Part shown: positions 1 through 64,000 of the stretch, piece by piece
Layout: each line of letters starts with the position of its first letter
Position numbering within the stretch: the stretch's first letter is position 1
Source of the DNA: Silvibacterium acidisoli
Lineage (GTDB): Bacteria; Acidobacteriota; Terriglobia; Terriglobales; Acidobacteriaceae
NCBI GenBank assembly: GCA_022870745.1
Contig: CP085323.1
Location: forward strand, 5,022,001 to 5,086,000
DNA length: 64,000 nt
Direction of reading: 5' to 3'
Program-made: the position numbers and the translations under genes
Notes under the pieces: model-generated
Told to the model about the DNA's origin: nothing
The model's input: the letters and a program-made list of their open reading frames with translations, nothing else
The model's database searches: none

Positions 1-772
1 TCAACAGCCTGACGGTTTTCAATGCCTCCGGCACCAGCCCCTTAGCGATTCGAAGGGCAAGACCCTCCACCACGGCGGTCTTTCCAACGCCTGCTTCACC
101 GGTCAGGATCGGATTGTTCTGACGCCGCCTCATGAGCACGTCAATCATCTGGCGGATTTCCGCATCGCGTCCTACGACTGGCTCTATCTTTCCTTCACTG
201 GCCGCGCGAGTCAGATCGTCGGTGTACTGATCAAGATGGGGCGTAGCAGCAGTTCGTACCCCTCTAGCCGTTTCAGAGCTAAGTACGACTTCGCCTGCTT
301 CAGTGGATCCATCGGTGATGTCCTCGAACTTCGACGCCAGCGTCTCAGCAGGTATTCTCTCGAACTCATGGCTGATACTGCCTGCAAGACGGGCAAGGCG
401 ATCTTCCGCCAAAATCGCCAGGAGAATGTGCCCGCTGCGGATGCGGCTTTCCCCCAGCGTGAGTGAAGCCACAGACCAGGCCTCGCGAAGTGCGGACACA
501 AGCATCGGGCTGAAAACAGGGGTACGTGAATTTCCGGTTTTCAGACGCAGTAGCGCACGATTCAGATCGCGATTCAAGCCCTCCCGATCGACGCCAAAAT
601 GATCCAGAATGCGCACCAGATCTGTGGAATCGTTTTCAAGCACCTTAATCAAAAGATGCTCCAACTCAATTTCATAGTGCGTGCGCGAGAGACAGAGCCC
701 AGCCGCTCCCTCCATAGCCTGACGAACTACGTCGTTAAAACGCTGCACCAGCGGCTTTACACTTGTAACCAT
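1..772 (-). CDS. clpV: TssH/ClpV, type VI secretion AAA+ ATPase (partial, N-terminal part)
   Basis: This is the start of a Clp-type unfoldase that runs off the left edge; 257 codons are visible. ClpV disassembles and recycles the contracted TssB/TssC sheath in the cytoplasm. The first ~150 residues match a Clp-N repeat domain. The first AAA+ module follows, with a Walker A (GEAGVGKT, about residues 225-232) preceded by QNNPILT and the upstream sequence [19 protein letters not shown], typical of ClpB/ClpV D1. The ATG at 772 has an AGGAG ribosome site about nine bases upstream. The gene begins 12 bp after tssG and is last in the visible tssB-led operon. The assignment to ClpV rather than ClpB rests mainly on its position among tss genes. 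The D2 module and C-terminus are outside the window. Confidence 0.93.
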
Positions 773-784
773 TCTCTTGTTCTC

Positions 785-1819
785 CTATTGCACTATGTAG
801 CCTGTCTCGTCTGGATCCCGGCGCATGGGCTTTGCCTTTAGCCAGCTTTCGTAACCGAGACGGTTTCCTTTTTGCAGAGCTGTTTGCGGCACTTCATGGC
901 TTTCCAGCACGAGTTGCACTGCAAACAGAAAGGCTCGGCGTGAGTAGAGCCTCAACCAGGCCGCGAGCTCCGCCTGTCCTCGCGAACCGGGAAGGAATTC
1001 GCGATAGCGTTCGAGCTTCATGGGGCCGAGCCTTACTGTCACTGCGCCTTCCTGCTCCCACACTTCATCGCCGAGTACCACGCCCGCTCCCAAGCGTTCC
1101 GACATCGATCTGCCTTCGTCCAACACTGTTTGCTGGCCTGGCGCAAGCCGCACCCACGCACCGCTGAACTGCCGGATCTCCACAGAGACTGCAAAGTAGC
1201 TTTCGAGAATCTGTCGTAAACCCTCTACGGAACGAACCTGGGCAGTGAGAAGTCCGGAATAGTAGAGAGCATTCTCATCGCGGATCTCCATGCGATTCCG
1301 CAGTCCAGCCGTACCCAAACCCACAAGATCATAGAGACGCCGCACCAGGTCATCTTCCACATCTCCGTTTCTCTCGGCTGCCAGCAGGAGACGATACCGG
1401 CGCCAAGATCTATAAAAAAGCGAGAGAAGGCGATGATTGAAGATGTCCAGGAAGTCCTGCGCTGCATAATCCTTTTCACGCGCTGCGCCGAGCAATGCCT
1501 CTGTATACACACGGGGCATGGGGCCGTTGATCGTGTTCAAGCCCATAAAACTCACGGTGACATTAGCCTGGTTCCCATCGTCTTCAGCCGCGTAATCCGA
1601 TACCTCGCTCGCTGGAAACACGAAAGCAGGCGGCGCATGGAAGCGTACCGCCTCCTTCCTTGGCGAAGTCATCCTGCCAACTGGGGCATATTCCTGATGG
1701 AGTTGCTCCAGAAGACGAACCATCTGAAAAAAATGGAAGCGGAAGGGCTCCTGCTCCAGGCGTTCCAATAACTCAGGATGAGCTACAGCAGCATCTGTGT
1801 TCCCGCTCGTGGTGGCCAT
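785..1819 (-). CDS. tssG: TssG, type VI secretion baseplate subunit
   Basis: A 344-residue protein of the TssG/ImpH/VasB family, a baseplate wedge component that assembles with TssF, TssE and TssK around the VgrG spike. The N-terminus (LEQEPFRFHFFQMVRLLEQ, about residues 22-40) and the following RFHAPPAFVFPASEV segment are characteristic of the family, and the length is normal. The start has a strong AAGGAGG about ten bases upstream, so the 37-bp overlap with the end of tssF appears real and implies translational coupling. No signal peptide or membrane segment is seen, as expected for a cytoplasmic baseplate protein. Confidence 0.95.
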   Translation of the reverse strand: MATTSGNTDAAVAHPELLERLEQEPFRFHFFQMVRLLEQLHQEYAPVGRMTSPRKEAVRFHAPPAFVFPASEVSDYAAEDDGNQANVTVSFMGLNTINGPMPRVYTEALLGAAREKDYAAQDFLDIFNHRLLSLFYRSWRRYRLLLAAERNGDVEDDLVRRLYDLVGLGTAGLRNRMEIRDENALYYSGLLTAQVRSVEGLRQILESYFAVSVEIRQFSGAWVRLAPGQQTVLDEGRSMSERLGAGVVLGDEVWEQEGAVTVRLGPMKLERYREFLPGSRGQAELAAWLRLYSRRAFLFAVQLVLESHEVPQTALQKGNRLGYESWLKAKPMRRDPDETGYIVQ

Positions 1820-3621
1820 TCTTCCAGAACCTCCTTCCTCGAAGTGGTGCGCACTGCCAGTTGAGAAAAACTGTTCATCGAAACGTAGAGCCCAAAGAAC
1901 CGATCCATGACCGCCGCAAAAAGATAGGCTCCGCCGCCTGTGAAATGAGACTCATCCAATTCCATCTCAAGGCGCATGCCACGAACTGCTCCACCTCCAG
2001 CCTCGGTTTGCAAAATCGCGATCTGGCGAGATCCCCTCAGCTCGAGAATTCCAGCGATCTGCTTCTCCAGATGTGGCGCACGAGCAAAGTTATGTAGCCT
2101 CAGGATCTCCTGCAATGCAGGCAGGCCTTTCTCTCCTATGGAAAGATGGTTCAGAGATAATTGGGAGATAAGGCTCCACGTTTCAGCCTCCCGAGCCGGC
2201 ACAGGAAAGCTTCTGGTGGGCCTGTGCAGTGCGCGAACAGACCCTATTCCCGCGGGAACGGGAGGATGAAAATCCCCATCTTTGCTTCCGACGGACAACA
2301 TCGAGGGTAAGTCGTGATTCGTGCAGGTGCAGTGAACCGTAAGTATCTCTGCATCGGGTTGCAACATCGTTCCATCCTGATCGGCGATCGAAAGAAACAT
2401 CCTGCCGGGCTTCTCCGGATGCACGTCCGAGTATCTGCGCGTCGCCTTCCAGTACACAGGATCGGTCGCAGACTCTTGAAAGCGATGCTGGAAAAGCGGG
2501 GGGATGGCCGAGGCGGTGCGACGAGAAGGGTTTGTCGCGAGCACCGATTCCACCGAGAACACCTCGGTGTTTCCGCGACTGCGTGCGTCGACCGTCACTG
2601 GGTACTCTGTCCGTGTCTGTGTCACTACGATCGGCTCCGCCACCTGATGGAAGAGGTTGACGGCGGGCGTGCAATAAAGCCGCATCGTCTCTGTACTGAC
2701 ACCGCTTTCCAGACTCTGAAGCCTTTCGGGGTGCTCAGGCTGGCACATAAAGAAGATGATCTCGAGCGAGGTGGACGCACCTACCGCTTCGATTGCTGCT
2801 CTCAAACCGTTAAGCCGGAAGAAGAGAAACTTTTCAGGGAAGCTGAAATACTCTTGTATCAAACGCTGCCCCTGGAAGCTTCTTGGATCTGAAGGAAGAA
2901 GACTCTCGCCTTCTGCAAAACCCACGGGCAGCAGATTATGCCGTTCCAGCGTATAGTGCTGTCCATGCTGTTCCAGCGAATTACGAACTACAACCTGTAA
3001 CAAATTACGCGAGAGCATCTCATAGAGCGTCAACGCAATCAGCCGGTCTCCGCTGAGATAGAAGACCAGATCATCCAAGTCGAGCGCTGATAACTTCGCA
3101 CCTTGTGTTGTCGCCAGCTCGACCTGGAGCACCGCCGCTGCATCACGCACTCGAGCGGTGACCGGAACCTGCTCCGGACGTCTCCATGAGCACTGCCGGA
3201 CACTGAGTGGCCACAGTGTAACCGGATAGCTCGTTTTAAAGGTGCATGCGATGCCCTCTGCCTCATGCTTTGAAAGCAACTCGCTTCCGCGAGGCACGGT
3301 CACTGTCCCATTACCTCCGCTCGCAGCGTCCGGCTGAAATTCCACAACAGTCATCGACGGCTGAGGACGTAAATAAGCCGGATAGACAACATCCATAAAT
3401 CCCTGCGTCAGCTCGGGAAAGTCATCATCCAGACGGAGATGAATGCGAGCGGCCAGAAATGCAAAAGACTCGATAAGCCGCTCAACATGAGGATCAGCAC
3501 AGCGATCGGGTTCAAGCAGAAGTCTGCCTGCGACAGCCGGATACTTGGCTGCAAACTCGGCTCCAAGCTGGCGCATATAGCCCAGCTCGCGCTCATAATT
3601 TTGTAAAAGCCCAGAGCGCAT
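1783..3621 (-). CDS. tssF: TssF, type VI secretion baseplate subunit
   Basis: A 612-residue TssF/ImpG/VasA protein, the main wedge subunit of the T6SS baseplate; two TssF with one TssG form the wedge core. The N-terminal signature YERELGYMRQLGAEFAAKYP (residues ~9-28), followed by DPHVERLIESFAFLAARIH and LTQGFMDVVYPAYLRP, is diagnostic. Length is close to the family norm. The ATG overlaps the tssE stop by one base (TAATG), and the 3' end overlaps tssG by 37 bp. This tight packing suggests stoichiometric synthesis of the baseplate subunits from one mRNA. Confidence 0.96.
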   Translation of the reverse strand: MRSGLLQNYERELGYMRQLGAEFAAKYPAVAGRLLLEPDRCADPHVERLIESFAFLAARIHLRLDDDFPELTQGFMDVVYPAYLRPQPSMTVVEFQPDAASGGNGTVTVPRGSELLSKHEAEGIACTFKTSYPVTLWPLSVRQCSWRRPEQVPVTARVRDAAAVLQVELATTQGAKLSALDLDDLVFYLSGDRLIALTLYEMLSRNLLQVVVRNSLEQHGQHYTLERHNLLPVGFAEGESLLPSDPRSFQGQRLIQEYFSFPEKFLFFRLNGLRAAIEAVGASTSLEIIFFMCQPEHPERLQSLESGVSTETMRLYCTPAVNLFHQVAEPIVVTQTRTEYPVTVDARSRGNTEVFSVESVLATNPSRRTASAIPPLFQHRFQESATDPVYWKATRRYSDVHPEKPGRMFLSIADQDGTMLQPDAEILTVHCTCTNHDLPSMLSVGSKDGDFHPPVPAGIGSVRALHRPTRSFPVPAREAETWSLISQLSLNHLSIGEKGLPALQEILRLHNFARAPHLEKQIAGILELRGSRQIAILQTEAGGGAVRGMRLEMELDESHFTGGGAYLFAAVMDRFFGLYVSMNSFSQLAVRTTSRKEVLEEWPPRAGTQMLL

Positions 3622-4088
3622 TATTGACCTACCAGATAGGTTTCGCTGGCAACATCGAACACAGTGTTGAAGTAGATGATTTCTACACCGGGTGTCAGTC
3701 GCAGATGTGCAGCAATATGCAGTCGTATTTCTCTGCCTGGCAGATCCGCACCTCCCTGGACACTCACAGACACATCGCTGAGCCGTGGCTCATACAGTGC
3801 AAGACAAGCATGAATAGCACGCTGCATCTGCACCAGTTGCCCCTCCGGGTCTGTGCGAATGTTCGTCAGGTCTTCCAGGCCATAGTTGAGCACCGAATTC
3901 GACGCGACCTCAAAGCCATCGAGAGCCTGCCCCATGTGCCGTCTAGTATTGAGTAACGCCTCAAGGTCACGGCGCAGCGATTCCTTGATCAGGCGCAGCG
4001 ATGACGGTTGCGTCGACGGGCGCTGACTGCGTTGGCTCAGGCGCTCCACGAGGGATTGAGAGTAAAGCGCTTCTCTTGACCTGCTCAT
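3621..4088 (-). CDS. tssE: TssE, gp25-like baseplate protein
   Basis: A 155-residue homologue of phage T4 gp25 (GPW/gp25 family), which in T6SS joins the baseplate wedge to the first sheath ring. The stretch LEALLNTRRHMGQALDGF followed by SVLNYGLEDLTNI is the usual TssE core, and the C-terminal half (LYEPRLSDVSVSV...IRLHIAAHLRL) fits the beta-rich gp25 fold. Its start overlaps the tssA stop in an ATGA arrangement, and its stop overlaps the tssF start by one base, so tssA-E-F-G are probably translationally coupled. Cytoplasmic; no signal peptide. Confidence 0.94.
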   Translation of the reverse strand: MSRSREALYSQSLVERLSQRSQRPSTQPSSLRLIKESLRRDLEALLNTRRHMGQALDGFEVASNSVLNYGLEDLTNIRTDPEGQLVQMQRAIHACLALYEPRLSDVSVSVQGGADLPGREIRLHIAAHLRLTPGVEIIYFNTVFDVASETYLVGQ

Positions 4089-5851
4089 CTTGCAGAGACC
4101 TCCATCATCGCCTGCACATTCAACGCAGAGATGGGATCAACCTGGCACAACCTTTGGAACACCGCCTGGCGTATTGTGTCTTCCGCTCGTCCCTGCGAAC
4201 TGTGCAGGTGCATCGCTAACAACTCAGCGATCATCGAACTGTCTTCCCAATGCTCCAGACGCCTCTCCTCGACGACTGCGAGGAGCCGCTCGACAATGGC
4301 ATAAGCCGTCGTAAGCTGGCCGGCGCTTAACAACAGACGGGCGAACTCCACGCGCCTGACAAAGGATCCGCGGCCGCTGCGTAACGCGGACTGATCTTCC
4401 AGCAGGAGCTGTGCGGCCGCTTTCAGATCTCCACTCCTCGCGACTTCGCTCGCTTGTTCGTAAAGCTGATTCGGATCAGACAGCGCGGCCGCTCGCAACA
4501 CGGGGGGCTCTTCCACGATGTTCACCTCATGGCGATCTGGAGCGGACGCCATCACCTCGGAGTCCATCCAACCTTCGGTCTCCCGGCTGGCGGCGGGCGT
4601 GCCATCCTCGAACATCGCTGTCCGGCTGAGTGGATAATTCCCTACTAATGCGCGGACCAGATCGAGCGATGTCTGCTCAAGCTCCCTGGCGCCGATCGCT
4701 GCGGCCGCCATATTCAGGTACCTGTAAGCGTCCAACCATGGAGTATCACTGGGTCTCGCAATCGCATGAATGGCCAGCTTCAGAAGAGTTTCGAAATCGC
4801 CGGCATCCGCCGCACGCTTCAAAGCAAGTCTTACTTCTGAAGAAGGTGCGGCCGACGCATCGGCGACAAGATGGCGCCGCGTTTGCTCGAGAGCAAGAGA
4901 CAGAAAAAGACTGGAGACACCGTCACGGTCCTGTTGAAGAACAAATTCCAGGCAAGCCTCAAGCGTCTGCTCGAGCCCGGGCCAGGAATCAATCTCTCCT
5001 GCAGAGATGATGGGCTCGTCAACGTGTCTGTCTGCTTCCTCCTCCAAAGCGCTGTTCACGATTAGCTGAGGGGCAACATCATCGGTATTCGACGAAGCAT
5101 AAAACTCCACAACGGCATCGCTCATCGTTGGAACAGGCTTGGTCCTGGCGATCTGGTCATGCACATTAAGAACGTCGTCAAGTGCAGAACGCACGTCTAC
5201 AAACGAAGGTCCTTCCTCGCCATAATGTTCATCGCAGAAGGACGCGAGTTCTTCCAGTGCCTGACGTCCCTGAAGAAGAGCTTCCCTTGCATCACTGCAG
5301 AATTCCGGTGTCGTAGCAGCAATTGCTGCTTCCACTTCGTCTGGAGCAAGGTAATCGGGATCTTCAAAAGAGACCGAGCCCGCTCGCAGGCGATGGAAGT
5401 GTGAATAACTAATGCCATTGCCGGTTACCGGGAGTGCATGGACCAGGCCCGCATACTTCTGCATCGCCCATTGCAGAGGAGCAGCACGCAGATAGGGATC
5501 GTCTTCTTCAAATTCGGGATGAAGCGAAGGCCAGAATAATTCCTGCAGCTTGAGGAGCAGCCTGAAAATGGGCTCGACCGCGTTGTATTCATACAAGTGC
5601 AACGCAGCTTCACCGAGCCATACCGCGAACCAGAGATCCTTGGACTGATTTGCGAGGGCACCCGCGGTGAGGGATTCAACCAAAGCATAGTCCGCGCGTC
5701 GTGCCTGGCGCGTCCACTGACCCATCGGAAGCGTGTCGTCCTCTACGAGGCTCGCATCGCGAATCTGATCAGTGATAGCCGCATAACGCAGGTCTGGCCC
5801 CGAAGGCTCCTCCAGGCTGATTGGCTCCAGTAATTGTTCAAGAATCAGCAA
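4085..5851 (-). CDS. tssA: TssA, type VI secretion cap/priming protein (TTG start)
   Basis: A TssA/ImpA protein of 588 residues. TssA primes assembly at the baseplate and/or caps the growing tail. The N-terminal ImpA_N domain is clear: GPDLRYAAITDQIRD near residues 18-32, then DLWFAVWLGEAALHLYEY and LFWPSLHPEFEEDDPYLR. An acidic, low-complexity middle leads to an alpha-helical C-terminal domain ending near the tssE start. I place the start at a TTG at 5851 because AGGGAG lies seven bases upstream and the ImpA_N domain begins just after it. An upstream in-frame extension to 5926 lacks such a site and would add residues unlike the family. The gene is separated from hcp by 94 bp that contain a hairpin. 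Confidence 0.88.
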   Translation of the reverse strand: MLILEQLLEPISLEEPSGPDLRYAAITDQIRDASLVEDDTLPMGQWTRQARRADYALVESLTAGALANQSKDLWFAVWLGEAALHLYEYNAVEPIFRLLLKLQELFWPSLHPEFEEDDPYLRAAPLQWAMQKYAGLVHALPVTGNGISYSHFHRLRAGSVSFEDPDYLAPDEVEAAIAATTPEFCSDAREALLQGRQALEELASFCDEHYGEEGPSFVDVRSALDDVLNVHDQIARTKPVPTMSDAVVEFYASSNTDDVAPQLIVNSALEEEADRHVDEPIISAGEIDSWPGLEQTLEACLEFVLQQDRDGVSSLFLSLALEQTRRHLVADASAAPSSEVRLALKRAADAGDFETLLKLAIHAIARPSDTPWLDAYRYLNMAAAAIGARELEQTSLDLVRALVGNYPLSRTAMFEDGTPAASRETEGWMDSEVMASAPDRHEVNIVEEPPVLRAAALSDPNQLYEQASEVARSGDLKAAAQLLLEDQSALRSGRGSFVRRVEFARLLLSAGQLTTAYAIVERLLAVVEERRLEHWEDSSMIAELLAMHLHSSQGRAEDTIRQAVFQRLCQVDPISALNVQAMMEVSAR

Positions 5852-5886
5852 CTTTATCTCCCTGTTACATCTCGATAACAATGGCA

Positions 5887-5912
5887 GTGCGGCAGACAGG
5901 CAGCCGCCGCAC
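5887..5912 (-). other. Hairpin in the hcp-tssA intercistronic gap
   Basis: A 7-bp perfect inverted repeat (GTGCGGC at 5887-5893, GCCGCAC at 5906-5912) with a 12-base loop lies between hcp and the tssA start. It has no U-run. An inference is that it stabilises or partly insulates the upstream tssB-tssC-hcp message so that the abundant tube and sheath proteins exceed the baseplate proteins. It could also be chance in GC-rich DNA. Confidence 0.4.
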
Positions 5913-5945
5913 GCCAGATCAGACACTCAAACGAGTGACAGCACT

Positions 5946-6431
5946 TTAAGAGGTCTGATTGGTAGACGCATCGTAAGTATGCGTACCGGCCGTTGTCAGA
6001 TTTCCTTGCTGATTCTGCTTCTTGTATTCCGTGTTGATCGACTTGTAGGTGAGTGTCATGTTGACTACAGGGACCTGACCCGAAGCACTCACATTCAATG
6101 CGGAAATAAAAATTTCCGTGAGCTTGATGACAACGTAGTCCTGGTTGTTAGATCCCTGCTTGACAGCCGCAAGCTGGCCACTGGTGATGTGCTTACCCTG
6201 GGTAAGAAAGCCCGCGAGTTTTGTATAGGAGGAATCCATCTCCGCAACAAGGCTGATTGGGTCCATCGTGACCTTACCAGCGCCCGATCCCTGTGTTCTG
6301 CCTACGCTGCTTTCCGAATAGCCGCCCCAGCTCCAGCTCAGTACTCGAATCTCATTCGTGTGACCCGTGTGCTGCGATTCGCCCTCAGCTCCGTCGAGCT
6401 TCAGAAAATAATCTACGCCCTGATCTGCCAT
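5946..6431 (-). CDS. hcp: TssD/Hcp, type VI secretion tube protein
   Basis: A 161-residue Hcp. Hexameric rings of this protein form the inner tube expelled by sheath contraction. The start MADQGVDYFLKLDGAEGES, then RVLSWSWGGYSESS and VTMDPISLVAEMDSSYTKL, fits the Hcp family, and the size is normal. A strong AAGGAG precedes the ATG. It sits 36 bp after tssC, in the sheath-tube part of the operon. No C-terminal effector extension is present: the last ~15 residues are a short polar tail, so this is a structural Hcp. It is the only Hcp in the window. Confidence 0.96.
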   Translation of the reverse strand: MADQGVDYFLKLDGAEGESQHTGHTNEIRVLSWSWGGYSESSVGRTQGSGAGKVTMDPISLVAEMDSSYTKLAGFLTQGKHITSGQLAAVKQGSNNQDYVVIKLTEIFISALNVSASGQVPVVNMTLTYKSINTEYKKQNQQGNLTTAGTHTYDASTNQTS

Positions 6432-6467
6432 CTTTTGATACTCCTTCCATCGTTTGAAATTTTCGGT

Positions 6468-7958
6468 TTACTTACGTGCTGATTCTGGAAGATCCGCGAC
6501 CAGCCGCAGTGAGATCGTGAGTTCGTCGAGCTGAAAGTGTGGCTTCAGGAACGCGACTGCGCGGTAAGCGCCCGGCTTTCCGGGCACGTCAGATACCTCG
6601 ATGGAGGCTTCACGAAGTGGAAGCTTGGCCTTGGCGCTCTGCGAAGCAGTATCGTCGGACAGCACATACTGGCTGATCCAGCGATTCAGGAATGTCTCGC
6701 ACTCACCACGGCTCGTAAAGCTACCGATCTTGTCACGCATCATTGCCTTGAGATAGTGCGCAAAACGGGACATCGCGAAGATATACGGCAGCTGGGCCGA
6801 CAGCCTCGAGTTGGCGTTTGCTGATTCCTGGTCGTACAGACGGGGCTTGTTTGCCGACTGCACACTGAAGAACGCAGCGTAGTCCGTACCCTTGCAGTGG
6901 ACCAGAGGCACCAGTCCCTGATCAGCCAGTTCCTTTTCGCGACGGTCAGTGATCTGCACTTCAGTCGGGCACTTAAGTGCTACGTCACCCTCGTCTGTTT
7001 GAAAATTATGAGCAGGCAAGTCCTCTACGAGGCCACCGCCTTCAACACCGCGAATCGCCGCACACCAGCCGTAGCGGGCAAACGCATCAGTAAGTCTTGC
7101 ACCGAGTGCATAAGCCGCATTACTCCAGAGGTACTTTGAGTGATCGCGTCCATCTACGTCTTCTTCGAAGTTGAAACCCTCCACCTGATTCGTTTCGGAT
7201 CCATAGGGAAGACGTGCCAGGAAGCGCGGAAGCGCGAGGCCGACATAACGGGAATCTTCCGACTGACGGAATGATTTCCACTTCGCGTACTCCGTCGAAT
7301 CAAAGATCTTCGCTACGTCTCGCGGTGCACCCAACTGGGTGAAAGCGGCAAGATTTAAGAGCTCAGGAGAAGCTGCGGACAGGAACGGGGCATGAGATGA
7401 AGCTGCAACCTGCGCCACACGGCGAAGGAGATCCATGTCCTCGGGGCCGCGTCCAAACTCGTAGTCTCCAATCAGGGCTGCAAAAGGAGCTCCGCCGAAA
7501 ACACCGAACTCTTCCTCATACACTTTCTTGAACAGAGCACTCTGGTCAAACTCAGGCGCGCGCTGCAGATCACGCAACAGCTCCCGCTTCGACACGTTGA
7601 GGACTTTCAGTTTGAGCATCGTTCCCGTTTCGCTCTGGTCCAGGAGGTAACGAACTCCCCGCCACGAGCTCTCCAGCTTCTGAAACGAAGGGTGATGAAG
7701 GATCAGATTGAGTTGCTTTGAGATCAGCAGATCGATCTGAGCGAGCCGTGCTTGAATCGATGACTCTGCATCACGCGTAAGGGTCATGTGGCCCTCAAGC
7801 ACCTGCGCCACAAACTCCTTCACCAGATCGCGTCCACGCTCCTGTGTGGAAGAGTCACGCTGAAATCGCCCTTCGCTCACAATCTGATCAAGCAAAGGTG
7901 TGCCGCTCTCCGCCTGCAACTGTACGTTGGCTACTGTTTCCTGTTGTTGGGCTGCCAT
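6468..7958 (-). CDS. tssC: TssC, large contractile sheath subunit
   Basis: A 496-residue TssC/VipB/ImpC protein. With TssB it builds the contractile sheath and carries the ClpV-accessible and inter-subunit contacts. Family landmarks are KLESSWRGVRYLLDQSETG near residues 96-114, EEFGVFGGAPFAALIGDYEF in the middle, and EVQITDRREKELADQGLVPL followed by VHCKGTDYAAFFSVQS in the C-terminal third. Length is typical. The ATG directly abuts the tssB stop with no gap, so TssB and TssC are almost certainly co-translated, as their 1:1 complex requires. Confidence 0.97.
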   Translation of the reverse strand: MAAQQQETVANVQLQAESGTPLLDQIVSEGRFQRDSSTQERGRDLVKEFVAQVLEGHMTLTRDAESSIQARLAQIDLLISKQLNLILHHPSFQKLESSWRGVRYLLDQSETGTMLKLKVLNVSKRELLRDLQRAPEFDQSALFKKVYEEEFGVFGGAPFAALIGDYEFGRGPEDMDLLRRVAQVAASSHAPFLSAASPELLNLAAFTQLGAPRDVAKIFDSTEYAKWKSFRQSEDSRYVGLALPRFLARLPYGSETNQVEGFNFEEDVDGRDHSKYLWSNAAYALGARLTDAFARYGWCAAIRGVEGGGLVEDLPAHNFQTDEGDVALKCPTEVQITDRREKELADQGLVPLVHCKGTDYAAFFSVQSANKPRLYDQESANANSRLSAQLPYIFAMSRFAHYLKAMMRDKIGSFTSRGECETFLNRWISQYVLSDDTASQSAKAKLPLREASIEVSDVPGKPGAYRAVAFLKPHFQLDELTISLRLVADLPESARK

Positions 7959-8474
7959 CTATTCCTCTCCGTTGCTCACAAGTTCCTTGCGCAGCTTTTC
8001 GCGCAGATCTGTATCACTTACCGCTGCATAAAGTGCGTCATCCAGCTTGTCATTGCCCTGCAGGCTGCCCTGCAGGTCCGACAGCTTGGTCCGCAGCTCG
8101 AGCAACTGGCGCAGGGGTTCCACCTGCAACGCCACGCGCTCCGGTGAGAAATCGTCCAGCGATTCGAAATGTAGCTCGACTCCAAGCTGCCCGCGCTTCG
8201 GATCGTCGGTCAACGCATTCTCGCTGGAAAAGGCAAGGCGCGGCTTTAGATTTGCAAGAACAGCATCGAAGTTATCCGGTGTCACTTCAGTGAACTTGCG
8301 ATCCTTCATCGGTCCAAGAGGCTCGCTGGGTTGTCCGCTGAGATCCGCCAGGATACCCATCACGAATGGCAGTTCCTTCTGTTCAATGGCGTCCCCGACC
8401 TCGACATCGTATGTAATCTGCACACGTGGGGGACGCACGCGGCTCAGTTTGCTTTGGGTGCTTTCTCTCGCCAT
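7959..8474 (-). CDS. tssB: TssB, small contractile sheath subunit
   Basis: A 171-residue TssB/VipA/ImpB protein, the small partner of TssC in the T6SS sheath. The family signature VQITYDVEVGDAIEQKELPF followed by VMGILADLSG lies at residues ~18-48, and FTEVTPDNFDAVLANLKPRL follows. It is the first gene of the leftward operon tssB-tssC-hcp-tssA-tssE-tssF-tssG-clpV. It diverges from tssK1 across a 203-bp gap that holds the GGAATAA dyad 66 bp upstream of its start, the likely control point for the whole operon. Confidence 0.96.
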   Translation of the reverse strand: MARESTQSKLSRVRPPRVQITYDVEVGDAIEQKELPFVMGILADLSGQPSEPLGPMKDRKFTEVTPDNFDAVLANLKPRLAFSSENALTDDPKRGQLGVELHFESLDDFSPERVALQVEPLRQLLELRTKLSDLQGSLQGNDKLDDALYAAVSDTDLREKLRKELVSNGEE

Positions 8475-8539
8475 AGACTTCGCTCCTGTTCAGGCCGGAC
8501 GCTCTTTTCTTGAAGCGCGTTCGTCCACCTTGCTATGCC

Positions 8540-8570
8540 GGAATAAACACAGCCGCCGCGTGTCTATTCC
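8540..8570. promoter_or_regulatory. T6SS dyad site 1 (tssB/tssK1 gap)
   Basis: GGAATAA at 8540-8546 and CTATTCC at 8564-8570 form a 7-bp inverted repeat with one mismatch and a 17-base spacer. The same element occurs at 10892-10921 and 20942-20972, always between divergent genes or upstream of a T6SS transcription unit. It could be the operator of a dimeric regulator. Alternatively it could be overlapping divergent promoters with an ECF-like -35 element. Confidence 0.65.
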
Positions 8571-8677
8571 CATGTGCGGCAATTTTCTGCTCTGGAGCTC
8601 ACGATTTCCGCCAGAGGCGCACAATCACGAAGCAAATAGCTTCGAACATTGCCCGAATAAATGCGAGGAGTATCAGG

Positions 8678-10030
8678 ATGCGGCATCTTCAATCTGTCGT
8701 CTGGTCGAAAGGCGTCTTTCTCACACCACACCATCTGCAGGCTCAGGATCATTTTTTTGAAGAGTCGCTTCACTTTGTCTTGAATTCGCTATCGTTCTGC
8801 GCATGGGGATTCAGTAGCATTGCTCTCGACATCACGGCTGTGGGTGAGGGCCGGCTGCAAATAGGCGAGATGCAAGGTGTGTTTCCAGACGGCCTGGCTT
8901 TCGATACCGCAGCCACAGATGTCCCGCCGGAATCCCGTGTTCTCGATGAATGCTTTGCTGATGGTCAGCGCGCCTGCACCTTTTATTTGGCGGTCCCACA
9001 ACACCGTCATGGTGGCACCAACGTCTCCACGCAGCGCAACGGGCCAACGACCCGTTTTCGTTCTGAGATCAGAATGATGAGGGATGAGAACAACCCACAA
9101 AACGAAAAGCCTGTAGCGCTCGCCCGAAAGAACTTTGGAATACTCACCGAAAGCGAGACTCACGATGGCATGATAGTCATGCCCATAGCGCGTGTAATCC
9201 GCACTGAGGCCTCAACCTACACCGTCGATCGCGACTTCATTGCGCCGGTATTGAATCTGCGTGCGAGCGAACGGCTTCAAGGCATGCTTCGCGGGCTGAT
9301 TGAAGTTCTTTCCTCAAGAAGCTCACAAATCTCAGCCGGGCGTCGGCAGCGTAATTATTCTCTGGCAGACTTTAGTGCTTCTGACGTCGCCAACTTTTGG
9401 CTGCTGTATACAATGAACACGCGTCTGCCAGTGCTGCAGGAGTTTTTCAGGGCCACACAAATCCATCCTGCGACGCTGTACACAGAGATGTTGTCTCTCG
9501 CTGGAGCGCTCACCACGTTTTCGCAGTCAGCAAAGCCACTTGACTTCCCACGTTACGAACACGATGACCTCGGCAGCTGCTTCCTGGAGCTGGTCTCGCA
9601 GATCTTCTCTCTTCTCAACACCGTTATTCCGAGCCGCTTTCTCGCCCTTCCTCTCAGGAGCACCAGCGACTCTGTTCACACTACCGATATCGATAAGGAT
9701 GAATATCTTAACGGAGCTGCTTATCTTGCCGTAGCCGCCGACATTCCAGCAGTAGAACTGATCGAACGCGCTCCGGCCCTGCTTAAAGCCTGCTCCGCCA
9801 CACATCTCGAAACCCTCATACGCCAGGCGCTGCCGGGAGTGCCGCTAACGCATATGCCAGCACCTCCGCAAGCCATTCCAGTGAAGCTCAACTACCAGTA
9901 TTTTCGGCTCGACAAAGCAGGAACAGCGTGGGAATCCGTAAAGCGCTCGCGCAACTTTGGGGTGTACGTGCCGAGGGAAATAGCAAATGCTGCGATGGAG
10001 CTGATCCTCGTGCCTTCCGAAGCAAAGTAA
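8678..10030 (+). CDS. tssK: TssK paralogue 1, baseplate-to-membrane-complex connector
   Basis: A 450-residue TssK/ImpJ/VasE protein. TssK trimers connect the baseplate wedges to the TssL/TssM membrane complex. The N-terminus VVWSKGVFLTPHHLQAQDHF is the classical shoulder-domain signature, and the C-terminal GVYVPREIANAAMELILV end is typical. I chose the ATG at 8678 because GAGGAG lies eight bases upstream and the protein then begins like other TssK. It is transcribed away from tssB and followed by a convergent gene 16 bp downstream. A second TssK lies at 10989. The two are clearly homologous but quite different in sequence, and only this copy stands apart from tssL-tssM. Confidence 0.93.
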   Translation: MRHLQSVVWSKGVFLTPHHLQAQDHFFEESLHFVLNSLSFCAWGFSSIALDITAVGEGRLQIGEMQGVFPDGLAFDTAATDVPPESRVLDECFADGQRACTFYLAVPQHRHGGTNVSTQRNGPTTRFRSEIRMMRDENNPQNEKPVALARKNFGILTESETHDGMIVMPIARVIRTEASTYTVDRDFIAPVLNLRASERLQGMLRGLIEVLSSRSSQISAGRRQRNYSLADFSASDVANFWLLYTMNTRLPVLQEFFRATQIHPATLYTEMLSLAGALTTFSQSAKPLDFPRYEHDDLGSCFLELVSQIFSLLNTVIPSRFLALPLRSTSDSVHTTDIDKDEYLNGAAYLAVAADIPAVELIERAPALLKACSATHLETLIRQALPGVPLTHMPAPPQAIPVKLNYQYFRLDKAGTAWESVKRSRNFGVYVPREIANAAMELILVPSEAK

Positions 10031-10046
10031 ACGCCAGGAGCGTTCA

Positions 10047-10853
10047 CTAGTGCCGCGCGAGCAGGACAGTCACAAGAATCAGCACCATGGCCGTGAGTAA
10101 GAGATTTGCAGTCACCAGCACATGGACATATCTCTGCATCTTGTCCTCTCCCGACCCAGTCGACTGCTTCGGAACAGTTACGGGCGTTGCAGGTGGCAAA
10201 GGCTGCGCATATGTTTGGGGCTGCGGAAGGCCTTGCAGCGGCGCCGCTGACTGAGACGGAGTGTCGACCGCTCTCGGCTGCGCCGGAAGATTTTCCTCCA
10301 CGGGCCTGAGTGGCTCGCGCATACTGGCCTCGCGTATCGCAGACCTTGAGATGATCCGGGTGAACTCCCCTGGCCCACTGGGCGGCGGCGTCGAGAGCGG
10401 TGGAACCGGGGCGTCGGAAGAGAAGGTGGCTGGCTCTTCGCTCGAAAGCGTACGCAGCAGCTGCGTAAAACCACTGTCCATCGGAGACTGGCGCGGCGCT
10501 CTCGCATTCTGCTGAGGGGTATTCATACTCTGGCTCTCCTGCTTCGGCTCTGCCGGCAGCGGCTGAAACATGCGGGTGAAGTCGCCCGGACCGGGTACCT
10601 GGTTCCACGCCACTTCTTCCTCACCACGCTCGTTCGATACCTCTGATCCAGAACGGCCGTCCTGAGCTGGCTGAAAGAATTGGGTAAATCCCCGGTCATC
10701 GACCGCCTTCTGATGCTTCTGCCTTTGCTCATCGTTTAGAGTTCGCCCGACGGGCACCTGGCGAAAAATGCCGCTCATATCCGATTGAGAGGGCGCGGAA
10801 TCTGACGGCCGCGCAGGCATTATTCGCTTCGCCACTTCTTCCCGATCATCCAT
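10047..10853 (-). CDS. Unrecognised tail-anchored protein with repeated GxFT[RQ] motifs
   Basis: I do not recognise a named family. The 268-residue protein is polar, rich in Pro, Ser and Gln, and probably disordered up to residue ~238. One hydrophobic helix at about 244-266 is followed by only ARH, so it should be C-tail anchored with its bulk in the cytoplasm. A short motif recurs: RGFTQFF (54-60), GDFTRMF (90-96), SGFTQLL (127-133), GEFTRII (162-168) and a weaker SGIFRQV (27-33). The gene lies on the strand opposite both flanking tssK genes, 16 bp from the end of tssK1, with its own dyad-bearing upstream region. The position suggests a T6SS accessory role, perhaps linking multiple partner copies to the inner membrane. 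That is inference. Confidence 0.72.
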   Translation of the reverse strand: MDDREEVAKRIMPARPSDSAPSQSDMSGIFRQVPVGRTLNDEQRQKHQKAVDDRGFTQFFQPAQDGRSGSEVSNERGEEEVAWNQVPGPGDFTRMFQPLPAEPKQESQSMNTPQQNARAPRQSPMDSGFTQLLRTLSSEEPATFSSDAPVPPLSTPPPSGPGEFTRIISRSAIREASMREPLRPVEENLPAQPRAVDTPSQSAAPLQGLPQPQTYAQPLPPATPVTVPKQSTGSGEDKMQRYVHVLVTANLLLTAMVLILVTVLLARH

Positions 10854-10891
10854 CTTCTTTCTCCTCTTCCCTTACGTGCTCTTCGATATGA

Positions 10892-10921
10892 GGAATAAAA
10901 CGCGGCGCGTGTGGTTATTCC
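10892..10921. promoter_or_regulatory. T6SS dyad site 2 (tail-anchored gene/tssK2 gap)
   Basis: A perfect inverted repeat, AGGAATAA (from 10891) and TTATTCCT (to 10922), with GGAATAA 10892-10898, TTATTCC 10915-10921 and a 16-base spacer. It lies 38 bp from the start of the tail-anchored gene and 67 bp from the tssK2 ATG, so one site can serve both directions. It is the best copy of the three. Confidence 0.72.
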
Positions 10922-10988
10922 TTCGGCGGCATGAATTCATTAGTTTTACGTATCTCACGCCGCTCTTACTCACACGATCGAGTTGATA

Positions 10989-12344
10989 ATGAAACTTCTT
11001 TCGCGCGTTGTCTGGTCTGAGGGGATGTATCTCGCCCCGCATCACTTTCAGACCCAGAGCCGCTACTTCGAAGATTCCATCGCGTTCCTCGCCTCGAGCC
11101 TGTGGCGAGAGCCCTGGGGCGTTCTGCAACTGCAGATGGATATAGAGAGCATTGCCAACGGCATCGTCGCTGTTCAGCATGCTGCAGGCATGTTCCCCGA
11201 TGGTCTGCAGTTCGATATGCCTGGAGCGGATGCGCTGCCTGAAACCCGCACACTTTCATCGCTGGCAGAACCCTCCGAGGCGGAAGTAGTCCTTCACCTT
11301 GCAATCTCAAGTCGAACGAGTGAGGGCAACCAACCCACGCTTGAAGGAAAGCGTGCGGGCACGCGCCACTTCGCGAGAAACGTAATCCTGCGAGATGAAA
11401 CCAACGGCATCGACGAGCAGCAGGTGGCAATGGCCGGGAAAAATATACGTATCGCTTCCACCCGGGAACTAGCCGACAATGAGCTCTCTCTGCCGATAGC
11501 CCGCCTTGTTCGCGATGCAAATCGCGGTTTTGTTTACGATGCGGACTTTGTGCCTTGCCTGCTGCGCACCAGCGCCAGTGAGACTCTGATTCTTGAGATC
11601 AACCGTCTGATCGAGGTTATCGCTGAAAAGAGTGCAACCCTGGCTCGCCCCTTACAAGCGCAAGGAGAGCTACAGTCGGGCAACCTTCCTTTGGACATCG
11701 CGAACTACTGGTTCCTTCACGCTTTACACAGCAGCGTGCCTGTGTTGCGCCACCTCGTCCAACATCGCCATGCGCATCCGTCCGAATGCTTTCTCGAGCT
11801 CTCAAGACTGGCCGGAGCTCTGTGCACGTTTGCTCTCGATTCCGATCCAAGAACCTTGCCCCCTTATGACCACAACGATCCCGGTCCCGCGTTCCGGCTG
11901 CTCTTTGCGCACATTTACCGGCACCTTGAGATCGTCGTCCCGACGAACACTGTCGAACTCGTCTTTCACGCCAGGAGTCCGTATCTCCATAGCGCGGAGG
12001 TTGCAGACGAACGCTGTTTAAGGCGCGCCCGCTGGATACTCGGCATTCGATCTTCACTTGGGGAATCCGAGCAGCTCAGGCTGGTACCGCGGCTCGTCAA
12101 AGTCTGCTCCTCCCGGTTTGTAGAAGAGCTCGTAAAGCGGGCTTTACCTGGAATGCGGCTTACGCATCTGCCAGTGCCTCCTGCCGCTATCCGCGCAACA
12201 GCCGACATGCAATACTACGCGATCGACACGGCAGGACCATGCTGGCAGCACATTCAGCAATCGCGATCGGTTGGCATTTACATTCCCGGCGAAATCGCTG
12301 ATCCCCACTTCACCTTGACCGTAATCTCTGAGCGTACGTCATGA
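10989..12344 (+). CDS. tssK: TssK paralogue 2, linked to tssL-tssM
   Basis: A 451-residue TssK with the N-terminal signature VVWSEGMYLAPHHFQTQSRY and a C-terminal GIYIPGEIADPHFTLTVI. Matched segments with the first copy include ANYWFLHALHSSVPVL (first copy: ANFWLLYTMNTRLPVL) and LTHLPVPPAAI (first copy: LTHMPAPPQAI). Both copies are full length with no broken reading frame. The ATG at 10989 aligns with the start of the other TssK; a TTG two codons upstream is possible, and the ribosome site is weak (GAG). The stop overlaps the tssL start (ATGA), so this copy is translationally tied to the membrane-complex genes. Confidence 0.93.
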   Translation: MKLLSRVVWSEGMYLAPHHFQTQSRYFEDSIAFLASSLWREPWGVLQLQMDIESIANGIVAVQHAAGMFPDGLQFDMPGADALPETRTLSSLAEPSEAEVVLHLAISSRTSEGNQPTLEGKRAGTRHFARNVILRDETNGIDEQQVAMAGKNIRIASTRELADNELSLPIARLVRDANRGFVYDADFVPCLLRTSASETLILEINRLIEVIAEKSATLARPLQAQGELQSGNLPLDIANYWFLHALHSSVPVLRHLVQHRHAHPSECFLELSRLAGALCTFALDSDPRTLPPYDHNDPGPAFRLLFAHIYRHLEIVVPTNTVELVFHARSPYLHSAEVADERCLRRARWILGIRSSLGESEQLRLVPRLVKVCSSRFVEELVKRALPGMRLTHLPVPPAAIRATADMQYYAIDTAGPCWQHIQQSRSVGIYIPGEIADPHFTLTVISERTS

Positions 12345-13030
12345 CTATCGATCGCAGCAGCAGCCTTGCTTCCGTATTCCAGGAAGTCCTCACGGCAATC
12401 GTTCGTGTGCGCTTCCGCTCACAATCTGTCGCAGATGCCCCGAACTTTCGCCGCCAGATCCGCCAGTTGCTTCAGGCGCCGATGCGTGACGCCCGTGATC
12501 TGGGATACGACAACCAGAAAATACAGGGATCTGTCTTCGCTGTGGTCGCCCTGCTCGATGAAAGCATCCTGAACCTGCAGGATCCTGCTTTCGCAGAGTG
12601 GGCGAGGCAGCCTCTACAGGAGGAACTCTTTGGAGGCCATCTCGCTGGAGAGACTTTCTTTCGAAATCTTCGCAGCTATCTCTCTGAGCAGGACTCGCAA
12701 CAACTTGCGGATGTACTCGAGCTACATTGCCTCTGTCTTCTTCTCGGGTATCGCGGCCGCTATGCGCTTGGCGATAGCGGAGAGCTCTATTCGTTGCTTC
12801 GCCAGTCACGAGCCCGCATCGAACGCATCCGCGGCCACGCAACACTCGGCTTGAAAAATGCGAACTCTCAACCTTCCGCCGTTCCTCAGCGCAGCGATTC
12901 CATGACCCGCTCCCTGTTGTGGTCGACCTTAGCTCTGGCTGGAGTGATGATGATTGCCTATTGTCTCTATTATCTTCTTCTCGCCTCGGGCGCAGCGGCA
13001 ATCCACAACGCCGTCGCCGGCACCCTCTAG
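12341..13030 (+). CDS. tssL: TssL/DotU, type VI inner-membrane complex protein
   Basis: A 229-residue TssL (DotU/ImpK/VasF). Its cytoplasmic hook domain contacts TssK and TssE, and a single C-terminal helix anchors it next to TssM. The family pattern is visible: VVALLDESILN, then QPLQEELFGGHLAGETFF, then ELHCLCLLLGYRGRYAL. The membrane helix lies at about residues 190-215. There is no OmpA-like peptidoglycan-binding extension, so cell-wall anchoring must come from another protein if it exists. Overlaps tssK2 by four bases (ATGA). Confidence 0.95.
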   Translation: MTIDRSSSLASVFQEVLTAIVRVRFRSQSVADAPNFRRQIRQLLQAPMRDARDLGYDNQKIQGSVFAVVALLDESILNLQDPAFAEWARQPLQEELFGGHLAGETFFRNLRSYLSEQDSQQLADVLELHCLCLLLGYRGRYALGDSGELYSLLRQSRARIERIRGHATLGLKNANSQPSAVPQRSDSMTRSLLWSTLALAGVMMIAYCLYYLLLASGAAAIHNAVAGTL

Positions 13031-13038
13031 GAGGCCCA

Positions 13039-16000
13039 TTGAAATCCTATCTACTGCCAGCAGCATTTCTCCTGCTCTCCATAGTTTTTGGAATCTTTGC
13101 CGGGACCATCTTCCATCTCAGCGGATCGCCGCTGCTATTTCTTCGTGTTGCGCTCGTGCTGATGGGCGCGGCTGCTGCGTTTCTTCTCTATCGCTTCTCA
13201 CCTAGAAGAAGCCAGATAGGTGCAGCTCCCGCAACATCCGGGCCAGAACCAGAGCGGCAGATCCTGCTGCGCGCCGCATCGCAACGCCTGCGCAGTGCCC
13301 AGCGGCCGGGAGTGAACACGCTGTCATCCATGCCGATGCTCTACGTTCTTGGCGCACCGAACAGCGGGAAAACAACAACTATCAGCAAGTGCGGTATGGA
13401 GCCAGACTTGCTCGCAGGGCAGGTGTATCAGGACGGAGTCGTCGTTGCCACGAAGCAGATGAACCTCTGGTACGCCGATGGAAACATTTTTCTGGATGCG
13501 GGCGAATCGTTGTCGCGTGACGCATCGGCATGGAGCGCTCTGATAAGAGATACAAGTCCAGGATTGATCGCTTCAATGACACATCGACTCAGGCCACTTC
13601 GAGCTGCAGTCGTTTGCATCAGCAGCGAAGCCTTCTTTGGACCGGGTTCGGATGAGAGGCTCACCGAGCTCGCACGAGAAACCAACGCGGCACTTCGCGT
13701 CATGACTCGACAGTTGGGAGCTGATCTACCCGTCCACGTTGTTCTCACCAAGACCGATCGCATCGTCGGATTTGCAGAATATGTCCAGCACCTGACCCAT
13801 GAAGAGGCCTGCGAAAGGATGGGGGTCGATTTCCCCATGGAGAATCAGGCAGGCGGTGTATACGCAGATCGGACTGCGGCCATGGTTTCCTCATCTCTCG
13901 ACTGTCTCTTCTTTTCACTCGGCGAGTTTCGCCTCGAGATACTCGGACGCGAAACACAGTCTCCTGGTGTCGCAGGCATCTATCAGTTCCCGCGGGAACT
14001 TCAAAAGCTTCGAGGCCGCCTCACTAACTACATGGTCGAGCTCACTCGCCCAAGCCAACTCAACGCCAGTCCTGCGTTGCGAAGCTTTTCTTTGGTAGGT
14101 GTGCGCGCACGACTGTACGAGAAAGCCGTGATGGTTCCCGCAGAATCGCAAAGCGCTACCTTTGCCGACTCCGACGCGACGGGCATCTTCTCACTGCGGC
14201 AGGCACAAGGCATTGAACAGCCGGTCCGTGCGGGCGCCACGCGAACAACTGCACAGTGGTGTTTCCTTCCAAAGCTCTTTTCTGGAGTGTTCCTCAGTAA
14301 GGACGAACAGCAACACGCAGCGGCCGCAAGCCCACGCGTACGCCTGCTGCGCCGCGCCGCCCTTGCCGCCGCAGCTTCCGTAGCCTTGCTATGGACCATA
14401 GGTCTCACGGTTTCGTACTTCAATAACGCATCGCTTGAGAGAAACATCCGCGAGGCAGCAAAATTGCTGCCTCCTGACGGAGCTACCGTCGACCTCGCAA
14501 ACCTGCAACAGCTTGCCGACCTCGACCGGCTCCGCATCGCTCTGATTCAGCTACGTGAGTTTGACCGCGATGGCGCACCCTGGCGCTACCGTTGGGGCCT
14601 GTATCGCGGACACGCCCTGCTCGAATCCACTCGTGATCTTTATTTCCAGCGCTTTCGCTGGGTGCTGCTGGATTCCACCCAGTCACGGATACGCACCTCG
14701 TTAAGCTCTCTGCCGGCAACGGCTCCGGCCTCTGCAGACTATCTCGCTGCCTACAATCCGCTTCGCGCTTATCTGATCACAACCAGCTATCCTCAATTCA
14801 GCTCCGGGGACTTTCTGGAAAATGTATTGACTCCGGCCTGGGCGGCAGGCCGCCTCTCATCCGAAGATCAAAGAGCTCAGCTCGCGTCCGAACAGTTCCA
14901 TTTCTTCGGCGACGAACTTCGCATTGAATCTGTCTACAACATCGCTCCCAGTACAACAGCGGTTAAGGGCGGTCGAGCGTATCTCAACAGCTTTGGCAGC
15001 TTCGACCGGGTGTACCAGAACATGCTTGCCGCTGCTGAACGCAGTTCCCCGGCGATCGACTTCAACCGCCTCTATCCAGGTTCGTCTGCGACTGTGGTGG
15101 AAAGCCACATAGTTCCGGGCGCGTTCTCTCGTAAAGGATTTTCTTTTATGGAAGCCGCTATCAGGAATCCTGAGCGCTTTTTCACAGGAGAACCGTGGGT
15201 GCTCGGCGACCAGACGCAGCAGTCGAGTTCGGCGAATGACCTTACTCCAAAGCTCACATCTCGCTACAACGCTGACTTCAGCTCACAATGGGTGAACTAC
15301 CTGCACTCTGCCTCCGTTGTGCGCTTTCACGGACTTTCGGACGCAGGTCAAAAGCTCGGCAAACTTTCTTCGCCTAGCTCCGCACTGCTTGCACTTATCT
15401 TCACCGCCTCGCAGAATACTTCAGTCTCAGAGGCGCCCATCGCGCATCAGTTTCAGCCGACACAGGCACTGGTGCCACCCAATCTGGTTTCCCGCCTTAT
15501 CGCACCCTCAAACTCCGCGTACATCAATGGGTTGGTCTCTCTGCAGGGAGCAGTATCACAGCTTGCGCAGGATCCGACCGCTGCAGGTAATCCAGCCTCC
15601 GCTCAGGGTGTAATCTCTGCAGCCGCGAACGCTCATGGAGCAGTCAGTCAGACCTCGCAGTCCTTTGATGTCGATCCGCAGGCCCACGTTGAACAACTTG
15701 TCACGAAACTCCTGCAGGAGCCCATCGACTCCGTGGAGGAAGCTGTAAGAGGCGCCGCACCCGCGGAGATCAATGCAGCAGGACGGCAGTTCTGCACCGC
15801 CGCTGCTCCTGTCATGTCCAAGTATCCCCTCGACCGCACCTCAAACGTTGAGGCCACACCGGCTGAGATCGCCGCCATACTGCAGCCTGGCACAGGAGCG
15901 TTGTGGCAGTTCTACCTCAACAGCCTGAAACCTGTGATCGTTCAGCAGGGATCACAATGGGTAGCATCGCCAGGCGCCGCAGTTAAGCCAACGCCGCAGT

Positions 16001-16461
16001 TTCTGGCAATGTTCAATCGTCTCGCCGGATTCTCAACCAAACTCTTCCCAGCAGAGGCAACTGCTCCCGAGCTGCAATTTAATGCACACATCCTCCGCTC
16101 GCCAGACATCGAAAGCGTGACTTTGCAGGTAGATGGCCAAAAGGCGTCGGGCGCTGATGTGACACACGCCTTCCACTGGTCCTCACAGTCTGCCCAGCAG
16201 GCCCAGCTGATTGCCAGTTACGGCACGAATAATCTCCCTCTCCAGTTCAACGGACCCTGGGCGCTCTTTCATCTTGTCGACCGGGGACACGTCGAGCAGT
16301 CTTCAAATCCCTTACGGCTTTCCTATCCGCTGCAGATTTCGGGTACGCCGATCATGGTGAATGGCACTGCACTGACCGAACGCATCGAGCTCTCCGGTGC
16401 TGACATTCTCAACCCGGATGCCCGTACAGGCTTGCGCTGCACCGCGCAGGTTGCCAGGTAA
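13039..16461 (+). CDS. tssM: TssM/IcmF, type VI inner-membrane complex ATPase-like protein (TTG start)
   Basis: An IcmF/VasK protein of about 1140 residues, the large periplasm-spanning part of the T6SS membrane complex. Two N-terminal hydrophobic segments (about 5-25 and 32-52) precede a cytoplasmic domain with a Walker A motif, GAPNSGKT (about 105-112). A third helix (about 440-462) leads to the large periplasmic part. I place the start at the TTG at 13039 because AGGAGG lies four bases upstream and the first membrane segment follows at once. It starts eight bases after tssL and ends before a strong hairpin. A TssJ lipoprotein partner is not seen nearby. Confidence 0.94.
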   Translation: MKSYLLPAAFLLLSIVFGIFAGTIFHLSGSPLLFLRVALVLMGAAAAFLLYRFSPRRSQIGAAPATSGPEPERQILLRAASQRLRSAQRPGVNTLSSMPMLYVLGAPNSGKTTTISKCGMEPDLLAGQVYQDGVVVATKQMNLWYADGNIFLDAGESLSRDASAWSALIRDTSPGLIASMTHRLRPLRAAVVCISSEAFFGPGSDERLTELARETNAALRVMTRQLGADLPVHVVLTKTDRIVGFAEYVQHLTHEEACERMGVDFPMENQAGGVYADRTAAMVSSSLDCLFFSLGEFRLEILGRETQSPGVAGIYQFPRELQKLRGRLTNYMVELTRPSQLNASPALRSFSLVGVRARLYEKAVMVPAESQSATFADSDATGIFSLRQAQGIEQPVRAGATRTTAQWCFLPKLFSGVFLSKDEQQHAAAASPRVRLLRRAALAAAASVALLWTIGLTVSYFNNASLERNIREAAKLLPPDGATVDLANLQQLADLDRLRIALIQLREFDRDGAPWRYRWGLYRGHALLESTRDLYFQRFRWVLLDSTQSRIRTSLSSLPATAPASADYLAAYNPLRAYLITTSYPQFSSGDFLENVLTPAWAAGRLSSEDQRAQLASEQFHFFGDELRIESVYNIAPSTTAVKGGRAYLNSFGSFDRVYQNMLAAAERSSPAIDFNRLYPGSSATVVESHIVPGAFSRKGFSFMEAAIRNPERFFTGEPWVLGDQTQQSSSANDLTPKLTSRYNADFSSQWVNYLHSASVVRFHGLSDAGQKLGKLSSPSSALLALIFTASQNTSVSEAPIAHQFQPTQALVPPNLVSRLIAPSNSAYINGLVSLQGAVSQLAQDPTAAGNPASAQGVISAAANAHGAVSQTSQSFDVDPQAHVEQLVTKLLQEPIDSVEEAVRGAAPAEINAAGRQFCTAAAPVMSKYPLDRTSNVEATPAEIAAILQPGTGALWQFYLNSLKPVIVQQGSQWVASPGAAVKPTPQFLAMFNRLAGFSTKLFPAEATAPELQFNAHILRSPDIESVTLQVDGQKASGADVTHAFHWSSQSAQQAQLIASYGTNNLPLQFNGPWALFHLVDRGHVEQSSNPLRLSYPLQISGTPIMVNGTALTERIELSGADILNPDARTGLRCTAQVAR

Positions 16462-16472
16462 CCATAAACGAC

Positions 16473-16499
16473 AGAGCCCTCCGTAAACCGGAGGGCTCT
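16473..16499. terminator. Bidirectional terminator between tssM and the PP2C gene
   Basis: AGAGCCCTCCG and CGGAGGGCTCT pair perfectly around a short loop between two convergent genes. The U-run is short on the plus side (TTCT), so efficiency is uncertain, but the position and GC-rich stem fit an intrinsic terminator serving both directions. Confidence 0.8.
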
Positions 16500-16521
16500 T
16501 CTACCATCGATGTCTTTCAGA

Positions 16522-17286
16522 TTAGTGAATAAGAATCACCATGCAGGTTACGTTATCAACTGCCCCGCCGCTGTGCGCAATCGCGAGCAAAGCACGGCAG
16601 GCCTCTTCCGCTGAATCGAATGCCTGCACCGTATCACTGATCTGAGCTTCATCCACGTAGCGCGTGAGTCCATCTGTTGCCAGAAGAATCGCGTCGCCCG
16701 AACGTATCTCGGCAGTATAGTAGTCGGGCTGCACATGACTTTCCGCGCCAATCGCTCTAGTGATGTATTGGGCAACTGCCGCCGGAATCTGCTCTGCTGA
16801 CAAACTATGAGCATCGCGCGTTCGTTCCGCTGCGACGGAGTGATCTTCAGTGATTTGCGTACATGCATTGCCGCGCAAAAAATAGCCCCGGCTGTCGCCG
16901 ACATTGCCAATTACAATCCGCTGATCGTTGAAGCAGGCCGCCACCAGCGTGGTACCCATGCCCCTGAGGGCCGGCGTCTTGCTGGCCTCGTGCCAGACCG
17001 TTTCGTTCGCAGCTTCAATCGCAGTGTGCAGGCGTTCTTCAACCGGCAGATTTGAGGAGCTCAATGATTCATACACCTCAATGGCCTGCTCGACCGCAAG
17101 GCTGCTGGCAACCTCTCCACCAGCCATACCGCCCATTCCATCGCAGACTATAAAGAGGCCTAAGCCAAGGTCGTAACCGAAACAGTCTTCGTTGTTGCCA
17201 CGTCTGTGTCCAATATCGGAAACAGCTGCGACTTCAAGCTTCATCGGAGCGTTACCTGTACCCTCATCATGATGGATCTGGTTCAT
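16522..17286 (-). CDS. pppA: PppA-like PP2C-family protein phosphatase
   Basis: A 254-residue PPM/PP2C Ser/Thr phosphatase. Metal-binding and catalytic motifs are intact: SDIGHRRGNNEDCFG near the N-terminus, VCDGMGGMAGGEVAS, IGNVGDSRGY, ATDGLTRYV and DNVTCMV near the C-terminus. It is cytoplasmic with no membrane segment. The ATG at 17286 overlaps the upstream stop (ATGA); a second ATG at 17244 is a plausible alternative. Together with the PpkA-like kinase two genes upstream it matches the threonine-phosphorylation switch that controls some T6SSs, where PppA reverses PpkA. The usual substrate, an FHA-domain protein, is not in the window. Confidence 0.88.
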   Translation of the reverse strand: MNQIHHDEGTGNAPMKLEVAAVSDIGHRRGNNEDCFGYDLGLGLFIVCDGMGGMAGGEVASSLAVEQAIEVYESLSSSNLPVEERLHTAIEAANETVWHEASKTPALRGMGTTLVAACFNDQRIVIGNVGDSRGYFLRGNACTQITEDHSVAAERTRDAHSLSAEQIPAAVAQYITRAIGAESHVQPDYYTAEIRSGDAILLATDGLTRYVDEAQISDTVQAFDSAEEACRALLAIAHSGGAVDNVTCMVILIH

Positions 17287-18518
17287 TGCGCGGCGCCAGT
17301 CTGTGACCACTGATCAAGAATTCTCGGCGACACTGCAGCTTCCAGCGGCTGGAAATTCAGCTTCCGCGCTTCTTCGAATTGCTTGCGGGCCTGCTGTTGC
17401 AGATCATCGATGTGTGGCGCATCTTTCGGATCCGCGAGCAACTGTTGCGCAGTCAAAGCAGCGCCCAGGTAAAAGTGTGCGGCGCCTGCGTGAATTCTGC
17501 CGCCTCTCGAGAGGTAAGCGTTCAGGCTTTCATCCGCCTCGATATACTGCGAGGCGTAAAACTGGGTGACACCGTCATCGAGCAATGCCTCGAGTGCTTT
17601 CGGATCATTCATCGGCTTGGAAAGAGCCCGTTTGCGTCCGGCAAGCGCCGTCGCCTGCGCCGGATCGATCGCCAATACCGCCGTATACGCCTTCACCGCC
17701 CCGGCAGTGTCCCCTCTTGCCTCGTCTTTGCTGCCAGCTGCAAGCAAAGATTGAATCTTTGCATCATTAGCCGCCTTCAATGCTGCGGCCTGCGCATTCG
17801 CCTGCTGCTGTGCGGCCTGCTCACCGGCGGCGATCTGCGCCTGGGCCTGCTTCAACTGCCCTTGTGGATCTCCCGGCCCGGACGGCAGTATCTGCATCGC
17901 AAACTGCAGTTGCTGCATAGCACCGGTCCAGTTGTGCTGCCCCATCAATAGACCAGCCTGCTGCATCGTCTGGCGATAAACGCGAATATTGGTTTGCATC
18001 TGGGTCTTTGCCGACTGCAAAGAAGACACTGTGACGAACTTCAGCCAGGATTCCGCCTCTTCCAGCTTCCCTCCGCTGTAGAAGAAGGAGGCCAGCCGCA
18101 TTGCCGTATGACTGAGCTCATCGTCAGTACCCATGTGCCCGAGCACACGCATCTGAGGTAGAAAAGCCTGGGCAGCTTCGTGGCGAGGCCCCGAAGTGAT
18201 CTTGCTGAAGTCTCGAATCGCCCCGGGGAAATCTCTGTGCTGCGCTTCCGACACCGCCTGATTGTAGTCGGCCTCGAACTGGGCCATAGCTTTCGCAAGA
18301 CTATCTTTAGCCTTGTCGCATCGCTTCGCATACTTAGGATTGATTCCGGCGGCGCGACAGATGTCCTCTGCTTCTTTTTGGAGATCCCCTGCATCGTGGG
18401 CTTGCCGGGCAGCGTCCATGAGCTGTTCCGCTCCCGCACCGCCACTCGGTTGCTGGGCCTCAGCAGCGGCCACAAAAACCGCCACTATCAACATTGCTCT
18501 CCACATACCCACCCTCAT
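17283..18518 (-). CDS. Exported TPR-like repeat protein of the T6SS kinase operon
   Basis: 411 residues with a probable Sec signal peptide (residues 1-22, cleavage near AAAEA/QQ). The mature part is helical and rich in Ala and Gln with TPR-like units, for example GDTAGAVKAYTAVLAIDPAQ near residue 275, and a Q/A-rich coiled stretch at about 225-255. I do not recognise a named family. Starts and stops overlap its neighbours by four bases on both sides (ATGA), so kinase, TPR protein and phosphatase are one translational unit. A periplasmic sensor or scaffold that feeds the kinase is a reasonable guess because the kinase has a periplasmic C-terminal domain. This is inference. Confidence 0.78.
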   Translation of the reverse strand: MRVGMWRAMLIVAVFVAAAEAQQPSGGAGAEQLMDAARQAHDAGDLQKEAEDICRAAGINPKYAKRCDKAKDSLAKAMAQFEADYNQAVSEAQHRDFPGAIRDFSKITSGPRHEAAQAFLPQMRVLGHMGTDDELSHTAMRLASFFYSGGKLEEAESWLKFVTVSSLQSAKTQMQTNIRVYRQTMQQAGLLMGQHNWTGAMQQLQFAMQILPSGPGDPQGQLKQAQAQIAAGEQAAQQQANAQAAALKAANDAKIQSLLAAGSKDEARGDTAGAVKAYTAVLAIDPAQATALAGRKRALSKPMNDPKALEALLDDGVTQFYASQYIEADESLNAYLSRGGRIHAGAAHFYLGAALTAQQLLADPKDAPHIDDLQQQARKQFEEARKLNFQPLEAAVSPRILDQWSQTGAAQ

Positions 18519-20887
18519 GGATGCTCCCCATTCACCAGCGTCTGCACATCTGGCGTTCCGAGATCAGCTGTGCACAAGTGTTGCTGCTCCGTCACAGAAC
18601 ATTGCACCGCTTTTTCCTGGTGGTTAAACTCGCTCCGAAGATTGACCGTGTAGACCCCTGTCTTCACTCCCTCCATGCGCAGCGGTGTAGGTGCATCTGC
18701 CGACGGGAGCGGAACCATTTGCCCCTTCGCGTCTGCGATCGAAACTACGGTGGCCCATGGCGAAGCATCGATCTCAAAATCAACTCGCGGTGCCGGTGCA
18801 ACGGGTGTCACCGGTGATTTGGTCGTCGTCGCAACAGGCTTGACCGGGGGCAACGGTGCCGAAGGTTTGGGCCGATGGGAGATAGATAACAGTACCGATC
18901 CCGCTATCAGGACGCAGACGAACACTCCAGCCACTACTGCAATAAGCTTGAACCGGCTCCCGATACCCCCCGGCTTCTTCTTCACCGCAGGCAACTGTTT
19001 TGCAGGTGCCGGCCCAGTGGGCTTTGGCGCTGCCTTCGCACCGGAGTTGACTGGCTTTTCGGCTACAACCTGCTTTTCGGGTTGGTGTCGCAGTACAAGA
19101 TCCCGCGCTTGCAGCAGGATGGGACTATCAGGCAATTGAGCCAACCCGCGATTGATCACTTCCATCGCTCGTTCCGGTTCATCTGCAAGCAATTCCTGGG
19201 ACCGCAGCACGACTTCCCGTGCCATATCTGACTGTTCGCGTTCCCTCTTCCTTCGCGAAAGCTCCTCCTGGAGTCTCGTCAGCACAGGCTCTTCGGGCAG
19301 CGTTTCAAAAGCACGACGAAGCCGGTCATCCGCTTGCGCGTAGTCTTCCCGGTCAAGAGATTCCTGAATCTCCAGGGCCAGCTTATCCAGTAGCTGTTGC
19401 CGCCTGTCTTCTTTCTGTCGGGTGGTCACGGTAAAGAGTAGTTCCTGCACGCCGGGATGAGCCGGATCGATCTCTGTGGCTTCCCGCAACCGCGCGATCG
19501 CCTCCGTGTAACTGCGCATCGTATAGCTTTCTCGCGCGCCGCGAAGCAATTCCTCTACTTTTGCTGTTTCCTGTTTACGGCGAAGCTCGCGCGCGACGAC
19601 GGAGTAGGCGTTGCGGAGATCGGTGCTGCGTGTGTCAATGCGAAGAGCTTCACTCAGAAGCTCTTCGGCTCCGGTTAGATCGCCCCTGCGGCGGGCGTCG
19701 CTTGCCCGCTCCCAAAGCGCAATCAGTTTCTGCTGCTGTTCTTTCTGCTCGAGAACTTCCGTTATCCTACGGCCCACATCGTAAGCGTTTTCAGTATCCA
19801 GCCCCTGAGCCTGCTCTAAAAGCAAGATCGCTTCTTCCCAGTGTTTCTTCTCAGCGGCGCTTTGCGCCTGCTCTACCAGTTGCAGTAGCTGCTCACTGCG
19901 TTGCAACTCATTCATACGATCCTGTACTTCGATCGCAAGGGCCTTTGCTTCGGTATTACGCGGGTCGATGCGCTGTGCCTGTAACAGCACAGAACGAGCG
20001 TTGACGTACTCACGCTCATCAGCAAGGTTCCTCGCCGATTGCAGCAGAGCGCTGACACGTTCCCCCTTCAGGTCATCCGCAATCGCCTGAAGGTCAAAAG
20101 CCATTTCTTCAGCAGCGGCATAGCGATCCTGTACCTGTTTGGCCAAAGCGCGATCAAGAACCTCGATCAGTCCGGGCGGCAGGTCCTGCACGTACTCATG
20201 CAGAGGTACGTAAGGCTCGTTGATCACGCGATACAGAGACGAGACATCCTTGCCTTTAAACGGCAATTCGCCCGAGAGCATCTCGTAAAGCATCACTCCC
20301 ACTGACCAGACATCGGCGCGACCATCGCTGATCTCACCCTTCAGTCGCTCCGGAGCGATGTAGTGAAACGTACCCAGCAGTGCGTCAGGCTGTGTGAGCT
20401 TACTCGTCTGATCGGCCAGGCGAGCGATACCGAAGTCAACAATCGTCACGCGTCCATCTGGACGAACAAGAACATTTGCCGGCTTTACATCCCTGTGTAC
20501 GACACCGTGGCCATGCGCATAGCCAAGCCCTGCGCACAGCTGTTCGACTATCAGCAATGATTCGAGTAACGGTATACGCTTGCGCGCACGCAGCATGCGC
20601 TCGAGTGATTCACCGTTGACAAGCTCCATGGCAATAAAGGGGCTTTCCTCGTGTTCGCCGAGCTCATAGACAGTAACGATGTTGGGATGACTGAGTATTC
20701 CCGACCGGGCTTCCAGGTAGAAACGGTCGCGCAGTTCCGGGGTCACCTCTGTCAGCGTCTTAATGGCGACCTCGCGCCCAATCTGGCGGTCCTCACCTCG
20801 ATACACCACCCCCATGCCGCCACGACCCAGCTCCCCGCGAATCACGTAACGACCAATAAGCTTCGGATCGCTCATGGCACTCTGCAT
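18515..20887 (-). CDS. ppkA: PpkA-like membrane Ser/Thr protein kinase with TPR region
   Basis: A 790-residue Hanks-type kinase. The kinase domain (about 10-270) has the glycine loop GELGRGGMGVVY, the VAIK lysine, HRDVKPANV in the catalytic loop, DFG (IVDFGIARL) and APE (YIAPERL), all intact. A long TPR/coiled-coil region (about 290-600) follows. A single membrane helix at about 645-668 leads to a small periplasmic domain (about 670-790) with a PEGA-like beta pattern (DASPWATVVSIADAKG). The topology fits PknB/PpkA kinases that read the periplasm. It heads the kinase-TPR-phosphatase operon, with the third GGAATAA dyad 55 bp upstream. The first ATG (20887) sits too close to GAGAGGA; the ATG at 20875 is an alternative. 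Confidence 0.9.
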   Translation of the reverse strand: MQSAMSDPKLIGRYVIRGELGRGGMGVVYRGEDRQIGREVAIKTLTEVTPELRDRFYLEARSGILSHPNIVTVYELGEHEESPFIAMELVNGESLERMLRARKRIPLLESLLIVEQLCAGLGYAHGHGVVHRDVKPANVLVRPDGRVTIVDFGIARLADQTSKLTQPDALLGTFHYIAPERLKGEISDGRADVWSVGVMLYEMLSGELPFKGKDVSSLYRVINEPYVPLHEYVQDLPPGLIEVLDRALAKQVQDRYAAAEEMAFDLQAIADDLKGERVSALLQSARNLADEREYVNARSVLLQAQRIDPRNTEAKALAIEVQDRMNELQRSEQLLQLVEQAQSAAEKKHWEEAILLLEQAQGLDTENAYDVGRRITEVLEQKEQQQKLIALWERASDARRRGDLTGAEELLSEALRIDTRSTDLRNAYSVVARELRRKQETAKVEELLRGARESYTMRSYTEAIARLREATEIDPAHPGVQELLFTVTTRQKEDRRQQLLDKLALEIQESLDREDYAQADDRLRRAFETLPEEPVLTRLQEELSRRKREREQSDMAREVVLRSQELLADEPERAMEVINRGLAQLPDSPILLQARDLVLRHQPEKQVVAEKPVNSGAKAAPKPTGPAPAKQLPAVKKKPGGIGSRFKLIAVVAGVFVCVLIAGSVLLSISHRPKPSAPLPPVKPVATTTKSPVTPVAPAPRVDFEIDASPWATVVSIADAKGQMVPLPSADAPTPLRMEGVKTGVYTVNLRSEFNHQEKAVQCSVTEQQHLCTADLGTPDVQTLVNGEHP

Positions 20888-20941
20888 TCCTCTCGGTCAC
20901 CCGCTTAAATTGCTGACACAACTCATCGGAGCCAGCGCTTG

Positions 20942-20972
20942 GGAATAACGCGAGAGAGCAGGCTTTTATTCC
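20942..20972. promoter_or_regulatory. T6SS dyad site 3 (upstream of ppkA)
   Basis: GGAATAA at 20942-20948 and TTATTCC at 20966-20972 are perfect inverted repeats with a 17-base spacer. The element lies 55 bp upstream of the kinase operon. Together with the copies at 8540 and 10892 it suggests co-regulation of every visible T6SS transcription unit. Confidence 0.7.
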
Positions 20973-21173
20973 TGAGGTTGGACGGGAAGCTTGGTGCGAA
21001 ACGCGATTCTTACATCACATCGTCAACGTGCAGAGGGGCGTATTAGCTAATCTCCTGCCTGCGGCCGAGAGAAGAGCTCCGACCGGTGCGAAAGGTTTGC
21101 CATAAACAACGATCAGCAGAGATTGTTTACCAACCCGCTGTTGCCGCATCTATTTAATTTTATTGGATTTGCT

Positions 21174-21250
21174 TGGTAGCGCCATCGGGGATCGAACCCG
21201 AACTCTTCGCCTTGAGAGGGCGACGTGTTAACCAATTACACCATGGCGCC
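21174..21250 (-). tRNA. tRNA-Glu (CTC anticodon), CCA encoded
   Basis: The minus strand folds into a full cloverleaf. The acceptor stem is GGCGCCA with TGGCGCT, the D stem GTGT/ACAC, and the anticodon stem TCGCC/GGCGA with loop CTCTCAA, giving anticodon CTC, which reads GAG (Glu). The variable loop is five bases and the T arm is TCGGG-TTCGATC-CCCGA. Discriminator A and an encoded CCA (21174-21176) follow. An AT-rich TATATT at 21286-21291 may be its -10 element. The 200 bp between site 3 and the tRNA (20973-21173) show no gene or clear signal. Confidence 0.96.
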
Positions 21251-21371
21251 AAATGAGGACGTCGGCGGTTGATGCCAACTTTTTAAATATAGCAGACTTC
21301 CGGCGACTCGTTCGGTTTCGCCGTTGATTCGGCTCGCTTTCGTGTCGAACTTCCGGGCTTGCTCTTCGCTG

Positions 21372-21698
21372 TCAGCGTACGACAAAGTGCACCGACTGCA
21401 CCATGCCATCGTCGTTAATTAGCGTGTCGATCGGATCCTTGGGGTGAAAGATCTCTCCATCGATTTCGATGTTGTATTTTGCATCCGGCTTCATGCAAAG
21501 CGCGGTCGCTCCATATCCTGTTTCGTCGACCTGCACGACCCAACGTGCGGCGTGATCGAAGGAGCAGAAGTCCACGTCGACATCGCCCTTCAGTCCATGT
21601 GGAACTCGAATGACGGGTATCGCCGGATGGCAGGCAACGGCGCCCAGCAGGCAGGCGGACAACAGAAATGCGGCGCGCGTTGAGCGGAGGAAACGCAG
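21372..21698 (-). CDS. Small putative lipoprotein, unrecognised (probable CTG start)
   Basis: I do not recognise the family. From the proposed start the product is 108 residues. A basic N-terminus (MRFLRSTR) and hydrophobic core end at ACLLGAVAC, a plausible lipobox, so the mature protein would be a small lipid-anchored domain starting at Cys23. It contains paired Cys-Asp-rich segments (VDVDFCSFDH and ALCMKPDAKYNIEIDGE), suggesting a compact beta-rich fold. No ATG, GTG or TTG gives a full signal peptide. A CTG at 21698 does, and AGGAG lies at the right distance before it. A TTG at 21662 would truncate the signal. It stands alone between the tRNA and the DUF507 pair. Confidence 0.62.
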   Translation of the reverse strand: MRFLRSTRAAFLLSACLLGAVACHPAIPVIRVPHGLKGDVDVDFCSFDHAARWVVQVDETGYGATALCMKPDAKYNIEIDGEIFHPKDPIDTLINDDGMVQSVHFVVR

Positions 21699-21710
21699 AA
21701 AACTCTCCTG
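21696..21710 (-). promoter_or_regulatory. Ribosome binding site deciding a CTG start
   Basis: On the minus strand CAGGAG is followed by AGTTTT and then CTG. The six-base spacing from GGAG to CTG is ideal, and the CTG opens a complete lipoprotein signal peptide. This supports a non-canonical CTG initiation codon for the gene ending at 21372. Confidence 0.55.
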
Positions 21711-21855
21711 TTTAGGAAGCGGGTCAGTTCCAAGCAGTGCTGAGCGGCGCAGAATGGGCAGAGCGAAAGCCGTTCAGAGTGCCTGGCAAGCGCACTCACA
21801 CGTGCTTGGAGTGGCGCAAACAACCAGGCTTAAATGAATCTTGCAGGCGGGCCGG

Positions 21856-22131
21856 CTAGATGCCGAGCTTCTTCACTTCGTCGTTATAGTACTTGCGATA
21901 AAGGATGTCCCACTCCTGGCTGCCTTCAGGAATGATACGGCGCTGGGACTGGATCTTCAGCCGTGCGGCGGCATCGATCCGCAATTCCTCTGTCAGCAGC
22001 TTTTCGAGAATCTTGCGGGCTTCCTGACGAATCGTGTTGCGGTCTTCAAGAAATTCGCATTCGTCAGTTTCGGCCAGGGTATCGGCCACGGTGTGGGCCA
22101 GTTTGTTCAGCTTGTCGCGGGATATTCTCAC
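21856..22131 (-). CDS. DUF507 family protein, copy B
   Basis: A 91-residue, highly charged helical protein of the DUF507 family, whose function is unknown. The end DILYRKYYNDEVKKLGI and the central RKILEKLLTEELRIDAAAR are typical. It overlaps the preceding copy by four bases (ATGA), so the two are translated as a pair, perhaps as a heterodimer. No signal peptide or membrane segment. Confidence 0.85.
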   Translation of the reverse strand: MRISRDKLNKLAHTVADTLAETDECEFLEDRNTIRQEARKILEKLLTEELRIDAAARLKIQSQRRIIPEGSQEWDILYRKYYNDEVKKLGI

Positions 22132-22406
22132 AGCACCGCCTTATATTTCCGCGCCAGCTCCTGCTTCACCTTCTTGAACATCTCTGCATAAGCGGCGCCG
22201 GTACGATGCATCTCGTCCTGGTAGGCCTCGAGAATCACGCGTACTTCTTCGTTGATGCGGTCCTCAAGCGTCAACTCATCGAGCAGACCGTTGTTGACAC
22301 GCTCCTGCACTACTGGCAGCTTGTCGGCCTTGATCATCTTGGCTTCGATCAGCCCGTTGACCGTGTGGCGCGCCAGGTATCCGACATATTCGCGGGAAAA
22401 GATCAT
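22128..22406 (-). CDS. DUF507 family protein, copy A
   Basis: A 92-residue DUF507 relative. It starts MIFSREYVGYLARHTVNGLI, continues with DRINEEVRVILEAYQDEMHR and ends VKQELARKYKAVL. It shares layout with the next gene (N-terminal helix with a hydrophobic pattern, then charged helices) but only modest identity, as expected of an old tandem duplication. The upstream gap is shared with the divergent gene at 22514. Confidence 0.85.
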   Translation of the reverse strand: MIFSREYVGYLARHTVNGLIEAKMIKADKLPVVQERVNNGLLDELTLEDRINEEVRVILEAYQDEMHRTGAAYAEMFKKVKQELARKYKAVL

Positions 22407-22513
22407 TTATCTGGTTGAAAATATAGCATAGCGGGGGCTGAGGAAGTCTCCGCGCCTGGCCGAAACCGGGTCTCCGCATAGCGCCATTTTCTGCGACAAT
22501 CAGAGATATTGTG

Positions 22514-22993
22514 ATGTCCCAGGATAGCTTGCACACTCTCAAAGACGATATGGTGGCCTTCATTCAGGGCCACGGTCTTCGTGCCGTTCCCGCCTACGTG
22601 GGCGAGGAAGTTCCCACCGTACTGTGGGAGGACGAAGAAAACCCCGACAGCTGGAAAGACTTTGTCGAAGCCGCCAAGGCTGCCGGCGCGCCTTTCCTCA
22701 CCATGAGCGATGTCACGCTCGATCAGGAAGAACTGGACCTGCTGGTCGAAGAGCTGCAGGAAACCAACTTCCCTGATGAAGAAGTTCCCGAAATCGAAGA
22801 AGCGCAGACGCTGTCTGCTCACGTCGGTTCGGTTGGCTTTATCCAACTGGGCTTTGCCCACCAGGGCGTAGTCTTTCTGCACGAGAATACGACCGAATGG
22901 TATGAGCATTACCAGCAACTGCTCGATTCCCTCGAAAACTTCGGCAATGTGGTCATCGAGGATACCGACGAGGACGACGACGAAGAACAGTGA
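22514..22993 (+). CDS. Acidic conserved protein coupled to recJ, function unknown
   Basis: A 159-residue soluble protein with an extremely acidic tail (VIEDTDEDDDEEQ) and an overall Glu/Asp-rich sequence. The N-terminal ~30 residues (VAFIQGHGLRAVPAYVGEEV) look like a small alpha/beta module. I do not recognise a family with a known role. The start may be the ATG at 22514 or the adjacent GTG at 22511. Its TGA overlaps the recJ GTG (GTGA), so recJ is probably translated by re-initiation. A single-strand-DNA or RecJ-modulating role is possible (acidic tails resemble DNA mimics or SSB tails) but unproven. Confidence 0.8.
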   Translation: MSQDSLHTLKDDMVAFIQGHGLRAVPAYVGEEVPTVLWEDEENPDSWKDFVEAAKAAGAPFLTMSDVTLDQEELDLLVEELQETNFPDEEVPEIEEAQTLSAHVGSVGFIQLGFAHQGVVFLHENTTEWYEHYQQLLDSLENFGNVVIEDTDEDDDEEQ

Positions 22994-24750
22994 GCACGCC
23001 AGCTGTTGCCGGCACTCGCTGGTTCCTTCCTGATCTCGATCCGAACAAAGCGGCAGCACTGGCCCGCGAGGCTGGTCTGCCGCAGCTTGTTGCCGAACTG
23101 CTGGTAGCCCGCGGTATCCATAGCGCCGCCGAGGCAGAAGCTTTTCTCCATCCCAAATTTGACGACCTGCTCGATCCCTACTCCATGCTGGGCATGGCGA
23201 CGGCGGTTGGGCGCATCCAGCAAGCCATCGCCTCCGGTGAGACGATCCTGATTTACGGCGACTATGACGTGGACGGCACGACTGCCGTGGTGTTGTTAAA
23301 GACCGCCATCGAAATGCTTGGAGGCGAGGTGCGCTTCCACGTTCCCCACCGGCTGCGCGAAGGCTATGGGATGCAGGCAAACATCCTCGACGAAGCCGCG
23401 CGTGATGGCGTAAGGCTGGTCATCAGCGTCGACACCGGCATTCGCGCCTTTGCCGCCGCTGATGCAGCGGAGGCGCTGGGGCTCGACCTGATCGTCACCG
23501 ATCATCATCTTCCCGAGGCGGGCGAGGCGCTGCCGAAAGCGCTGGCCGTCCTCAACCCTAACCAGCAGGCATGCAATTACGCCTGCAAGCATCTCTGCGG
23601 AGCGGGTGTCGCATTCAAGCTCTCGCAGGCACTGCTGGAAGCGAACGACCGCGAACGTGCGCGCAGCAAAATACTGCCGTCCTTTCTGAAGCTGCTGGCA
23701 ATCGCCACCGTTGCCGATGCGGTTCCACTGCTCGAAGAAAACCGCCTGATCACCGCGCTTGGCCTTGAAGAGCTGCGGCGCCCGGTCAACGCAGGTCTGC
23801 GTGCCCTGATGGCTGTGGCGCAGCTTGATCCAACCCGGCGCCGGCTTACCCCGGTAGACGTAGCATTTCGGCTGGCGCCTCGCATCAATGCAGCCGGACG
23901 CATGGACGTAGCCGGCGATGTGATTGAGCTCTTCACGACTCGCGACGCAGCGCGGGCCACTGAGATAGCCACCAAGCTCGAGCGCCTGAACCAGGAACGC
24001 CGAGACACCGAAGCCGCCATGCTTGACGAGATTCTCAGCCGCATTGATGAAGAGGCCTTTCAGCAGGCGCGCTGCATCGTGATCGACGGATACGGCTGGC
24101 ATCGCGGCATCATTGGCATTCTTGCCTCACGCATTGTCGATCGTACGGGTAAGCCCGCGCTGGTGATCGCGTATGACGAAGAGCACCCTGACACGGCGCA
24201 TGGCTCCGGCCGCTCCATACACGGGTTCCACCTGCTCGACGCGATCGAGAGCTGCCGTGAGCTCTTCACGCGCTTTGGCGGTCATTCTCACGCGGTGGGA
24301 TTCTCACTGCCTAAGGCCAACGTTGCCGCCCTGCGTGCGCACCTGGTCAGCTATGCCTCGGCGCGGCTGCGCGAAGAAGACCTCGGCAACCCGCTGGACT
24401 GCCACGCGATGCTGCCGCTCGAACGCGTCAACCCTGCCATCCACGCATGGATCAAGCGGCTCGAGCCTATGGGCATGGGCAACGCTGAGCCGGTGTTCAT
24501 TGCGTCGGATGTGCGTCTGGCAGCCGATCCACGCTACATGAAAGAAAAGCATGTTCGCCTGCAGCTAGCTACGGGGGAACATAAGGGTACCATCGCAGCA
24601 CTGGGCTGGCACTGGGCTGAACGCGTGCAGGCCATGCAGCTGGGGGAAGGCAGCAGGATCCACCTGGCCTACAAGCTGCGTGAGAACGAGCACCCGGAGT
24701 TCGGCGGGCTGGAGCTGGAAATTGCAGGCATCGCCAGCATCGGCGGATAA
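22990..24750 (+). CDS. recJ: RecJ, single-stranded-DNA-specific 5'-3' exonuclease
   Basis: A 586-residue DHH-family nuclease used in recombination and repair. Metal-binding motifs are intact: YGDYDVDGTTA near residues 88-98, VTDHHLPEA near 169, and the DHHA1-type GFGG-like element RFGGHSHAVGF in the C-terminal half. Domain order (DHH, DHHA1, C-terminal OB-like domain) and length match RecJ. It starts at a GTG that overlaps the upstream stop. The 3' 82 bp overlap the end of the convergent flavoprotein gene. Confidence 0.95.
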   Translation: MSTPAVAGTRWFLPDLDPNKAAALAREAGLPQLVAELLVARGIHSAAEAEAFLHPKFDDLLDPYSMLGMATAVGRIQQAIASGETILIYGDYDVDGTTAVVLLKTAIEMLGGEVRFHVPHRLREGYGMQANILDEAARDGVRLVISVDTGIRAFAAADAAEALGLDLIVTDHHLPEAGEALPKALAVLNPNQQACNYACKHLCGAGVAFKLSQALLEANDRERARSKILPSFLKLLAIATVADAVPLLEENRLITALGLEELRRPVNAGLRALMAVAQLDPTRRRLTPVDVAFRLAPRINAAGRMDVAGDVIELFTTRDAARATEIATKLERLNQERRDTEAAMLDEILSRIDEEAFQQARCIVIDGYGWHRGIIGILASRIVDRTGKPALVIAYDEEHPDTAHGSGRSIHGFHLLDAIESCRELFTRFGGHSHAVGFSLPKANVAALRAHLVSYASARLREEDLGNPLDCHAMLPLERVNPAIHAWIKRLEPMGMGNAEPVFIASDVRLAADPRYMKEKHVRLQLATGEHKGTIAALGWHWAERVQAMQLGEGSRIHLAYKLRENEHPEFGGLELEIAGIASIGG

Positions 24751-26177
24751 ACCATCTGCCGCGCAGACTCGCGGCCGAAATAGGTCGCTTCCGGAGCGTC
24801 GTGCATCAGGAAATCGACGGCCTCTACTCCCTGCATGAAGGCATGATCCTGGTTCGACACTTCGTACTTCCATCCTCCAAACCTGCCGCGGCTCAGGATA
24901 TCCAACTCATGCAGACGAGTGTGAACTGTATTGAGAACAGCGTCTCTTCCCCGGAAGGGCACGGGATAGCCGTGGCCAAGGAACTGACTCCATCGCGACA
25001 CGATCTTGTGGCCGGAATGGAGAATCTGTAACTGTCGTAATGAGGATTCGATTTCCGCTGCATCGATCGGAGTGCTTGTATGCGAAGGCGAGCTGACTTC
25101 GCAAAGAACCGACCAGGTCGTGGCAGCATCGGGGACGTTGCCCGGAGAAAAATGCGATGGGAAGTTCACCCGCCAGAACGGGTATTTCTTCTCCGGCACG
25201 TGAAACGAGTGCACGCCGCGGAGGTGATCCGGCACATACCCTTCTATGCCAAATCCAAACAACTGTACGCTCGCGCAACGGAACCTCTCCGCGTTGGTAC
25301 TCAATTGGGGCTCGTCCTCGAGCAGGTGCAGGAGGATGTCGACGGGGATGGTCGAGATCAAACGCTCGTAGCGGATACTGCGTCCATGATTATCCCTTAA
25401 GAGCTTCTTTCCGGGGTCGATGCTGGTTACCCTTGTGCCAAACGAGCACGAATGGGCAGGCAGATCTTCGGCCAGCTTTGTCCAGATCGCGCCGGTACCG
25501 CCGCGCAGGGGATAGCGCACGCGCGTGCTCTCGTCCCAACCCAATTCATCTCTCTGCAGAACCAGGTTACGAAGCAGCTTCCAGATGGCCACATCAGGAA
25601 CGTTTCTGCAGTTCGACCCGCTCCGATGCGAGGTCCACTCACTGGATAACTCTTCTGGCGGATAAGCCCACATCTTGTGGTTCAGGGGGCCAAGGACAAG
25701 CCGGGTCAACTCGCTGCCGAATTTGCTCTTGAGGTACACGAGCAGGTCGTCGGCTGCGACGGTTGCTCCCGAAAATGCAGGCATCTTCGCCTTGCCCAGA
25801 CCCCATACGCAGTGCAAAAACTTACCCGCAGGCAGCCGGTGAATATTCTTTTGAATGGGGTAAGGAATAAGGTTCTCGCCCATCCAGACCCCCCGCACCG
25901 GCTTCGACTCATGCCACTCGTCGACCAGCTCGTCGAGCAGATCGACAAAGGCGGGAAACTCCTTGTGCGGATAGAGAACATGACCACCCTGGTCGAATAT
26001 GAAACCCTCGGGCGTAACGCAGGAGGCCGCGCGGCCGCCGGGCGTTTCCGACTCGTCGATGAGCAGATAGTTCTGCATCTCGCCGGATGCCGTGTTTTTT
26101 AATCGCCAGGCGGCACCCAACCCACAGGGGCCCGCACCGAGAATTACGGTGGAAAATGCAACGTCACGCTGATCCAT
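24669..26177 (-). CDS. UDP-galactopyranose-mutase-like FAD-dependent NAD(P)-binding protein
   Basis: A 502-residue flavoprotein. The Rossmann motif TVILGAGPCGLGAAWRLKN is at the N-terminus, followed by DESETPGGRAAS and FDQGGHVLYPHKEF, a layout shared by UDP-galactopyranose mutase and amine-oxidase-like proteins. The substrate is unknown. I prefer the ATG at 26177 (GAAGAG just upstream) to a TTG at 26228. With the PIG-L deacetylase 34 bp upstream it suggests modification of a surface glycan or glycolipid. The final ~25 residues (MLAMPAISSSSPPNSG...) are low-complexity and are encoded antisense to the end of recJ, so the natural stop may have been lost. Confidence 0.82.
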   Translation of the reverse strand: MDQRDVAFSTVILGAGPCGLGAAWRLKNTASGEMQNYLLIDESETPGGRAASCVTPEGFIFDQGGHVLYPHKEFPAFVDLLDELVDEWHESKPVRGVWMGENLIPYPIQKNIHRLPAGKFLHCVWGLGKAKMPAFSGATVAADDLLVYLKSKFGSELTRLVLGPLNHKMWAYPPEELSSEWTSHRSGSNCRNVPDVAIWKLLRNLVLQRDELGWDESTRVRYPLRGGTGAIWTKLAEDLPAHSCSFGTRVTSIDPGKKLLRDNHGRSIRYERLISTIPVDILLHLLEDEPQLSTNAERFRCASVQLFGFGIEGYVPDHLRGVHSFHVPEKKYPFWRVNFPSHFSPGNVPDAATTWSVLCEVSSPSHTSTPIDAAEIESSLRQLQILHSGHKIVSRWSQFLGHGYPVPFRGRDAVLNTVHTRLHELDILSRGRFGGWKYEVSNQDHAFMQGVEAVDFLMHDAPEATYFGRESARQMVYPPMLAMPAISSSSPPNSGCSFSRSL

Positions 26178-26211
26178 AACACTCTTCTTTGCGAAATAGT
26201 GGGGGAGTGGT

Positions 26212-26865
26212 TCAAAGCGAAACTGCAAACTTGAATCTTGCTTCTTCTGTTATTCCAATCAGGCCTACGATGTCGGCCGAGTGTGCGCGAAAGGCTTCGC
26301 ACATTGCACCTGCGTAACGCGGCCAGGCGCGAAAACGGCCAACCGATTCGATCCAGTCCTGCAATCCCAGCTTGTCTACCTGCGACTGATGCGCGTCAAG
26401 CGCGCGGCATTTCTCTTCCCATGCTTCCGAGATATCCGCGACCAGTGAGGGCTGGAAGCCTGTTGTTGTTGGTCCCTCGTACAAATACAAACTCGTCTCG
26501 CGCTGGCACACACGCATGGCGGCCTTGCTGAGCTGTACGTGATCGTCGTGCGTGTCGGCGTCGTCATGCACAAATACGATCGATGGAGAGTATTTCTCAA
26601 GTGCGCGGCGGATCATCGGCATGGCTGCCGACATCTTCACACCCGCATCCGGCATGCCGCCGAACTCCAGGGTTGCGCCGATTCTGCGCGCGGCCAAAGT
26701 CTCTTCTTCCCGCCTGATCAGAGGATCGCCGCCACATTCGCCGAGCGTGGCGCAGAGGAACACAACTTCCCAGCCTGCGCGGATCAGCCGCACCGCCATC
26801 CCCCCAAACCCGAGCACAATATCGTCAGGATGTGCGCCGATTGCCAGGGCTACTTTACTCTGCAT
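26212..26865 (-). CDS. PIG-L/LmbE family deacetylase
   Basis: A 217-residue zinc-dependent N-acetylglucosaminyl-type deacetylase. The first metal motif AHPDD is at residues 11-15. The second histidine is in VFVHDDADTHDDHVQLS, the usual HxxH element. No signal peptide, so it is cytoplasmic. The ATG at 26865 has GGAGG ten bases upstream; a GTG three codons earlier is too close to that site. It precedes the UGM-like flavoprotein, probably in one operon. The pairing points to sugar-nucleotide or glycolipid modification. The substrate cannot be read from sequence. Confidence 0.9.
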   Translation of the reverse strand: MQSKVALAIGAHPDDIVLGFGGMAVRLIRAGWEVVFLCATLGECGGDPLIRREEETLAARRIGATLEFGGMPDAGVKMSAAMPMIRRALEKYSPSIVFVHDDADTHDDHVQLSKAAMRVCQRETSLYLYEGPTTTGFQPSLVADISEAWEEKCRALDAHQSQVDKLGLQDWIESVGRFRAWPRYAGAMCEAFRAHSADIVGLIGITEEARFKFAVSL

Positions 26866-27049
26866 GAAGCACACGCCTCCATCGCCAGCAGGATTTGTTG
26901 GTACTCTCCTTTGGCTGACATGATGGCAATTTCAGAGGCGTTTGGCTACGAATATTTTTAGTCAATTTCTTTCAACTCATAGGTAACCAAGGATTTAGCA
27001 CCGTCGGTTTCAAAAAGTACCCTGATGACTGCTCTGCTAAACTCCGCTC

Positions 27050-27709
27050 ATGCCTCGTGGTGTATTTATTACGTTTGAAGGGCTCGACGGGTCGGGCAAG
27101 ACGACACAGCTGCGCAGGCTAGCCGAGTGGCTCGAGGCTGAACAGGAGTCGATCGTCGTCACACGCCAGCCCGGAGGCACGCGGATCGGCGATCGCATCC
27201 GCACGCTGCTACTCGACTCGCGCACTGAGAATCTAGACTCTTTCGCCGAACTCGGCCTGATGTTCTCTGACCGCGCCCAGGCCATCGCCGAGATCATCCG
27301 CCCGGCCTTGGACGAAGGAAAGATCGTTCTCTGCGACCGCTTCACCGACTCGACGGAAGCCTACCAGGGTGGTGGCCGCGAACTCGGCAGCGAAATCGTT
27401 CTATCGCTGCACAAATCCATCTGCGGCGGACTACAGCCGGACGTTACATTCCTCCTGATGCCTGACTTCGACGCTTCGCTCAAGCGCGCCCGCAAGCGCA
27501 ACACAAAGGCGTTGAAGCAGGAAGGCAAAGATGAGAATCGCTTCGAGAGGGAGAACGATCTCTTCTACCGGCGCGTCTTCGAGAAGTATCGTGAAATCGC
27601 AGCCCGTGAGCCTTTGCGTGTGATCGCAATCGATGGCGACGCAACAATCGAAGAGATTCACGAGCGCATCGTATCTGTGATGAAGGATCATCTCGCCCGC
27701 GTGCGTTGA
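27050..27709 (+). CDS. tmk: Thymidylate kinase
   Basis: A 219-residue dTMP kinase making dTDP for DNA synthesis. The P-loop FEGLDGSGKTTQ is at residues 9-20, the DR(Y/F) motif is in LCDRFTDSTEAYQGGGR, and a LID-type basic segment KRARKRNTKALKQEGK follows. The segment VVTRQPGGT corresponds to the usual TREPGGT. Length is normal. It heads a rightward cluster with a P450, a mechanosensitive channel and holB. Confidence 0.95.
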   Translation: MPRGVFITFEGLDGSGKTTQLRRLAEWLEAEQESIVVTRQPGGTRIGDRIRTLLLDSRTENLDSFAELGLMFSDRAQAIAEIIRPALDEGKIVLCDRFTDSTEAYQGGGRELGSEIVLSLHKSICGGLQPDVTFLLMPDFDASLKRARKRNTKALKQEGKDENRFERENDLFYRRVFEKYREIAAREPLRVIAIDGDATIEEIHERIVSVMKDHLARVR

Positions 27710-27727
27710 TGCATCCGCATAGCGGCG

Positions 27728-29101
27728 ATGACAGATACCCCGAACATCATTGAACGAGACGGCTACCGCTTTCCTCCCGGACTGCGGATGAACCTGCCCT
27801 TCTACGCAACCCACCGCTTCTTCCGGCCCGGCAATCCCATTCTGCTGTTTGAATATCTCGCGCGGACCTACGGCAAGGCCGCGCATTACAAGCTGGGACC
27901 GAGCCACATCCTGTTTCTCAACGATCCCGATTACATCCGCGAGATTCTCGTGATGCAGCCGCAGAACTTCATCAAGGAGCGCACGCAGCGGCGCATGAAA
28001 ATCCTGCTCGGCGAGGGACTCATCACCTCCGACGGCGAGACGCATCGCCGCCAACGCCGCATCGCCGCGCCTGCTTTTCATCGCCAGCGCATCCAGGCCT
28101 ACGCATCGATGATCGTGGATCGCGCGGCTGCGATTCGCGATCAGTGGAGGCCGCAGGCGGAGGTCGATATCTCCGCGGAGATGATGCGGCTCTCGCTCGA
28201 GATCGTCGCTCGCACGCTTTTCGCGCAGGAAGTCACGCCGGACATTCTCAGCATCAACCACGAAGTCAACGCGATCATGAAGATCTACAACCTGCTCATC
28301 GCGCTGCCGAAGGCCGAATCGTATCTGCACCTGCCTGTGCCCGGCCTGATGCGCTTCCGCCGCGCGCGCAAGCGGCTCGATGCCGTGGTCTATCGCATGA
28401 TCGAAGAACATCGCCGCAGCGGAGTCGACCGAGGCGACCTGCTTTCCATGCTCATCCGTTCGCGAGACGAAGAATCGGAGAGTGCGATGAGCAATGAGCA
28501 ACTGCGCGACGAAGTGCTGACCATCTTCCTCGCCGGATACGAGACCATGGCCAACGCGCTCTCATGGACGTGGATGCTGCTTGCACAAAATCCCGAGGCA
28601 GAAGCAAAGTTCCACGCGGAAGTCGACGAAGTGCTGCAGGGACGCATACCCACGCTTGAGGACATTCCGCAGCTTCGCTACACGGAGATGGTGCTGGCCG
28701 AGTCGATGCGCCTCTATCCGCCGGCATGGGCCATGGGACGCCAGTGCGTGACCGATGTGGAGATCGGCCCCTATCGCCTGCCGCCGAAAACATTCTTCCT
28801 TTTCAGCCAGTACGTCATCCAGCGTAACGCAGAGTATTTCCCCGACCCGCTGCGCTTCGAACCCGAACGCTTCACGCCTGAGAACAAGGCGGGACGTCAC
28901 AAGTTCGTCTACTTCCCTTTCGGTGGAGGCAGCCGCCAGTGCATCGGCGAAGCTTTCGCATGGATGGAGGGAATCCTCGTGCTGGCCACGCTTGGACAGC
29001 GTTTCGCTCCAAGGCTTGTGCCTGGACAGCCGCTTGACGTCGAGCCCAAGATCACGCTACGGCCGAAGCACGGCATCCGCATGACTCTGCAACCGCGTTA
29101 A
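27728..29101 (+). CDS. Cytochrome P450
   Basis: A 457-residue soluble P450 with all core motifs: I-helix AGYETMAN (A269-T273 region, with the acid-alcohol pair E272/T273), K-helix ExxR (ESMR, E325-R328), and the haem loop [16 protein letters not shown] with the ligand Cys405. There is no N-terminal membrane anchor, as usual in bacteria. The substrate is unknown; the sequence resembles bacterial class P450s of the fatty-acid or terpene-hydroxylating type. It lies 18 bp after tmk. No ferredoxin or ferredoxin reductase is nearby, so electrons must come from elsewhere. Confidence 0.94.
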
Positions 29102-29171
29102 ACCTTTTGCGTGCCGGACCGGTATAGCCGAAGGAAACCCCGCGACTCTTCAGACGCATCTTCCCTGAGAA

Positions 29172-30290
29172 ATGCAGATACTTGATCGTTTCAGGCATAC
29201 GCACCACTGGGTCTTCGCCATCTTCGTGGTGTGCGGAGTCATCTTTCTTGCGAATCTGGTTCACGCGATCGCGTTTTTTGTTATTCGCAGACGCAACAAG
29301 AATGCCACGGTAGCGAACTTCAAGATTCCGCTGAACATCAACAAGTATCTGAACCACCCCGCACGCTGGGTCTTCCTCAACATCTGCCTGCTCACAACCC
29401 TTCAGTTCATCCCTGTCCCTGAAGAGATTCGGCAGAGCATCCGTATCACCCTTCACATCATCCTGGTGATCCTGATCGGATGGTTTGCCATCGGCTGCGT
29501 CTACGTCGTGCAGGATGCGCTGATGCGCCGCTACGACCTGACCGTCGCAAACAATGTGCGGGCGCGGCGTGTACACACTCAGACACAATTTTTAAGAAGA
29601 ATCCTCATCGGCTTCATCGCGATCATTGACTTCGGCTGTATTCTGTGGACTTTTCCCGATCCGCAACTTTGGCATTACGGCAGCGGACTGATTGCCTCCG
29701 CCGGACTCGCTTCGCTCGTGCTCGCCACCGCGGCCAAGTCCACCGTCGCCAACCTGCTGGCGGGCCTGCAGATCGCTTTCACCGAACCGATCCGCATCGA
29801 CGACGTGGTCGTCATCCAGGGAGAATGGGGCAAGATCGAAGAGATTACCACCTCCTACGTGGTCGTCAACATCTGGGACGCGCGGCGGCTCATCGTCCCG
29901 CTCAGCTACTTCATCGAAAACTCCTTTCAGAACTGGACGCGCGAGAAATCGGACCTGCTGGGAACTTCATTTCTGTATGTCGACTACTCCATCCCCGTGC
30001 AGGCCCTGCGCGACCATTTCACGAAAATTCTCACTGCCTCCCCGCTCTGGGATGGCAGGGTCAACGCCACGCAGGTGACCAACCTGAGCGAGCACACCAT
30101 GGAAATCCGCTGCCTGATGAGCGCCCGCAATTCGAGCGAACAGTTCGACCTGCGCTGCATCATCCGCGAGGAGATGGTGAAGTTCATTCAGGAAAATTAT
30201 CCGGATGCCTTCCCCAGAACTCGTTTCGCCTCGGTTCCATCCACGCCGGCGGGCGAACCCGGGCCGCTCCCTGCTAGTCTTAAGGCGTGA
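29172..30290 (+). CDS. MscS-family mechanosensitive channel
   Basis: 372 residues with about five hydrophobic segments (roughly 11-35, 68-82, 95-120, 140-160 and 168-195). The last is a Gly/Ala-rich pore helix (GSGLIASAGLASLVLATAAK), followed by the beta domain FTEPIRIDDVVVIQGEWG and VPLSYFIENSFQNWT, both typical of MscS. The C-terminal alpha/beta domain completes the cytoplasmic cage. It would be an inner-membrane osmotic release channel or small-conductance relative. The stop overlaps the holB GTG by four bases. Confidence 0.9.
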   Translation: MQILDRFRHTHHWVFAIFVVCGVIFLANLVHAIAFFVIRRRNKNATVANFKIPLNINKYLNHPARWVFLNICLLTTLQFIPVPEEIRQSIRITLHIILVILIGWFAIGCVYVVQDALMRRYDLTVANNVRARRVHTQTQFLRRILIGFIAIIDFGCILWTFPDPQLWHYGSGLIASAGLASLVLATAAKSTVANLLAGLQIAFTEPIRIDDVVVIQGEWGKIEEITTSYVVVNIWDARRLIVPLSYFIENSFQNWTREKSDLLGTSFLYVDYSIPVQALRDHFTKILTASPLWDGRVNATQVTNLSEHTMEIRCLMSARNSSEQFDLRCIIREEMVKFIQENYPDAFPRTRFASVPSTPAGEPGPLPASLKA

Positions 30291-31396
30291 GCTTCGGCGA
30301 CTTTCTGGGTAATGAGCAGGCTGTACGGCATCTGCGCGAATCGATCGCGGCAGACAGGCTTCCGCATGCCCTCATCCTCACCGGCCCGAAGGGCGCAGGC
30401 AAGTACACGCTGGCCGTCATGCTGGCGCAGGCGGCGAACTGCCTCGATCCCCGCACCAGTGATGGACTCCCCGACTATTGCGGCGTGTGCTCGAACTGCA
30501 CCCGCATCGGCCAGGCTGCGGATCTCAACGCCCGCGTAGATGAAGCCGTGGCCGCCCGCGAAGAGCTGCGCGACGTGGATAAGAAGGAAACGCGCATCCT
30601 CGTTCAGACGCACCCTGACGTGCTTGTGATTCCGCCCGATCCGCCGCAACTGCTCATCAAGCTCGGACAGGTCCGTACTGTAATCCGTGAAATTTATCGT
30701 GTGCCGGCGCAGGCGAAGCGCGCTGTGTACATCTTCACCAGCTCTGCCTTTATGAAGGAGGCAGCAAACTCGCTGCTGAAAATTCTCGAAGAGCCGCCCG
30801 GGCACGCCAGCATCTTCCTGCTGGCGGAGAACCTCGGCGACCTGCTCCCCACCATTCGCTCGCGTGCAGGCATTGTCCGCCTCGGCGCGCTGCCGCTCGA
30901 AGAGATCGAGGCGCTGCTCGCTTCACGCCGCCCCGACTGGAAACCGCAGCAAAGAGCGCTGGTGGCGAGGCTGGCACAGGGCGCTGTGGGGCAAGCGCTG
31001 GGATTCAATCTCGAAGGCTATGTCGCCAGCCGGACCGATGCCCTGGTCATCCTGCATACGGCACTTCGTGATGGCGACCACTCCACGCTTTTCAAAATGA
31101 CGGAGACGTATCGCGCGGGCGCCGAGGGCCAGGAAAAAGCCGCCGGCATGCTGCGGGCTCTCTTCAGCCTGCTTGAGGACATGCTGCTCATCCAATCCGG
31201 CGCCGCGCAGCTCGTCCGCAATGTCGATCTGATGAAAGAACTCACCGCCTTCGCCAGCCAGGTCAGCCTGGAATGGATCGAATCCGCGGCCCGGGGCGCG
31301 AACCAGGTGACAACCGGCATGCGCCGCAATCTTCTCAGGTCGCTCTCCCTCGACGCTTTCGCCGTACAACTGGAGCGCGAAACTCTCATTCGCTGA
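30287..31396 (+). CDS. holB: DNA polymerase III delta' subunit
   Basis: A 369-residue clamp-loader subunit. The N-terminus FGDFLGNEQAVRHLRESI, the P-loop-like LTGPKGAGKYTLAV (residues 31-44) and a Cys4 zinc module (C52, C65, C68, C71) are typical. The motif around ANSLLKILEEPPGHASIFLL is the most diagnostic. An insert of about 20 residues (TRIGQAADLNARVDEAVAARE) follows the zinc module. GTG start overlapping the mscS stop (GTGA). With tmk it represents a common tmk-holB pairing, here split by two unrelated genes. Confidence 0.92.
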   Translation: MSFGDFLGNEQAVRHLRESIAADRLPHALILTGPKGAGKYTLAVMLAQAANCLDPRTSDGLPDYCGVCSNCTRIGQAADLNARVDEAVAAREELRDVDKKETRILVQTHPDVLVIPPDPPQLLIKLGQVRTVIREIYRVPAQAKRAVYIFTSSAFMKEAANSLLKILEEPPGHASIFLLAENLGDLLPTIRSRAGIVRLGALPLEEIEALLASRRPDWKPQQRALVARLAQGAVGQALGFNLEGYVASRTDALVILHTALRDGDHSTLFKMTETYRAGAEGQEKAAGMLRALFSLLEDMLLIQSGAAQLVRNVDLMKELTAFASQVSLEWIESAARGANQVTTGMRRNLLRSLSLDAFAVQLERETLIR

Positions 31397-31597
31397 GACT
31401 TATTATCTTCCTGCCACGTATTCCAAAGGGAAATCCCCACAAAAAACGATCTTAGTAACAGGAATCACAAAAACGTAGCGATTCAACATGGAACTCGGCT
31501 AAGATAGCGGCAAGATTCCAATCCTTTGCGGTTCTTGTGCAGGCCACTGCTGCGATTCGCCGTGGCATCTGACTGCATAGATTGCTTTCTAAAACTT

Positions 31598-32071
31598 ATG
31601 GCTAATACGTCACATCTCCCTCTAACGGGCCCGTTTGAAGTGCGTTCCGAACCGGCGGCCAAAGATCTCCGGACCATGCCATCGAATGGCAACCGCGCAT
31701 CAGCGGAGACGCAGCAGCCTGAAAATGGTTTCGTCGGCACCCGCAAGCTGATTCGTCCCTCGCTTGCACAGCATGCCCTGCGTGAGCGGCAGTTCCACCA
31801 GCGCAACAATCCGGTCGTGCTCACCCGCTCCGTCTCTTCAGGGGCCGCCGCCTCATCGGAGCACGACAGCTCACACGCCGAAGCTTTCTACTTTCAGAAG
31901 CAGGTGCAGACGCAGACGCTGATGGCGTTCGTACTCGAAGACGGAGAGCGGATCGAAGGTTATATCGAGTGGCATGACCGCAACGTCATCAAGGTACGCA
32001 ACGGCCACCGCATCCTGATCTACAAAACCTCAATCAAATATCTGTACAAGGTCGGCGAGAACCACACCTAG
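31598..32071 (+). CDS. hfq: Hfq-like Sm protein with long disordered N-terminus
   Basis: A 157-residue protein whose last ~65 residues read as an Hfq Sm fold: YFQKQVQTQTLMAFVLEDGE, then RIEGYIEWHDRNVIKVRN, then ILIYKTSIKYLYK. The last element corresponds to the Sm2 YKHAIS motif of classical Hfq, with His replaced by Thr. The first ~85 residues are polar and probably disordered. This fits acidobacterial Hfq-type RNA chaperones. ATG at 31598 is chosen because the in-frame upstream region is not Hfq-like, but no clear ribosome site is visible. The stop overlaps the sua5 stop by four bases on the other strand. Confidence 0.75.
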   Translation: MANTSHLPLTGPFEVRSEPAAKDLRTMPSNGNRASAETQQPENGFVGTRKLIRPSLAQHALRERQFHQRNNPVVLTRSVSSGAAASSEHDSSHAEAFYFQKQVQTQTLMAFVLEDGERIEGYIEWHDRNVIKVRNGHRILIYKTSIKYLYKVGENHT

Positions 32072-33108
32072 ACGGCAATCGCCGCTTTCCTCAGCCGGTC
32101 TCGAATGGCGATGCCCACACCCTCATCGCGAGGCAGCGGGCAGAGGATTGTCGTCACGCCCTGCGCATCGAGCCAGCGAAGACCTGCGAAAAGCTTTTGA
32201 GCCAGGTCTTCAGGTCTGCTCCAGTTGCCCCACGGAAAGACCGTCGCTTCGATCCCGACGACGCTTTCCGCGAAGGCATCGGGCAGCAGCAGACCCAGCT
32301 TCACGCGCTCTTTCGCAACTTCCAGAGCCAGGCGCCCGAACGCCATCCGTTGCACAAGGCCCGTACCATCCACCAGCATCACGCGTGCGCGCGGGGCGTA
32401 ATGGCGAATGCCGATTCCGGGCGACGGCAACGCTTCGGGCTCCGCTTCGAGCTTCTCCTCTCGATATGCCTCGGCCTGCGGAGAGATCTTCCGTATCTGC
32501 TCCAGCGTAACCACACCGGGGCGGTAAAGGATGCAGCGGTCGCCTTCGATGCCCACCACGGTCGATTCCAGCCCATGGCTGGTCGCTCCCCCGTCCACAA
32601 TCGCATCGATACGTCCGTCGAGATCCTCTATAACATGCGCAGCCTCTGTCGGGCTGATATGCCCGAATGTATTGGCGCTGGGTGCAGCGATCGGCAGACC
32701 GGTTTCACGGATCAGTGCGGCGGCGACAGGATGCGCAGGCATGCGCACCCCCACCAGCGGACGCCCTGCCGTGACCGCATCCGGCACCTTCGCCGTGCGT
32801 GGCATCAGAAGCGTCAGAGGCCCCGGCCAGAAAGCATCCATCAGCTTTGCAGCAACTGCGGGAATTTGCGCCACCAGGTCAGCAAGCATCTCCCTGCCCA
32901 TTTCCGGTCCTGCCACGTGCACAATCAGAGGATCCCAGCGCGGTCGCTGCTTTGCCGCAAATATCTTCGCCACCGCTTCGGCGTCGAGCGCATTTGCGCC
33001 CAGGCCGTAGACCGTTTCGGTCGGGAACGCAACCGTCCCACCACTGCGTAGAATCTGTGCGGCCTCTGTGATGGCTGCAGCATCTGTTTTCAGGCGAAGG
33101 GTCTTCAT
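32068..33108 (-). CDS. tsaC: Sua5/TsaC, L-threonylcarbamoyladenylate synthase
   Basis: 346 residues, the long Sua5 form: a YrdC domain (about 10-200) and a C-terminal Sua5 domain. It makes threonylcarbamoyl-AMP for the t6A37 modification of tRNA. GGTVAFPTETVYGLGANALD and KQRPRWDPLIVHV are the substrate-binding signatures, and LPIAAPSANTFGHISPT and YRPGVVTLEQI follow in order. I chose the ATG at 33108 (AGGA eight bases upstream); 28 further in-frame residues upstream look unlike the family. Divergent from the methyltransferase at 33191. Confidence 0.93.
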   Translation of the reverse strand: MKTLRLKTDAAAITEAAQILRSGGTVAFPTETVYGLGANALDAEAVAKIFAAKQRPRWDPLIVHVAGPEMGREMLADLVAQIPAVAAKLMDAFWPGPLTLLMPRTAKVPDAVTAGRPLVGVRMPAHPVAAALIRETGLPIAAPSANTFGHISPTEAAHVIEDLDGRIDAIVDGGATSHGLESTVVGIEGDRCILYRPGVVTLEQIRKISPQAEAYREEKLEAEPEALPSPGIGIRHYAPRARVMLVDGTGLVQRMAFGRLALEVAKERVKLGLLLPDAFAESVVGIEATVFPWGNWSRPEDLAQKLFAGLRWLDAQGVTTILCPLPRDEGVGIAIRDRLRKAAIAV

Positions 33109-33190
33109 CCGGGTCCTCATTATTATCTCCGCAGATGAGCGCTTTGCCGAATCGAGCGCGGCCACAAACATTCGTGCATACTGGAATCGC

Positions 33191-33955
33191 ATGACCGGGC
33201 ATGTCGAAGATTTCTACAGTGATCTTGCGGAACATTACCACCTCATCTTCGAGGATTGGGAAAGATCGATCGAACGGCAGGCGGACATTCTCGGTCCCCT
33301 GGTTGAAGAACGCATCGGACCGGCACCGCTCAGAGTCCTCGATTGCTCCTGCGGCATCGGAACCCAGGCACTCGGACTCGCCCGCCGCGGCCACAGGCTC
33401 ACGGCCACCGACATCAGCGAAGCTGCTATAAAGCGCGCAGAACGAGAGGCCCGGAAACGGGAACTCGATATCCGCTTCCACGTAAACGATATGCGGAACC
33501 TGTCACTCGCCCCTCAAACGGCGTTCGATGTGGTGCTGGCGGCCGACAACTCCCTGCCGCACCTGCTTTCGGACACGGACCTGCACGACGCTTTGCAAAG
33601 CATGGCTGCCTGCCTCAGGCCCGGCGGCCTGTTCCTGGCCAGTATCCGCGACTACGACAAGCTGTTGCGCACGCGGCCCGATATCCAACCGCCCGCCTTT
33701 TACACCAGCGAAGATGGGCAGCGTCGCATCGTTCACCAGCTCTGGGATTGGAAAGAGAACGAGTACGAACTTCATCTCTATCTCACCTGGAGCAAAGAAG
33801 GACAGTGGGTTTCAAAACACTATGCCACGCGCTATCGGGCCATCAAGCGAGCGGAGATGGAGAAACACCTGGACTCCGCCGGTCTGCGCCGGATTCAATG
33901 GCTCATGCCCGAGGAGACGTCCTTCTATCAGCCCATCGTGCTTGCGGTAAAGTAA
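33191..33955 (+). CDS. Class I SAM-dependent methyltransferase
   Basis: 254 residues with the SAM-binding motif I RVLDCSCGIGTQALGLARRG near residues 48-67, then LTATDISEAAI (acidic loop) and FDVVLAADNSLPHLLS (motif IV). The opening FYSDLAEHYHLIFEDWERSI is typical of small-molecule methyltransferases of this type. The substrate is unknown. The ATG at 33191 is chosen because the earlier in-frame sequence overlaps the sua5 N-terminus on the other strand and is not methyltransferase-like. Confidence 0.9.
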   Translation: MTGHVEDFYSDLAEHYHLIFEDWERSIERQADILGPLVEERIGPAPLRVLDCSCGIGTQALGLARRGHRLTATDISEAAIKRAEREARKRELDIRFHVNDMRNLSLAPQTAFDVVLAADNSLPHLLSDTDLHDALQSMAACLRPGGLFLASIRDYDKLLRTRPDIQPPAFYTSEDGQRRIVHQLWDWKENEYELHLYLTWSKEGQWVSKHYATRYRAIKRAEMEKHLDSAGLRRIQWLMPEETSFYQPIVLAVK

Positions 33956-34015
33956 CGCTGGGCACTCCCTGCAGAGCGATTCTGAGCCGGAAGTCCATAG
34001 GCCTATACTGGATAC

Positions 34016-34600
34016 ATGAGCGCAGTCGAAATCGAGGTCAAGTTTCAGGTCACCGACGCAGCGGCACTGGAAGCAAAACTTCGCACCATCGGGTTCCATC
34101 TCGACACCCCGCGCACCTTTGAGCGCAATGTACTCTACGACACGCCCGACCGCAGGCTCCGTTCCGAACACGCAATTCTGCGCATCCGCCGATACGGCGA
34201 GCAGTGGGTGCTGACCCACAAATGCATGCCAAAGGATAACGATCCCGAGGCCCGCCACAAGCATCGCGTGGAAACCGAGACCCGAGTGTCCGATGGTGAG
34301 GCACTCGGCGCTGTTTTCGAGCAGATGGGATTCGCTCCCGCCTTCGCCTACGAAAAATGGCGTACGGAATACGCCGATGCCACCGGCCATTGCGTGATCG
34401 ACGAAACCCCGATCGGCACCTTCGCCGAACTCGAAGGCCCCGAGGAGTGGATCGACAGTAAGGCAGCGCAGCTTGGCCTGGAACCCGATCAGCTTAGCAC
34501 CCTCAGCTACGGACGGCTTTTTGAGCAATGGCGTGAGCGGACAGGCAGCGATGCAGCCGATCTGACCTTCGCCGCCATCGGCAACGCCACATCCTTGTAG
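34016..34600 (+). CDS. CYTH-domain protein (class IV adenylate cyclase/CyaB-like)
   Basis: A 194-residue CYTH/triphosphate tunnel protein. The N-terminal EIEVKF gives the ExExK signature (residues 5-10). The basic tunnel residues appear in DTPDRRLRSEHAILRIRR and WVLTHK, and the C-terminal half carries acidic partners (VIDETPIGTFAELEG). Members hydrolyse or cyclise triphosphates (thiamine triphosphate, polyphosphate, ATP). The exact activity cannot be read. Cytoplasmic. Confidence 0.88.
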   Translation: MSAVEIEVKFQVTDAAALEAKLRTIGFHLDTPRTFERNVLYDTPDRRLRSEHAILRIRRYGEQWVLTHKCMPKDNDPEARHKHRVETETRVSDGEALGAVFEQMGFAPAFAYEKWRTEYADATGHCVIDETPIGTFAELEGPEEWIDSKAAQLGLEPDQLSTLSYGRLFEQWRERTGSDAADLTFAAIGNATSL

Positions 34601-34676
34601 AACCCTCTCAAGCTTTTTATCTTTTCAGCCGATAGGCCCATCATCCGGCGGATTTTTCCGCTCTGCGAGGTGTGCC

Positions 34677-35027
34677 TTGAATTCCAGAAAATTTATAAAC
34701 CGGTCTTACGAGGCCGGCAGCTTCCTGTCTTTCGTTTTGCTCTGCGCGCTTTTCCTGCTCAGCCTGCCCGCGAGCGCCGAGGATCGTAAAGTCGCTCGCC
34801 GCGTTCCCCCCGTCTATCCCGAACTTGCCCGCCGCATGCACATCACCGGCTCTGTACGAATTTCGGCCAATGTTGCCGCCGACGGCAGTGTGACGGAAGC
34901 CAAGGCGGTCAATGGCAACAAGATGCTCTCTGGCGCTGCGGAAGATGCGGTGCGCAAGTGGAAGTTCGTCCCGGCTGACGCGCCGAGCACCGTGGACATC
35001 GATGTGAACTTCGAATCGGTCAACTAA
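34677..35027 (+). CDS. Exported TonB C-terminal-domain protein
   Basis: 116 residues: a basic N-terminus, one hydrophobic stretch (about 14-31) ending in LPASAE, which looks like a signal peptide, then a TonB_C domain (RVPPVYPELARRMHITGSV, VAADGSVTEAKAVNGN, EDAVRKWKFVPA). It has no proline-rich spanner, so it is not a full TonB. It is one of the free-standing TonB-C proteins common in acidobacteria. TTG start with GAGG upstream. Lies 34 bp before the chemoreceptor gene. Confidence 0.85.
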   Translation: MNSRKFINRSYEAGSFLSFVLLCALFLLSLPASAEDRKVARRVPPVYPELARRMHITGSVRISANVAADGSVTEAKAVNGNKMLSGAAEDAVRKWKFVPADAPSTVDIDVNFESVN

Positions 35028-35061
35028 TTTCTCAAAAATCCCCTGAAGGAAACCACACATC

Positions 35062-36789
35062 ATGTCCCTGATGGATTCGCGCCTGTCGTACAAACTGCGC
35101 CTCAGCACAATTATCCTGCTGGGGTCTGTGCTGCTCGGCTCGCTTGCCGCATATCTCAAGATGCGGCAGGTGAGCGGCCTCTCCGATGAAATTGCCAGCA
35201 GAGGACTCCCTGCCCTTTCGCAGATCCGCGAGCTGCGCTCCTCGGAGATGGGAGCCACGGCAGCGCTCGAATCCTACGTCCTCTTCGGAGCGGATTCTTC
35301 CATGGCGCAGCGCTACGCTGCGGAAATTGCCGGTTACCGGGCCCAGACCCATGCCACGCTGGACAAGATCGCCACGCTTCGCCAGACCTACGTCCGCACC
35401 ATCGGAGCGGAGCGGCTGGATGCGCTGGTGAGCCAGTACAACAAGCTGGAGACGGTGCAGAACGAGGTGCAGCGGCTGGCCGTGGGCCAGGGCAGCGACG
35501 GGACCAGCAAGGCGTTCGACCTGCTGCAGGGCCCGGCCGCGCATGCCAATGCCGACCTGGTCAAGCAGGTCAATGAGGTCGCGGCCAGCCTGACCACGAC
35601 CACCGATGACGAACTGAAGCAGGTGCTCGCGATCAATCGCAATGAGGCCATCGTGCTCTGGACGGCCATCATTCTCGGCGGCCTGATCGGCGCAACCCTC
35701 TCGGAAATGACAACGCGGCGCATCGTCCGCTCCATCACAATGGTCGCCGACCGCTCGCAGACCATCGCCGAGGGCGACCTCACCGGCGAGCCCCTGCACA
35801 TGGACTCGAACGATGAGATCACGAGCCTGGCCGGCTCCATCAACCGCATGCAGGACAACCTGCGCGAGATGATCCGCACCATGATGGAGATCTCTTCCAC
35901 CGTCAGCGAGGACTCGGCAAAGCTCAGCCGCTCGTCGAACGACTCCTTCCGACGCATCAAGGAGCAGAGTCTGCAGACGCAGCAGGCGGCCGCTGCCATG
36001 CAGGAGATGTCGATCTCGATCGCTGAGGTCTCCCGCCACGCTCAGAATGCAGCCGTCAACTCGAAGCAGGCCGCTTCGACCGCCCGCGAAGGCGGCTCCA
36101 TCGTCGAACAGATGCTGTCGAGCATGCAGTCCATCGCCGACTCGGTTCGCAACACCGCCGCTACCGTGCAGCGCCTCGGCAAGGAGAGCGAGCAGATCAT
36201 CCGCATCGTCAACGTGATCGAAGAGATCGCCCAGAAGACGAACCTCCTTGCGCTGAACGCCGCCATCGAAGCCGCCCGTGCGGGTGAGCAGGGACGCGGC
36301 TTTGCCGTGGTCGCCGGAGAGGTCCGCCGCCTCGCCGAATCGACACGCGACGCGACCAGCGAAATCGGCCAGATGGTGAAAGGTATTCGCGAGCATACCC
36401 GGAGCGCCGTCGATGCGATGGAAGCCGGCACCCACACCGTCACCGAAGGCGTGGAAACCACGAATCGCGCGGGCGAAGCACTCAACCGCATCATCCAGAT
36501 GGCCGACCAGGTAGATGCGATGATCGCGCAGATCGCCACCGCCTCCATGCAGCAGGCCGAGGCGGCACGGCAGTCGAGCGAGAGCGTGGACACCATCAAC
36601 CAGCTCGGCGAAGAGAGTGCCGCTTCGATCCCGGCTACCAACAACATCGTCGAGTCGGTCGAGCAGGGCTCGAAACGCCTCGAAGATCATATCCGCAAGT
36701 TCCGCCTCGAAGACAGGCAGCCGGTACCCCGGACGGCGATTGTGCCCTCAGGGTTCGGACGCAATCACGCCACCGCTTACGGCGACTAA
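35062..36789 (+). CDS. Methyl-accepting chemotaxis protein
   Basis: A 575-residue receptor. Membrane helix 1 is at about 14-33, a four-helix periplasmic sensor domain at 34-188 and membrane helix 2 at about 190-210. A HAMP domain follows ([21 protein letters not shown]...), then the signalling domain with the conserved hairpin tip [20 protein letters not shown] and [17 protein letters not shown]. Methylation-type Gln/Glu-Ala-rich segments flank it. It lacks a CheR-binding C-terminal pentapeptide. No che genes are nearby. It ends before a strong terminator shared with secA. Confidence 0.95.
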
Positions 36790-36800
36790 CTCCCTTCCCC

Positions 36801-36848
36801 AAACAAGCAAAAGGGCGGAGCCTTACGGCTCCGCCCTTTTGCTTGTTT
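36801..36848. terminator. Bidirectional terminator between the MCP gene and secA
   Basis: A perfect 22-bp inverted repeat (36801-36822 with 36827-36848) around a TTAC loop. The stem core is GGGCGGAGCC, flanked by A-tracts that become U-tracts in either direction. Both convergent genes stop within about 12 bp of it. Confidence 0.95.
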
Positions 36849-36857
36849 CACACTCGA

Positions 36858-39845
<2,988 letters not shown>

Positions 39846-40038
39846 AGCGTAATTTCCTCACGATACATTCTAAACGCTGGCAGGAAAGTGCGCTTTACAG
39901 GTTGGTTTCTGTCGATCGGGGATGCTTCCTGTCGACTTCGTGAGTCTGCAGGCGATGATCCGCGCCTCCCGATGCAAGCCACGATTCGTCTCGCATCACG
40001 CTCAATCCACATCCGGCCTTTACCGACAGGTGAAGAAA

Positions 40039-40069
40039 GCAGAAGGCCGCCGCTGTGGCGGCTCTCTGC
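40039..40069 (-). terminator. Hairpin downstream of the 49-codon gene
   Basis: On the minus strand GCAGA...TCTGC encloses GCCGC-CACA-GCGGC, followed by a pyrimidine-rich TTTCTTC. It lies just after the stop of the small gene at 40077 and before secA, so it probably ends that short transcript. Confidence 0.6.
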
Positions 40070-40076
40070 ACTTGAA

Positions 40077-40226
40077 CTACTTCTTGTCAGGTACTGCGTA
40101 CCCTCCCTGCCAGGTCCCCGACTGGGGTCCATTCGGCGTGTGGACTGTGACCGGTATGCCATAGCTGCCTGGTGGTTTGCCGTCCGGCGTTTCGAACTGC
40201 TTCCCGTCCTTATCTGTAAACGACAT
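40077..40226 (-). CDS. Small protein of 49 residues, unrecognised
   Basis: An ATG with GAGGA nine bases upstream opens a 49-codon frame: MSFTDKDGKQFETPDGKPP, then GSYGIPVTVHTPNG, then PQSGTWQGGYAVPDKK. It is hydrophilic and rich in Gly, Pro, Lys and Asp, with no membrane segment or signal. It sits alone in a 609-bp gap between xerC and secA and is followed by a terminator-like hairpin. This supports a real, separately transcribed gene. I do not know the family. The rest of the gap (39846-40038 and 40227-40454) shows no further gene. Confidence 0.6.
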   Translation of the reverse strand: MSFTDKDGKQFETPDGKPPGSYGIPVTVHTPNGPQSGTWQGGYAVPDKK

Positions 40227-40454
40227 AGGAATGTCCTCGCTTTCGGGTGCTGAGTCACCACGTTTTATGGGGCCGACTTACAAGAACAGTCTCAGGACCG
40301 GAATCTTAACGCCACTCCACCGTCGCCGCAGATTTTTTTTCGCGCTCCCAAACCCATAAATCAGGCACTGCGCTTAAAGCGCGAATATCGCCCGATTTTT
40401 CATCACTTTCGTAGAGAAGACTCTGATATGAGGTTTCGCGGTCGATTTCACAGA

Positions 40455-41387
40455 CTACTTTGCTCGAGGATGCGTCCGGTCGTAAACCTCGGTCACCTGC
40501 CCCACTGTCAGCTGCGTATACCGCTGCGTGGTCGAAAGCCGCTCGTGGCCGAGCAGTTCCTGGATGGCCCTCAGGTCTGCGCCTTCTTCGAGCATGTGCG
40601 TGCCGAAGGCGTGACGAAGCGTGTGCGGGTGAACGTCCGCCGGCAGCCCGTTGGCCTGCGCTACATGCTTCACGATGCGTCCGACGCTGCGGGTGGTGAG
40701 GCGTCCGCTGCCTTTCACGCGAGCGCTGATGAGCAACGCTTCTGTACCGAGCTTTCCCGCTGCCTTTAACTTTTCTTCGCGCTGGGGAAGGTAGGCTCGT
40801 ATCGCCTGCGCCGCTGCATCGCCCAGTGGAACATAACGCTGCTTTTTCCCTTTGCCGCGCACCAGGATCGCCTCATTCGCCCAGCTGAGATCGGCGAGGT
40901 CGATACCCACAAGTTCGGCATTACGAATTCCGCAGCCGTAAAGGAGCTCGAAAATAACCCGGTCGCGGTCCGGCCATGCGGCCGACTCTTCTGATGGAGA
41001 GTCGATAAGGCGGTTCATCTCTTCGATCGTCGGCACGCGGGGCAGATGCTTCGGCAGCTTTGGCGTCGCTACCAGTGACGCAGGATTCTGCTCGACGTAT
41101 CCGCGCCGCGCCAGCCATTTGAACCATGAACGAATCGCTGCCAGGGCGCGCGCCACCGAAGCCTTCGATAGTCCCCTGCCGTACAACTCCCCGAGATAGG
41201 CGCGAATATGCGGATGCTCAAAGCGAGATACAGCAAAGCCCGCACCCAGCTTTGCGACGGAGAATTCTGCAAAAGAGTGCAGCTCGCGATCATAGGCGCG
41301 AACTGTGTGCGGAGACGCCGCCCGCTCGTTCTCGAGCGCTGCGAGGAATTCATCGACCCGTATAACGATCTCAGGCTTCGCGCTCAA
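40455..41387 (-). CDS. xerC: Tyrosine recombinase XerC-type (TTG start)
   Basis: 310 residues with an N-terminal SAM-like DNA-binding domain ([20 protein letters not shown]) and a C-terminal catalytic domain carrying the R-K-H-R-H-Y residues: [55 protein letters not shown] start it at the TTG at 41387, which overlaps the xerD stop (TTGA), because the DNA-binding domain begins soon after; a 75-residue upstream extension is antisense-like. It resolves chromosome dimers at dif with XerD. The XerC/XerD naming of the pair is by resemblance only. Confidence 0.88.
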
Positions 41388-42307
41388 TCTGCTTTTCTCC
41401 GTGCCCGAGGGTGGTGCTCGCGATGCACCGACTTCAGCCGTCCCAGCGCGAGGTGCGTGTAGACCTGCGTGGTCGAGATATCGGCGTGCCCGAGAATGGT
41501 CTGGACAGTGCGCAGATCGGCTCCATGCTCGACCATGTGCGTGGCGCAGCTGTGCCGAAGCATGTGCGGACTGGCGTGGTAGTCCGATGATTTCACCAGC
41601 TGCCAGATCCACTGTCGCGTAAGCGGACCACCGCGCACCGACAGAAAAAGTTTGCTGGACATCCGGCCTTTCCGCTCAAGCACAGGGCGGCCACGCTTCA
41701 GATAGCTTTCAAGAGCTTCTACCGCAGCCCGTCCTAACGGAACGATGCGTTCCTTGTCTCCCTTGCCGCGAACCAGCGCTCGCCCGGCCTCAAGCGACAG
41801 ATCGGCAACGTTAAGCTCCGTCAGCTCAGAAACTCGCAAGCCCGCAGCGTACAGCAACTCCATGATCGCGCGATCACGCAGCGCGATCGCATCCGCCTCG
41901 GGGTGCTCCGCAGCCATGTCGAGCCGTTCCATCATCTCGCTCACTTCTGACTGCGCCAGCGATTTAGGCAGCACCTTCCACGACGAAGGCGACTCGAGGT
42001 TGATTGTGGGGTCACGCTGAATCCGCTTGTCGAGCAGCAGCCAGCGATAAAACCCGCGCAGGCAGGAAAGCTTGCGCGCCGCCGAACGAGATTCCACACC
42101 GTGACGCCGAAGATGTTCGAGAAAACCGGAGAGGCTTTCGTGCCGTGCCTCAGTCAGAGGCAGATTCTCGCCCTCGAGATACTCCGCAAACTGCAGCAGG
42201 TCCCGCTCATAGGCCTCGCAACTCAACGGACGCAGCCCTTTCTCCACGCGCAGGTAAGTGACGTATTCGCGCAGCAAAGCGGAATTGCCGGAGTTCTCCA
42301 TCTGCAT
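41384..42307 (-). CDS. xerD: Tyrosine recombinase XerD-type
   Basis: A 307-residue tyrosine recombinase. The N-terminal domain begins [20 protein letters not shown]. Catalytic elements are [15 protein letters not shown] (Arg), [14 protein letters not shown] (Lys), [20 protein letters not shown] (His-x-x-Arg, His) and [15 protein letters not shown] (Tyr). ATG at 42307 or 42301. It is followed directly by the xerC-type gene with a TTGA overlap, so the two recombinases are co-translated, which is not the layout in most bacteria, where the genes are apart. Confidence 0.9.
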
Positions 42308-42378
42308 TGATTATCGCGGGAGGCGGAAGAAAGCTTTCGAGATGGAACCTGGATAGTGACCTGGGACAGCGGACGTTC

Positions 42379-42432
42379 GGTCAGCGTTGAGGCGGGGTAG
42401 CCGCCCTTCTGCCTACAGCAATTCCGCTGACC
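42379..42432 (+). promoter_or_regulatory. Possible structured leader before the HAD/BtuF-like genes
   Basis: An 8-bp outer stem (GGTCAGCG 42379-42386, CGCTGACC 42425-42432) encloses a 5-bp stem (GGCGG 42391-42395, CCGCC 42401-42405). It lies about 100 bp upstream of the TTG start at 42534. No known riboswitch class was recognised. Confidence 0.35.
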
Positions 42433-42533
42433 TCTATGGTGCTGACCGCTCTTACGCAGCTCTCGATTTACTTTCCCGTTATACAAATCCGATAGGAATC
42501 GCGCACAATAGAAAAGATCAGGAGTTTACGAAG

Positions 42534-43268
42534 TTGACCACTGCACATATTGCGCCTGCCCACTACGACGCTGCTGAATTTGAGGACGCTGTTCTCTCCA
42601 TGTCTCCAACCGTTGCCGTTTTCGATTGCGACGGCACCATCTGGGGCGGCGACGCCGGCTATGGATTTATGGTCTGGTCGATCGAGCACGGTCTCGTCTC
42701 ACGCAATGCTTCGGACTGGATCGACTCACAATATCGCCTGTATCTCGCCGGCGAGGTTTCTGAGATTCAGATGTGCGGCGAGATGACGCAGCTCTACGCT
42801 GGTCTCGCTGAAGCAGAAATCCGGAAGGCTGCGGCTGATTACTTTCGCGGACACATCGAAGCACACATCTTCCCTGAAATCAGGGATTTACTTGCAAAAC
42901 TGAAAGCAAAAGGTGTGGATCTCTGGGCTGTCAGCTCCACCAACAACTGGGTGATTGAAGAAGGTGTAAGCCGCTTCGGAATTCCTGCCAACCGGGTACT
43001 ATCTGCTCGCGTCGAGGTGGTCGACGGCAAAATTACCAGCAAGCTGACCGATGTTCCCAGCGGCCCGGCCAAGGCAACGGCCCTACAGAATGCCGGGGTC
43101 CCGCATCCCGATGCCGTCTTCGGCAACTCCATTCATGATGCCGCCATGCTCGACATTGCCCGTAAGGCCTTCCCGGTCAACCCCACACCCGGCCTGCTCG
43201 AGATCTCGGGCGCCAAAGGCTGGACGGTGTTTTATCCCGAAGCGGTTCTGGCCGACACCAAGCTCTAG
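42534..43268 (+). CDS. HAD-superfamily phosphatase (SerB-like)
   Basis: 244 residues from a TTG with AGGAG nine bases upstream. Motif I is FDCDGTIWGGD (D31, D33), motif II WAVSSTNNW, and motif IV GNSIHDAAM, in which the first Asp of the usual GDS is Asn. The cap and fold resemble phosphoserine-phosphatase-like HAD enzymes. Substrate unknown. The stop abuts the ATG of the BtuF-like gene with no gap, so the two are coupled and may act in one pathway. Confidence 0.85.
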   Translation: MTTAHIAPAHYDAAEFEDAVLSMSPTVAVFDCDGTIWGGDAGYGFMVWSIEHGLVSRNASDWIDSQYRLYLAGEVSEIQMCGEMTQLYAGLAEAEIRKAAADYFRGHIEAHIFPEIRDLLAKLKAKGVDLWAVSSTNNWVIEEGVSRFGIPANRVLSARVEVVDGKITSKLTDVPSGPAKATALQNAGVPHPDAVFGNSIHDAAMLDIARKAFPVNPTPGLLEISGAKGWTVFYPEAVLADTKL

Positions 43269-44084
43269 ATGAAGATCATCTCGCTGCAACCCAGCGTCAG
43301 CGTCATTCTCGACCGGTTGGGTTGCCTCGATTCCCTCGCAGCCTGTACCCGCTATTGTCTCGATGCTGTTCCAGCGCTCCGTGATCGCGGCCTGCCTGTC
43401 ATTCACGACTCGTGGTCAACGAAGACCGAGGAGCTGCTGCCCGTCGCCGCCGATATCGTCATCGCCTCCGTTCCCTACCGGCAGGAATCGCTCACTGCCA
43501 TCCTCAAGGCCGGGATGCCGGCGCTTACACTCTCCCCGCGCAACCTCGCTGACATATATAAAGACATTCGGCTGATTGCGTCGATCGCAGGCGTCGCCGA
43601 ACGGGGCGAAGCTCTTGTGGACGAGATGCAGCAGCAGATTGCCGTAATCGCCGAACGCGCCGCAGCCGCGCCACACAGGCCTATCGTTCACTGCGAAGAA
43701 TGGGGCAAGCCGGTCATTCATTCCCAGCTCTGGGTAGCGGAGCTGGTCGAACTGGCAGGCGGACGCTTTGCCGGGGAGCCCGGAGCGCGCACCACCGCTG
43801 AGGCCGTCGCGGCACTCTTACCCGATGTCATGATTGCTTCCTGGTGCGGCGCCGGAGCGCGCGTGCCGCTTGAAAAGATCGTCGAACAACGTTGCTGGAA
43901 CGACCTGAACGCGGTGAAAAATGGGCAGGTCTACTGCATCCTCGACGAGCTGCTTAACACACCCGGACCGAATCTTGTTGACGGACTGCGGGCGCTCGCC
44001 CAGGCCATTCATCCTGAGATCTTTAGTGCTCGGGAAGGCACATTCGGTCGACAGTTGGATCGTTTTTCTGCTCAATGCGTCTAA
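43269..44084 (+). CDS. BtuF-like substrate-binding-fold protein without signal peptide
   Basis: 271 residues with the class III periplasmic-binding-protein fold of BtuF/FhuD proteins: KIISLQPSVSVILDRLGCLD at the start, VTR-like GLPVIHDSWSTKTEELLPVA, and GRFAGEPGARTTAEAVAALL later. It starts MKIIS with no hydrophobic export signal, and no permease or ATPase gene is adjacent. It may be a cytoplasmic relative (cobamide-binding or related) rather than a transport protein. Directly follows the HAD gene and precedes a Nudix hydrolase. Confidence 0.8.
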   Translation: MKIISLQPSVSVILDRLGCLDSLAACTRYCLDAVPALRDRGLPVIHDSWSTKTEELLPVAADIVIASVPYRQESLTAILKAGMPALTLSPRNLADIYKDIRLIASIAGVAERGEALVDEMQQQIAVIAERAAAAPHRPIVHCEEWGKPVIHSQLWVAELVELAGGRFAGEPGARTTAEAVAALLPDVMIASWCGAGARVPLEKIVEQRCWNDLNAVKNGQVYCILDELLNTPGPNLVDGLRALAQAIHPEIFSAREGTFGRQLDRFSAQCV

Positions 44085-44096
44085 ACTGTAGAGAGC

Positions 44097-44537
44097 ATGG
44101 GAGAAACCGTCGAGCAAAACGCGGAAGCCAACGGCGCCAAGACAATCCGTTATGTCGCCGCTGCCCTGATTCTGCGCGGAGACGAGGTGTTCATCTGTCA
44201 GCGGCGCCCCGACCAGCCTATGGCGCTCAAGTGGGAATTTCCCGGCGGAAAGCTTGAGCCGGGCGAGACCGCAGAACAGGCGCTGGTTCGCGAGTTGCAG
44301 GAAGAACTTGGCATCACCGCGCGGATCGGCCCAAGCGTCATCAATGTCCGCCACACCTACCGCAGCGGCGGAGCTGTAGATCTCCAGTTTTTCGCCGTGC
44401 ATGAGTTTGAAGGCGACATTCAGAACATCATCTTTCACGATGTCCGATGGGTGCCGTTGCGCGAGCTGACTTCCTACGACTTCCTCGCCGCCGACCGTAA
44501 CCTGATTCGAGACCTGGCCGCAGGCAAGCTGCTATAA
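44097..44537 (+). CDS. Nudix hydrolase (MutT/8-oxo-dGTPase type)
   Basis: 146 residues with a perfect Nudix box: GGKLEPGETAEQALVRELQE followed by ELGI at residues 50-73. The opening YVAAALILRGDEVFICQRRP and WEFPGG context is that of MutT-like nucleotide-pool cleaners. The reaction is presumed hydrolysis of an oxidised or modified nucleoside triphosphate; the exact substrate is not readable. Last gene of the HAD-BtuF-like-Nudix run. Confidence 0.93.
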   Translation: MGETVEQNAEANGAKTIRYVAAALILRGDEVFICQRRPDQPMALKWEFPGGKLEPGETAEQALVRELQEELGITARIGPSVINVRHTYRSGGAVDLQFFAVHEFEGDIQNIIFHDVRWVPLRELTSYDFLAADRNLIRDLAAGKLL

Positions 44538-44554
44538 CGCCCAGATTCATCGAC

Positions 44555-45154
44555 TTACCGGCTATTCTGAATCCTATGGTCGTAGATTTTCATCTGCTCC
44601 ACAACCAGATGGTTGGCTTTTTCGAGAGCCTCCTGCGTGTTCGCATCCAGCTGGTTCCAGAACCGGAAAACCTTTTCAGTCTGAATCGATGATTCCTTGA
44701 TCGATCCCTGGTCATCGACCATTGCTGCCATCAGCAGCGTCACCGATTTCTCATGGGGATTGATGAGGGCACGGCGAACCCGGTACCCAATCGAAATACA
44801 TTCGTTCAGATGATCTCCGTCTCCAAGCCCCCAGTTGATCATGTTGGTGCGGCAGGCTGCCGGCGACTTGTAGAAGGTAAACATGGAGAGTTTGTACGTC
44901 CCACGATCACGGTATTCCGGATAGTTCAGGCTGAGCCAATCGGAGCTGGAGACGTCGGGGATGTAGATCTGCACTTCCGGATCGGAAACAAGGAGTAACG
45001 GCGTCGTCCACGACTGGGTTTCATCCAGGACCTGGGCCGGTTTGCCAAAGCTGCCACGTTGCACGACCTGCTGTGCGCAGGAAGGCTGCGATGAGGCGCA
45101 CAAAAGGGTAACGATGATGCCTAGAAATCCTGTCCGGGTACGGTTCAAAAACAT
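44555..45154 (-). CDS. Exported protein of unknown function
   Basis: 199 residues from the ATG at 45154. Residues 1-28 form a signal peptide (basic start, GFLGIIVTLLCASSQPSCA, cleavage before QQ). The mature part is soluble, with Cys and several aromatic residues and no recognised domain; it includes WTTPLLLVSDPEVQIYIPDV and INWGLGDGDHLNECISIGYR. The in-frame sequence up to 45244 lacks signal features and was not used. A GGAG lies 12 bases before the ATG. It stands alone between the Nudix gene and the permease, and nothing adjacent explains its role. Confidence 0.72.
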   Translation of the reverse strand: MFLNRTRTGFLGIIVTLLCASSQPSCAQQVVQRGSFGKPAQVLDETQSWTTPLLLVSDPEVQIYIPDVSSSDWLSLNYPEYRDRGTYKLSMFTFYKSPAACRTNMINWGLGDGDHLNECISIGYRVRRALINPHEKSVTLLMAAMVDDQGSIKESSIQTEKVFRFWNQLDANTQEALEKANHLVVEQMKIYDHRIQNSR

Positions 45155-45325
45155 TGAAAATCTGGTCTCCGATCGTGAGAATGACCAATCTAACGTCAAC
45201 GATTGCGCGCGTCTCAGAAATGACGCGGAAGCGGCGTATTTCATTCACTGCCCGGAATCTCAGCGACGCAAAACGTCTCCCGCACGGGCGGAAGCGGCAT
45301 TTTCCAATGATGCCTGTTTGACAGG

Positions 45326-47983
45326 CTAATCGATGCGCAGCGCCTGCACGGGTTCGATCTTCGCCGCACGCTGCGCCGGCAACCATGCAGCAAACATCCC
45401 CATGCATGCCACCACAGCACACACCCCGGCGAGTACCAGGGGATTGCGCGAGGCGGTTCCATAAAGCATGGTCCGCAGCATGGACGCGAAGGCCAGAGAA
45501 GCCACAAGGCCGATCGCGATCCCGGCCGCTAACAGCAAGGATGCATCCCGCAATACCATGCGAAGCACCGAGGCGCGCTGCGCCCCCAGGGCGAGCCGTA
45601 CCCCTATCTCCCGAGTCCGGCGCGAAACCGAGTACATCATCACTCCATACAGACCCACCGCTGTCAGCATCAGCGCCAACGCGGCGAATGCGCCCAGCAG
45701 CACCATTGCAAACCGTGGCTGTGACAGCTGCAGGCTCATCAGCTCCGGCATGGTCCTTACATCGGTGATGGGAATGTCCTGGTCCATCGCAGTCACCAGC
45801 CCACGCATCGAAGGCTCAAGGCTGAGGGGGCTGACCTTCGTACGCACCACGGTTGCCAGGCAGCACCAGCTCGGAAACTGGGCCGCGGGCAGATAGTATG
45901 CGGGATTTGCCTCAAGTTGCGTCATGGAGCGGCGGACGTTGCCTACAACACCCACAATCTCACGCATGGCCGGACCGCCGGTTCGATCTTCACCCGCGCC
46001 AGGTTTCAGCTTCCAGCCGATGGGGTCTTCCCCAGGAAAATACTTTTCCGCGAACGCCTGGTTAATCAGCATCACCGGCGTAGCCGTCAGGGTGTCTGCC
46101 TTTTCGAACTCCCGTCCCTTCAGGATTGGGACCTGCATGGTGCGAAAGTAGTCATCCGAAACGATCGATATTTCAGCGGTAGGCCTCTCACCTGGCTGTG
46201 TGGGCTGCTCGGGGTTTTCAAACGTTACATCGGCCTCGTCATTCGTCATCGGCAACATGATCGCGCCACCCGCTGAATACACTCCCGGTAATGCACGCAG
46301 CCTCTGGAAATATTCAGCGTAGAACTGTTCGCGGTTCTTCGAATAACGGCTGTCAGGAGTTTCGAATCGAAAGGTCAGCAGATGGTCGGGCTGGAAGCCG
46401 ATATCCTGATGCATCAGCTTTACAAAGCTGGCAATGAGCAGGCCTGCTCCGGCTGAGAGCACGATGCCGAGAGCGACCTGGCCAACAATAACAGCGGAGC
46501 GCAGCCGGTCGCGGCCCGAAACATTCGACACGCCGCCCGTTTTCAGGGCAGGCACAAGATCCGGATTCGATGCCTTCCAGGCAGGAACCGTTCCGAAAAA
46601 AAGTCCCGAAACCACCGTCAGCAACAGGGCGAAGGCTAGCACCTGCAGGTTGACGCCCGCATCCATGGCTCTCGGCACGCTATCGCCGATCAGGCGCAGC
46701 ACCACAGGCGTGCAGAGAAATGCCAGGATGCATCCGGCTATGCCTCCAGCCGTGCTCAGTACCAGGCTCTCCATCAGCAATTGCTGCAGAATGCGGGCGC
46801 GGCCTGCGCCGAGTGCCGCACGCATGGCTATTTCGCGCCTGCGATCGCTCACCCTGGCCAAAAGCAGGTTGGCGATATTCCCGCACGCGACAAGCAGAAC
46901 CAGGGAAACCGCACCCAGGATCACCACGATCATGGTCTTTGTATCTCCCAGCACGGCATCCAGCTCCAGCTCCACCCGTGCCGAATTGTGCTTGGTGTTA
47001 GTGCCGGGATACTGCTTTGCCAGCTGGGCCGCCAGTGCTTTCATCTCCTGGTCAGCCTGGGCCAGCGTCACGCCGGGAGCCAGGCGGCCGATCGCGTTCA
47101 ACCAGTGCATGCCGCGGTTGCTCACACCGTCACCGCCAGGCGTGTCGTCAACGGCCAGCGTAGTCCACACGTCTGTCTTCGGAGCGGTAACGGGAAAGCG
47201 GAAGTTCGCGGGCATCACGCCGATTACGGTAAAGGTATCTCCGCTCAGCTGGACAGTGCGGCCCAGGACTGTCTTGTCCGATGCAAACAATGACTTCCAG
47301 AGACCATTGCTGAGAAGCACGACACGCGTTCCGCGCTTCTCTTCCTCGTGTGTGAACCCTCGACCAAGGACGGGCTGCACGCCCAGTGCAGGCAGCAGAT
47401 CCCAGGATGTGACCTCAGCGTCCACCCGTATCGCCCGCCTCACGCCTGTCAGCGTGTAACTGGCGTCGTGGTAGGAAACCAGATTGGAGAAGCTATGGTT
47501 GCGCGAGCGCCAATCGAAGAAATCAGGATAGGAGAGATTGCTCGTGGAGACGCCTCGATCGGAGATAGAACCTGCCTGAACCAGCCGCTCGGGATGCAGA
47601 TACGGCAACGGACGCAATAACACGGCATCAACCACACTGAAGACCGTCGTATTTGCGCCAATGCCCAGCGCAAGCGTCGTAATCGCGACCAGCGCGAAGG
47701 CCGGCGAACGTCGCAGGGTGCGCAGTGCGAATCGCAGATCCTGCAAGAGACTCTCCATCCACGGCAGCCCTTCTTCGCGATGGCATTCCTCCCGCACCGC
47801 CTGCACTGAGCCAAACTTCAACACTGCCTGCCGCCGGGCCTCCTCCGTAGACATGCCCGTCCGCACATTTTCTTCCATCTGCATATCGAGATGAGCCGCT
47901 ACCTCTTCCTGAAGCCGCCTGTCGATGCGGCGATTGCTCACAAAGTTCAACACGCGGGTAAAGAGGCGATTGATGGCTCTCAT
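45326..47983 (-). CDS. FtsX/MacB-type permease (acidobacterial duplicated permease)
   Basis: 885 residues. An N-terminal prefix (RRIDRRLQEEVAAHLDMQME, EEARRQAVLKFGSVQAVREE) precedes two FtsX-type permease halves, each with a MacB periplasmic domain. The first hydrophobic helix is in FALVAITTLALGIGANTTVF and the last pair in the C-terminal 130 residues. This is the acidobacterial duplicated-orphan-permease type, with no ATPase gene adjacent. The ATG overlaps the PadR stop by one base, with GGAG upstream. Likely a lipoprotein, peptide or drug export permease, or a sensor. The partner ATPase is unknown. Confidence 0.9.
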   Translation of the reverse strand: MRAINRLFTRVLNFVSNRRIDRRLQEEVAAHLDMQMEENVRTGMSTEEARRQAVLKFGSVQAVREECHREEGLPWMESLLQDLRFALRTLRRSPAFALVAITTLALGIGANTTVFSVVDAVLLRPLPYLHPERLVQAGSISDRGVSTSNLSYPDFFDWRSRNHSFSNLVSYHDASYTLTGVRRAIRVDAEVTSWDLLPALGVQPVLGRGFTHEEEKRGTRVVLLSNGLWKSLFASDKTVLGRTVQLSGDTFTVIGVMPANFRFPVTAPKTDVWTTLAVDDTPGGDGVSNRGMHWLNAIGRLAPGVTLAQADQEMKALAAQLAKQYPGTNTKHNSARVELELDAVLGDTKTMIVVILGAVSLVLLVACGNIANLLLARVSDRRREIAMRAALGAGRARILQQLLMESLVLSTAGGIAGCILAFLCTPVVLRLIGDSVPRAMDAGVNLQVLAFALLLTVVSGLFFGTVPAWKASNPDLVPALKTGGVSNVSGRDRLRSAVIVGQVALGIVLSAGAGLLIASFVKLMHQDIGFQPDHLLTFRFETPDSRYSKNREQFYAEYFQRLRALPGVYSAGGAIMLPMTNDEADVTFENPEQPTQPGERPTAEISIVSDDYFRTMQVPILKGREFEKADTLTATPVMLINQAFAEKYFPGEDPIGWKLKPGAGEDRTGGPAMREIVGVVGNVRRSMTQLEANPAYYLPAAQFPSWCCLATVVRTKVSPLSLEPSMRGLVTAMDQDIPITDVRTMPELMSLQLSQPRFAMVLLGAFAALALMLTAVGLYGVMMYSVSRRTREIGVRLALGAQRASVLRMVLRDASLLLAAGIAIGLVASLAFASMLRTMLYGTASRNPLVLAGVCAVVACMGMFAAWLPAQRAAKIEPVQALRID

Positions 47984-48327
47984 CACAGGCTCTCCGGTTT
48001 CACGGTCAGAAACTTCTCCATGATTTCGGTCGTCAGCTGCCACTCATCCAGTTCGACCTGGAGCTGCTTCTTCCCGGCCTTCATGATCCGGTAAAACCGG
48101 GCACGCCGATTGTTCTCCGAAACGCCCCAATCCGAAGCGATCGCACCCTCCTGCTCCAGGCGCAGCAGAACAGGGTAGAGTGTGCCTTGATTCACCGATA
48201 GCAGATCGCCGCTGATCTGCTCGATGCGCCTGGCGATGCCATAGCCGTGCAGCGGGCCCATCGCGTCGAGCGTTTTCAGAACCATCAATGCCAGCGTTCC
48301 CTGCTTTACATCCGTTTTCTGCTTCAC
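47983..48327 (-). CDS. PadR-family transcriptional regulator
   Basis: A 114-residue winged-helix regulator. GTLALMVLKTLDAMGPLHGYGIARRI and NQGTLYPVLLRLEQEGAI are the PadR helix-turn-helix, and a C-terminal dimerisation helix (KKQLQVELDEWQ) follows. Coupled to the downstream permease gene, the usual acidobacterial arrangement, in which the regulator represses its own operon. A 17-bp-arm dyad 14 bp upstream of its start is the obvious operator. Confidence 0.93.
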   Translation of the reverse strand: MKQKTDVKQGTLALMVLKTLDAMGPLHGYGIARRIEQISGDLLSVNQGTLYPVLLRLEQEGAIASDWGVSENNRRARFYRIMKAGKKQLQVELDEWQLTTEIMEKFLTVKPESL

Positions 48328-48340
48328 CGTTTACCCCATT

Positions 48341-48382
48341 TGCTTTCCAACAGGAGAGTGACACATCTCCTCTTGGAAAGCA
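48341..48382. promoter_or_regulatory. Long dyad upstream of padR, candidate operator
   Basis: TGCTTTCCAA (48341-48350), one unpaired base and AGGAGA (48352-48357) are mirrored by TCTCCT (48366-48371), one unpaired base and TTGGAAAGCA (48373-48382), with an 8-base centre. It lies 14 bp upstream of padR and 83 bp upstream of the divergent DUF481 gene. A PadR dimer site or an RNA hairpin in the padR leader are both possible. Confidence 0.7.
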
Positions 48383-48464
48383 ACAGGAATGTTGGGCAGC
48401 TCCGCTTCGACTGAGGGAGAAGCCGGCTTGCAGCACACCTTACAGATGCGTCATCCAAAACGGT

Positions 48465-49715
48465 ATGGCTTTTTCTCACACGCTCCTGCGGGCCCTTGAG
48501 ACCTGCCGCCGCCCTCATTCGATCTTTCATCACCATTCCGAAAAGCTTTTCATCCGGCAAAATCTTCCCGCCGTATTTCTTTTTCTTGGACTGATCGCCC
48601 TCGGCTCTGCTGCTGCACAGGCTCAGACGCCGGACACTATCACCTTCACGAATGGCGACAAATTGACCGGAAAGATCGCCAAGGCGGGCGACGGCTCTAT
48701 CAGCTTTCACAGCGACGTGCTCGGAGATATCACGATATCCCTCGCGAAGGTCGCTTCAGTACAAACTGACAGATCCTTCGCGGTAGGAGAGAAAGGCATC
48801 CCTCTGCATCGCAAAACCGTAGCCGCACAAGTACCGATGGGAAAGGTCGAGATTGAGAACAAGCAGTTGAGCGTGACGATTGCGCAGGACAGAAAGCAGT
48901 CTTTTCCGGTGGACGAGCTACGTTTCCTGATTCCAGCCGAAGACTTTCAGCGGGAGCTGAAGGAGGAATACAACTTCCTTCATGGCTGGACCGGCTCGGG
49001 CACAATCGGCATAAGCCTGGTGCAGGCTACCAATAGCGCACAGACCTACACCGGCACCGTGGGGCTGACGCGTTCCATTCCAACCACTACCGGCCTGCCG
49101 CCCGTAAGCAAGACGACGCTAAACCTGAGCGGAACATACGGACTGGCCAAGGACCCGACCATCATCTCCGGCGGCCAGGTTTACCAGACTGCCTCGATCA
49201 CAAAGACCGACATCCTGCACGGCGATATGGAGTACGATCGCTATTTCTCGCGGCCCATTTTCGGGCTGGTGAATGCAAGCGTCGATCACAACTTCGGCAA
49301 TGGTCTGGAGTTGCAGGAGGCGTACGGCGGAGGCATTGGCTGGAGTATTCTGCGAAGCCCCGCAAACAGCCTCGACGTCAAGGCTACCTTGCAGTACGAG
49401 AAACAGTCCTTCTACAACAATGTAACCAGCGGTCTCGGCACTCCGGATGAGAATCTCATCGGCGCCACGGTTGGCGAGAACTGGAGCCGCACATTCGTGC
49501 ACAACATCAAGTTCACGGAAAGCGCCACCGTCATGCCTGCATTTAACGTGGTACAGGCAAGTTCAGCCGCGGCCAGCGCCGGATTTGTCTTCCCCGTCTA
49601 CAAGAAGCTGAGCTTCAGCGTAACCTCGACAGACAATTATCTCGGCGATCCTCCAGAAGGCTTCCTGCGCAACACCTTCCAGTTCACAACTGGTCTCACA
49701 TACACCTTTAAGTAG
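48465..49715 (+). CDS. DUF481-family outer-membrane protein
   Basis: 416 residues from the ATG at 48465. After a signal-like segment (NLPAVFLFLGLIALGSAAAQA) come a small N-terminal domain (TITFTNGDKLTGKIAKAGDG) and a DUF481 beta-barrel: alternating strands from about residue 165 to the end, finishing TGLTYTFK with a terminal aromatic pattern. Likely a salt-stress-type outer-membrane barrel of unknown role. Divergent from padR; ends before a strong terminator. Confidence 0.85.
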   Translation: MAFSHTLLRALETCRRPHSIFHHHSEKLFIRQNLPAVFLFLGLIALGSAAAQAQTPDTITFTNGDKLTGKIAKAGDGSISFHSDVLGDITISLAKVASVQTDRSFAVGEKGIPLHRKTVAAQVPMGKVEIENKQLSVTIAQDRKQSFPVDELRFLIPAEDFQRELKEEYNFLHGWTGSGTIGISLVQATNSAQTYTGTVGLTRSIPTTTGLPPVSKTTLNLSGTYGLAKDPTIISGGQVYQTASITKTDILHGDMEYDRYFSRPIFGLVNASVDHNFGNGLELQEAYGGGIGWSILRSPANSLDVKATLQYEKQSFYNNVTSGLGTPDENLIGATVGENWSRTFVHNIKFTESATVMPAFNVVQASSAAASAGFVFPVYKKLSFSVTSTDNYLGDPPEGFLRNTFQFTTGLTYTFK

Positions 49716-49720
49716 AACGA

Positions 49721-49750
49721 AAGGCAGGCCACCAGCGCCTGCCTTTTTCT
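49721..49750 (+). terminator. Intrinsic terminator after the DUF481 gene
   Basis: AAGGCAGGC pairs with GCCTGCCTT around a 7-base loop and runs into TTTTTCTTTC. Starts five bases after the stop codon. Confidence 0.9.
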
Positions 49751-49877
49751 TTCTGCATGTGCCAATCTGCCACTTCTCGTCTATCTTGGACTGTATCGAA
49801 AACAGCTCATTCTCTTCATAACCAGAACAGGGCCGGACGATTCAACGCAGCCGGCCATCGTAACGAAGGAGCATCTG

Positions 49878-50825
49878 ATGCAGCGCCGAACCTTTGTGAA
49901 GTCTGCCGTTGGGGCAAGTCTATATGCCGGAAGCTCGTTGCTTGGCTTCGCCGGCTCTCCGGAAAAAGCAACTCCATACCCGCCTCTGAAACCGATGGCC
50001 ATCGGCCTGCTCATCAAGCCATCGGAAGGGCCGGAGGAGAAAATCTCGCAGGTAAGCAAGCTTGGCCTGGACAACTGCTTCCTGTCGCTCGATGACTACA
50101 TAGGAAAGTTCACGCCACAGCTTGCGCAGGAGCTTCGCGGGCTTCTGGACAAGTATAAGGTCGTCCCGACAACGGCCGAGGTTGTCGGCCCTGGTCCGCT
50201 CAAATGGAACTTCCAGGAGGGGCCGTCCACTATCGGTGTCGTCCCCCAGGCAACACGGGCAGCCCGCATCGACGCACTGCGGCAGGTCTCTGACTTCGCG
50301 AAACTGCTGGGTATTCGGCAGATTCAGACGCACTGCGGCTTCATCCCCGAGAATCCCAGGGAGCCTCTCTACGAAGAAGCCGTTGCAGCCATTCGCCAGG
50401 TTGCCGATCATTGCGCGGGCAACGATCAGCACTTCCTGATGGAGACCGGACAGGAGACACCCATCACCATGCTGCGGGCTCTGCGCGATGTCAACCGGCC
50501 CAACCTTGGCGTGGGACTCGATACTGCCAATCTGATTCTGTACGGCAAGGCCAGCCCGGTCGAAGCCGCGGAGATACTGGGCAAGCACGTGCGCAGCATC
50601 CACGCGAAGGATGGGAAATGGCCAACCAATCCCGATGAGCTTGGCGAAGAGGTACGCATCGGCGAGGGTATTGTGGATTTCGCGAAGGTGTTCACGTTAC
50701 TGAAGCAGGTGGGCTATACCGGCGCGGTCACGATTGAGCGTGAGATTTCAGGAGCTCAGCAGATCGAAGATGTTCGCAAAGAGAAGGTTTATCTTGAGAA
50801 CGTCCTGGCAAAGATTTCAGCATAG
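49878..50825 (+). CDS. Tat-exported TIM-barrel sugar isomerase/epimerase-type protein
   Basis: 315 residues. The twin-arginine signal QRRTFVKSAVGASLYAGSSL opens the protein. A xylose-isomerase-like TIM barrel follows, with metal-site candidates in HFLMETGQETP, GLDTANLIL, SIHAKDGKW and TIEREI, the usual Glu-Asp-His-Glu pattern. No exact substrate is readable. It is 9 bp upstream of a second Tat-exported sugar enzyme, and the pair suggests periplasmic sugar oxidation and isomerisation, as in 3-keto-sugar metabolism (inference). Confidence 0.87.
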   Translation: MQRRTFVKSAVGASLYAGSSLLGFAGSPEKATPYPPLKPMAIGLLIKPSEGPEEKISQVSKLGLDNCFLSLDDYIGKFTPQLAQELRGLLDKYKVVPTTAEVVGPGPLKWNFQEGPSTIGVVPQATRAARIDALRQVSDFAKLLGIRQIQTHCGFIPENPREPLYEEAVAAIRQVADHCAGNDQHFLMETGQETPITMLRALRDVNRPNLGVGLDTANLILYGKASPVEAAEILGKHVRSIHAKDGKWPTNPDELGEEVRIGEGIVDFAKVFTLLKQVGYTGAVTIEREISGAQQIEDVRKEKVYLENVLAKISA

Positions 50826-50834
50826 GTGAGGGCA

Positions 50835-52100
50835 ATGGACAGACGCAGATTTCTGAGTGGATCGGCAGCGGCAACCGGACTGCTGCTATTGAAACCGAAG
50901 ACGGTTTTTGGATACGAAGCAAACTCCAGGGTGCGGATGGGGCTTCTCGGCTGCGGACGGCGCGGGACATCCGTCGCAAGTTCGTTCGTAAAGAATACCG
51001 ACGCACATCTTGTCGCGCTGGCGGATATTTTCCCCGACCAGCTTGCCACGGCGAAGACCCACTTCGATGAATTGAATACCTCGGTCGGCAAGCCCACGAT
51101 CGATCCGAAGCTTATGTTTCGCGGTTACGATGCCGTTCATGAGCTGGCGGCTTCGGGGCAGGTGGATGCCATCCAGATTTCGACACCACCGTGGTTTCAT
51201 GTCGAGCACCTCGAGGCTGTCGTGAACGCAGGCAAGCATGCCTACTGCGAAAAGCCGGTTGGCGTCGATGTTCCGCAGTCGCAGCGTGCGCTTGAAGTGG
51301 CACGCAAAGTCGATGGCAAGGTCAGCATCGATGTCGGCTTCCAGATCCGCAGCGCTCCGCCGTTCGTCGAGCTTGCACGTCGTATTCATGAGGGGCAGAT
51401 CGGCAGGATTGCTTCCATCCGTGCACATTACGACGCGCCTACCGCAAGCTATCCCGACCGCCCTGGCCTGAGCGCCGATGAAGCACGCCTGCGTCACTGG
51501 CTCTGGTATAAAAACCTTTCCGGCGACATCCTGCTTGAGCAGAACATTCACGTCATCGACGTCTGCAACTGGATGATGGGCTCGCACCCCATCCGCGCCT
51601 ACGCAAAGTGCAGCCGCAAGGTGCTCAAGAATGCAGGCGATATCTCCGACAACTACGAAGTGATTTTTACCTATCCCGGAGACGTGGAGATGAGCTTTAC
51701 CTCCACGCAGTTCAACATGAACGGCTTCTTCGATGTAGGCGAGACACTGTTCGGCGATAACGGACTCGCAGAAGCCCCCTACTCAGGCAAGCTCGGCATC
51801 ACCGGACCGAATGCGTGGACATGGTCAGAAAAAGACAGCGCCGCTCAGCCAGCGAAGTTTGCAGCCGACGGTTCCTTCACTGACAATCTTGCGCTTGCCG
51901 ACCCGATGAAGGACAAGGGCTTCATCGAGAGCATCACATCGGGCAAGTTTCACAACCAGATCGCTGCCGGCGTGGAAGCAGCAAGAAGCTGCATGATGGG
52001 CCGCCACTCCGCAAAGCTGGGCCGCGAAGTCACATGGGAAGAGACCGGGCAGTTGAAGGAAGAATATCCGCTCGGCCTCGACATCAAGCAGTTCCGCTAG
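50835..52100 (+). CDS. Tat-exported Gfo/Idh/MocA-family oxidoreductase
   Basis: 421 residues from the ATG at 50835 (GAGGG upstream). The Tat signal is MDRRRFLSGSAAATGLLLL. The NAD-binding Rossmann motif VRMGLLGCGRRGTSVASSF is followed by the family motif CEKPVGVDVP and a Gfo-type C-terminal domain. Such exported dehydrogenases carry tightly bound NADP or use a non-dissociating cofactor. It is coupled to the TIM-barrel gene and lies convergent with the GH92 gene (9-bp gap). Confidence 0.92.
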   Translation: MDRRRFLSGSAAATGLLLLKPKTVFGYEANSRVRMGLLGCGRRGTSVASSFVKNTDAHLVALADIFPDQLATAKTHFDELNTSVGKPTIDPKLMFRGYDAVHELAASGQVDAIQISTPPWFHVEHLEAVVNAGKHAYCEKPVGVDVPQSQRALEVARKVDGKVSIDVGFQIRSAPPFVELARRIHEGQIGRIASIRAHYDAPTASYPDRPGLSADEARLRHWLWYKNLSGDILLEQNIHVIDVCNWMMGSHPIRAYAKCSRKVLKNAGDISDNYEVIFTYPGDVEMSFTSTQFNMNGFFDVGETLFGDNGLAEAPYSGKLGITGPNAWTWSEKDSAAQPAKFAADGSFTDNLALADPMKDKGFIESITSGKFHNQIAAGVEAARSCMMGRHSAKLGREVTWEETGQLKEEYPLGLDIKQFR

Positions 52101-52109
52101 ACAGCGTTG

Positions 52110-54557
52110 CTATTCAAACGATGGGGGAGCGTCTTCGGGACTGCTTCCCCATTGCTTGTTTGGAGCAATGCCAAGTTCGAACTCCACCGCACCGCCGTGT
52201 TCGACAAAGCGCTCCGGAAGCCATGTCTTAGACACCGGCTTGCCATTCACCTTCACGCTCTGCACATAGGGTGCATTCGTGTCCGCATTCGAAGCCTTGA
52301 TGACGATGTCTCCCGCAGTGCGGCGGATGTGAATGCTTCTGAAGAGCGGGCTGCCGAGCACGAGCTCTGCACGGCCCGGAATCTGCGGATACATTCCCAT
52401 CGCCGACCACACGTACCAGGACGACATTTCGCCGAGATCGTCATTGCCGGGCATTCCCTTCGGCGAGTTCGTCCAGATGGTGTTGAGCACGCGGCGAACG
52501 GCCTCCTGCGTCTTCCACGGCTGACCGAGGAAGTCAAAGAGCCACGGCGTCTCAATCGATGGTTCGTTGTCCAACTCAGCGTGCAAGTCGCCAGACTTGG
52601 TGACGGCCAGGCTGCCGTCCTTGTTATAGAAGAAATCGTTCAGGCGCTGGCTGGCCTTTTCGTTACCTCCCATCATTTTGAAGAGGCCGTTTGAGTTGAA
52701 TGGCACCATCCACAGATACTGCGCGGCGCTGCCTTCGACGAATCCGTCATCGGAGGATGGGTCGAACTTCGGCCAGGTGCCGTCGGCGTTGCGGTTCTGG
52801 ATGTATCCGCCCTCCGGTGTCGCCTGCGGGTTGAAGATGTTCTTCCAGTACTGGGCGCGTTCAAGGAATTGCTTGTGCGTGGCTTCGTCATGCATCCGCC
52901 GCGCAAGCTCGGAGATGGCGAAGTCTGCGGTGGCGTCTTCGAGCGTGTCAGCCGCCGGACCCCATGCATTCGCATCCACCGGGATGTAGTGCAACTTCAG
53001 GTACTGATCGAGGGAGGGCCGTTGGCCCACGCATTCGACCGGGCAGCCTTCATTGCTGAGATCATGCGGAGTGGGAACGGTCGCCGCCTGCAGCAACGAT
53101 TTGTATGCAGCCTTTGAATCGAAGTTCGTACCACCGAACGCGAGAATGTCAGCGATAGCAGGAGCCGCCGGATCGCCGTTCATCACGTGCGTTATGCCGG
53201 CATTGTGCGTCCAGCGATCCCACTCGCCGCCATTCTGGTCGGCCTGGTTCAGCAACGATTGCGCGAAGTCACCCGCTACGGTCGGCTCGATCAGCGCGAG
53301 TAATTGCAACTGTGACCGGTACACATCCCAGCCAGAGAAGGTAGCGTATTGCGCCTTCTGGCCGTCTCTGATCGCATGGACCTTTCCATCCATGCCTGCA
53401 TAACGGCCGTCGGTATCGCTGTACAGGTTCTCGCCCATCAGGCTGTGGTAAAGCGCCGTGTAGAAGACAACCTGCTCGTCGTGCGTGCCACCTTCGACCT
53501 GAATGCGTCCGAGAATATCGTTCCATGCAGCCCGCGCATGGCTGCGCACTGCCTCGAAGCGCGTACCCTCCGGGTTCTCTGCGTGCAGATTAGCTTCGGC
53601 ATTCTCAGCGCTTACATACGAGATACCAACGCGAACGCCCACGGTTGCGGACTTCGCGGTATCCAGAACAACCCAACCGCCCGAGCCTTTGCCGGAAGGG
53701 ACGAATCCCTTGGTGCCATATGTTGTGCCGCCTGCTGCTTCGCTGGTGCCTGGGCGCACAGCCGAATCCTGCCAGGTACCTGTGCTGAGGATTGGAGCGT
53801 CGAAATGAGCCGTGAAGTAGAGCGTGTAATAGCTGCGGCGGTCAGCTGTCCCGAGATATCCGCAGAAGTTGCCGCTGGTCACCGAGCCGGAGACTGTCCG
53901 GTTCGCGGCGTCAATCTTGATATGGGCATCGGTGCTGCCGGTCTCGGAGTTGGCGGTTCGCACCAGCATCACCGCGGGCTTCCCTGCCGGATAGGTGAAG
54001 CGCCCGGAACCGGTACGGAGGGTTGAGGTCAGCTCGGTCGTGACGCCGTTGTCGAGCTTGACCTTGTAGTAGCCAGCCTGCGCCGTTTCGTTCTCGTGGG
54101 AGAAGGTGCTGCCGTAGATCTCGGAGAGCGCATCGTCCGCAGGCGATGAGCTGACTTCTCCAACCATGGGCATGAATGGGATATCGCCGCTGGCTCCAGC
54201 ACAACCGGTGCCCATGAGGTGGGTGAGGGCGAATCCGTGAATGCGGTTGGATGAATATTCGTAGCCGCCCGGTGCTGCCGGACGTCCGCGATCGTCGTGC
54301 ATGGAGCCGGGGATTCCCTGCTTCTGCTCGCGGGGGCGGTTGCGCGGCTCTTCGGGGCTCCATGCGACCATGCCCAGAGGCAAGGTTGCTCCGGGATAAT
54401 CATTGCCGCCGTTCGTGGTGCCGATGATCGGATTCACAAGCGCCGCCGGGTCGGACACGGCAGAATCGCTCTGCGCCTGCATTGCCGGGAAACCTGCCAA
54501 CGTTGCTACGAGTAACGGCACGCACACGAACCGCCTGCATTCAACCAACCTGACCAT
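52110..54557 (-). CDS. GH92-family alpha-mannosidase, exported
   Basis: 815 residues. A signal peptide (VCVPLLVATLAGFPAMQA) precedes the N-terminal beta-sandwich (VNPIIGTTNGGNDYPGA, GYEYSSNRIHGFALTHLMGT). The catalytic (alpha/alpha) barrel bears the GH92 signatures HYIPVDANAWGPAADTLEDA, GGEWDRWTHNAGITHVMNG and GMPGNDDLGEMSSWYVWSAM. GH92 enzymes release alpha-linked mannose with calcium dependence; the linkage preference is not readable. A second ATG at 54560 is three bases upstream. Its regulator and TonB receptor neighbours point to a glycan-use locus. Confidence 0.95.
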   Translation of the reverse strand: MVRLVECRRFVCVPLLVATLAGFPAMQAQSDSAVSDPAALVNPIIGTTNGGNDYPGATLPLGMVAWSPEEPRNRPREQKQGIPGSMHDDRGRPAAPGGYEYSSNRIHGFALTHLMGTGCAGASGDIPFMPMVGEVSSSPADDALSEIYGSTFSHENETAQAGYYKVKLDNGVTTELTSTLRTGSGRFTYPAGKPAVMLVRTANSETGSTDAHIKIDAANRTVSGSVTSGNFCGYLGTADRRSYYTLYFTAHFDAPILSTGTWQDSAVRPGTSEAAGGTTYGTKGFVPSGKGSGGWVVLDTAKSATVGVRVGISYVSAENAEANLHAENPEGTRFEAVRSHARAAWNDILGRIQVEGGTHDEQVVFYTALYHSLMGENLYSDTDGRYAGMDGKVHAIRDGQKAQYATFSGWDVYRSQLQLLALIEPTVAGDFAQSLLNQADQNGGEWDRWTHNAGITHVMNGDPAAPAIADILAFGGTNFDSKAAYKSLLQAATVPTPHDLSNEGCPVECVGQRPSLDQYLKLHYIPVDANAWGPAADTLEDATADFAISELARRMHDEATHKQFLERAQYWKNIFNPQATPEGGYIQNRNADGTWPKFDPSSDDGFVEGSAAQYLWMVPFNSNGLFKMMGGNEKASQRLNDFFYNKDGSLAVTKSGDLHAELDNEPSIETPWLFDFLGQPWKTQEAVRRVLNTIWTNSPKGMPGNDDLGEMSSWYVWSAMGMYPQIPGRAELVLGSPLFRSIHIRRTAGDIVIKASNADTNAPYVQSVKVNGKPVSKTWLPERFVEHGGAVEFELGIAPNKQWGSSPEDAPPSFE

Positions 54558-54637
54558 CATCACTCCGCAGTAAGTCTTTCCCGGAAGAACTGCCCGGTAA
54601 TCTTTGCATTGTAGATGTTTACAGGAAGCGACGGGAG

Positions 54638-56020
54638 CTAGCGGTCGTGCACCCTCCACGAGACCATCTTCGATGGAGAGGCGCTGCCGTCGAGGCTCTG
54701 CGTGGAGAAGATGATTTCGAAGTGCGGCAGTGACCCGTTGGGCCTGCGAATGCTATCCAGGAACGATTCGAGCTCGCTGCTGTTGAAGAGAAAATCGCTT
54801 GCGGATTCCGTCCCCGCGACCGAGGTTCCTTCGATGATCAGCGCGCTTCCGTGCCCGCTCGGGTTGGCGAGAAAGGCCAGCACGCCGTATTCTGCCCTGC
54901 CGGTGATGAACTTCGATGGCTCTCCGGCTTTGGGATTCCGGTTCGCGAATCCGCGCTGGCCCACACGAAGGTTGTCTTCGAGCACGAAGTTCATGCCGCT
55001 CTCATAGGTTTCGATCCAGGGATTGGCATCCTCCGAGCCGGAAAAGATGACGTTCGCGTCTTTCAGTTCATTAATGTTGAGATCGCGCGCGTAACGGATG
55101 CTGTAGGAACCGGAGAGAGCTTCAGGCAGATGAGTCAGCCGGTCGAAAAGCTCAAGGTCGACAAACGAGGTGTAGCGGCGGCCGGCGAGGGACAAGGCCG
55201 TCTCCGGCTTCATGCCCTGGGCCTCCGCGGCGGCGCGGTGCAGGTCGTGCGTGGTGTACTCACCGAGCGTGGTGTTCTCGCCTGTGATGCCGTGCAGCAG
55301 GACGAGTCCGCTGTCCGCGGCGACCAGCAGTGTTGTGGAATGCGGCGGGAAAAGCTGCTTCCACAACTGGCGAGTGGCCGGCCCCTGAGGGTGAGATTCG
55401 GAGAAAACCCGCCAGCCGATGAAGCCAACGATACCCAGAAGGCAAAGCAGCAGGCCTGCGGCAAGATACATCCGCGGCAGGTTGCGCGGCTTCGCTGCCG
55501 GTTCGATCTCCACATCATTCTCTACAGGCGGAATGACGGCGGCCGCTTCGGCCACCTCCGCCAGCGGCTGGCCTACCTGGAAGCTGGGCACGTAGCGCCC
55601 GCGTGGGATCGAGATCTGCAGCTCTTCCTGGGCTCCCTCTTCGCGAAAGTAAGCTTCTAGCTTCTGGCGAAGACGCAGCATGTGCGACCGCACGATGGTG
55701 TCGTTCGCGGAGTCGAAGTCGCGGCCGCGCCCAAAGACATCCGTTGCAATGGTCAGCTCAGACAGGCGGCTTCCGTTGCCAATGAGGTGATGGTGACACA
55801 AATAAAGGAGCAGTTGGGCAAGCCGGGGAGAACGGGCAAACCCGGGAGACTCGGCAACGCGCTCGGCCAGGAGCCAGCGAGGATCATCCGTGCGTGCGTC
55901 GGAGGATTCCGTTGAGGTTGTCGAATTGGGAGCTGCAAGCGTCACTTCTGGCCAGAATCGATTAGACAGGCGGCGCTTTAAAGTTTGATGAACCGCTCGC
56001 TCAGTATACATCTCCAACAC
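54638..56020 (-). CDS. Membrane-anchored winged-helix transcriptional regulator
   Basis: 460 residues. A DNA-binding winged-helix-like region lies at about 50-155 (RSPRLAQLLLYLCHHHLIG, LSELTIATDVFGRGRDFDSA, IVRSHMLRLRQKLEAYFREE, IPRGRYVPSFQV). A single membrane helix (about 182-203, MYLAAGLLLCLLGIVGFIGW) and a periplasmic domain (about 205-460) without a recognised fold follow. The layout is that of ToxR/CadC-type one-component sensors. GTG at 56020 or ATG at 56011 may start it. Divergent from the TonB receptor gene and upstream of the GH92 gene, so it probably senses a glycan and controls both. Confidence 0.82.
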   Translation of the reverse strand: MLEMYTERAVHQTLKRRLSNRFWPEVTLAAPNSTTSTESSDARTDDPRWLLAERVAESPGFARSPRLAQLLLYLCHHHLIGNGSRLSELTIATDVFGRGRDFDSANDTIVRSHMLRLRQKLEAYFREEGAQEELQISIPRGRYVPSFQVGQPLAEVAEAAAVIPPVENDVEIEPAAKPRNLPRMYLAAGLLLCLLGIVGFIGWRVFSESHPQGPATRQLWKQLFPPHSTTLLVAADSGLVLLHGITGENTTLGEYTTHDLHRAAAEAQGMKPETALSLAGRRYTSFVDLELFDRLTHLPEALSGSYSIRYARDLNINELKDANVIFSGSEDANPWIETYESGMNFVLEDNLRVGQRGFANRNPKAGEPSKFITGRAEYGVLAFLANPSGHGSALIIEGTSVAGTESASDFLFNSSELESFLDSIRRPNGSLPHFEIIFSTQSLDGSASPSKMVSWRVHDR

Positions 56021-56166
56021 ATTGATTCCGGGCAGGTTCCTGCAAGGTTCAAAATGTCAATTCACATCCGAAAACCGTGAATTGACTGCCTTCCACCTGG
56101 CCATACTGCTACGGCTTGTTCTGGGGAGACGCCGAAGGTATCAGCGACGCTCCTACAGGAGAAACC

Positions 56167-59100
56167 ATGCGAACGGAAAAGGGCCGAACTCGTCGGCTCA
56201 CTGCTTTGGCCAGAGGCATCGTGGCTGTACTGTCGCTTTTCATCACGGCGACGCTCGCTGCACAGGAATTCCGCGCCACCCTCACCGGCGTCGTCACCGA
56301 CGAATCGGGCGCCGTCATGGCCAGGGCTGATGTCCTCGCCATCAACAATGCCACGCAGCAGCAATACAAAGCGGCGACGACAAAACAGGGTACTTACTAC
56401 ATCCCCTACGTCATTCCCGGCGAGTACACGGTCAAGGTCAGCGCGAACGGATTCGATACCCAGATCCAGGACAATGTGCTCCTGCAGGCCAGCGAATATC
56501 GCGGCCTGAACTTCACCATGCACGTCGGTTCCGTTTCCCAGAACGTTACCGTGTCCGACGCTCCGCCTCTGCTCAACACCGCCAGCGGCTCGGGGACGAC
56601 GGTTCTCTCCGAGCAGGAGATCGAAAGCGCTCCGCTGCAGGGCCGCGAAATCTACTCCCTGCTCAGCACTACGCCCAGCACGCAGAACACCACGACGAAT
56701 GTCGTCGGCACCACCCAGAACAGCTACAACGTGACGAATACATACGTTGTCGGCGGCGGCATGTCCGGTTACCAGCAGTTCAACCTGAACGGCACCAACA
56801 TCACCGCACAGAGCACCGGCAGCGCCGGAGAGTGGCAGTTTGCTCCGAACGTGGACGCGCTGCAGGAAGTCAGCGTCATGACCAACACCTATGACGCCCG
56901 TTATGGACGCACCGGCAACGGCACCATCAACATGGTGGTCAAGAACGGCACCAACCAGTTCCACGGAGACCTGTACGAGTACATCGAAAATACCGTCTTC
57001 AACGCGAACAGCTTCACAAACAACGAAACCGGCATCAAGCGGCAGGCTACGCGCCTGAACCAGTTCGGCGGCACCATCGGCGGGCCGGTCATCAAGGACA
57101 AGGTCTTTTTCTTCGGCAGCTACGAGGGCTTCCGCCAGTCTTTGCCCGATACGACACTGACCAGCGTTCCGACGTTGGCCATGCGCCCGGCCAACGGCAA
57201 CGGAGCAGACTTCTCCGGCACCGGCTACACGGTTTACGACCCTGAAACGACCGTCTGTACGGCGGCGGGAGGAAGCCTGGGCAATTGCGCCGGCGACGCC
57301 TATACGCGCACAGCCTTCACCAACAACGTCATTCCGGCTAACCGCATCAACCCAATTGGCTCGGCGGTTTTGAACCTTTACCCGATGCCGAACATCGCCA
57401 CCACCAACGATCAGAACAATTACATCGCCAACACGCCGGCCCAGACCAACTGGGATCAGTACATGGCGCGTGTCGATTACAACACCTCGCAAAACATGCG
57501 TTGGTACTCGCTCTTCACCACCCAGCACGGCACCTTTAACGACAACAGCAACGGCTTTACTGGAGTAGCAGAGTACGGCACCATCGGAGCGTCTCACGAC
57601 CAGTACACTGCCGCCCAGGATCTTACCTGGACCCTGTCTCCTACCACGCTGCTCGACGTCAAGGTCTCGTACGCCCGCTTTCTGAACAGTTCTCCCGACG
57701 GCAACTTCGCTGCTGCGCAGGCCCCAGGCACGATTGGCCTGACCATGCCTTCAATTCCCACCACATCCATGAAGGCCCTGCCGGAGTTTTCAACCACGCA
57801 ATATTATCCGCACGTGGTTGGCAACATCCTTACCTCCGGCTCGTACAACGACATCGGTCTGAGCGTCGACCTGACCAAGGAACTCGGTCCGCATGCCATC
57901 CACATCGGTGGCGACTATCACCACTATGATCACGGAACGCCAGGACAGGCCGGAGCGGCAAATGGCCAATTCGAATTCGGCACCCTTTTCACCCAGAAGA
58001 ATCCTACGGAATCTGCTCGTACGACTGATGGTTTCGATATTGCCGATATGCTTCTTGGAGATCCCGTAAGCAGCAACGTTGTGACAAACACTACCAGCCA
58101 GGTTCAGTGGAACCCACAGACCTTTACCTACTACCCGGCCTGGGATCTCTACCTCCAGGACGACTGGCGCGTCCGCAAGAACCTTACCCTGAACCTCGGC
58201 ATCCGTTACGACGTGCAAGTTGGCGCCCGCGCTCGTGGCAACGCCATTAACCGCGGCATGTGCCTTACCTGTGTCAACTCGGTCAGCAGCAACTCCGGCT
58301 ATCAGTCCAACCTGGCTGCCGATGCTTCCGCACTCACTGCTGCGGGCATCGACACCAGCAATCTTTCCTCGGTCTACGGCGGTATCCAGTTCGCCGGGGC
58401 TAATGGTCAGCCTAAAAACGCCTACGACACGCAGTGGAACAACGTCGCACCTCGCCTGGGCTTCGCATGGCAGCTCGATCCACTCACCGTCATCCGCGGC
58501 GGATACGGCATGATGTGGTCGTTCGGCCTCGAAAACGGTACCTATAGCGGTTACGACCAGACCACAACCTATGACGCGTCGAACGACGGCGGCCTTACCT
58601 CGTCGGGATATTTCGCTTCGGGCAATCCGTTTCCCAATGGCGCACAAGAGCCTGCCGGAGCTGCTGGCGGCGACCAGACCAGTATCGGGAACACCCAGTC
58701 GCTCGATTTCCCGCAGCGTAAAATTCCCTACTCGCACATGGCTTCGCTCGGTTTCCAGCGCGCACTGCCTGACCAGATGACCCTCGACGTTCGTTACGCG
58801 GGCGATTATTCCTACAACATTCGCACCAGCACGACGCTGAATGCAGTCTCCGCAACGCAGCTCCAGAAGGCGATTGCCAACCCCAACTACTTCAGCCAGC
58901 TGGTTCCGAACCCTTACTACGGTGTTCTGCCCGTGACTTCCACCATTGGCTCTTCGAAGACCATCAAGGCCCTCACGCTCATGCAGCCTTACTCCGAGTT
59001 CGGACAGGTCTCCTGGGACGCCGCGCCCATCGGCCGCAACCTCTACAGCGCTCTTGAGGTAAAGGTCGATAAGCGTATGGGGGGCCCTGAGCAGCTCGCC

Positions 59101-59784
59101 TTCCAGGCGGCTTACACCTGGTCGAAGAATATGCAGGGCAACAGCTTCACTAACAGCTATCCCTACCAGGACACGACCGTTCGCTACCAGATCGGGCCCA
59201 ACGATCGAACCAACATCTTCTCGCTAACCTCTCAGCTGCATCTGCCCTTTGGCAGGGGCCAGCGCTTCGCCAACGATGCGAATCGCTGGGTGAACAGCGT
59301 TATCGGCGGATGGCAGTTCAGCTCCATCCTCTCAGCCGAGGGCGGTGTCCCAGCCGGCATCAATAACAGCTACTACTACAACTGCGATCACAGCTTCCGT
59401 CCCAACGGCGGCACTTCGCTGAAGAGCTATCTCTACAACGACTACAGCTCGAGCGCGGGCCTTGGCTGCTACGCAACCATTCCGACCTACGCCCTCAAGA
59501 CCCTGGGTGCCCGCGTCTCCTCGGTACGCGCCCCAACCGAACCCAACCTCGACGCCACGCTGCAGAAGAGCTTCCCGCTGAAGTCAGGCTATGTCCTGAC
59601 CTTCCGCGCCGACGCCTTCAACCTCACCAACTCGGTGCTCTTCCCCGCACCGGATTCCAACCCGTCTGACGGAGCTCCGAAGTACGACGAAACGACCGGA
59701 GGGTACACCGGTTACGGCACGGTATCGCTCGTGCAGCAGAACAACCCCAGAATTCTTCAGTTCGCACTCAAGCTGAAGTTCTAA
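56167..59784 (+). CDS. Oar-like TonB-dependent receptor
   Basis: 1205 residues from an ATG with AGGAGA four bases upstream. A signal peptide (IVAVLSLFITATLAAQ) precedes an N-terminal carboxypeptidase-regulatory-like domain (FRATLTGVVTDESGAVMARA), then a plug domain, then a large beta-barrel ending in aromatic-terminated strands (ILQFALKLKF). This acidobacterial Oar/TBDR type is far longer than siderophore receptors and is usually linked to glycan import. It lacks a TonB box that I can recognise with confidence. Divergent from the membrane-bound regulator and close to GH92. Confidence 0.93.
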   Translation: MRTEKGRTRRLTALARGIVAVLSLFITATLAAQEFRATLTGVVTDESGAVMARADVLAINNATQQQYKAATTKQGTYYIPYVIPGEYTVKVSANGFDTQIQDNVLLQASEYRGLNFTMHVGSVSQNVTVSDAPPLLNTASGSGTTVLSEQEIESAPLQGREIYSLLSTTPSTQNTTTNVVGTTQNSYNVTNTYVVGGGMSGYQQFNLNGTNITAQSTGSAGEWQFAPNVDALQEVSVMTNTYDARYGRTGNGTINMVVKNGTNQFHGDLYEYIENTVFNANSFTNNETGIKRQATRLNQFGGTIGGPVIKDKVFFFGSYEGFRQSLPDTTLTSVPTLAMRPANGNGADFSGTGYTVYDPETTVCTAAGGSLGNCAGDAYTRTAFTNNVIPANRINPIGSAVLNLYPMPNIATTNDQNNYIANTPAQTNWDQYMARVDYNTSQNMRWYSLFTTQHGTFNDNSNGFTGVAEYGTIGASHDQYTAAQDLTWTLSPTTLLDVKVSYARFLNSSPDGNFAAAQAPGTIGLTMPSIPTTSMKALPEFSTTQYYPHVVGNILTSGSYNDIGLSVDLTKELGPHAIHIGGDYHHYDHGTPGQAGAANGQFEFGTLFTQKNPTESARTTDGFDIADMLLGDPVSSNVVTNTTSQVQWNPQTFTYYPAWDLYLQDDWRVRKNLTLNLGIRYDVQVGARARGNAINRGMCLTCVNSVSSNSGYQSNLAADASALTAAGIDTSNLSSVYGGIQFAGANGQPKNAYDTQWNNVAPRLGFAWQLDPLTVIRGGYGMMWSFGLENGTYSGYDQTTTYDASNDGGLTSSGYFASGNPFPNGAQEPAGAAGGDQTSIGNTQSLDFPQRKIPYSHMASLGFQRALPDQMTLDVRYAGDYSYNIRTSTTLNAVSATQLQKAIANPNYFSQLVPNPYYGVLPVTSTIGSSKTIKALTLMQPYSEFGQVSWDAAPIGRNLYSALEVKVDKRMGGPEQLAFQAAYTWSKNMQGNSFTNSYPYQDTTVRYQIGPNDRTNIFSLTSQLHLPFGRGQRFANDANRWVNSVIGGWQFSSILSAEGGVPAGINNSYYYNCDHSFRPNGGTSLKSYLYNDYSSSAGLGCYATIPTYALKTLGARVSSVRAPTEPNLDATLQKSFPLKSGYVLTFRADAFNLTNSVLFPAPDSNPSDGAPKYDETTGGYTGYGTVSLVQQNNPRILQFALKLKF

Positions 59785-59798
59785 CCGTTCCCCCGAAC

Positions 59799-59834
59799 AC
59801 AGAAACGCCCGCCTTCACCGGCGGGCGTTTCTGT
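59799..59834. terminator. Bidirectional terminator between the TonB receptor and the amidohydrolase
   Basis: ACAGAAACGCCCGCC and GGCGGGCGTTTCTGT are perfect 15-bp arms around a TTCACC loop. The convergent genes stop 15 and 11 bp away. Confidence 0.92.
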
Positions 59835-59844
59835 TGCGAGCAAT

Positions 59845-61182
59845 TTATTTCGTAGCCGGTTCGACGGGATGGCCACGATGCCAGATGGACGCTATCTTCT
59901 GCGTGTCGAGGATGTTCTTCGACGGGTCGCCCTCAACCAGCAACAGGTCGGCATACTTGCCTGTCTCGATAGTCCCGGTTGTGGCTGCTATGCCGAGCAG
60001 TTGCGCGTCAACCTCGGTGGCGCAGTGGATGACTTGGAGCGGCGTAAGCCCGGCGGTGACCATCATCGCCAGCTCATTGTGTTCAGCCCAGCCGGGAACG
60101 CGGGTGGGCATGGCTCCGGAGTCGGTCCCGAAGCCGACCTTCAGCCCTGCATCTTCCGCGATCCTGAGATTGCGGACTGCCATGGCGAAGTCCTTGCGGT
60201 GCTGCGCTGTCTGCGGATCGTTCTTCACCTTCTGGCGATAAGCATCGCTGCCAAGCATGGCGATGAGGTCGGGATTCGCGGCATGCGTAAAGAACGGCTC
60301 CTGCAGCACCTCAGGATGGTCGACGAACCAGAAGAACGAGCTGTCGACGGTGAGTGTGGGCAGGTAGTACGTTCCGTGAGCCTTCATTGCGGCGATCAGC
60401 TCGTTGTCGATCGGGGCATCGCGGACGCTGTGGGCCAGCACATCGACGCCATCGGCTACGAGATGCTTCGCATCCGCGAGGGCAAAAACATGGGCGGCAA
60501 CCTTTATATGGTGCTTGTGTGCTTCGTCGATTACCGCGCCATAGATCTCCGGGGTCATCTTGGGTTTGGTGCCATAACCATCATCGACCCAAACCTTTAC
60601 AAAATCGGCATGACGACCAGCGGCCGCGCGCACATATTCCCGGGCTTCGCCGGCGGTCTTCGGCTGGTAAAGCTGATCGCCCTCGTGGGCGATGGGCGGC
60701 ATACCATCCGGAACGCCGATGCCTCGGTCGGCAGTGAAGACCTCGGCCCCATCGACCTTGCCCGCGCGCTGTTCGGCACGAATGCCGTAGAGTAAGTCGC
60801 GGTTCAAGCCGAGCGAAAGCATGTGCAGCACGCCGTAACGTTCATACTGGCGCAGCTCATCCATCACATGGGGTTCGGTGTAGTAATCTCCGTCGTTCTT
60901 TGCACCATTGACCAGCGCAAGATGACCGTGTGCGTTGATGAGCGCGGGCATCAGGGTCTTCCCTGTTCCATCGACGACCTTGCCAGAAGGAGATTTGACC
61001 GCCGATGCCGGCTGGATCGACACAATCCTCCCTTGCGCGAAGGAGACGTCCCGGTCAGCAAGCGGGGCATGTCCGGTTCCATCGATGACGCGGACGTGCG
61101 TAATTGTCACCGTCGAGGTTACAGCCTGGCCGGAGACGGGCAGAGAGAAAGCCGCAAGCAGGGCGAAGCGGGAGAAAGACAT
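59845..61182 (-). CDS. Exported amidohydrolase-family protein
   Basis: 445 residues from the ATG at 61182 (AGGAGA four bases upstream). A signal peptide (FSRFALLAAFSLPVSGQAV) is followed by an amidohydrolase TIM barrel: ALINAHGHLALV (HxH metal motif), VWVDDGYG near the bridging position, VAAHVFALADAKH and LAHSVRDAP (further His ligands), and GFGTDSGAMPTRVP (Asp). The family covers imidazolonepropionase-like and dipeptidase enzymes; the substrate is unknown. Placed at the end of the glycan region but with no clear link to it. Confidence 0.88.
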   Translation of the reverse strand: MSFSRFALLAAFSLPVSGQAVTSTVTITHVRVIDGTGHAPLADRDVSFAQGRIVSIQPASAVKSPSGKVVDGTGKTLMPALINAHGHLALVNGAKNDGDYYTEPHVMDELRQYERYGVLHMLSLGLNRDLLYGIRAEQRAGKVDGAEVFTADRGIGVPDGMPPIAHEGDQLYQPKTAGEAREYVRAAAGRHADFVKVWVDDGYGTKPKMTPEIYGAVIDEAHKHHIKVAAHVFALADAKHLVADGVDVLAHSVRDAPIDNELIAAMKAHGTYYLPTLTVDSSFFWFVDHPEVLQEPFFTHAANPDLIAMLGSDAYRQKVKNDPQTAQHRKDFAMAVRNLRIAEDAGLKVGFGTDSGAMPTRVPGWAEHNELAMMVTAGLTPLQVIHCATEVDAQLLGIAATTGTIETGKYADLLLVEGDPSKNILDTQKIASIWHRGHPVEPATK

Positions 61183-61209
61183 GGAATCTCCTGATAATGA
61201 TTGCAAAAG

Positions 61210-61237
61210 AGAAAAGCTGCCCGAGGGCAGCTTTTCT
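61210..61237. terminator. Terminator between the STAS and amidohydrolase genes
   Basis: AGAAAAGCTGCCC pairs with GGGCAGCTTTTCT with a tiny loop. On the minus strand it is followed by CTTTTGC, fitting termination after the STAS gene; the plus strand also has a T-run. Confidence 0.8.
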
Positions 61238-61259
61238 GCTTTTTTCAGTGATGAGCCTC

Positions 61260-61610
61260 TTACGAACGGGTGAAGGAGGCAATGGCGCTGGCCTCGTCGT
61301 CCTTCACGTCAAATACGGTGTACAGCTTGGTGATCTGAAGCAGATCGTGCACCTTCTTGGTCAGGTTGAGCAGCTTCAGCTCTCCGCCCTGGTTGCGGAC
61401 CGTCGTATAAGCGCTCACAAGCTCGCCGATTCCCGAGCTGTCGATGTAGTTGACGTCAGCCAGGTTCAGCAGAATGTGCTTGGAACCCTTGGCCAGCAGA
61501 TCCCGGATGGAATCGCGCAACTGCACACTGCCTTCGCCGAGGGTAATGCGCCCGCTGAGATCGAGAATAGTAACGCCATCCACCTGACGGGTGGAAACTT
61601 TCATGCTCAC
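61260..61610 (-). CDS. STAS-domain anti-sigma factor antagonist (RsbV-like)
   Basis: 116 residues of a single STAS domain. The phosphorylation motif [11 protein letters not shown] (residues 55-65) is intact; one of the two serines is the expected site. GTG start with AAGGAGG six bases upstream. It lies 11 bp after the HATPase gene, giving the classical partner-switch pair in which the kinase phosphorylates the STAS protein. No sigma factor gene is in the window. Confidence 0.92.
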
Positions 61611-61621
61611 GAAATTCCTCC

Positions 61622-62086
61622 TTAGCTGCCTGTTTGCGCTGCTCCCAGATGTTTGATCAGAGTTAGCTCTGTTCCGGGATGCAATTGCTTGAAGTGTACC
61701 TCATCCATAAAAGACCGGATGAGGAAGATACCGCGGCCGGAGCCACGCAGAAGATTCTCCGGGGCAAGCGGGTCAGGAAGCGTTGACGGATCGAGTCCCT
61801 TGCCCTGGTCGGAGATACGGATCACCAGCGCTTCGCCGGTGTTTTCGAAGGAAGCCGTAATGCGCTTCTCCGGATCATAAGAGTTGCCGTGCAGCACGGC
61901 ATTGACAGCGGCTTCGCGAACGGCCATGGAAATGCGGAATATCTCGTCTTCCTCAATGCCGGCTTTCTTGGCCATCTGCTCCGCGGTCTGTTCCACCTTG
62001 TTGACACTGTCCAAGGAGGACTCGAGCGTATAGGTGATGCGGCTTGCCTGCTGTCCGGTCAAATGCATTTCCTCGCGTTGTGCCAT
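61622..62086 (-). CDS. RsbW/SpoIIAB-type anti-sigma serine kinase
   Basis: 154 residues with a GHKL ATPase fold: N-box [12 protein letters not shown] (residues 57-68), G1 [10 protein letters not shown] (91-100) and G2 [15 protein letters not shown] (112-126). The size fits RsbW-type kinases that bind a sigma factor or phosphorylate the neighbouring STAS protein. GGGAG precedes the ATG at normal distance. Cytoplasmic. Confidence 0.92.
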
Positions 62087-62176
62087 CCGGCTCCCTGGAG
62101 ACCTCGCCGGGCCTTTGAGGCAGTTTGCTTGCTGGGCAAAGCATTGTCAAGCAAAGACATTGCCTTCGGCCGGGAA

Positions 62177-62215
62177 GACTGGCGTCGCGGACGCCAGTCG
62201 CGGGCGCAAGCCCGC
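62177..62215. repeat. Two adjacent perfect hairpins (REP-like)
   Basis: GACTGGCGTC-GCG-GACGCCAGTC (62177-62199) is followed at once by GCGGGC-GCAA-GCCCGC (62200-62215). The stretch is in a 227-bp divergent gap and has no U-run. It resembles extragenic palindrome elements, but only one copy is in the window. Confidence 0.5.
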
Positions 62216-62313
62216 TGCGAAGTCGGATTAATAGGACAGCGCGCAGGCCTTTGCGGGTTGCCCGCCGCGTCCCCGCAGCCTGTTAGACTGCATCGAAGAC
62301 ACCGGTTTTTATC

Positions 62314-63567
62314 ATGCGGGATAATCTCGATCACCCTACATTGACGACCATGCTCGGCACTCCCGTGGTGGATGCCTCGGGAACACCACGGGGGCGCGTG
62401 CGCGACCTGGCCGTGGGCACCGGCGCCGACGCGGGAAAGGTTGCCGGCCTGGTCCTAAAGAGCCGCAACGGCATGGAACTGGTATCGGCCACCGAGGTCA
62501 CCCGCACCCCGAGCGGCGCGCTGGAACTGCGGGCCAATGCCAGTGTGCGCACCTTGAACGAGCTCGACAACTTCATCCTGCTGCGGCAGGACCTGCTCGA
62601 CCGCCAGATCATTGATGTTCACGGGCGCAAGGTCGTCCGGGTAAACGACGTCGACCTGGGCTGGTTTCAGACGAATGGGGTAGAAGACCTCCGCGTCTGT
62701 GAGGTCGAGGTGGGCGTTCGCGGTGCGATGCGCCGGCTCCTGGTGGGGCTCCTTCCGAAACAGACATTGATTTCTTTCGCCCGAAGGCTACCCGCGCGCG
62801 TGATTCCCTGGGAATTTGTCGACATGATCGAGATCGATCCGGCGCGGCGCGTGAAGCTGAATATCGAGCATGAACGGCTCGCCCAGCTGCACCCATCCGA
62901 CATCGCCGACATTCTCGAAGATCTGCCGCCTGCCGAGCGCGAGGCCGTCTTGACCACCCTGGACGAGGAGGTCGCCGCCGAAGCACTCGAAGAGGTCGAT
63001 CCACGGTTGCAGAAGTCAATGCTTGAGGGACTCGATTCCGAGACAGCCGCAGGCATCGTTGAGGAGATGGACCCATCCGCGGCAGCCGACCTGCTGGCCG
63101 AACTTCCCGAGGAGCGGTCCGAGGCAATTCTCGAAGAAATGGCCCCCGAAGACCGCCAGGAGGTCGAAGAGCTGCTGGAGTTCCGCGAGGATTCGGCTGC
63201 CGGCCGCATGACGACCTCGTATGTCTCGGTGACGGTTGGCGCAACGGTGGCCGACGGCATCCAGGCTCTGAAAGATTTCGACGGGGATATTGAAACCGTG
63301 ACAGAGATCTATTTAACCGACGAAGGCGACGTGCTGAGGGGTGTGATTCCCCTTTCAAGGCTGGTGCTGGCCTTACCGGCAACCAGGCTGAACGTGCTGA
63401 CCGAACGCCGCATTATTTCCTGCCCGGCGGACGCACATCAGAACCATGTCGCCGACCTCTTCGACCGCTATAACCTGCGAGCGTTGCCGGTGCTCGATAC
63501 CAGGGAGCGGCTGGTCGGGGTCATTGAGGCGGATCACGTGATTGCGTTTCTGCGAGGGAGGCATTAA
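62314..63567 (+). CDS. Soluble PRC-barrel / MgtE-N / CBS-domain protein
   Basis: 417 residues with no membrane segment. A PRC-barrel-like N-terminus (TTMLGTPVVDASGTPRGRVR...) and a second barrel-like unit lead to an MgtE N-terminal helical domain (about 185-290: LHPSDIADILEDLPPAEREA, LEEMAPEDRQEVEELLEF) and tandem CBS domains (about 300-417). In MgtE channels these cytosolic domains sense magnesium; here the channel part is missing. Such proteins often sit before an Nramp-type transporter, but the next gene here is a four-helix-bundle protein. Confidence 0.85.
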   Translation: MRDNLDHPTLTTMLGTPVVDASGTPRGRVRDLAVGTGADAGKVAGLVLKSRNGMELVSATEVTRTPSGALELRANASVRTLNELDNFILLRQDLLDRQIIDVHGRKVVRVNDVDLGWFQTNGVEDLRVCEVEVGVRGAMRRLLVGLLPKQTLISFARRLPARVIPWEFVDMIEIDPARRVKLNIEHERLAQLHPSDIADILEDLPPAEREAVLTTLDEEVAAEALEEVDPRLQKSMLEGLDSETAAGIVEEMDPSAAADLLAELPEERSEAILEEMAPEDRQEVEELLEFREDSAAGRMTTSYVSVTVGATVADGIQALKDFDGDIETVTEIYLTDEGDVLRGVIPLSRLVLALPATRLNVLTERRIISCPADAHQNHVADLFDRYNLRALPVLDTRERLVGVIEADHVIAFLRGRH

Positions 63568-63576
63568 AGGGCAGGA

Positions 63577-63602
63577 TTTAGGAAATAGGAATTAGGGATT
63601 AG
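63577..63602 (+). repeat. Short TAGGRATTAG-type tract before the four-helix-bundle gene
   Basis: Imperfect tandem units TTAGGAAATAGGAATTAGGG and ATTAG start right after the stop of the CBS gene. Such A/G-rich tracts recur beside S23-type genes in related genomes (memory, not checked). Confidence 0.5.
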
Positions 63603-63669
63603 CACTGACGTAACGCAATCTGACTTGCTGAAGCGCAGAAAAACCGCAATGTGCTTTTAGACTGCACGC

Positions 63670-64000
63670 ATGATCGAGTCTTATCGCGACCTTATCGTCT
63701 GGCAGAAAGCGATTCAGTTGTGCCTGGCAATTTATCGATTCACTGCTAAGTTTCCCCAGAACGAAACGTATGGCCTCGTGACTCAGCTCCGCCGCGCTGG
63801 CGTGTCCATTCCAAGCAATATTGCAGAAGGCTATGGAAGAAGTTCGACCGGCGAGTATAAACACTTCCTCGGCATCGCCCGTGGTTCCAACTTTGAGATT
63901 CAAACGCAACTTGTGATCGCACATGAGCTGAACCTCGGCTCTCAACAAGATCGAGCGGCAACAGAAGCGCTATCAACGGAAGTAGGTAAGATGTTGGTAG
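63670..64000 (+). CDS. Four-helix-bundle (S23 ribosomal/IVP-type) protein, partial at right edge
   Basis: About 110 codons visible, running off the window. It starts MIESYRDLIVWQKAIQLCLA, and the sequence QLRRAGVSIPSNIAEGYGR then SSTGEYKHFLGIARGSNFEI is the TIGR02436 four-helix-bundle signature of 23S rRNA intervening-sequence proteins. These are small, dispersed genes of unknown function, sometimes carried as mobile units. The A/G tract and lower GC of this gene compared with its neighbours support a transferred insert. Confidence 0.88.
   Translation, partial: MIESYRDLIVWQKAIQLCLAIYRFTAKFPQNETYGLVTQLRRAGVSIPSNIAEGYGRSSTGEYKHFLGIARGSNFEIQTQLVIAHELNLGSQQDRAATEALSTEVGKMLV

What the first reader, a model, noticed from the sequence alone, without database searches (positions are those of the whole stretch)
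10047..10853. Tail-anchored disordered protein with a repeated GxFT[RQ] motif inside the T6SS locus
A 268-residue protein has four clear and one weak copies of a short Phe-centred motif in a disordered region ending in a C-terminal membrane helix. It lies, on the opposite strand, between the two tssK genes and shares a dyad-bearing promoter with tssK2. Repeated short motifs on a membrane tether suggest multivalent binding, perhaps to TssK, TssL or the kinase. This is the best candidate here for an undescribed T6SS component.
Basis: partly seen in the sequence, partly recalled or inferred. Interest (0 to 1): 0.8.

Follow-up and report, generated by a model that had tools for sequence, protein, structure and literature searches.

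The report
Repeat-motif membrane scaffold of acidobacterial T6SS
Beside the genes of a bacterial toxin-injection machine sits a floppy, membrane-anchored protein, apparently descended from a kinase, that carries a short sticky motif several times over and probably gathers the machine's parts at the membrane.

Summary
In detail: a 268-residue protein with four clear xFT[QR] motif copies 35-37 residues apart, one weak copy and a C-terminal membrane helix. It is not an oddity of one genome. Of 29 stretches fetched only for two nearby tssK genes, 24 carry such a protein; four misses are one family, and the fifth genome has motif hits on another contig. In 36 of 36 stretches with two tssK-matching ORFs and the protein, it runs antiparallel to tssK2. 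Two or more same-strand motif hits occur in 57 of 103 genomes with strong tssK and in 3 of 296 without; those three are scattered singles. In full-form motifs the Thr is T 214, A 1, S 0. In 22 of 44 sequences the N-terminus resembles an isolated kinase N-lobe without its lysine. I read it as a kinase-descended, tail-anchored, multivalent T6SS accessory protein working like the PpkA/Fha scaffold. Its partner and Thr phosphorylation are inferred. FHA docking cannot be universal: three carriers have no FHA match. My searches found no paper describing it.

The parts
10047..10853 (-). tail-anchored repeat-motif protein, 268 aa
   Evidence: no Pfam or NCBIfam match; relatives
10755..10775 (-). weak copy SGIFRQV (residues 27-33); closest relatives read DLTGIF[RK]QV
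   Evidence: alignment A3
10674..10694 (-). motif copy 1 RGFTQFF (54-60)
   Evidence: spacing
10566..10586 (-). motif copy 2 GDFTRMF (90-96)
10455..10475 (-). motif copy 3 SGFTQLL (127-133)
   Evidence: F129, T130, L132, L133 invariant in 11 sequences
10350..10370 (-). motif copy 4 GEFTRII (162-168), followed by SRSAIREAS
   Evidence: G162, E163, F164, T165 invariant in 11 sequences
10050..10148 (-). C-terminal helix and membrane anchor (236-268)
   Evidence: block pLDDT 91-97; 43 of 43 sequences tested end in such a segment (one C-truncated fragment, L061, left out)
10891..10922 (.). inverted repeat in the divergent intergenic region
8510..10030 (+). tssK1
   Evidence: PF05936
10983..12344 (+). 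tssK2, divergent from the repeat protein
   Evidence: PF05936
12341..13030 (+). tssL (DotU)
   Evidence: PF09850
12919..16461 (+). tssM (IcmF); start uncertain
16522..17310 (-). PP2C phosphatase
   Evidence: PF00481
17283..18518 (-). TPR-like protein of the kinase cassette
   Evidence: PF13414 E 6e-4, below the curated cut-off
18515..20887 (-). Ser/Thr protein kinase with TPR-like repeats
   Evidence: PF00069 E 8e-50

Best explanation
It is an accessory component of the two-TssK type VI secretion systems found in this bacterial class: a protein anchored in the membrane by its C-terminus (inferred: inner membrane, N-terminus in the cytoplasm) whose long disordered arm carries a row of near-identical PGEFT[RQ][ML]F docking motifs. 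The ancestor was probably a membrane Ser/Thr kinase: half of the homologues still begin with an isolated kinase N-lobe that lacks the catalytic lysine and the C-lobe. The window's lineage has none, probably by loss (direction not tested with a tree). I think it works like the PpkA/Fha assembly scaffold. The motif array gathers several copies of a T6SS or regulatory partner at the membrane complex. The Thr of each motif is probably phosphorylated by a kinase such as the one in the locus and reset by PP2C, so that valency is tunable. Shown by computation: the family, the T6SS linkage, the motif, the anchor, the N-lobe-like fold. Inferred: multivalent recruitment (about 0.6), Thr phosphorylation (about 0.45), the partner (open).
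For: Linkage: 24 of 29 stretches chosen by a close tssK pair carry it; 36 of 36 antiparallel to tssK2; 57/103 against 3/296 genomes, Fisher 1.5e-36, the three exceptions being scattered singles. Motif: 299 copies of xFT plus two hydrophobic residues in 44 sequences, consensus P-G-E-F-T-[RQ]-[ML]-F-Q; Thr position T 214, A 1, S 0 when the hydrophobic residues at +2 and +3 are required, +3 mostly Phe. Anchor: 43 of 43 tested. Kinase descent: hhalign 87% probability, E 3.8e-6 against kinases of such loci; AlphaFold2 pLDDT 87.6; the 50 listed Foldseek PDB rows are all kinases, probability 1.00, TMq 0.48-0.61; VIA Z 9.2-9.9, e.g. 2wel_A 9.6 with rmsd 2.4 over 81 residues; the beta-3 Lys column is His in 20 and Tyr in 2 of 22. 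Phospho-context: a kinase or PP2C relative in 13 of 24 positive stretches; the one homologue found away from a T6SS lies in a kinase-TPR-PP2C cassette (kinase 64% identical to the window's over the BLAST match) and has Thr in all four repeats while the Phe positions vary. Precedent: PpkA, a kinase with a TM, forms condensates that recruit T6SS proteins (PMC12607579: abstract, section 8 and passages).
Against: No experiment and no co-fold. Kinase or PP2C relatives are as common in the negative stretches (3 of 5: L093, L094, L095) as in the positive ones (13 of 24), and no background rate was measured, so the kinase link rests mainly on one type III-linked case. If nothing after GxF is required, the next residue is T 231, S 7, G 7, A 5 and at least seven others; degenerate copies D[LIM]x[SNG][VLI]F have T 6, A 3, S 2; so Thr is not needed in every copy. 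Pfam finds no kinase domain, even at E 1, in eight N-lobe-bearing relatives, and no Foldseek hit is below E 0.001. Family f7 has two-tssK loci without the protein between them. In Acidovorax, PpkA's catalytic residues are needed for T6SS function, so a non-catalytic scaffold has no exact precedent there. The sequences were chosen with the motif itself, so the motif statistics are partly circular.
Confidence: 0.48

Rival explanations
1. Phosphothreonine array for FHA domains: each repeat, once phosphorylated, docks an FHA protein, as phospho-TssL does with Fha in Agrobacterium.
For: Thr hardly ever replaced by Ser; kinase or phosphatase often nearby; FHA domains at E 1e-6 in 34 of 37 genomes with strong tssK; Fha binds phospho-TssL DLPpTVVEI (PMC3953482, passages).
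Against: G631, G539 and G670, 98-100% complete and carrying the protein, have no FHA match even at E 1. By coordinates FHA lies within about 30 kb of tssK in only 5 of 37 genomes, three of them family f7 without the protein at the locus; short contigs may hide others.
Confidence: 0.12
2. Unphosphorylated docking peptides for TssK: hydrophobic [ML]F residues enter the TssK N-terminal cavities that normally take the feet of TssG, collecting TssK trimers at the membrane.
For: The protein lies beside tssK2 in most loci. TssK cavities take hydrophobic motifs of varied sequence (PMC8406304, passages). Most sequences of both paralogues keep the pocket signature, commonly WSKGTFL..QHL and WSEGMYL..HHF.
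Against: Two-tssK loci of family f7 lack the protein; the type III-linked homologue has no TssK in its stretch. A hydrophobic pocket does not explain T 214 against S 0.
Confidence: 0.2
3. Kinase sponge or decoy: the repeats are pseudo-substrates that occupy the T6SS kinase and hold the system off until needed, as TagF represses T6SS elsewhere (PMC5995506, abstract start in the listing).
For: Substrate-like sites: hydrophobic +3 (Leu, Val) is enriched around PknA-dependent Thr sites (PMC7164672, passages); up to 13 copies; kinase-like N-lobe.
Against: No antagonist signature. Head-to-head placement with tssK2 suggests expression together with the machine (inference).
Confidence: 0.12
4. Chance low-complexity protein: a Pro/Ala-rich membrane protein with no function in the T6SS.
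For: Composition is Pro/Ala-rich; stop-to-stop lengths vary from 245 to 1017 aa among sequences not cut by a contig end.
Against: Conserved motif, anchor, orientation and linkage across many genera.
Confidence: 0.03

Closest known systems
PpkA, T6SS membrane Ser/Thr kinase (threonine phosphorylation pathway)
   Same: Kinase N-lobe-like fold at the N-terminus in half of the homologues, TM segment, T6SS linkage, presumed scaffold role
   Different: No C-lobe or beta-3 lysine, hence presumably no catalysis; no periplasmic domain; row of PGEFTxxF repeats; a separate true kinase is often nearby
Fha/TagH, T6SS FHA-domain scaffold
   Same: Proposed role of gathering T6SS parts; connection with Thr phosphorylation
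   Different: No FHA domain found; membrane-anchored; would supply Thr sites instead of reading them
Agrobacterium TssL with phospho-Thr14
   Same: Membrane-bound T6SS protein offering a Thr site in a cytoplasmic part
   Different: One site in TssL against a row of sites in a separate protein; +3 residue Glu, not Phe
TssG feet (LG repeats binding TssK)
   Same: Short repeated hydrophobic motif in flexible segments
   Different: LG repeats belong to a baseplate protein and have no fixed Thr; binding to TssK is untested here

Membership tests
T6SS kinase PpkA | Kinase domain with catalytic lysine and C-lobe | tested here: not met
   22 sequences have only an N-lobe-like domain, Lys column His or Tyr in 22 of 22; no Pfam kinase match in the window protein or ten relatives
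T6SS kinase PpkA | Membrane anchor | tested here: met
   43 of 43 tested end in a hydrophobic segment
Fha/TagH | FHA domain | tested here: not met
   No FHA match in the window protein or ten relatives at E 1
TssL/DotU | DotU domain PF09850 | tested here: not met
   (one relative E 0.19, only residues 672-723 at its C-terminus, below cut-off); a separate tssL is present
T6SS-linked accessory protein | Conserved genetic linkage to T6SS core genes | tested here: met
   24 of 29; 57/103 against 3/296
T6SS-linked accessory protein | Needed for or modulating T6SS activity | not testable with these tools
   Needs deletion and a killing or assembly assay
Ser/Thr kinase substrate | Thr phosphorylated in vivo | not testable with these tools
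   Only Thr conservation and kinase/PP2C context, which is equally common in negative stretches
TssK-binding foot peptide | Binds the TssK N-terminal cavities | not tested
   No complex prediction available

The most novel reading that the evidence does not exclude
A membrane kinase lost its catalytic lobe and amplified a Thr-centred sticker motif, becoming an assembly organiser widespread in one bacterial class, for T6SS and once for a type III-like machine: a membrane condensate whose valency is set by phosphorylation and read by a partner that is not an FHA domain.
Probability: 0.28. Interest if true: 0.87.

Novelty: new variant of a known kind. Interest (0 to 1): 0.72.

Why it matters
How cells choose where and when to build a T6SS is an open question. 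A conserved protein with up to 13 copies of one short motif on a membrane tether makes the scaffold idea directly testable by changing motif number or the Thr. If the kinase descent is right, it is also a case of an enzyme turned into a scaffold, with forms that keep and forms that lack the N-lobe in living genomes, and an accessory part without any Pfam or NCBIfam family that annotation by family would miss.

Tried and rejected
FHA docking as the general mechanism was rejected after (no FHA match in three complete genomes that carry the protein). My recollection that GEFTRMF is common in acidobacterial proteins was tested: its exact DNA form gave 0 of 297 genomes of the phylum; that draw held only a few of the tssK-positive genomes (at least G000, G265 and G340). 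The own genome has no credible paralogue (second hit E 0.84 with stops). A PDB profile search put two designed repeat proteins first, by summing weak repeats, before PknA at E 0.004; I rely instead. 'No ORF with two motifs' among the other 4782 ORFs is partly circular, because such ORFs were moved into the motif set unless they matched a T6SS reference. The pattern misses GSF/GTF forms and gives the window genome only one hit, so the 46 of 103 genomes below two hits are not shown to lack the protein; and genomes without a tssK match at E 1e-60 may hold weaker tssK genes (one search shows such). Exceptions: G092 has four hits far from both tssK genes; L113 has the protein beside tssK2 but not between the pair. 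L092, L103, L104 and L118 were flagged 'not between' only because stop-to-stop ORFs overlap tssK2 upstream. Of 11 stretches chosen around one listed tssK (L120-L130), 7 carry it and L120, L125, L126 and L129 do not; the genome of L125 has two motif hits 180 bases apart about 17 kb from its tssK, outside the stretch. L061 and L026 are probably two pieces of one gene split over contigs of G007; L061 was left out of the anchor test. The 22 N-lobe sequences were picked by eye; L060's is cut after beta-3. NCBIfam gave one relative (L105) a weak, far-below-cut-off match to an IgA-binding protein in its C-terminal part. Literature: no paper holds GEFTRMF; searches for T6SS with Acidobacteria and TssK, Fha with phosphothreonine and TssL, PknB motif, T6SS pseudokinase, 'two TssK', PknB consensus, Fha phase separation, and Acidobacteriota T6SS kinase listed none that, by title and abstract start, describes it. 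Only open-licence papers are held, and long result lists were cut.

Full report
OBSERVATION. The minus-strand ORF 10853-10047 (268 aa) is as described: motif copies at residues 54-60, 90-96, 127-133 and 162-168, a weak copy at 27-33, and a hydrophobic C-terminus. The Thr residues are 36, 37 and 35 apart. It lies between tssK1 and tssK2 in a T6SS locus with tssG, tssF, tssE, tssA, hcp, tssC, tssB, tssK1, tssK2, tssL and tssM, then PP2C, a TPR-like protein and a kinase. It has no Pfam or NCBIfam match. AlphaFold2 gives low confidence (consistent with disorder) apart from helix 236-267.

FAMILY AND LINKAGE. Among 100 relatives, nine have two tssK matches over 400 bits, the window's genome among them; motif proteins turned up beside tssK in seven of the other eight. 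In the eighth, G092, the two tssK genes lie about 0.3 Mb apart and a motif cluster lies elsewhere. For a sample not chosen by the protein, I took 29 stretches around tssK pairs lying on one contig in the printed, cut list (pairs already held, such as G084, were not counted). Of these (L091-L119), 24 hold a protein with the repeated motif. The five without are four loci of family f7 (L093, L094, L107, L111; two have a methyltransferase-like gene between the tssK genes) and L095, whose genome G646 has three clustered motif hits on another contig. In all 36 stretches with two tssK-matching ORFs and the protein, it is antiparallel to tssK2; 31 are flagged as between the pair, four more miss the flag through ORF overlap, and one (L113) lies on the outer side of tssK2. 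Seven stretches with two tssK-matching ORFs lack it: the five above plus L125 and L129.

GENOME-WIDE CONTROL. In 399 genomes of the class, tssK at E 1e-60 is found in 103. A degenerate DNA pattern for G-[ADEGV]-F-T-[RQH]-x-F gives at least two same-strand hits in 57 of these 103 and in 3 of the other 296 (Fisher 1.5e-36). That both calls drew the same genomes is taken from the handles, of which one search printed 123. The three, G189, G052 and G410, have their hits on different contigs or hundreds of kilobases apart, so no clustered case without a strong tssK was seen with this pattern.

MOTIF. In 43 sequences (the window protein and the type III-linked homologue included) there are 241 strict copies, against a mean of 0.83 and a maximum of 4 in 200 shuffles; since the sequences were chosen by the motif, the Thr statistics matter more. 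With hydrophobic residues required at +2 and +3 and the Thr position left open, it is T in 214, A in 1, S in 0; with nothing required after GxF it is T 231, S 7, G 7, A 5 and at least seven others. The residue at +3 after GxFT is F 185, L 28, M 15, I 10. Over 44 sequences and 299 copies the consensus is P-G-E-F-T-[RQ]-[ML]-F-Q. Copy number reaches 13, often 30-50 residues apart. A helix N-cap would accept Ser; the lack of Ser in full-form copies points to a Thr-specific reader or enzyme, or to a buried methyl group (inference). Degenerate copies relax this (T 6, A 3, S 2), and the window's own weak copy has Ser.

KINASE DESCENT. In 22 of 44 sequences the first 95 or so residues align with one another and with the N-lobes of kinases from such loci (hhalign 87.3%, E 3.8e-6). 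The AlphaFold2 model (pLDDT 87.6) has the order b1-b2-b3-aC-b4-b5-aD. The 50 listed Foldseek PDB rows are all protein kinases (probability 1.00, best E 1.1e-3, TMq 0.48-0.61), and VIA gives Z 9.2-9.9. Pfam itself finds no kinase in eight such sequences even at E 1, so the relation is remote. The beta-3 lysine column is His in 20 and Tyr in 2 of 22, and no C-lobe follows. The window protein and its closest orthologues lack this part yet keep the motifs, so the motif's partner is not the N-lobe of the same chain.

PHOSPHO-CONTEXT. Relatives of the window's kinase or PP2C lie in 13 of the 24 positive stretches, but also in 3 of the 5 negative ones, so this alone says little. In G006, of the window's genus, a homologue (245 aa) sits with a kinase 64% identical to the window's, a TPR protein and a PP2C, beside genes matching YscJ, FliH and the ATPase N-domain, a type III-like cluster; no T6SS gene matched in that 20-kb stretch. 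Its four repeat positions all have Thr, while the flanking Phe positions vary. This is one case: a search of 250 family genomes with it found four hits, G006 itself and three T6SS-linked ones, the window among them.

MECHANISM. FHA docking, the textbook reading of a pThr array, fails as a general rule: 34 of 37 genomes have FHA domains at E 1e-6, but G631, G539 and G670, all carrying the protein, have none at E 1. I therefore favour a scaffold like PpkA/Fha. In Acidovorax, PpkA condensates recruit TssW, TssJ, TssL and Fha, and deleting its TM abolishes foci and T6SS assembly; its catalytic residues are needed there too (PMC12607579: abstract, section 8, passages). A kinase-derived, anchored, multivalent arm is what such a scaffold could look like with catalysis moved to a separate kinase. 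PknA-dependent sites in Mycobacterium are enriched for hydrophobic +3 residues (Leu, Val; PMC7164672, passages), which fits the motif partly. TssK as partner stays open (PMC8406304, passages).

NOVELTY. No paper holds the motif string, and eight further searches listed none that by title and abstract start describes it. I file it as a new variant of a known kind: a T6SS accessory scaffold of a new, kinase-derived family. It is not a member of PpkA, Fha or TssL, since a defining feature of each was tested and not met.

Noticed in passing
L024:8974-19899 (G006): A kinase-TPR-PP2C-repeat-protein cassette beside a type III-like cluster (YscJ, FliH-like, ATPase N-domain), with a second C-terminally anchored protein (14796-15953) and a protein matching only the C-lobe part of the kinase profile (16049-17014).
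   Followed up: partly
window 8510-10030 and 10983-12344: The commonest N-terminal signatures of the two TssK paralogues differ (K1 WSKGTFL..QHL, K2 WSEGMYL..HHF; 42 of 49 and 42 of 47 ORFs fit the general form), which suggests a wedge with two different TssK trimers, one per TssG foot.
   Followed up: partly
L058:6687-7931 (G092): An FHA domain fused to DUF4123 directly upstream of tssK1, in a genome whose two tssK genes are far apart and whose motif cluster lies elsewhere.
   Followed up: no
L107:9281-10888 and L111:3606-5204: In family f7 a methyltransferase-like gene takes the place between tssK1 and tssK2 (Pfam run on L107 only); L093 has a STAS-like ORF there (name recalled, not tested).
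   Followed up: no
L057, L092, L098, L103, L108, L110, L116: A second shared motif, close to [LY][ST]xxGxW[KRE][VI]P, near the N-terminal side of the repeat arm in seven sequences.
   Followed up: no
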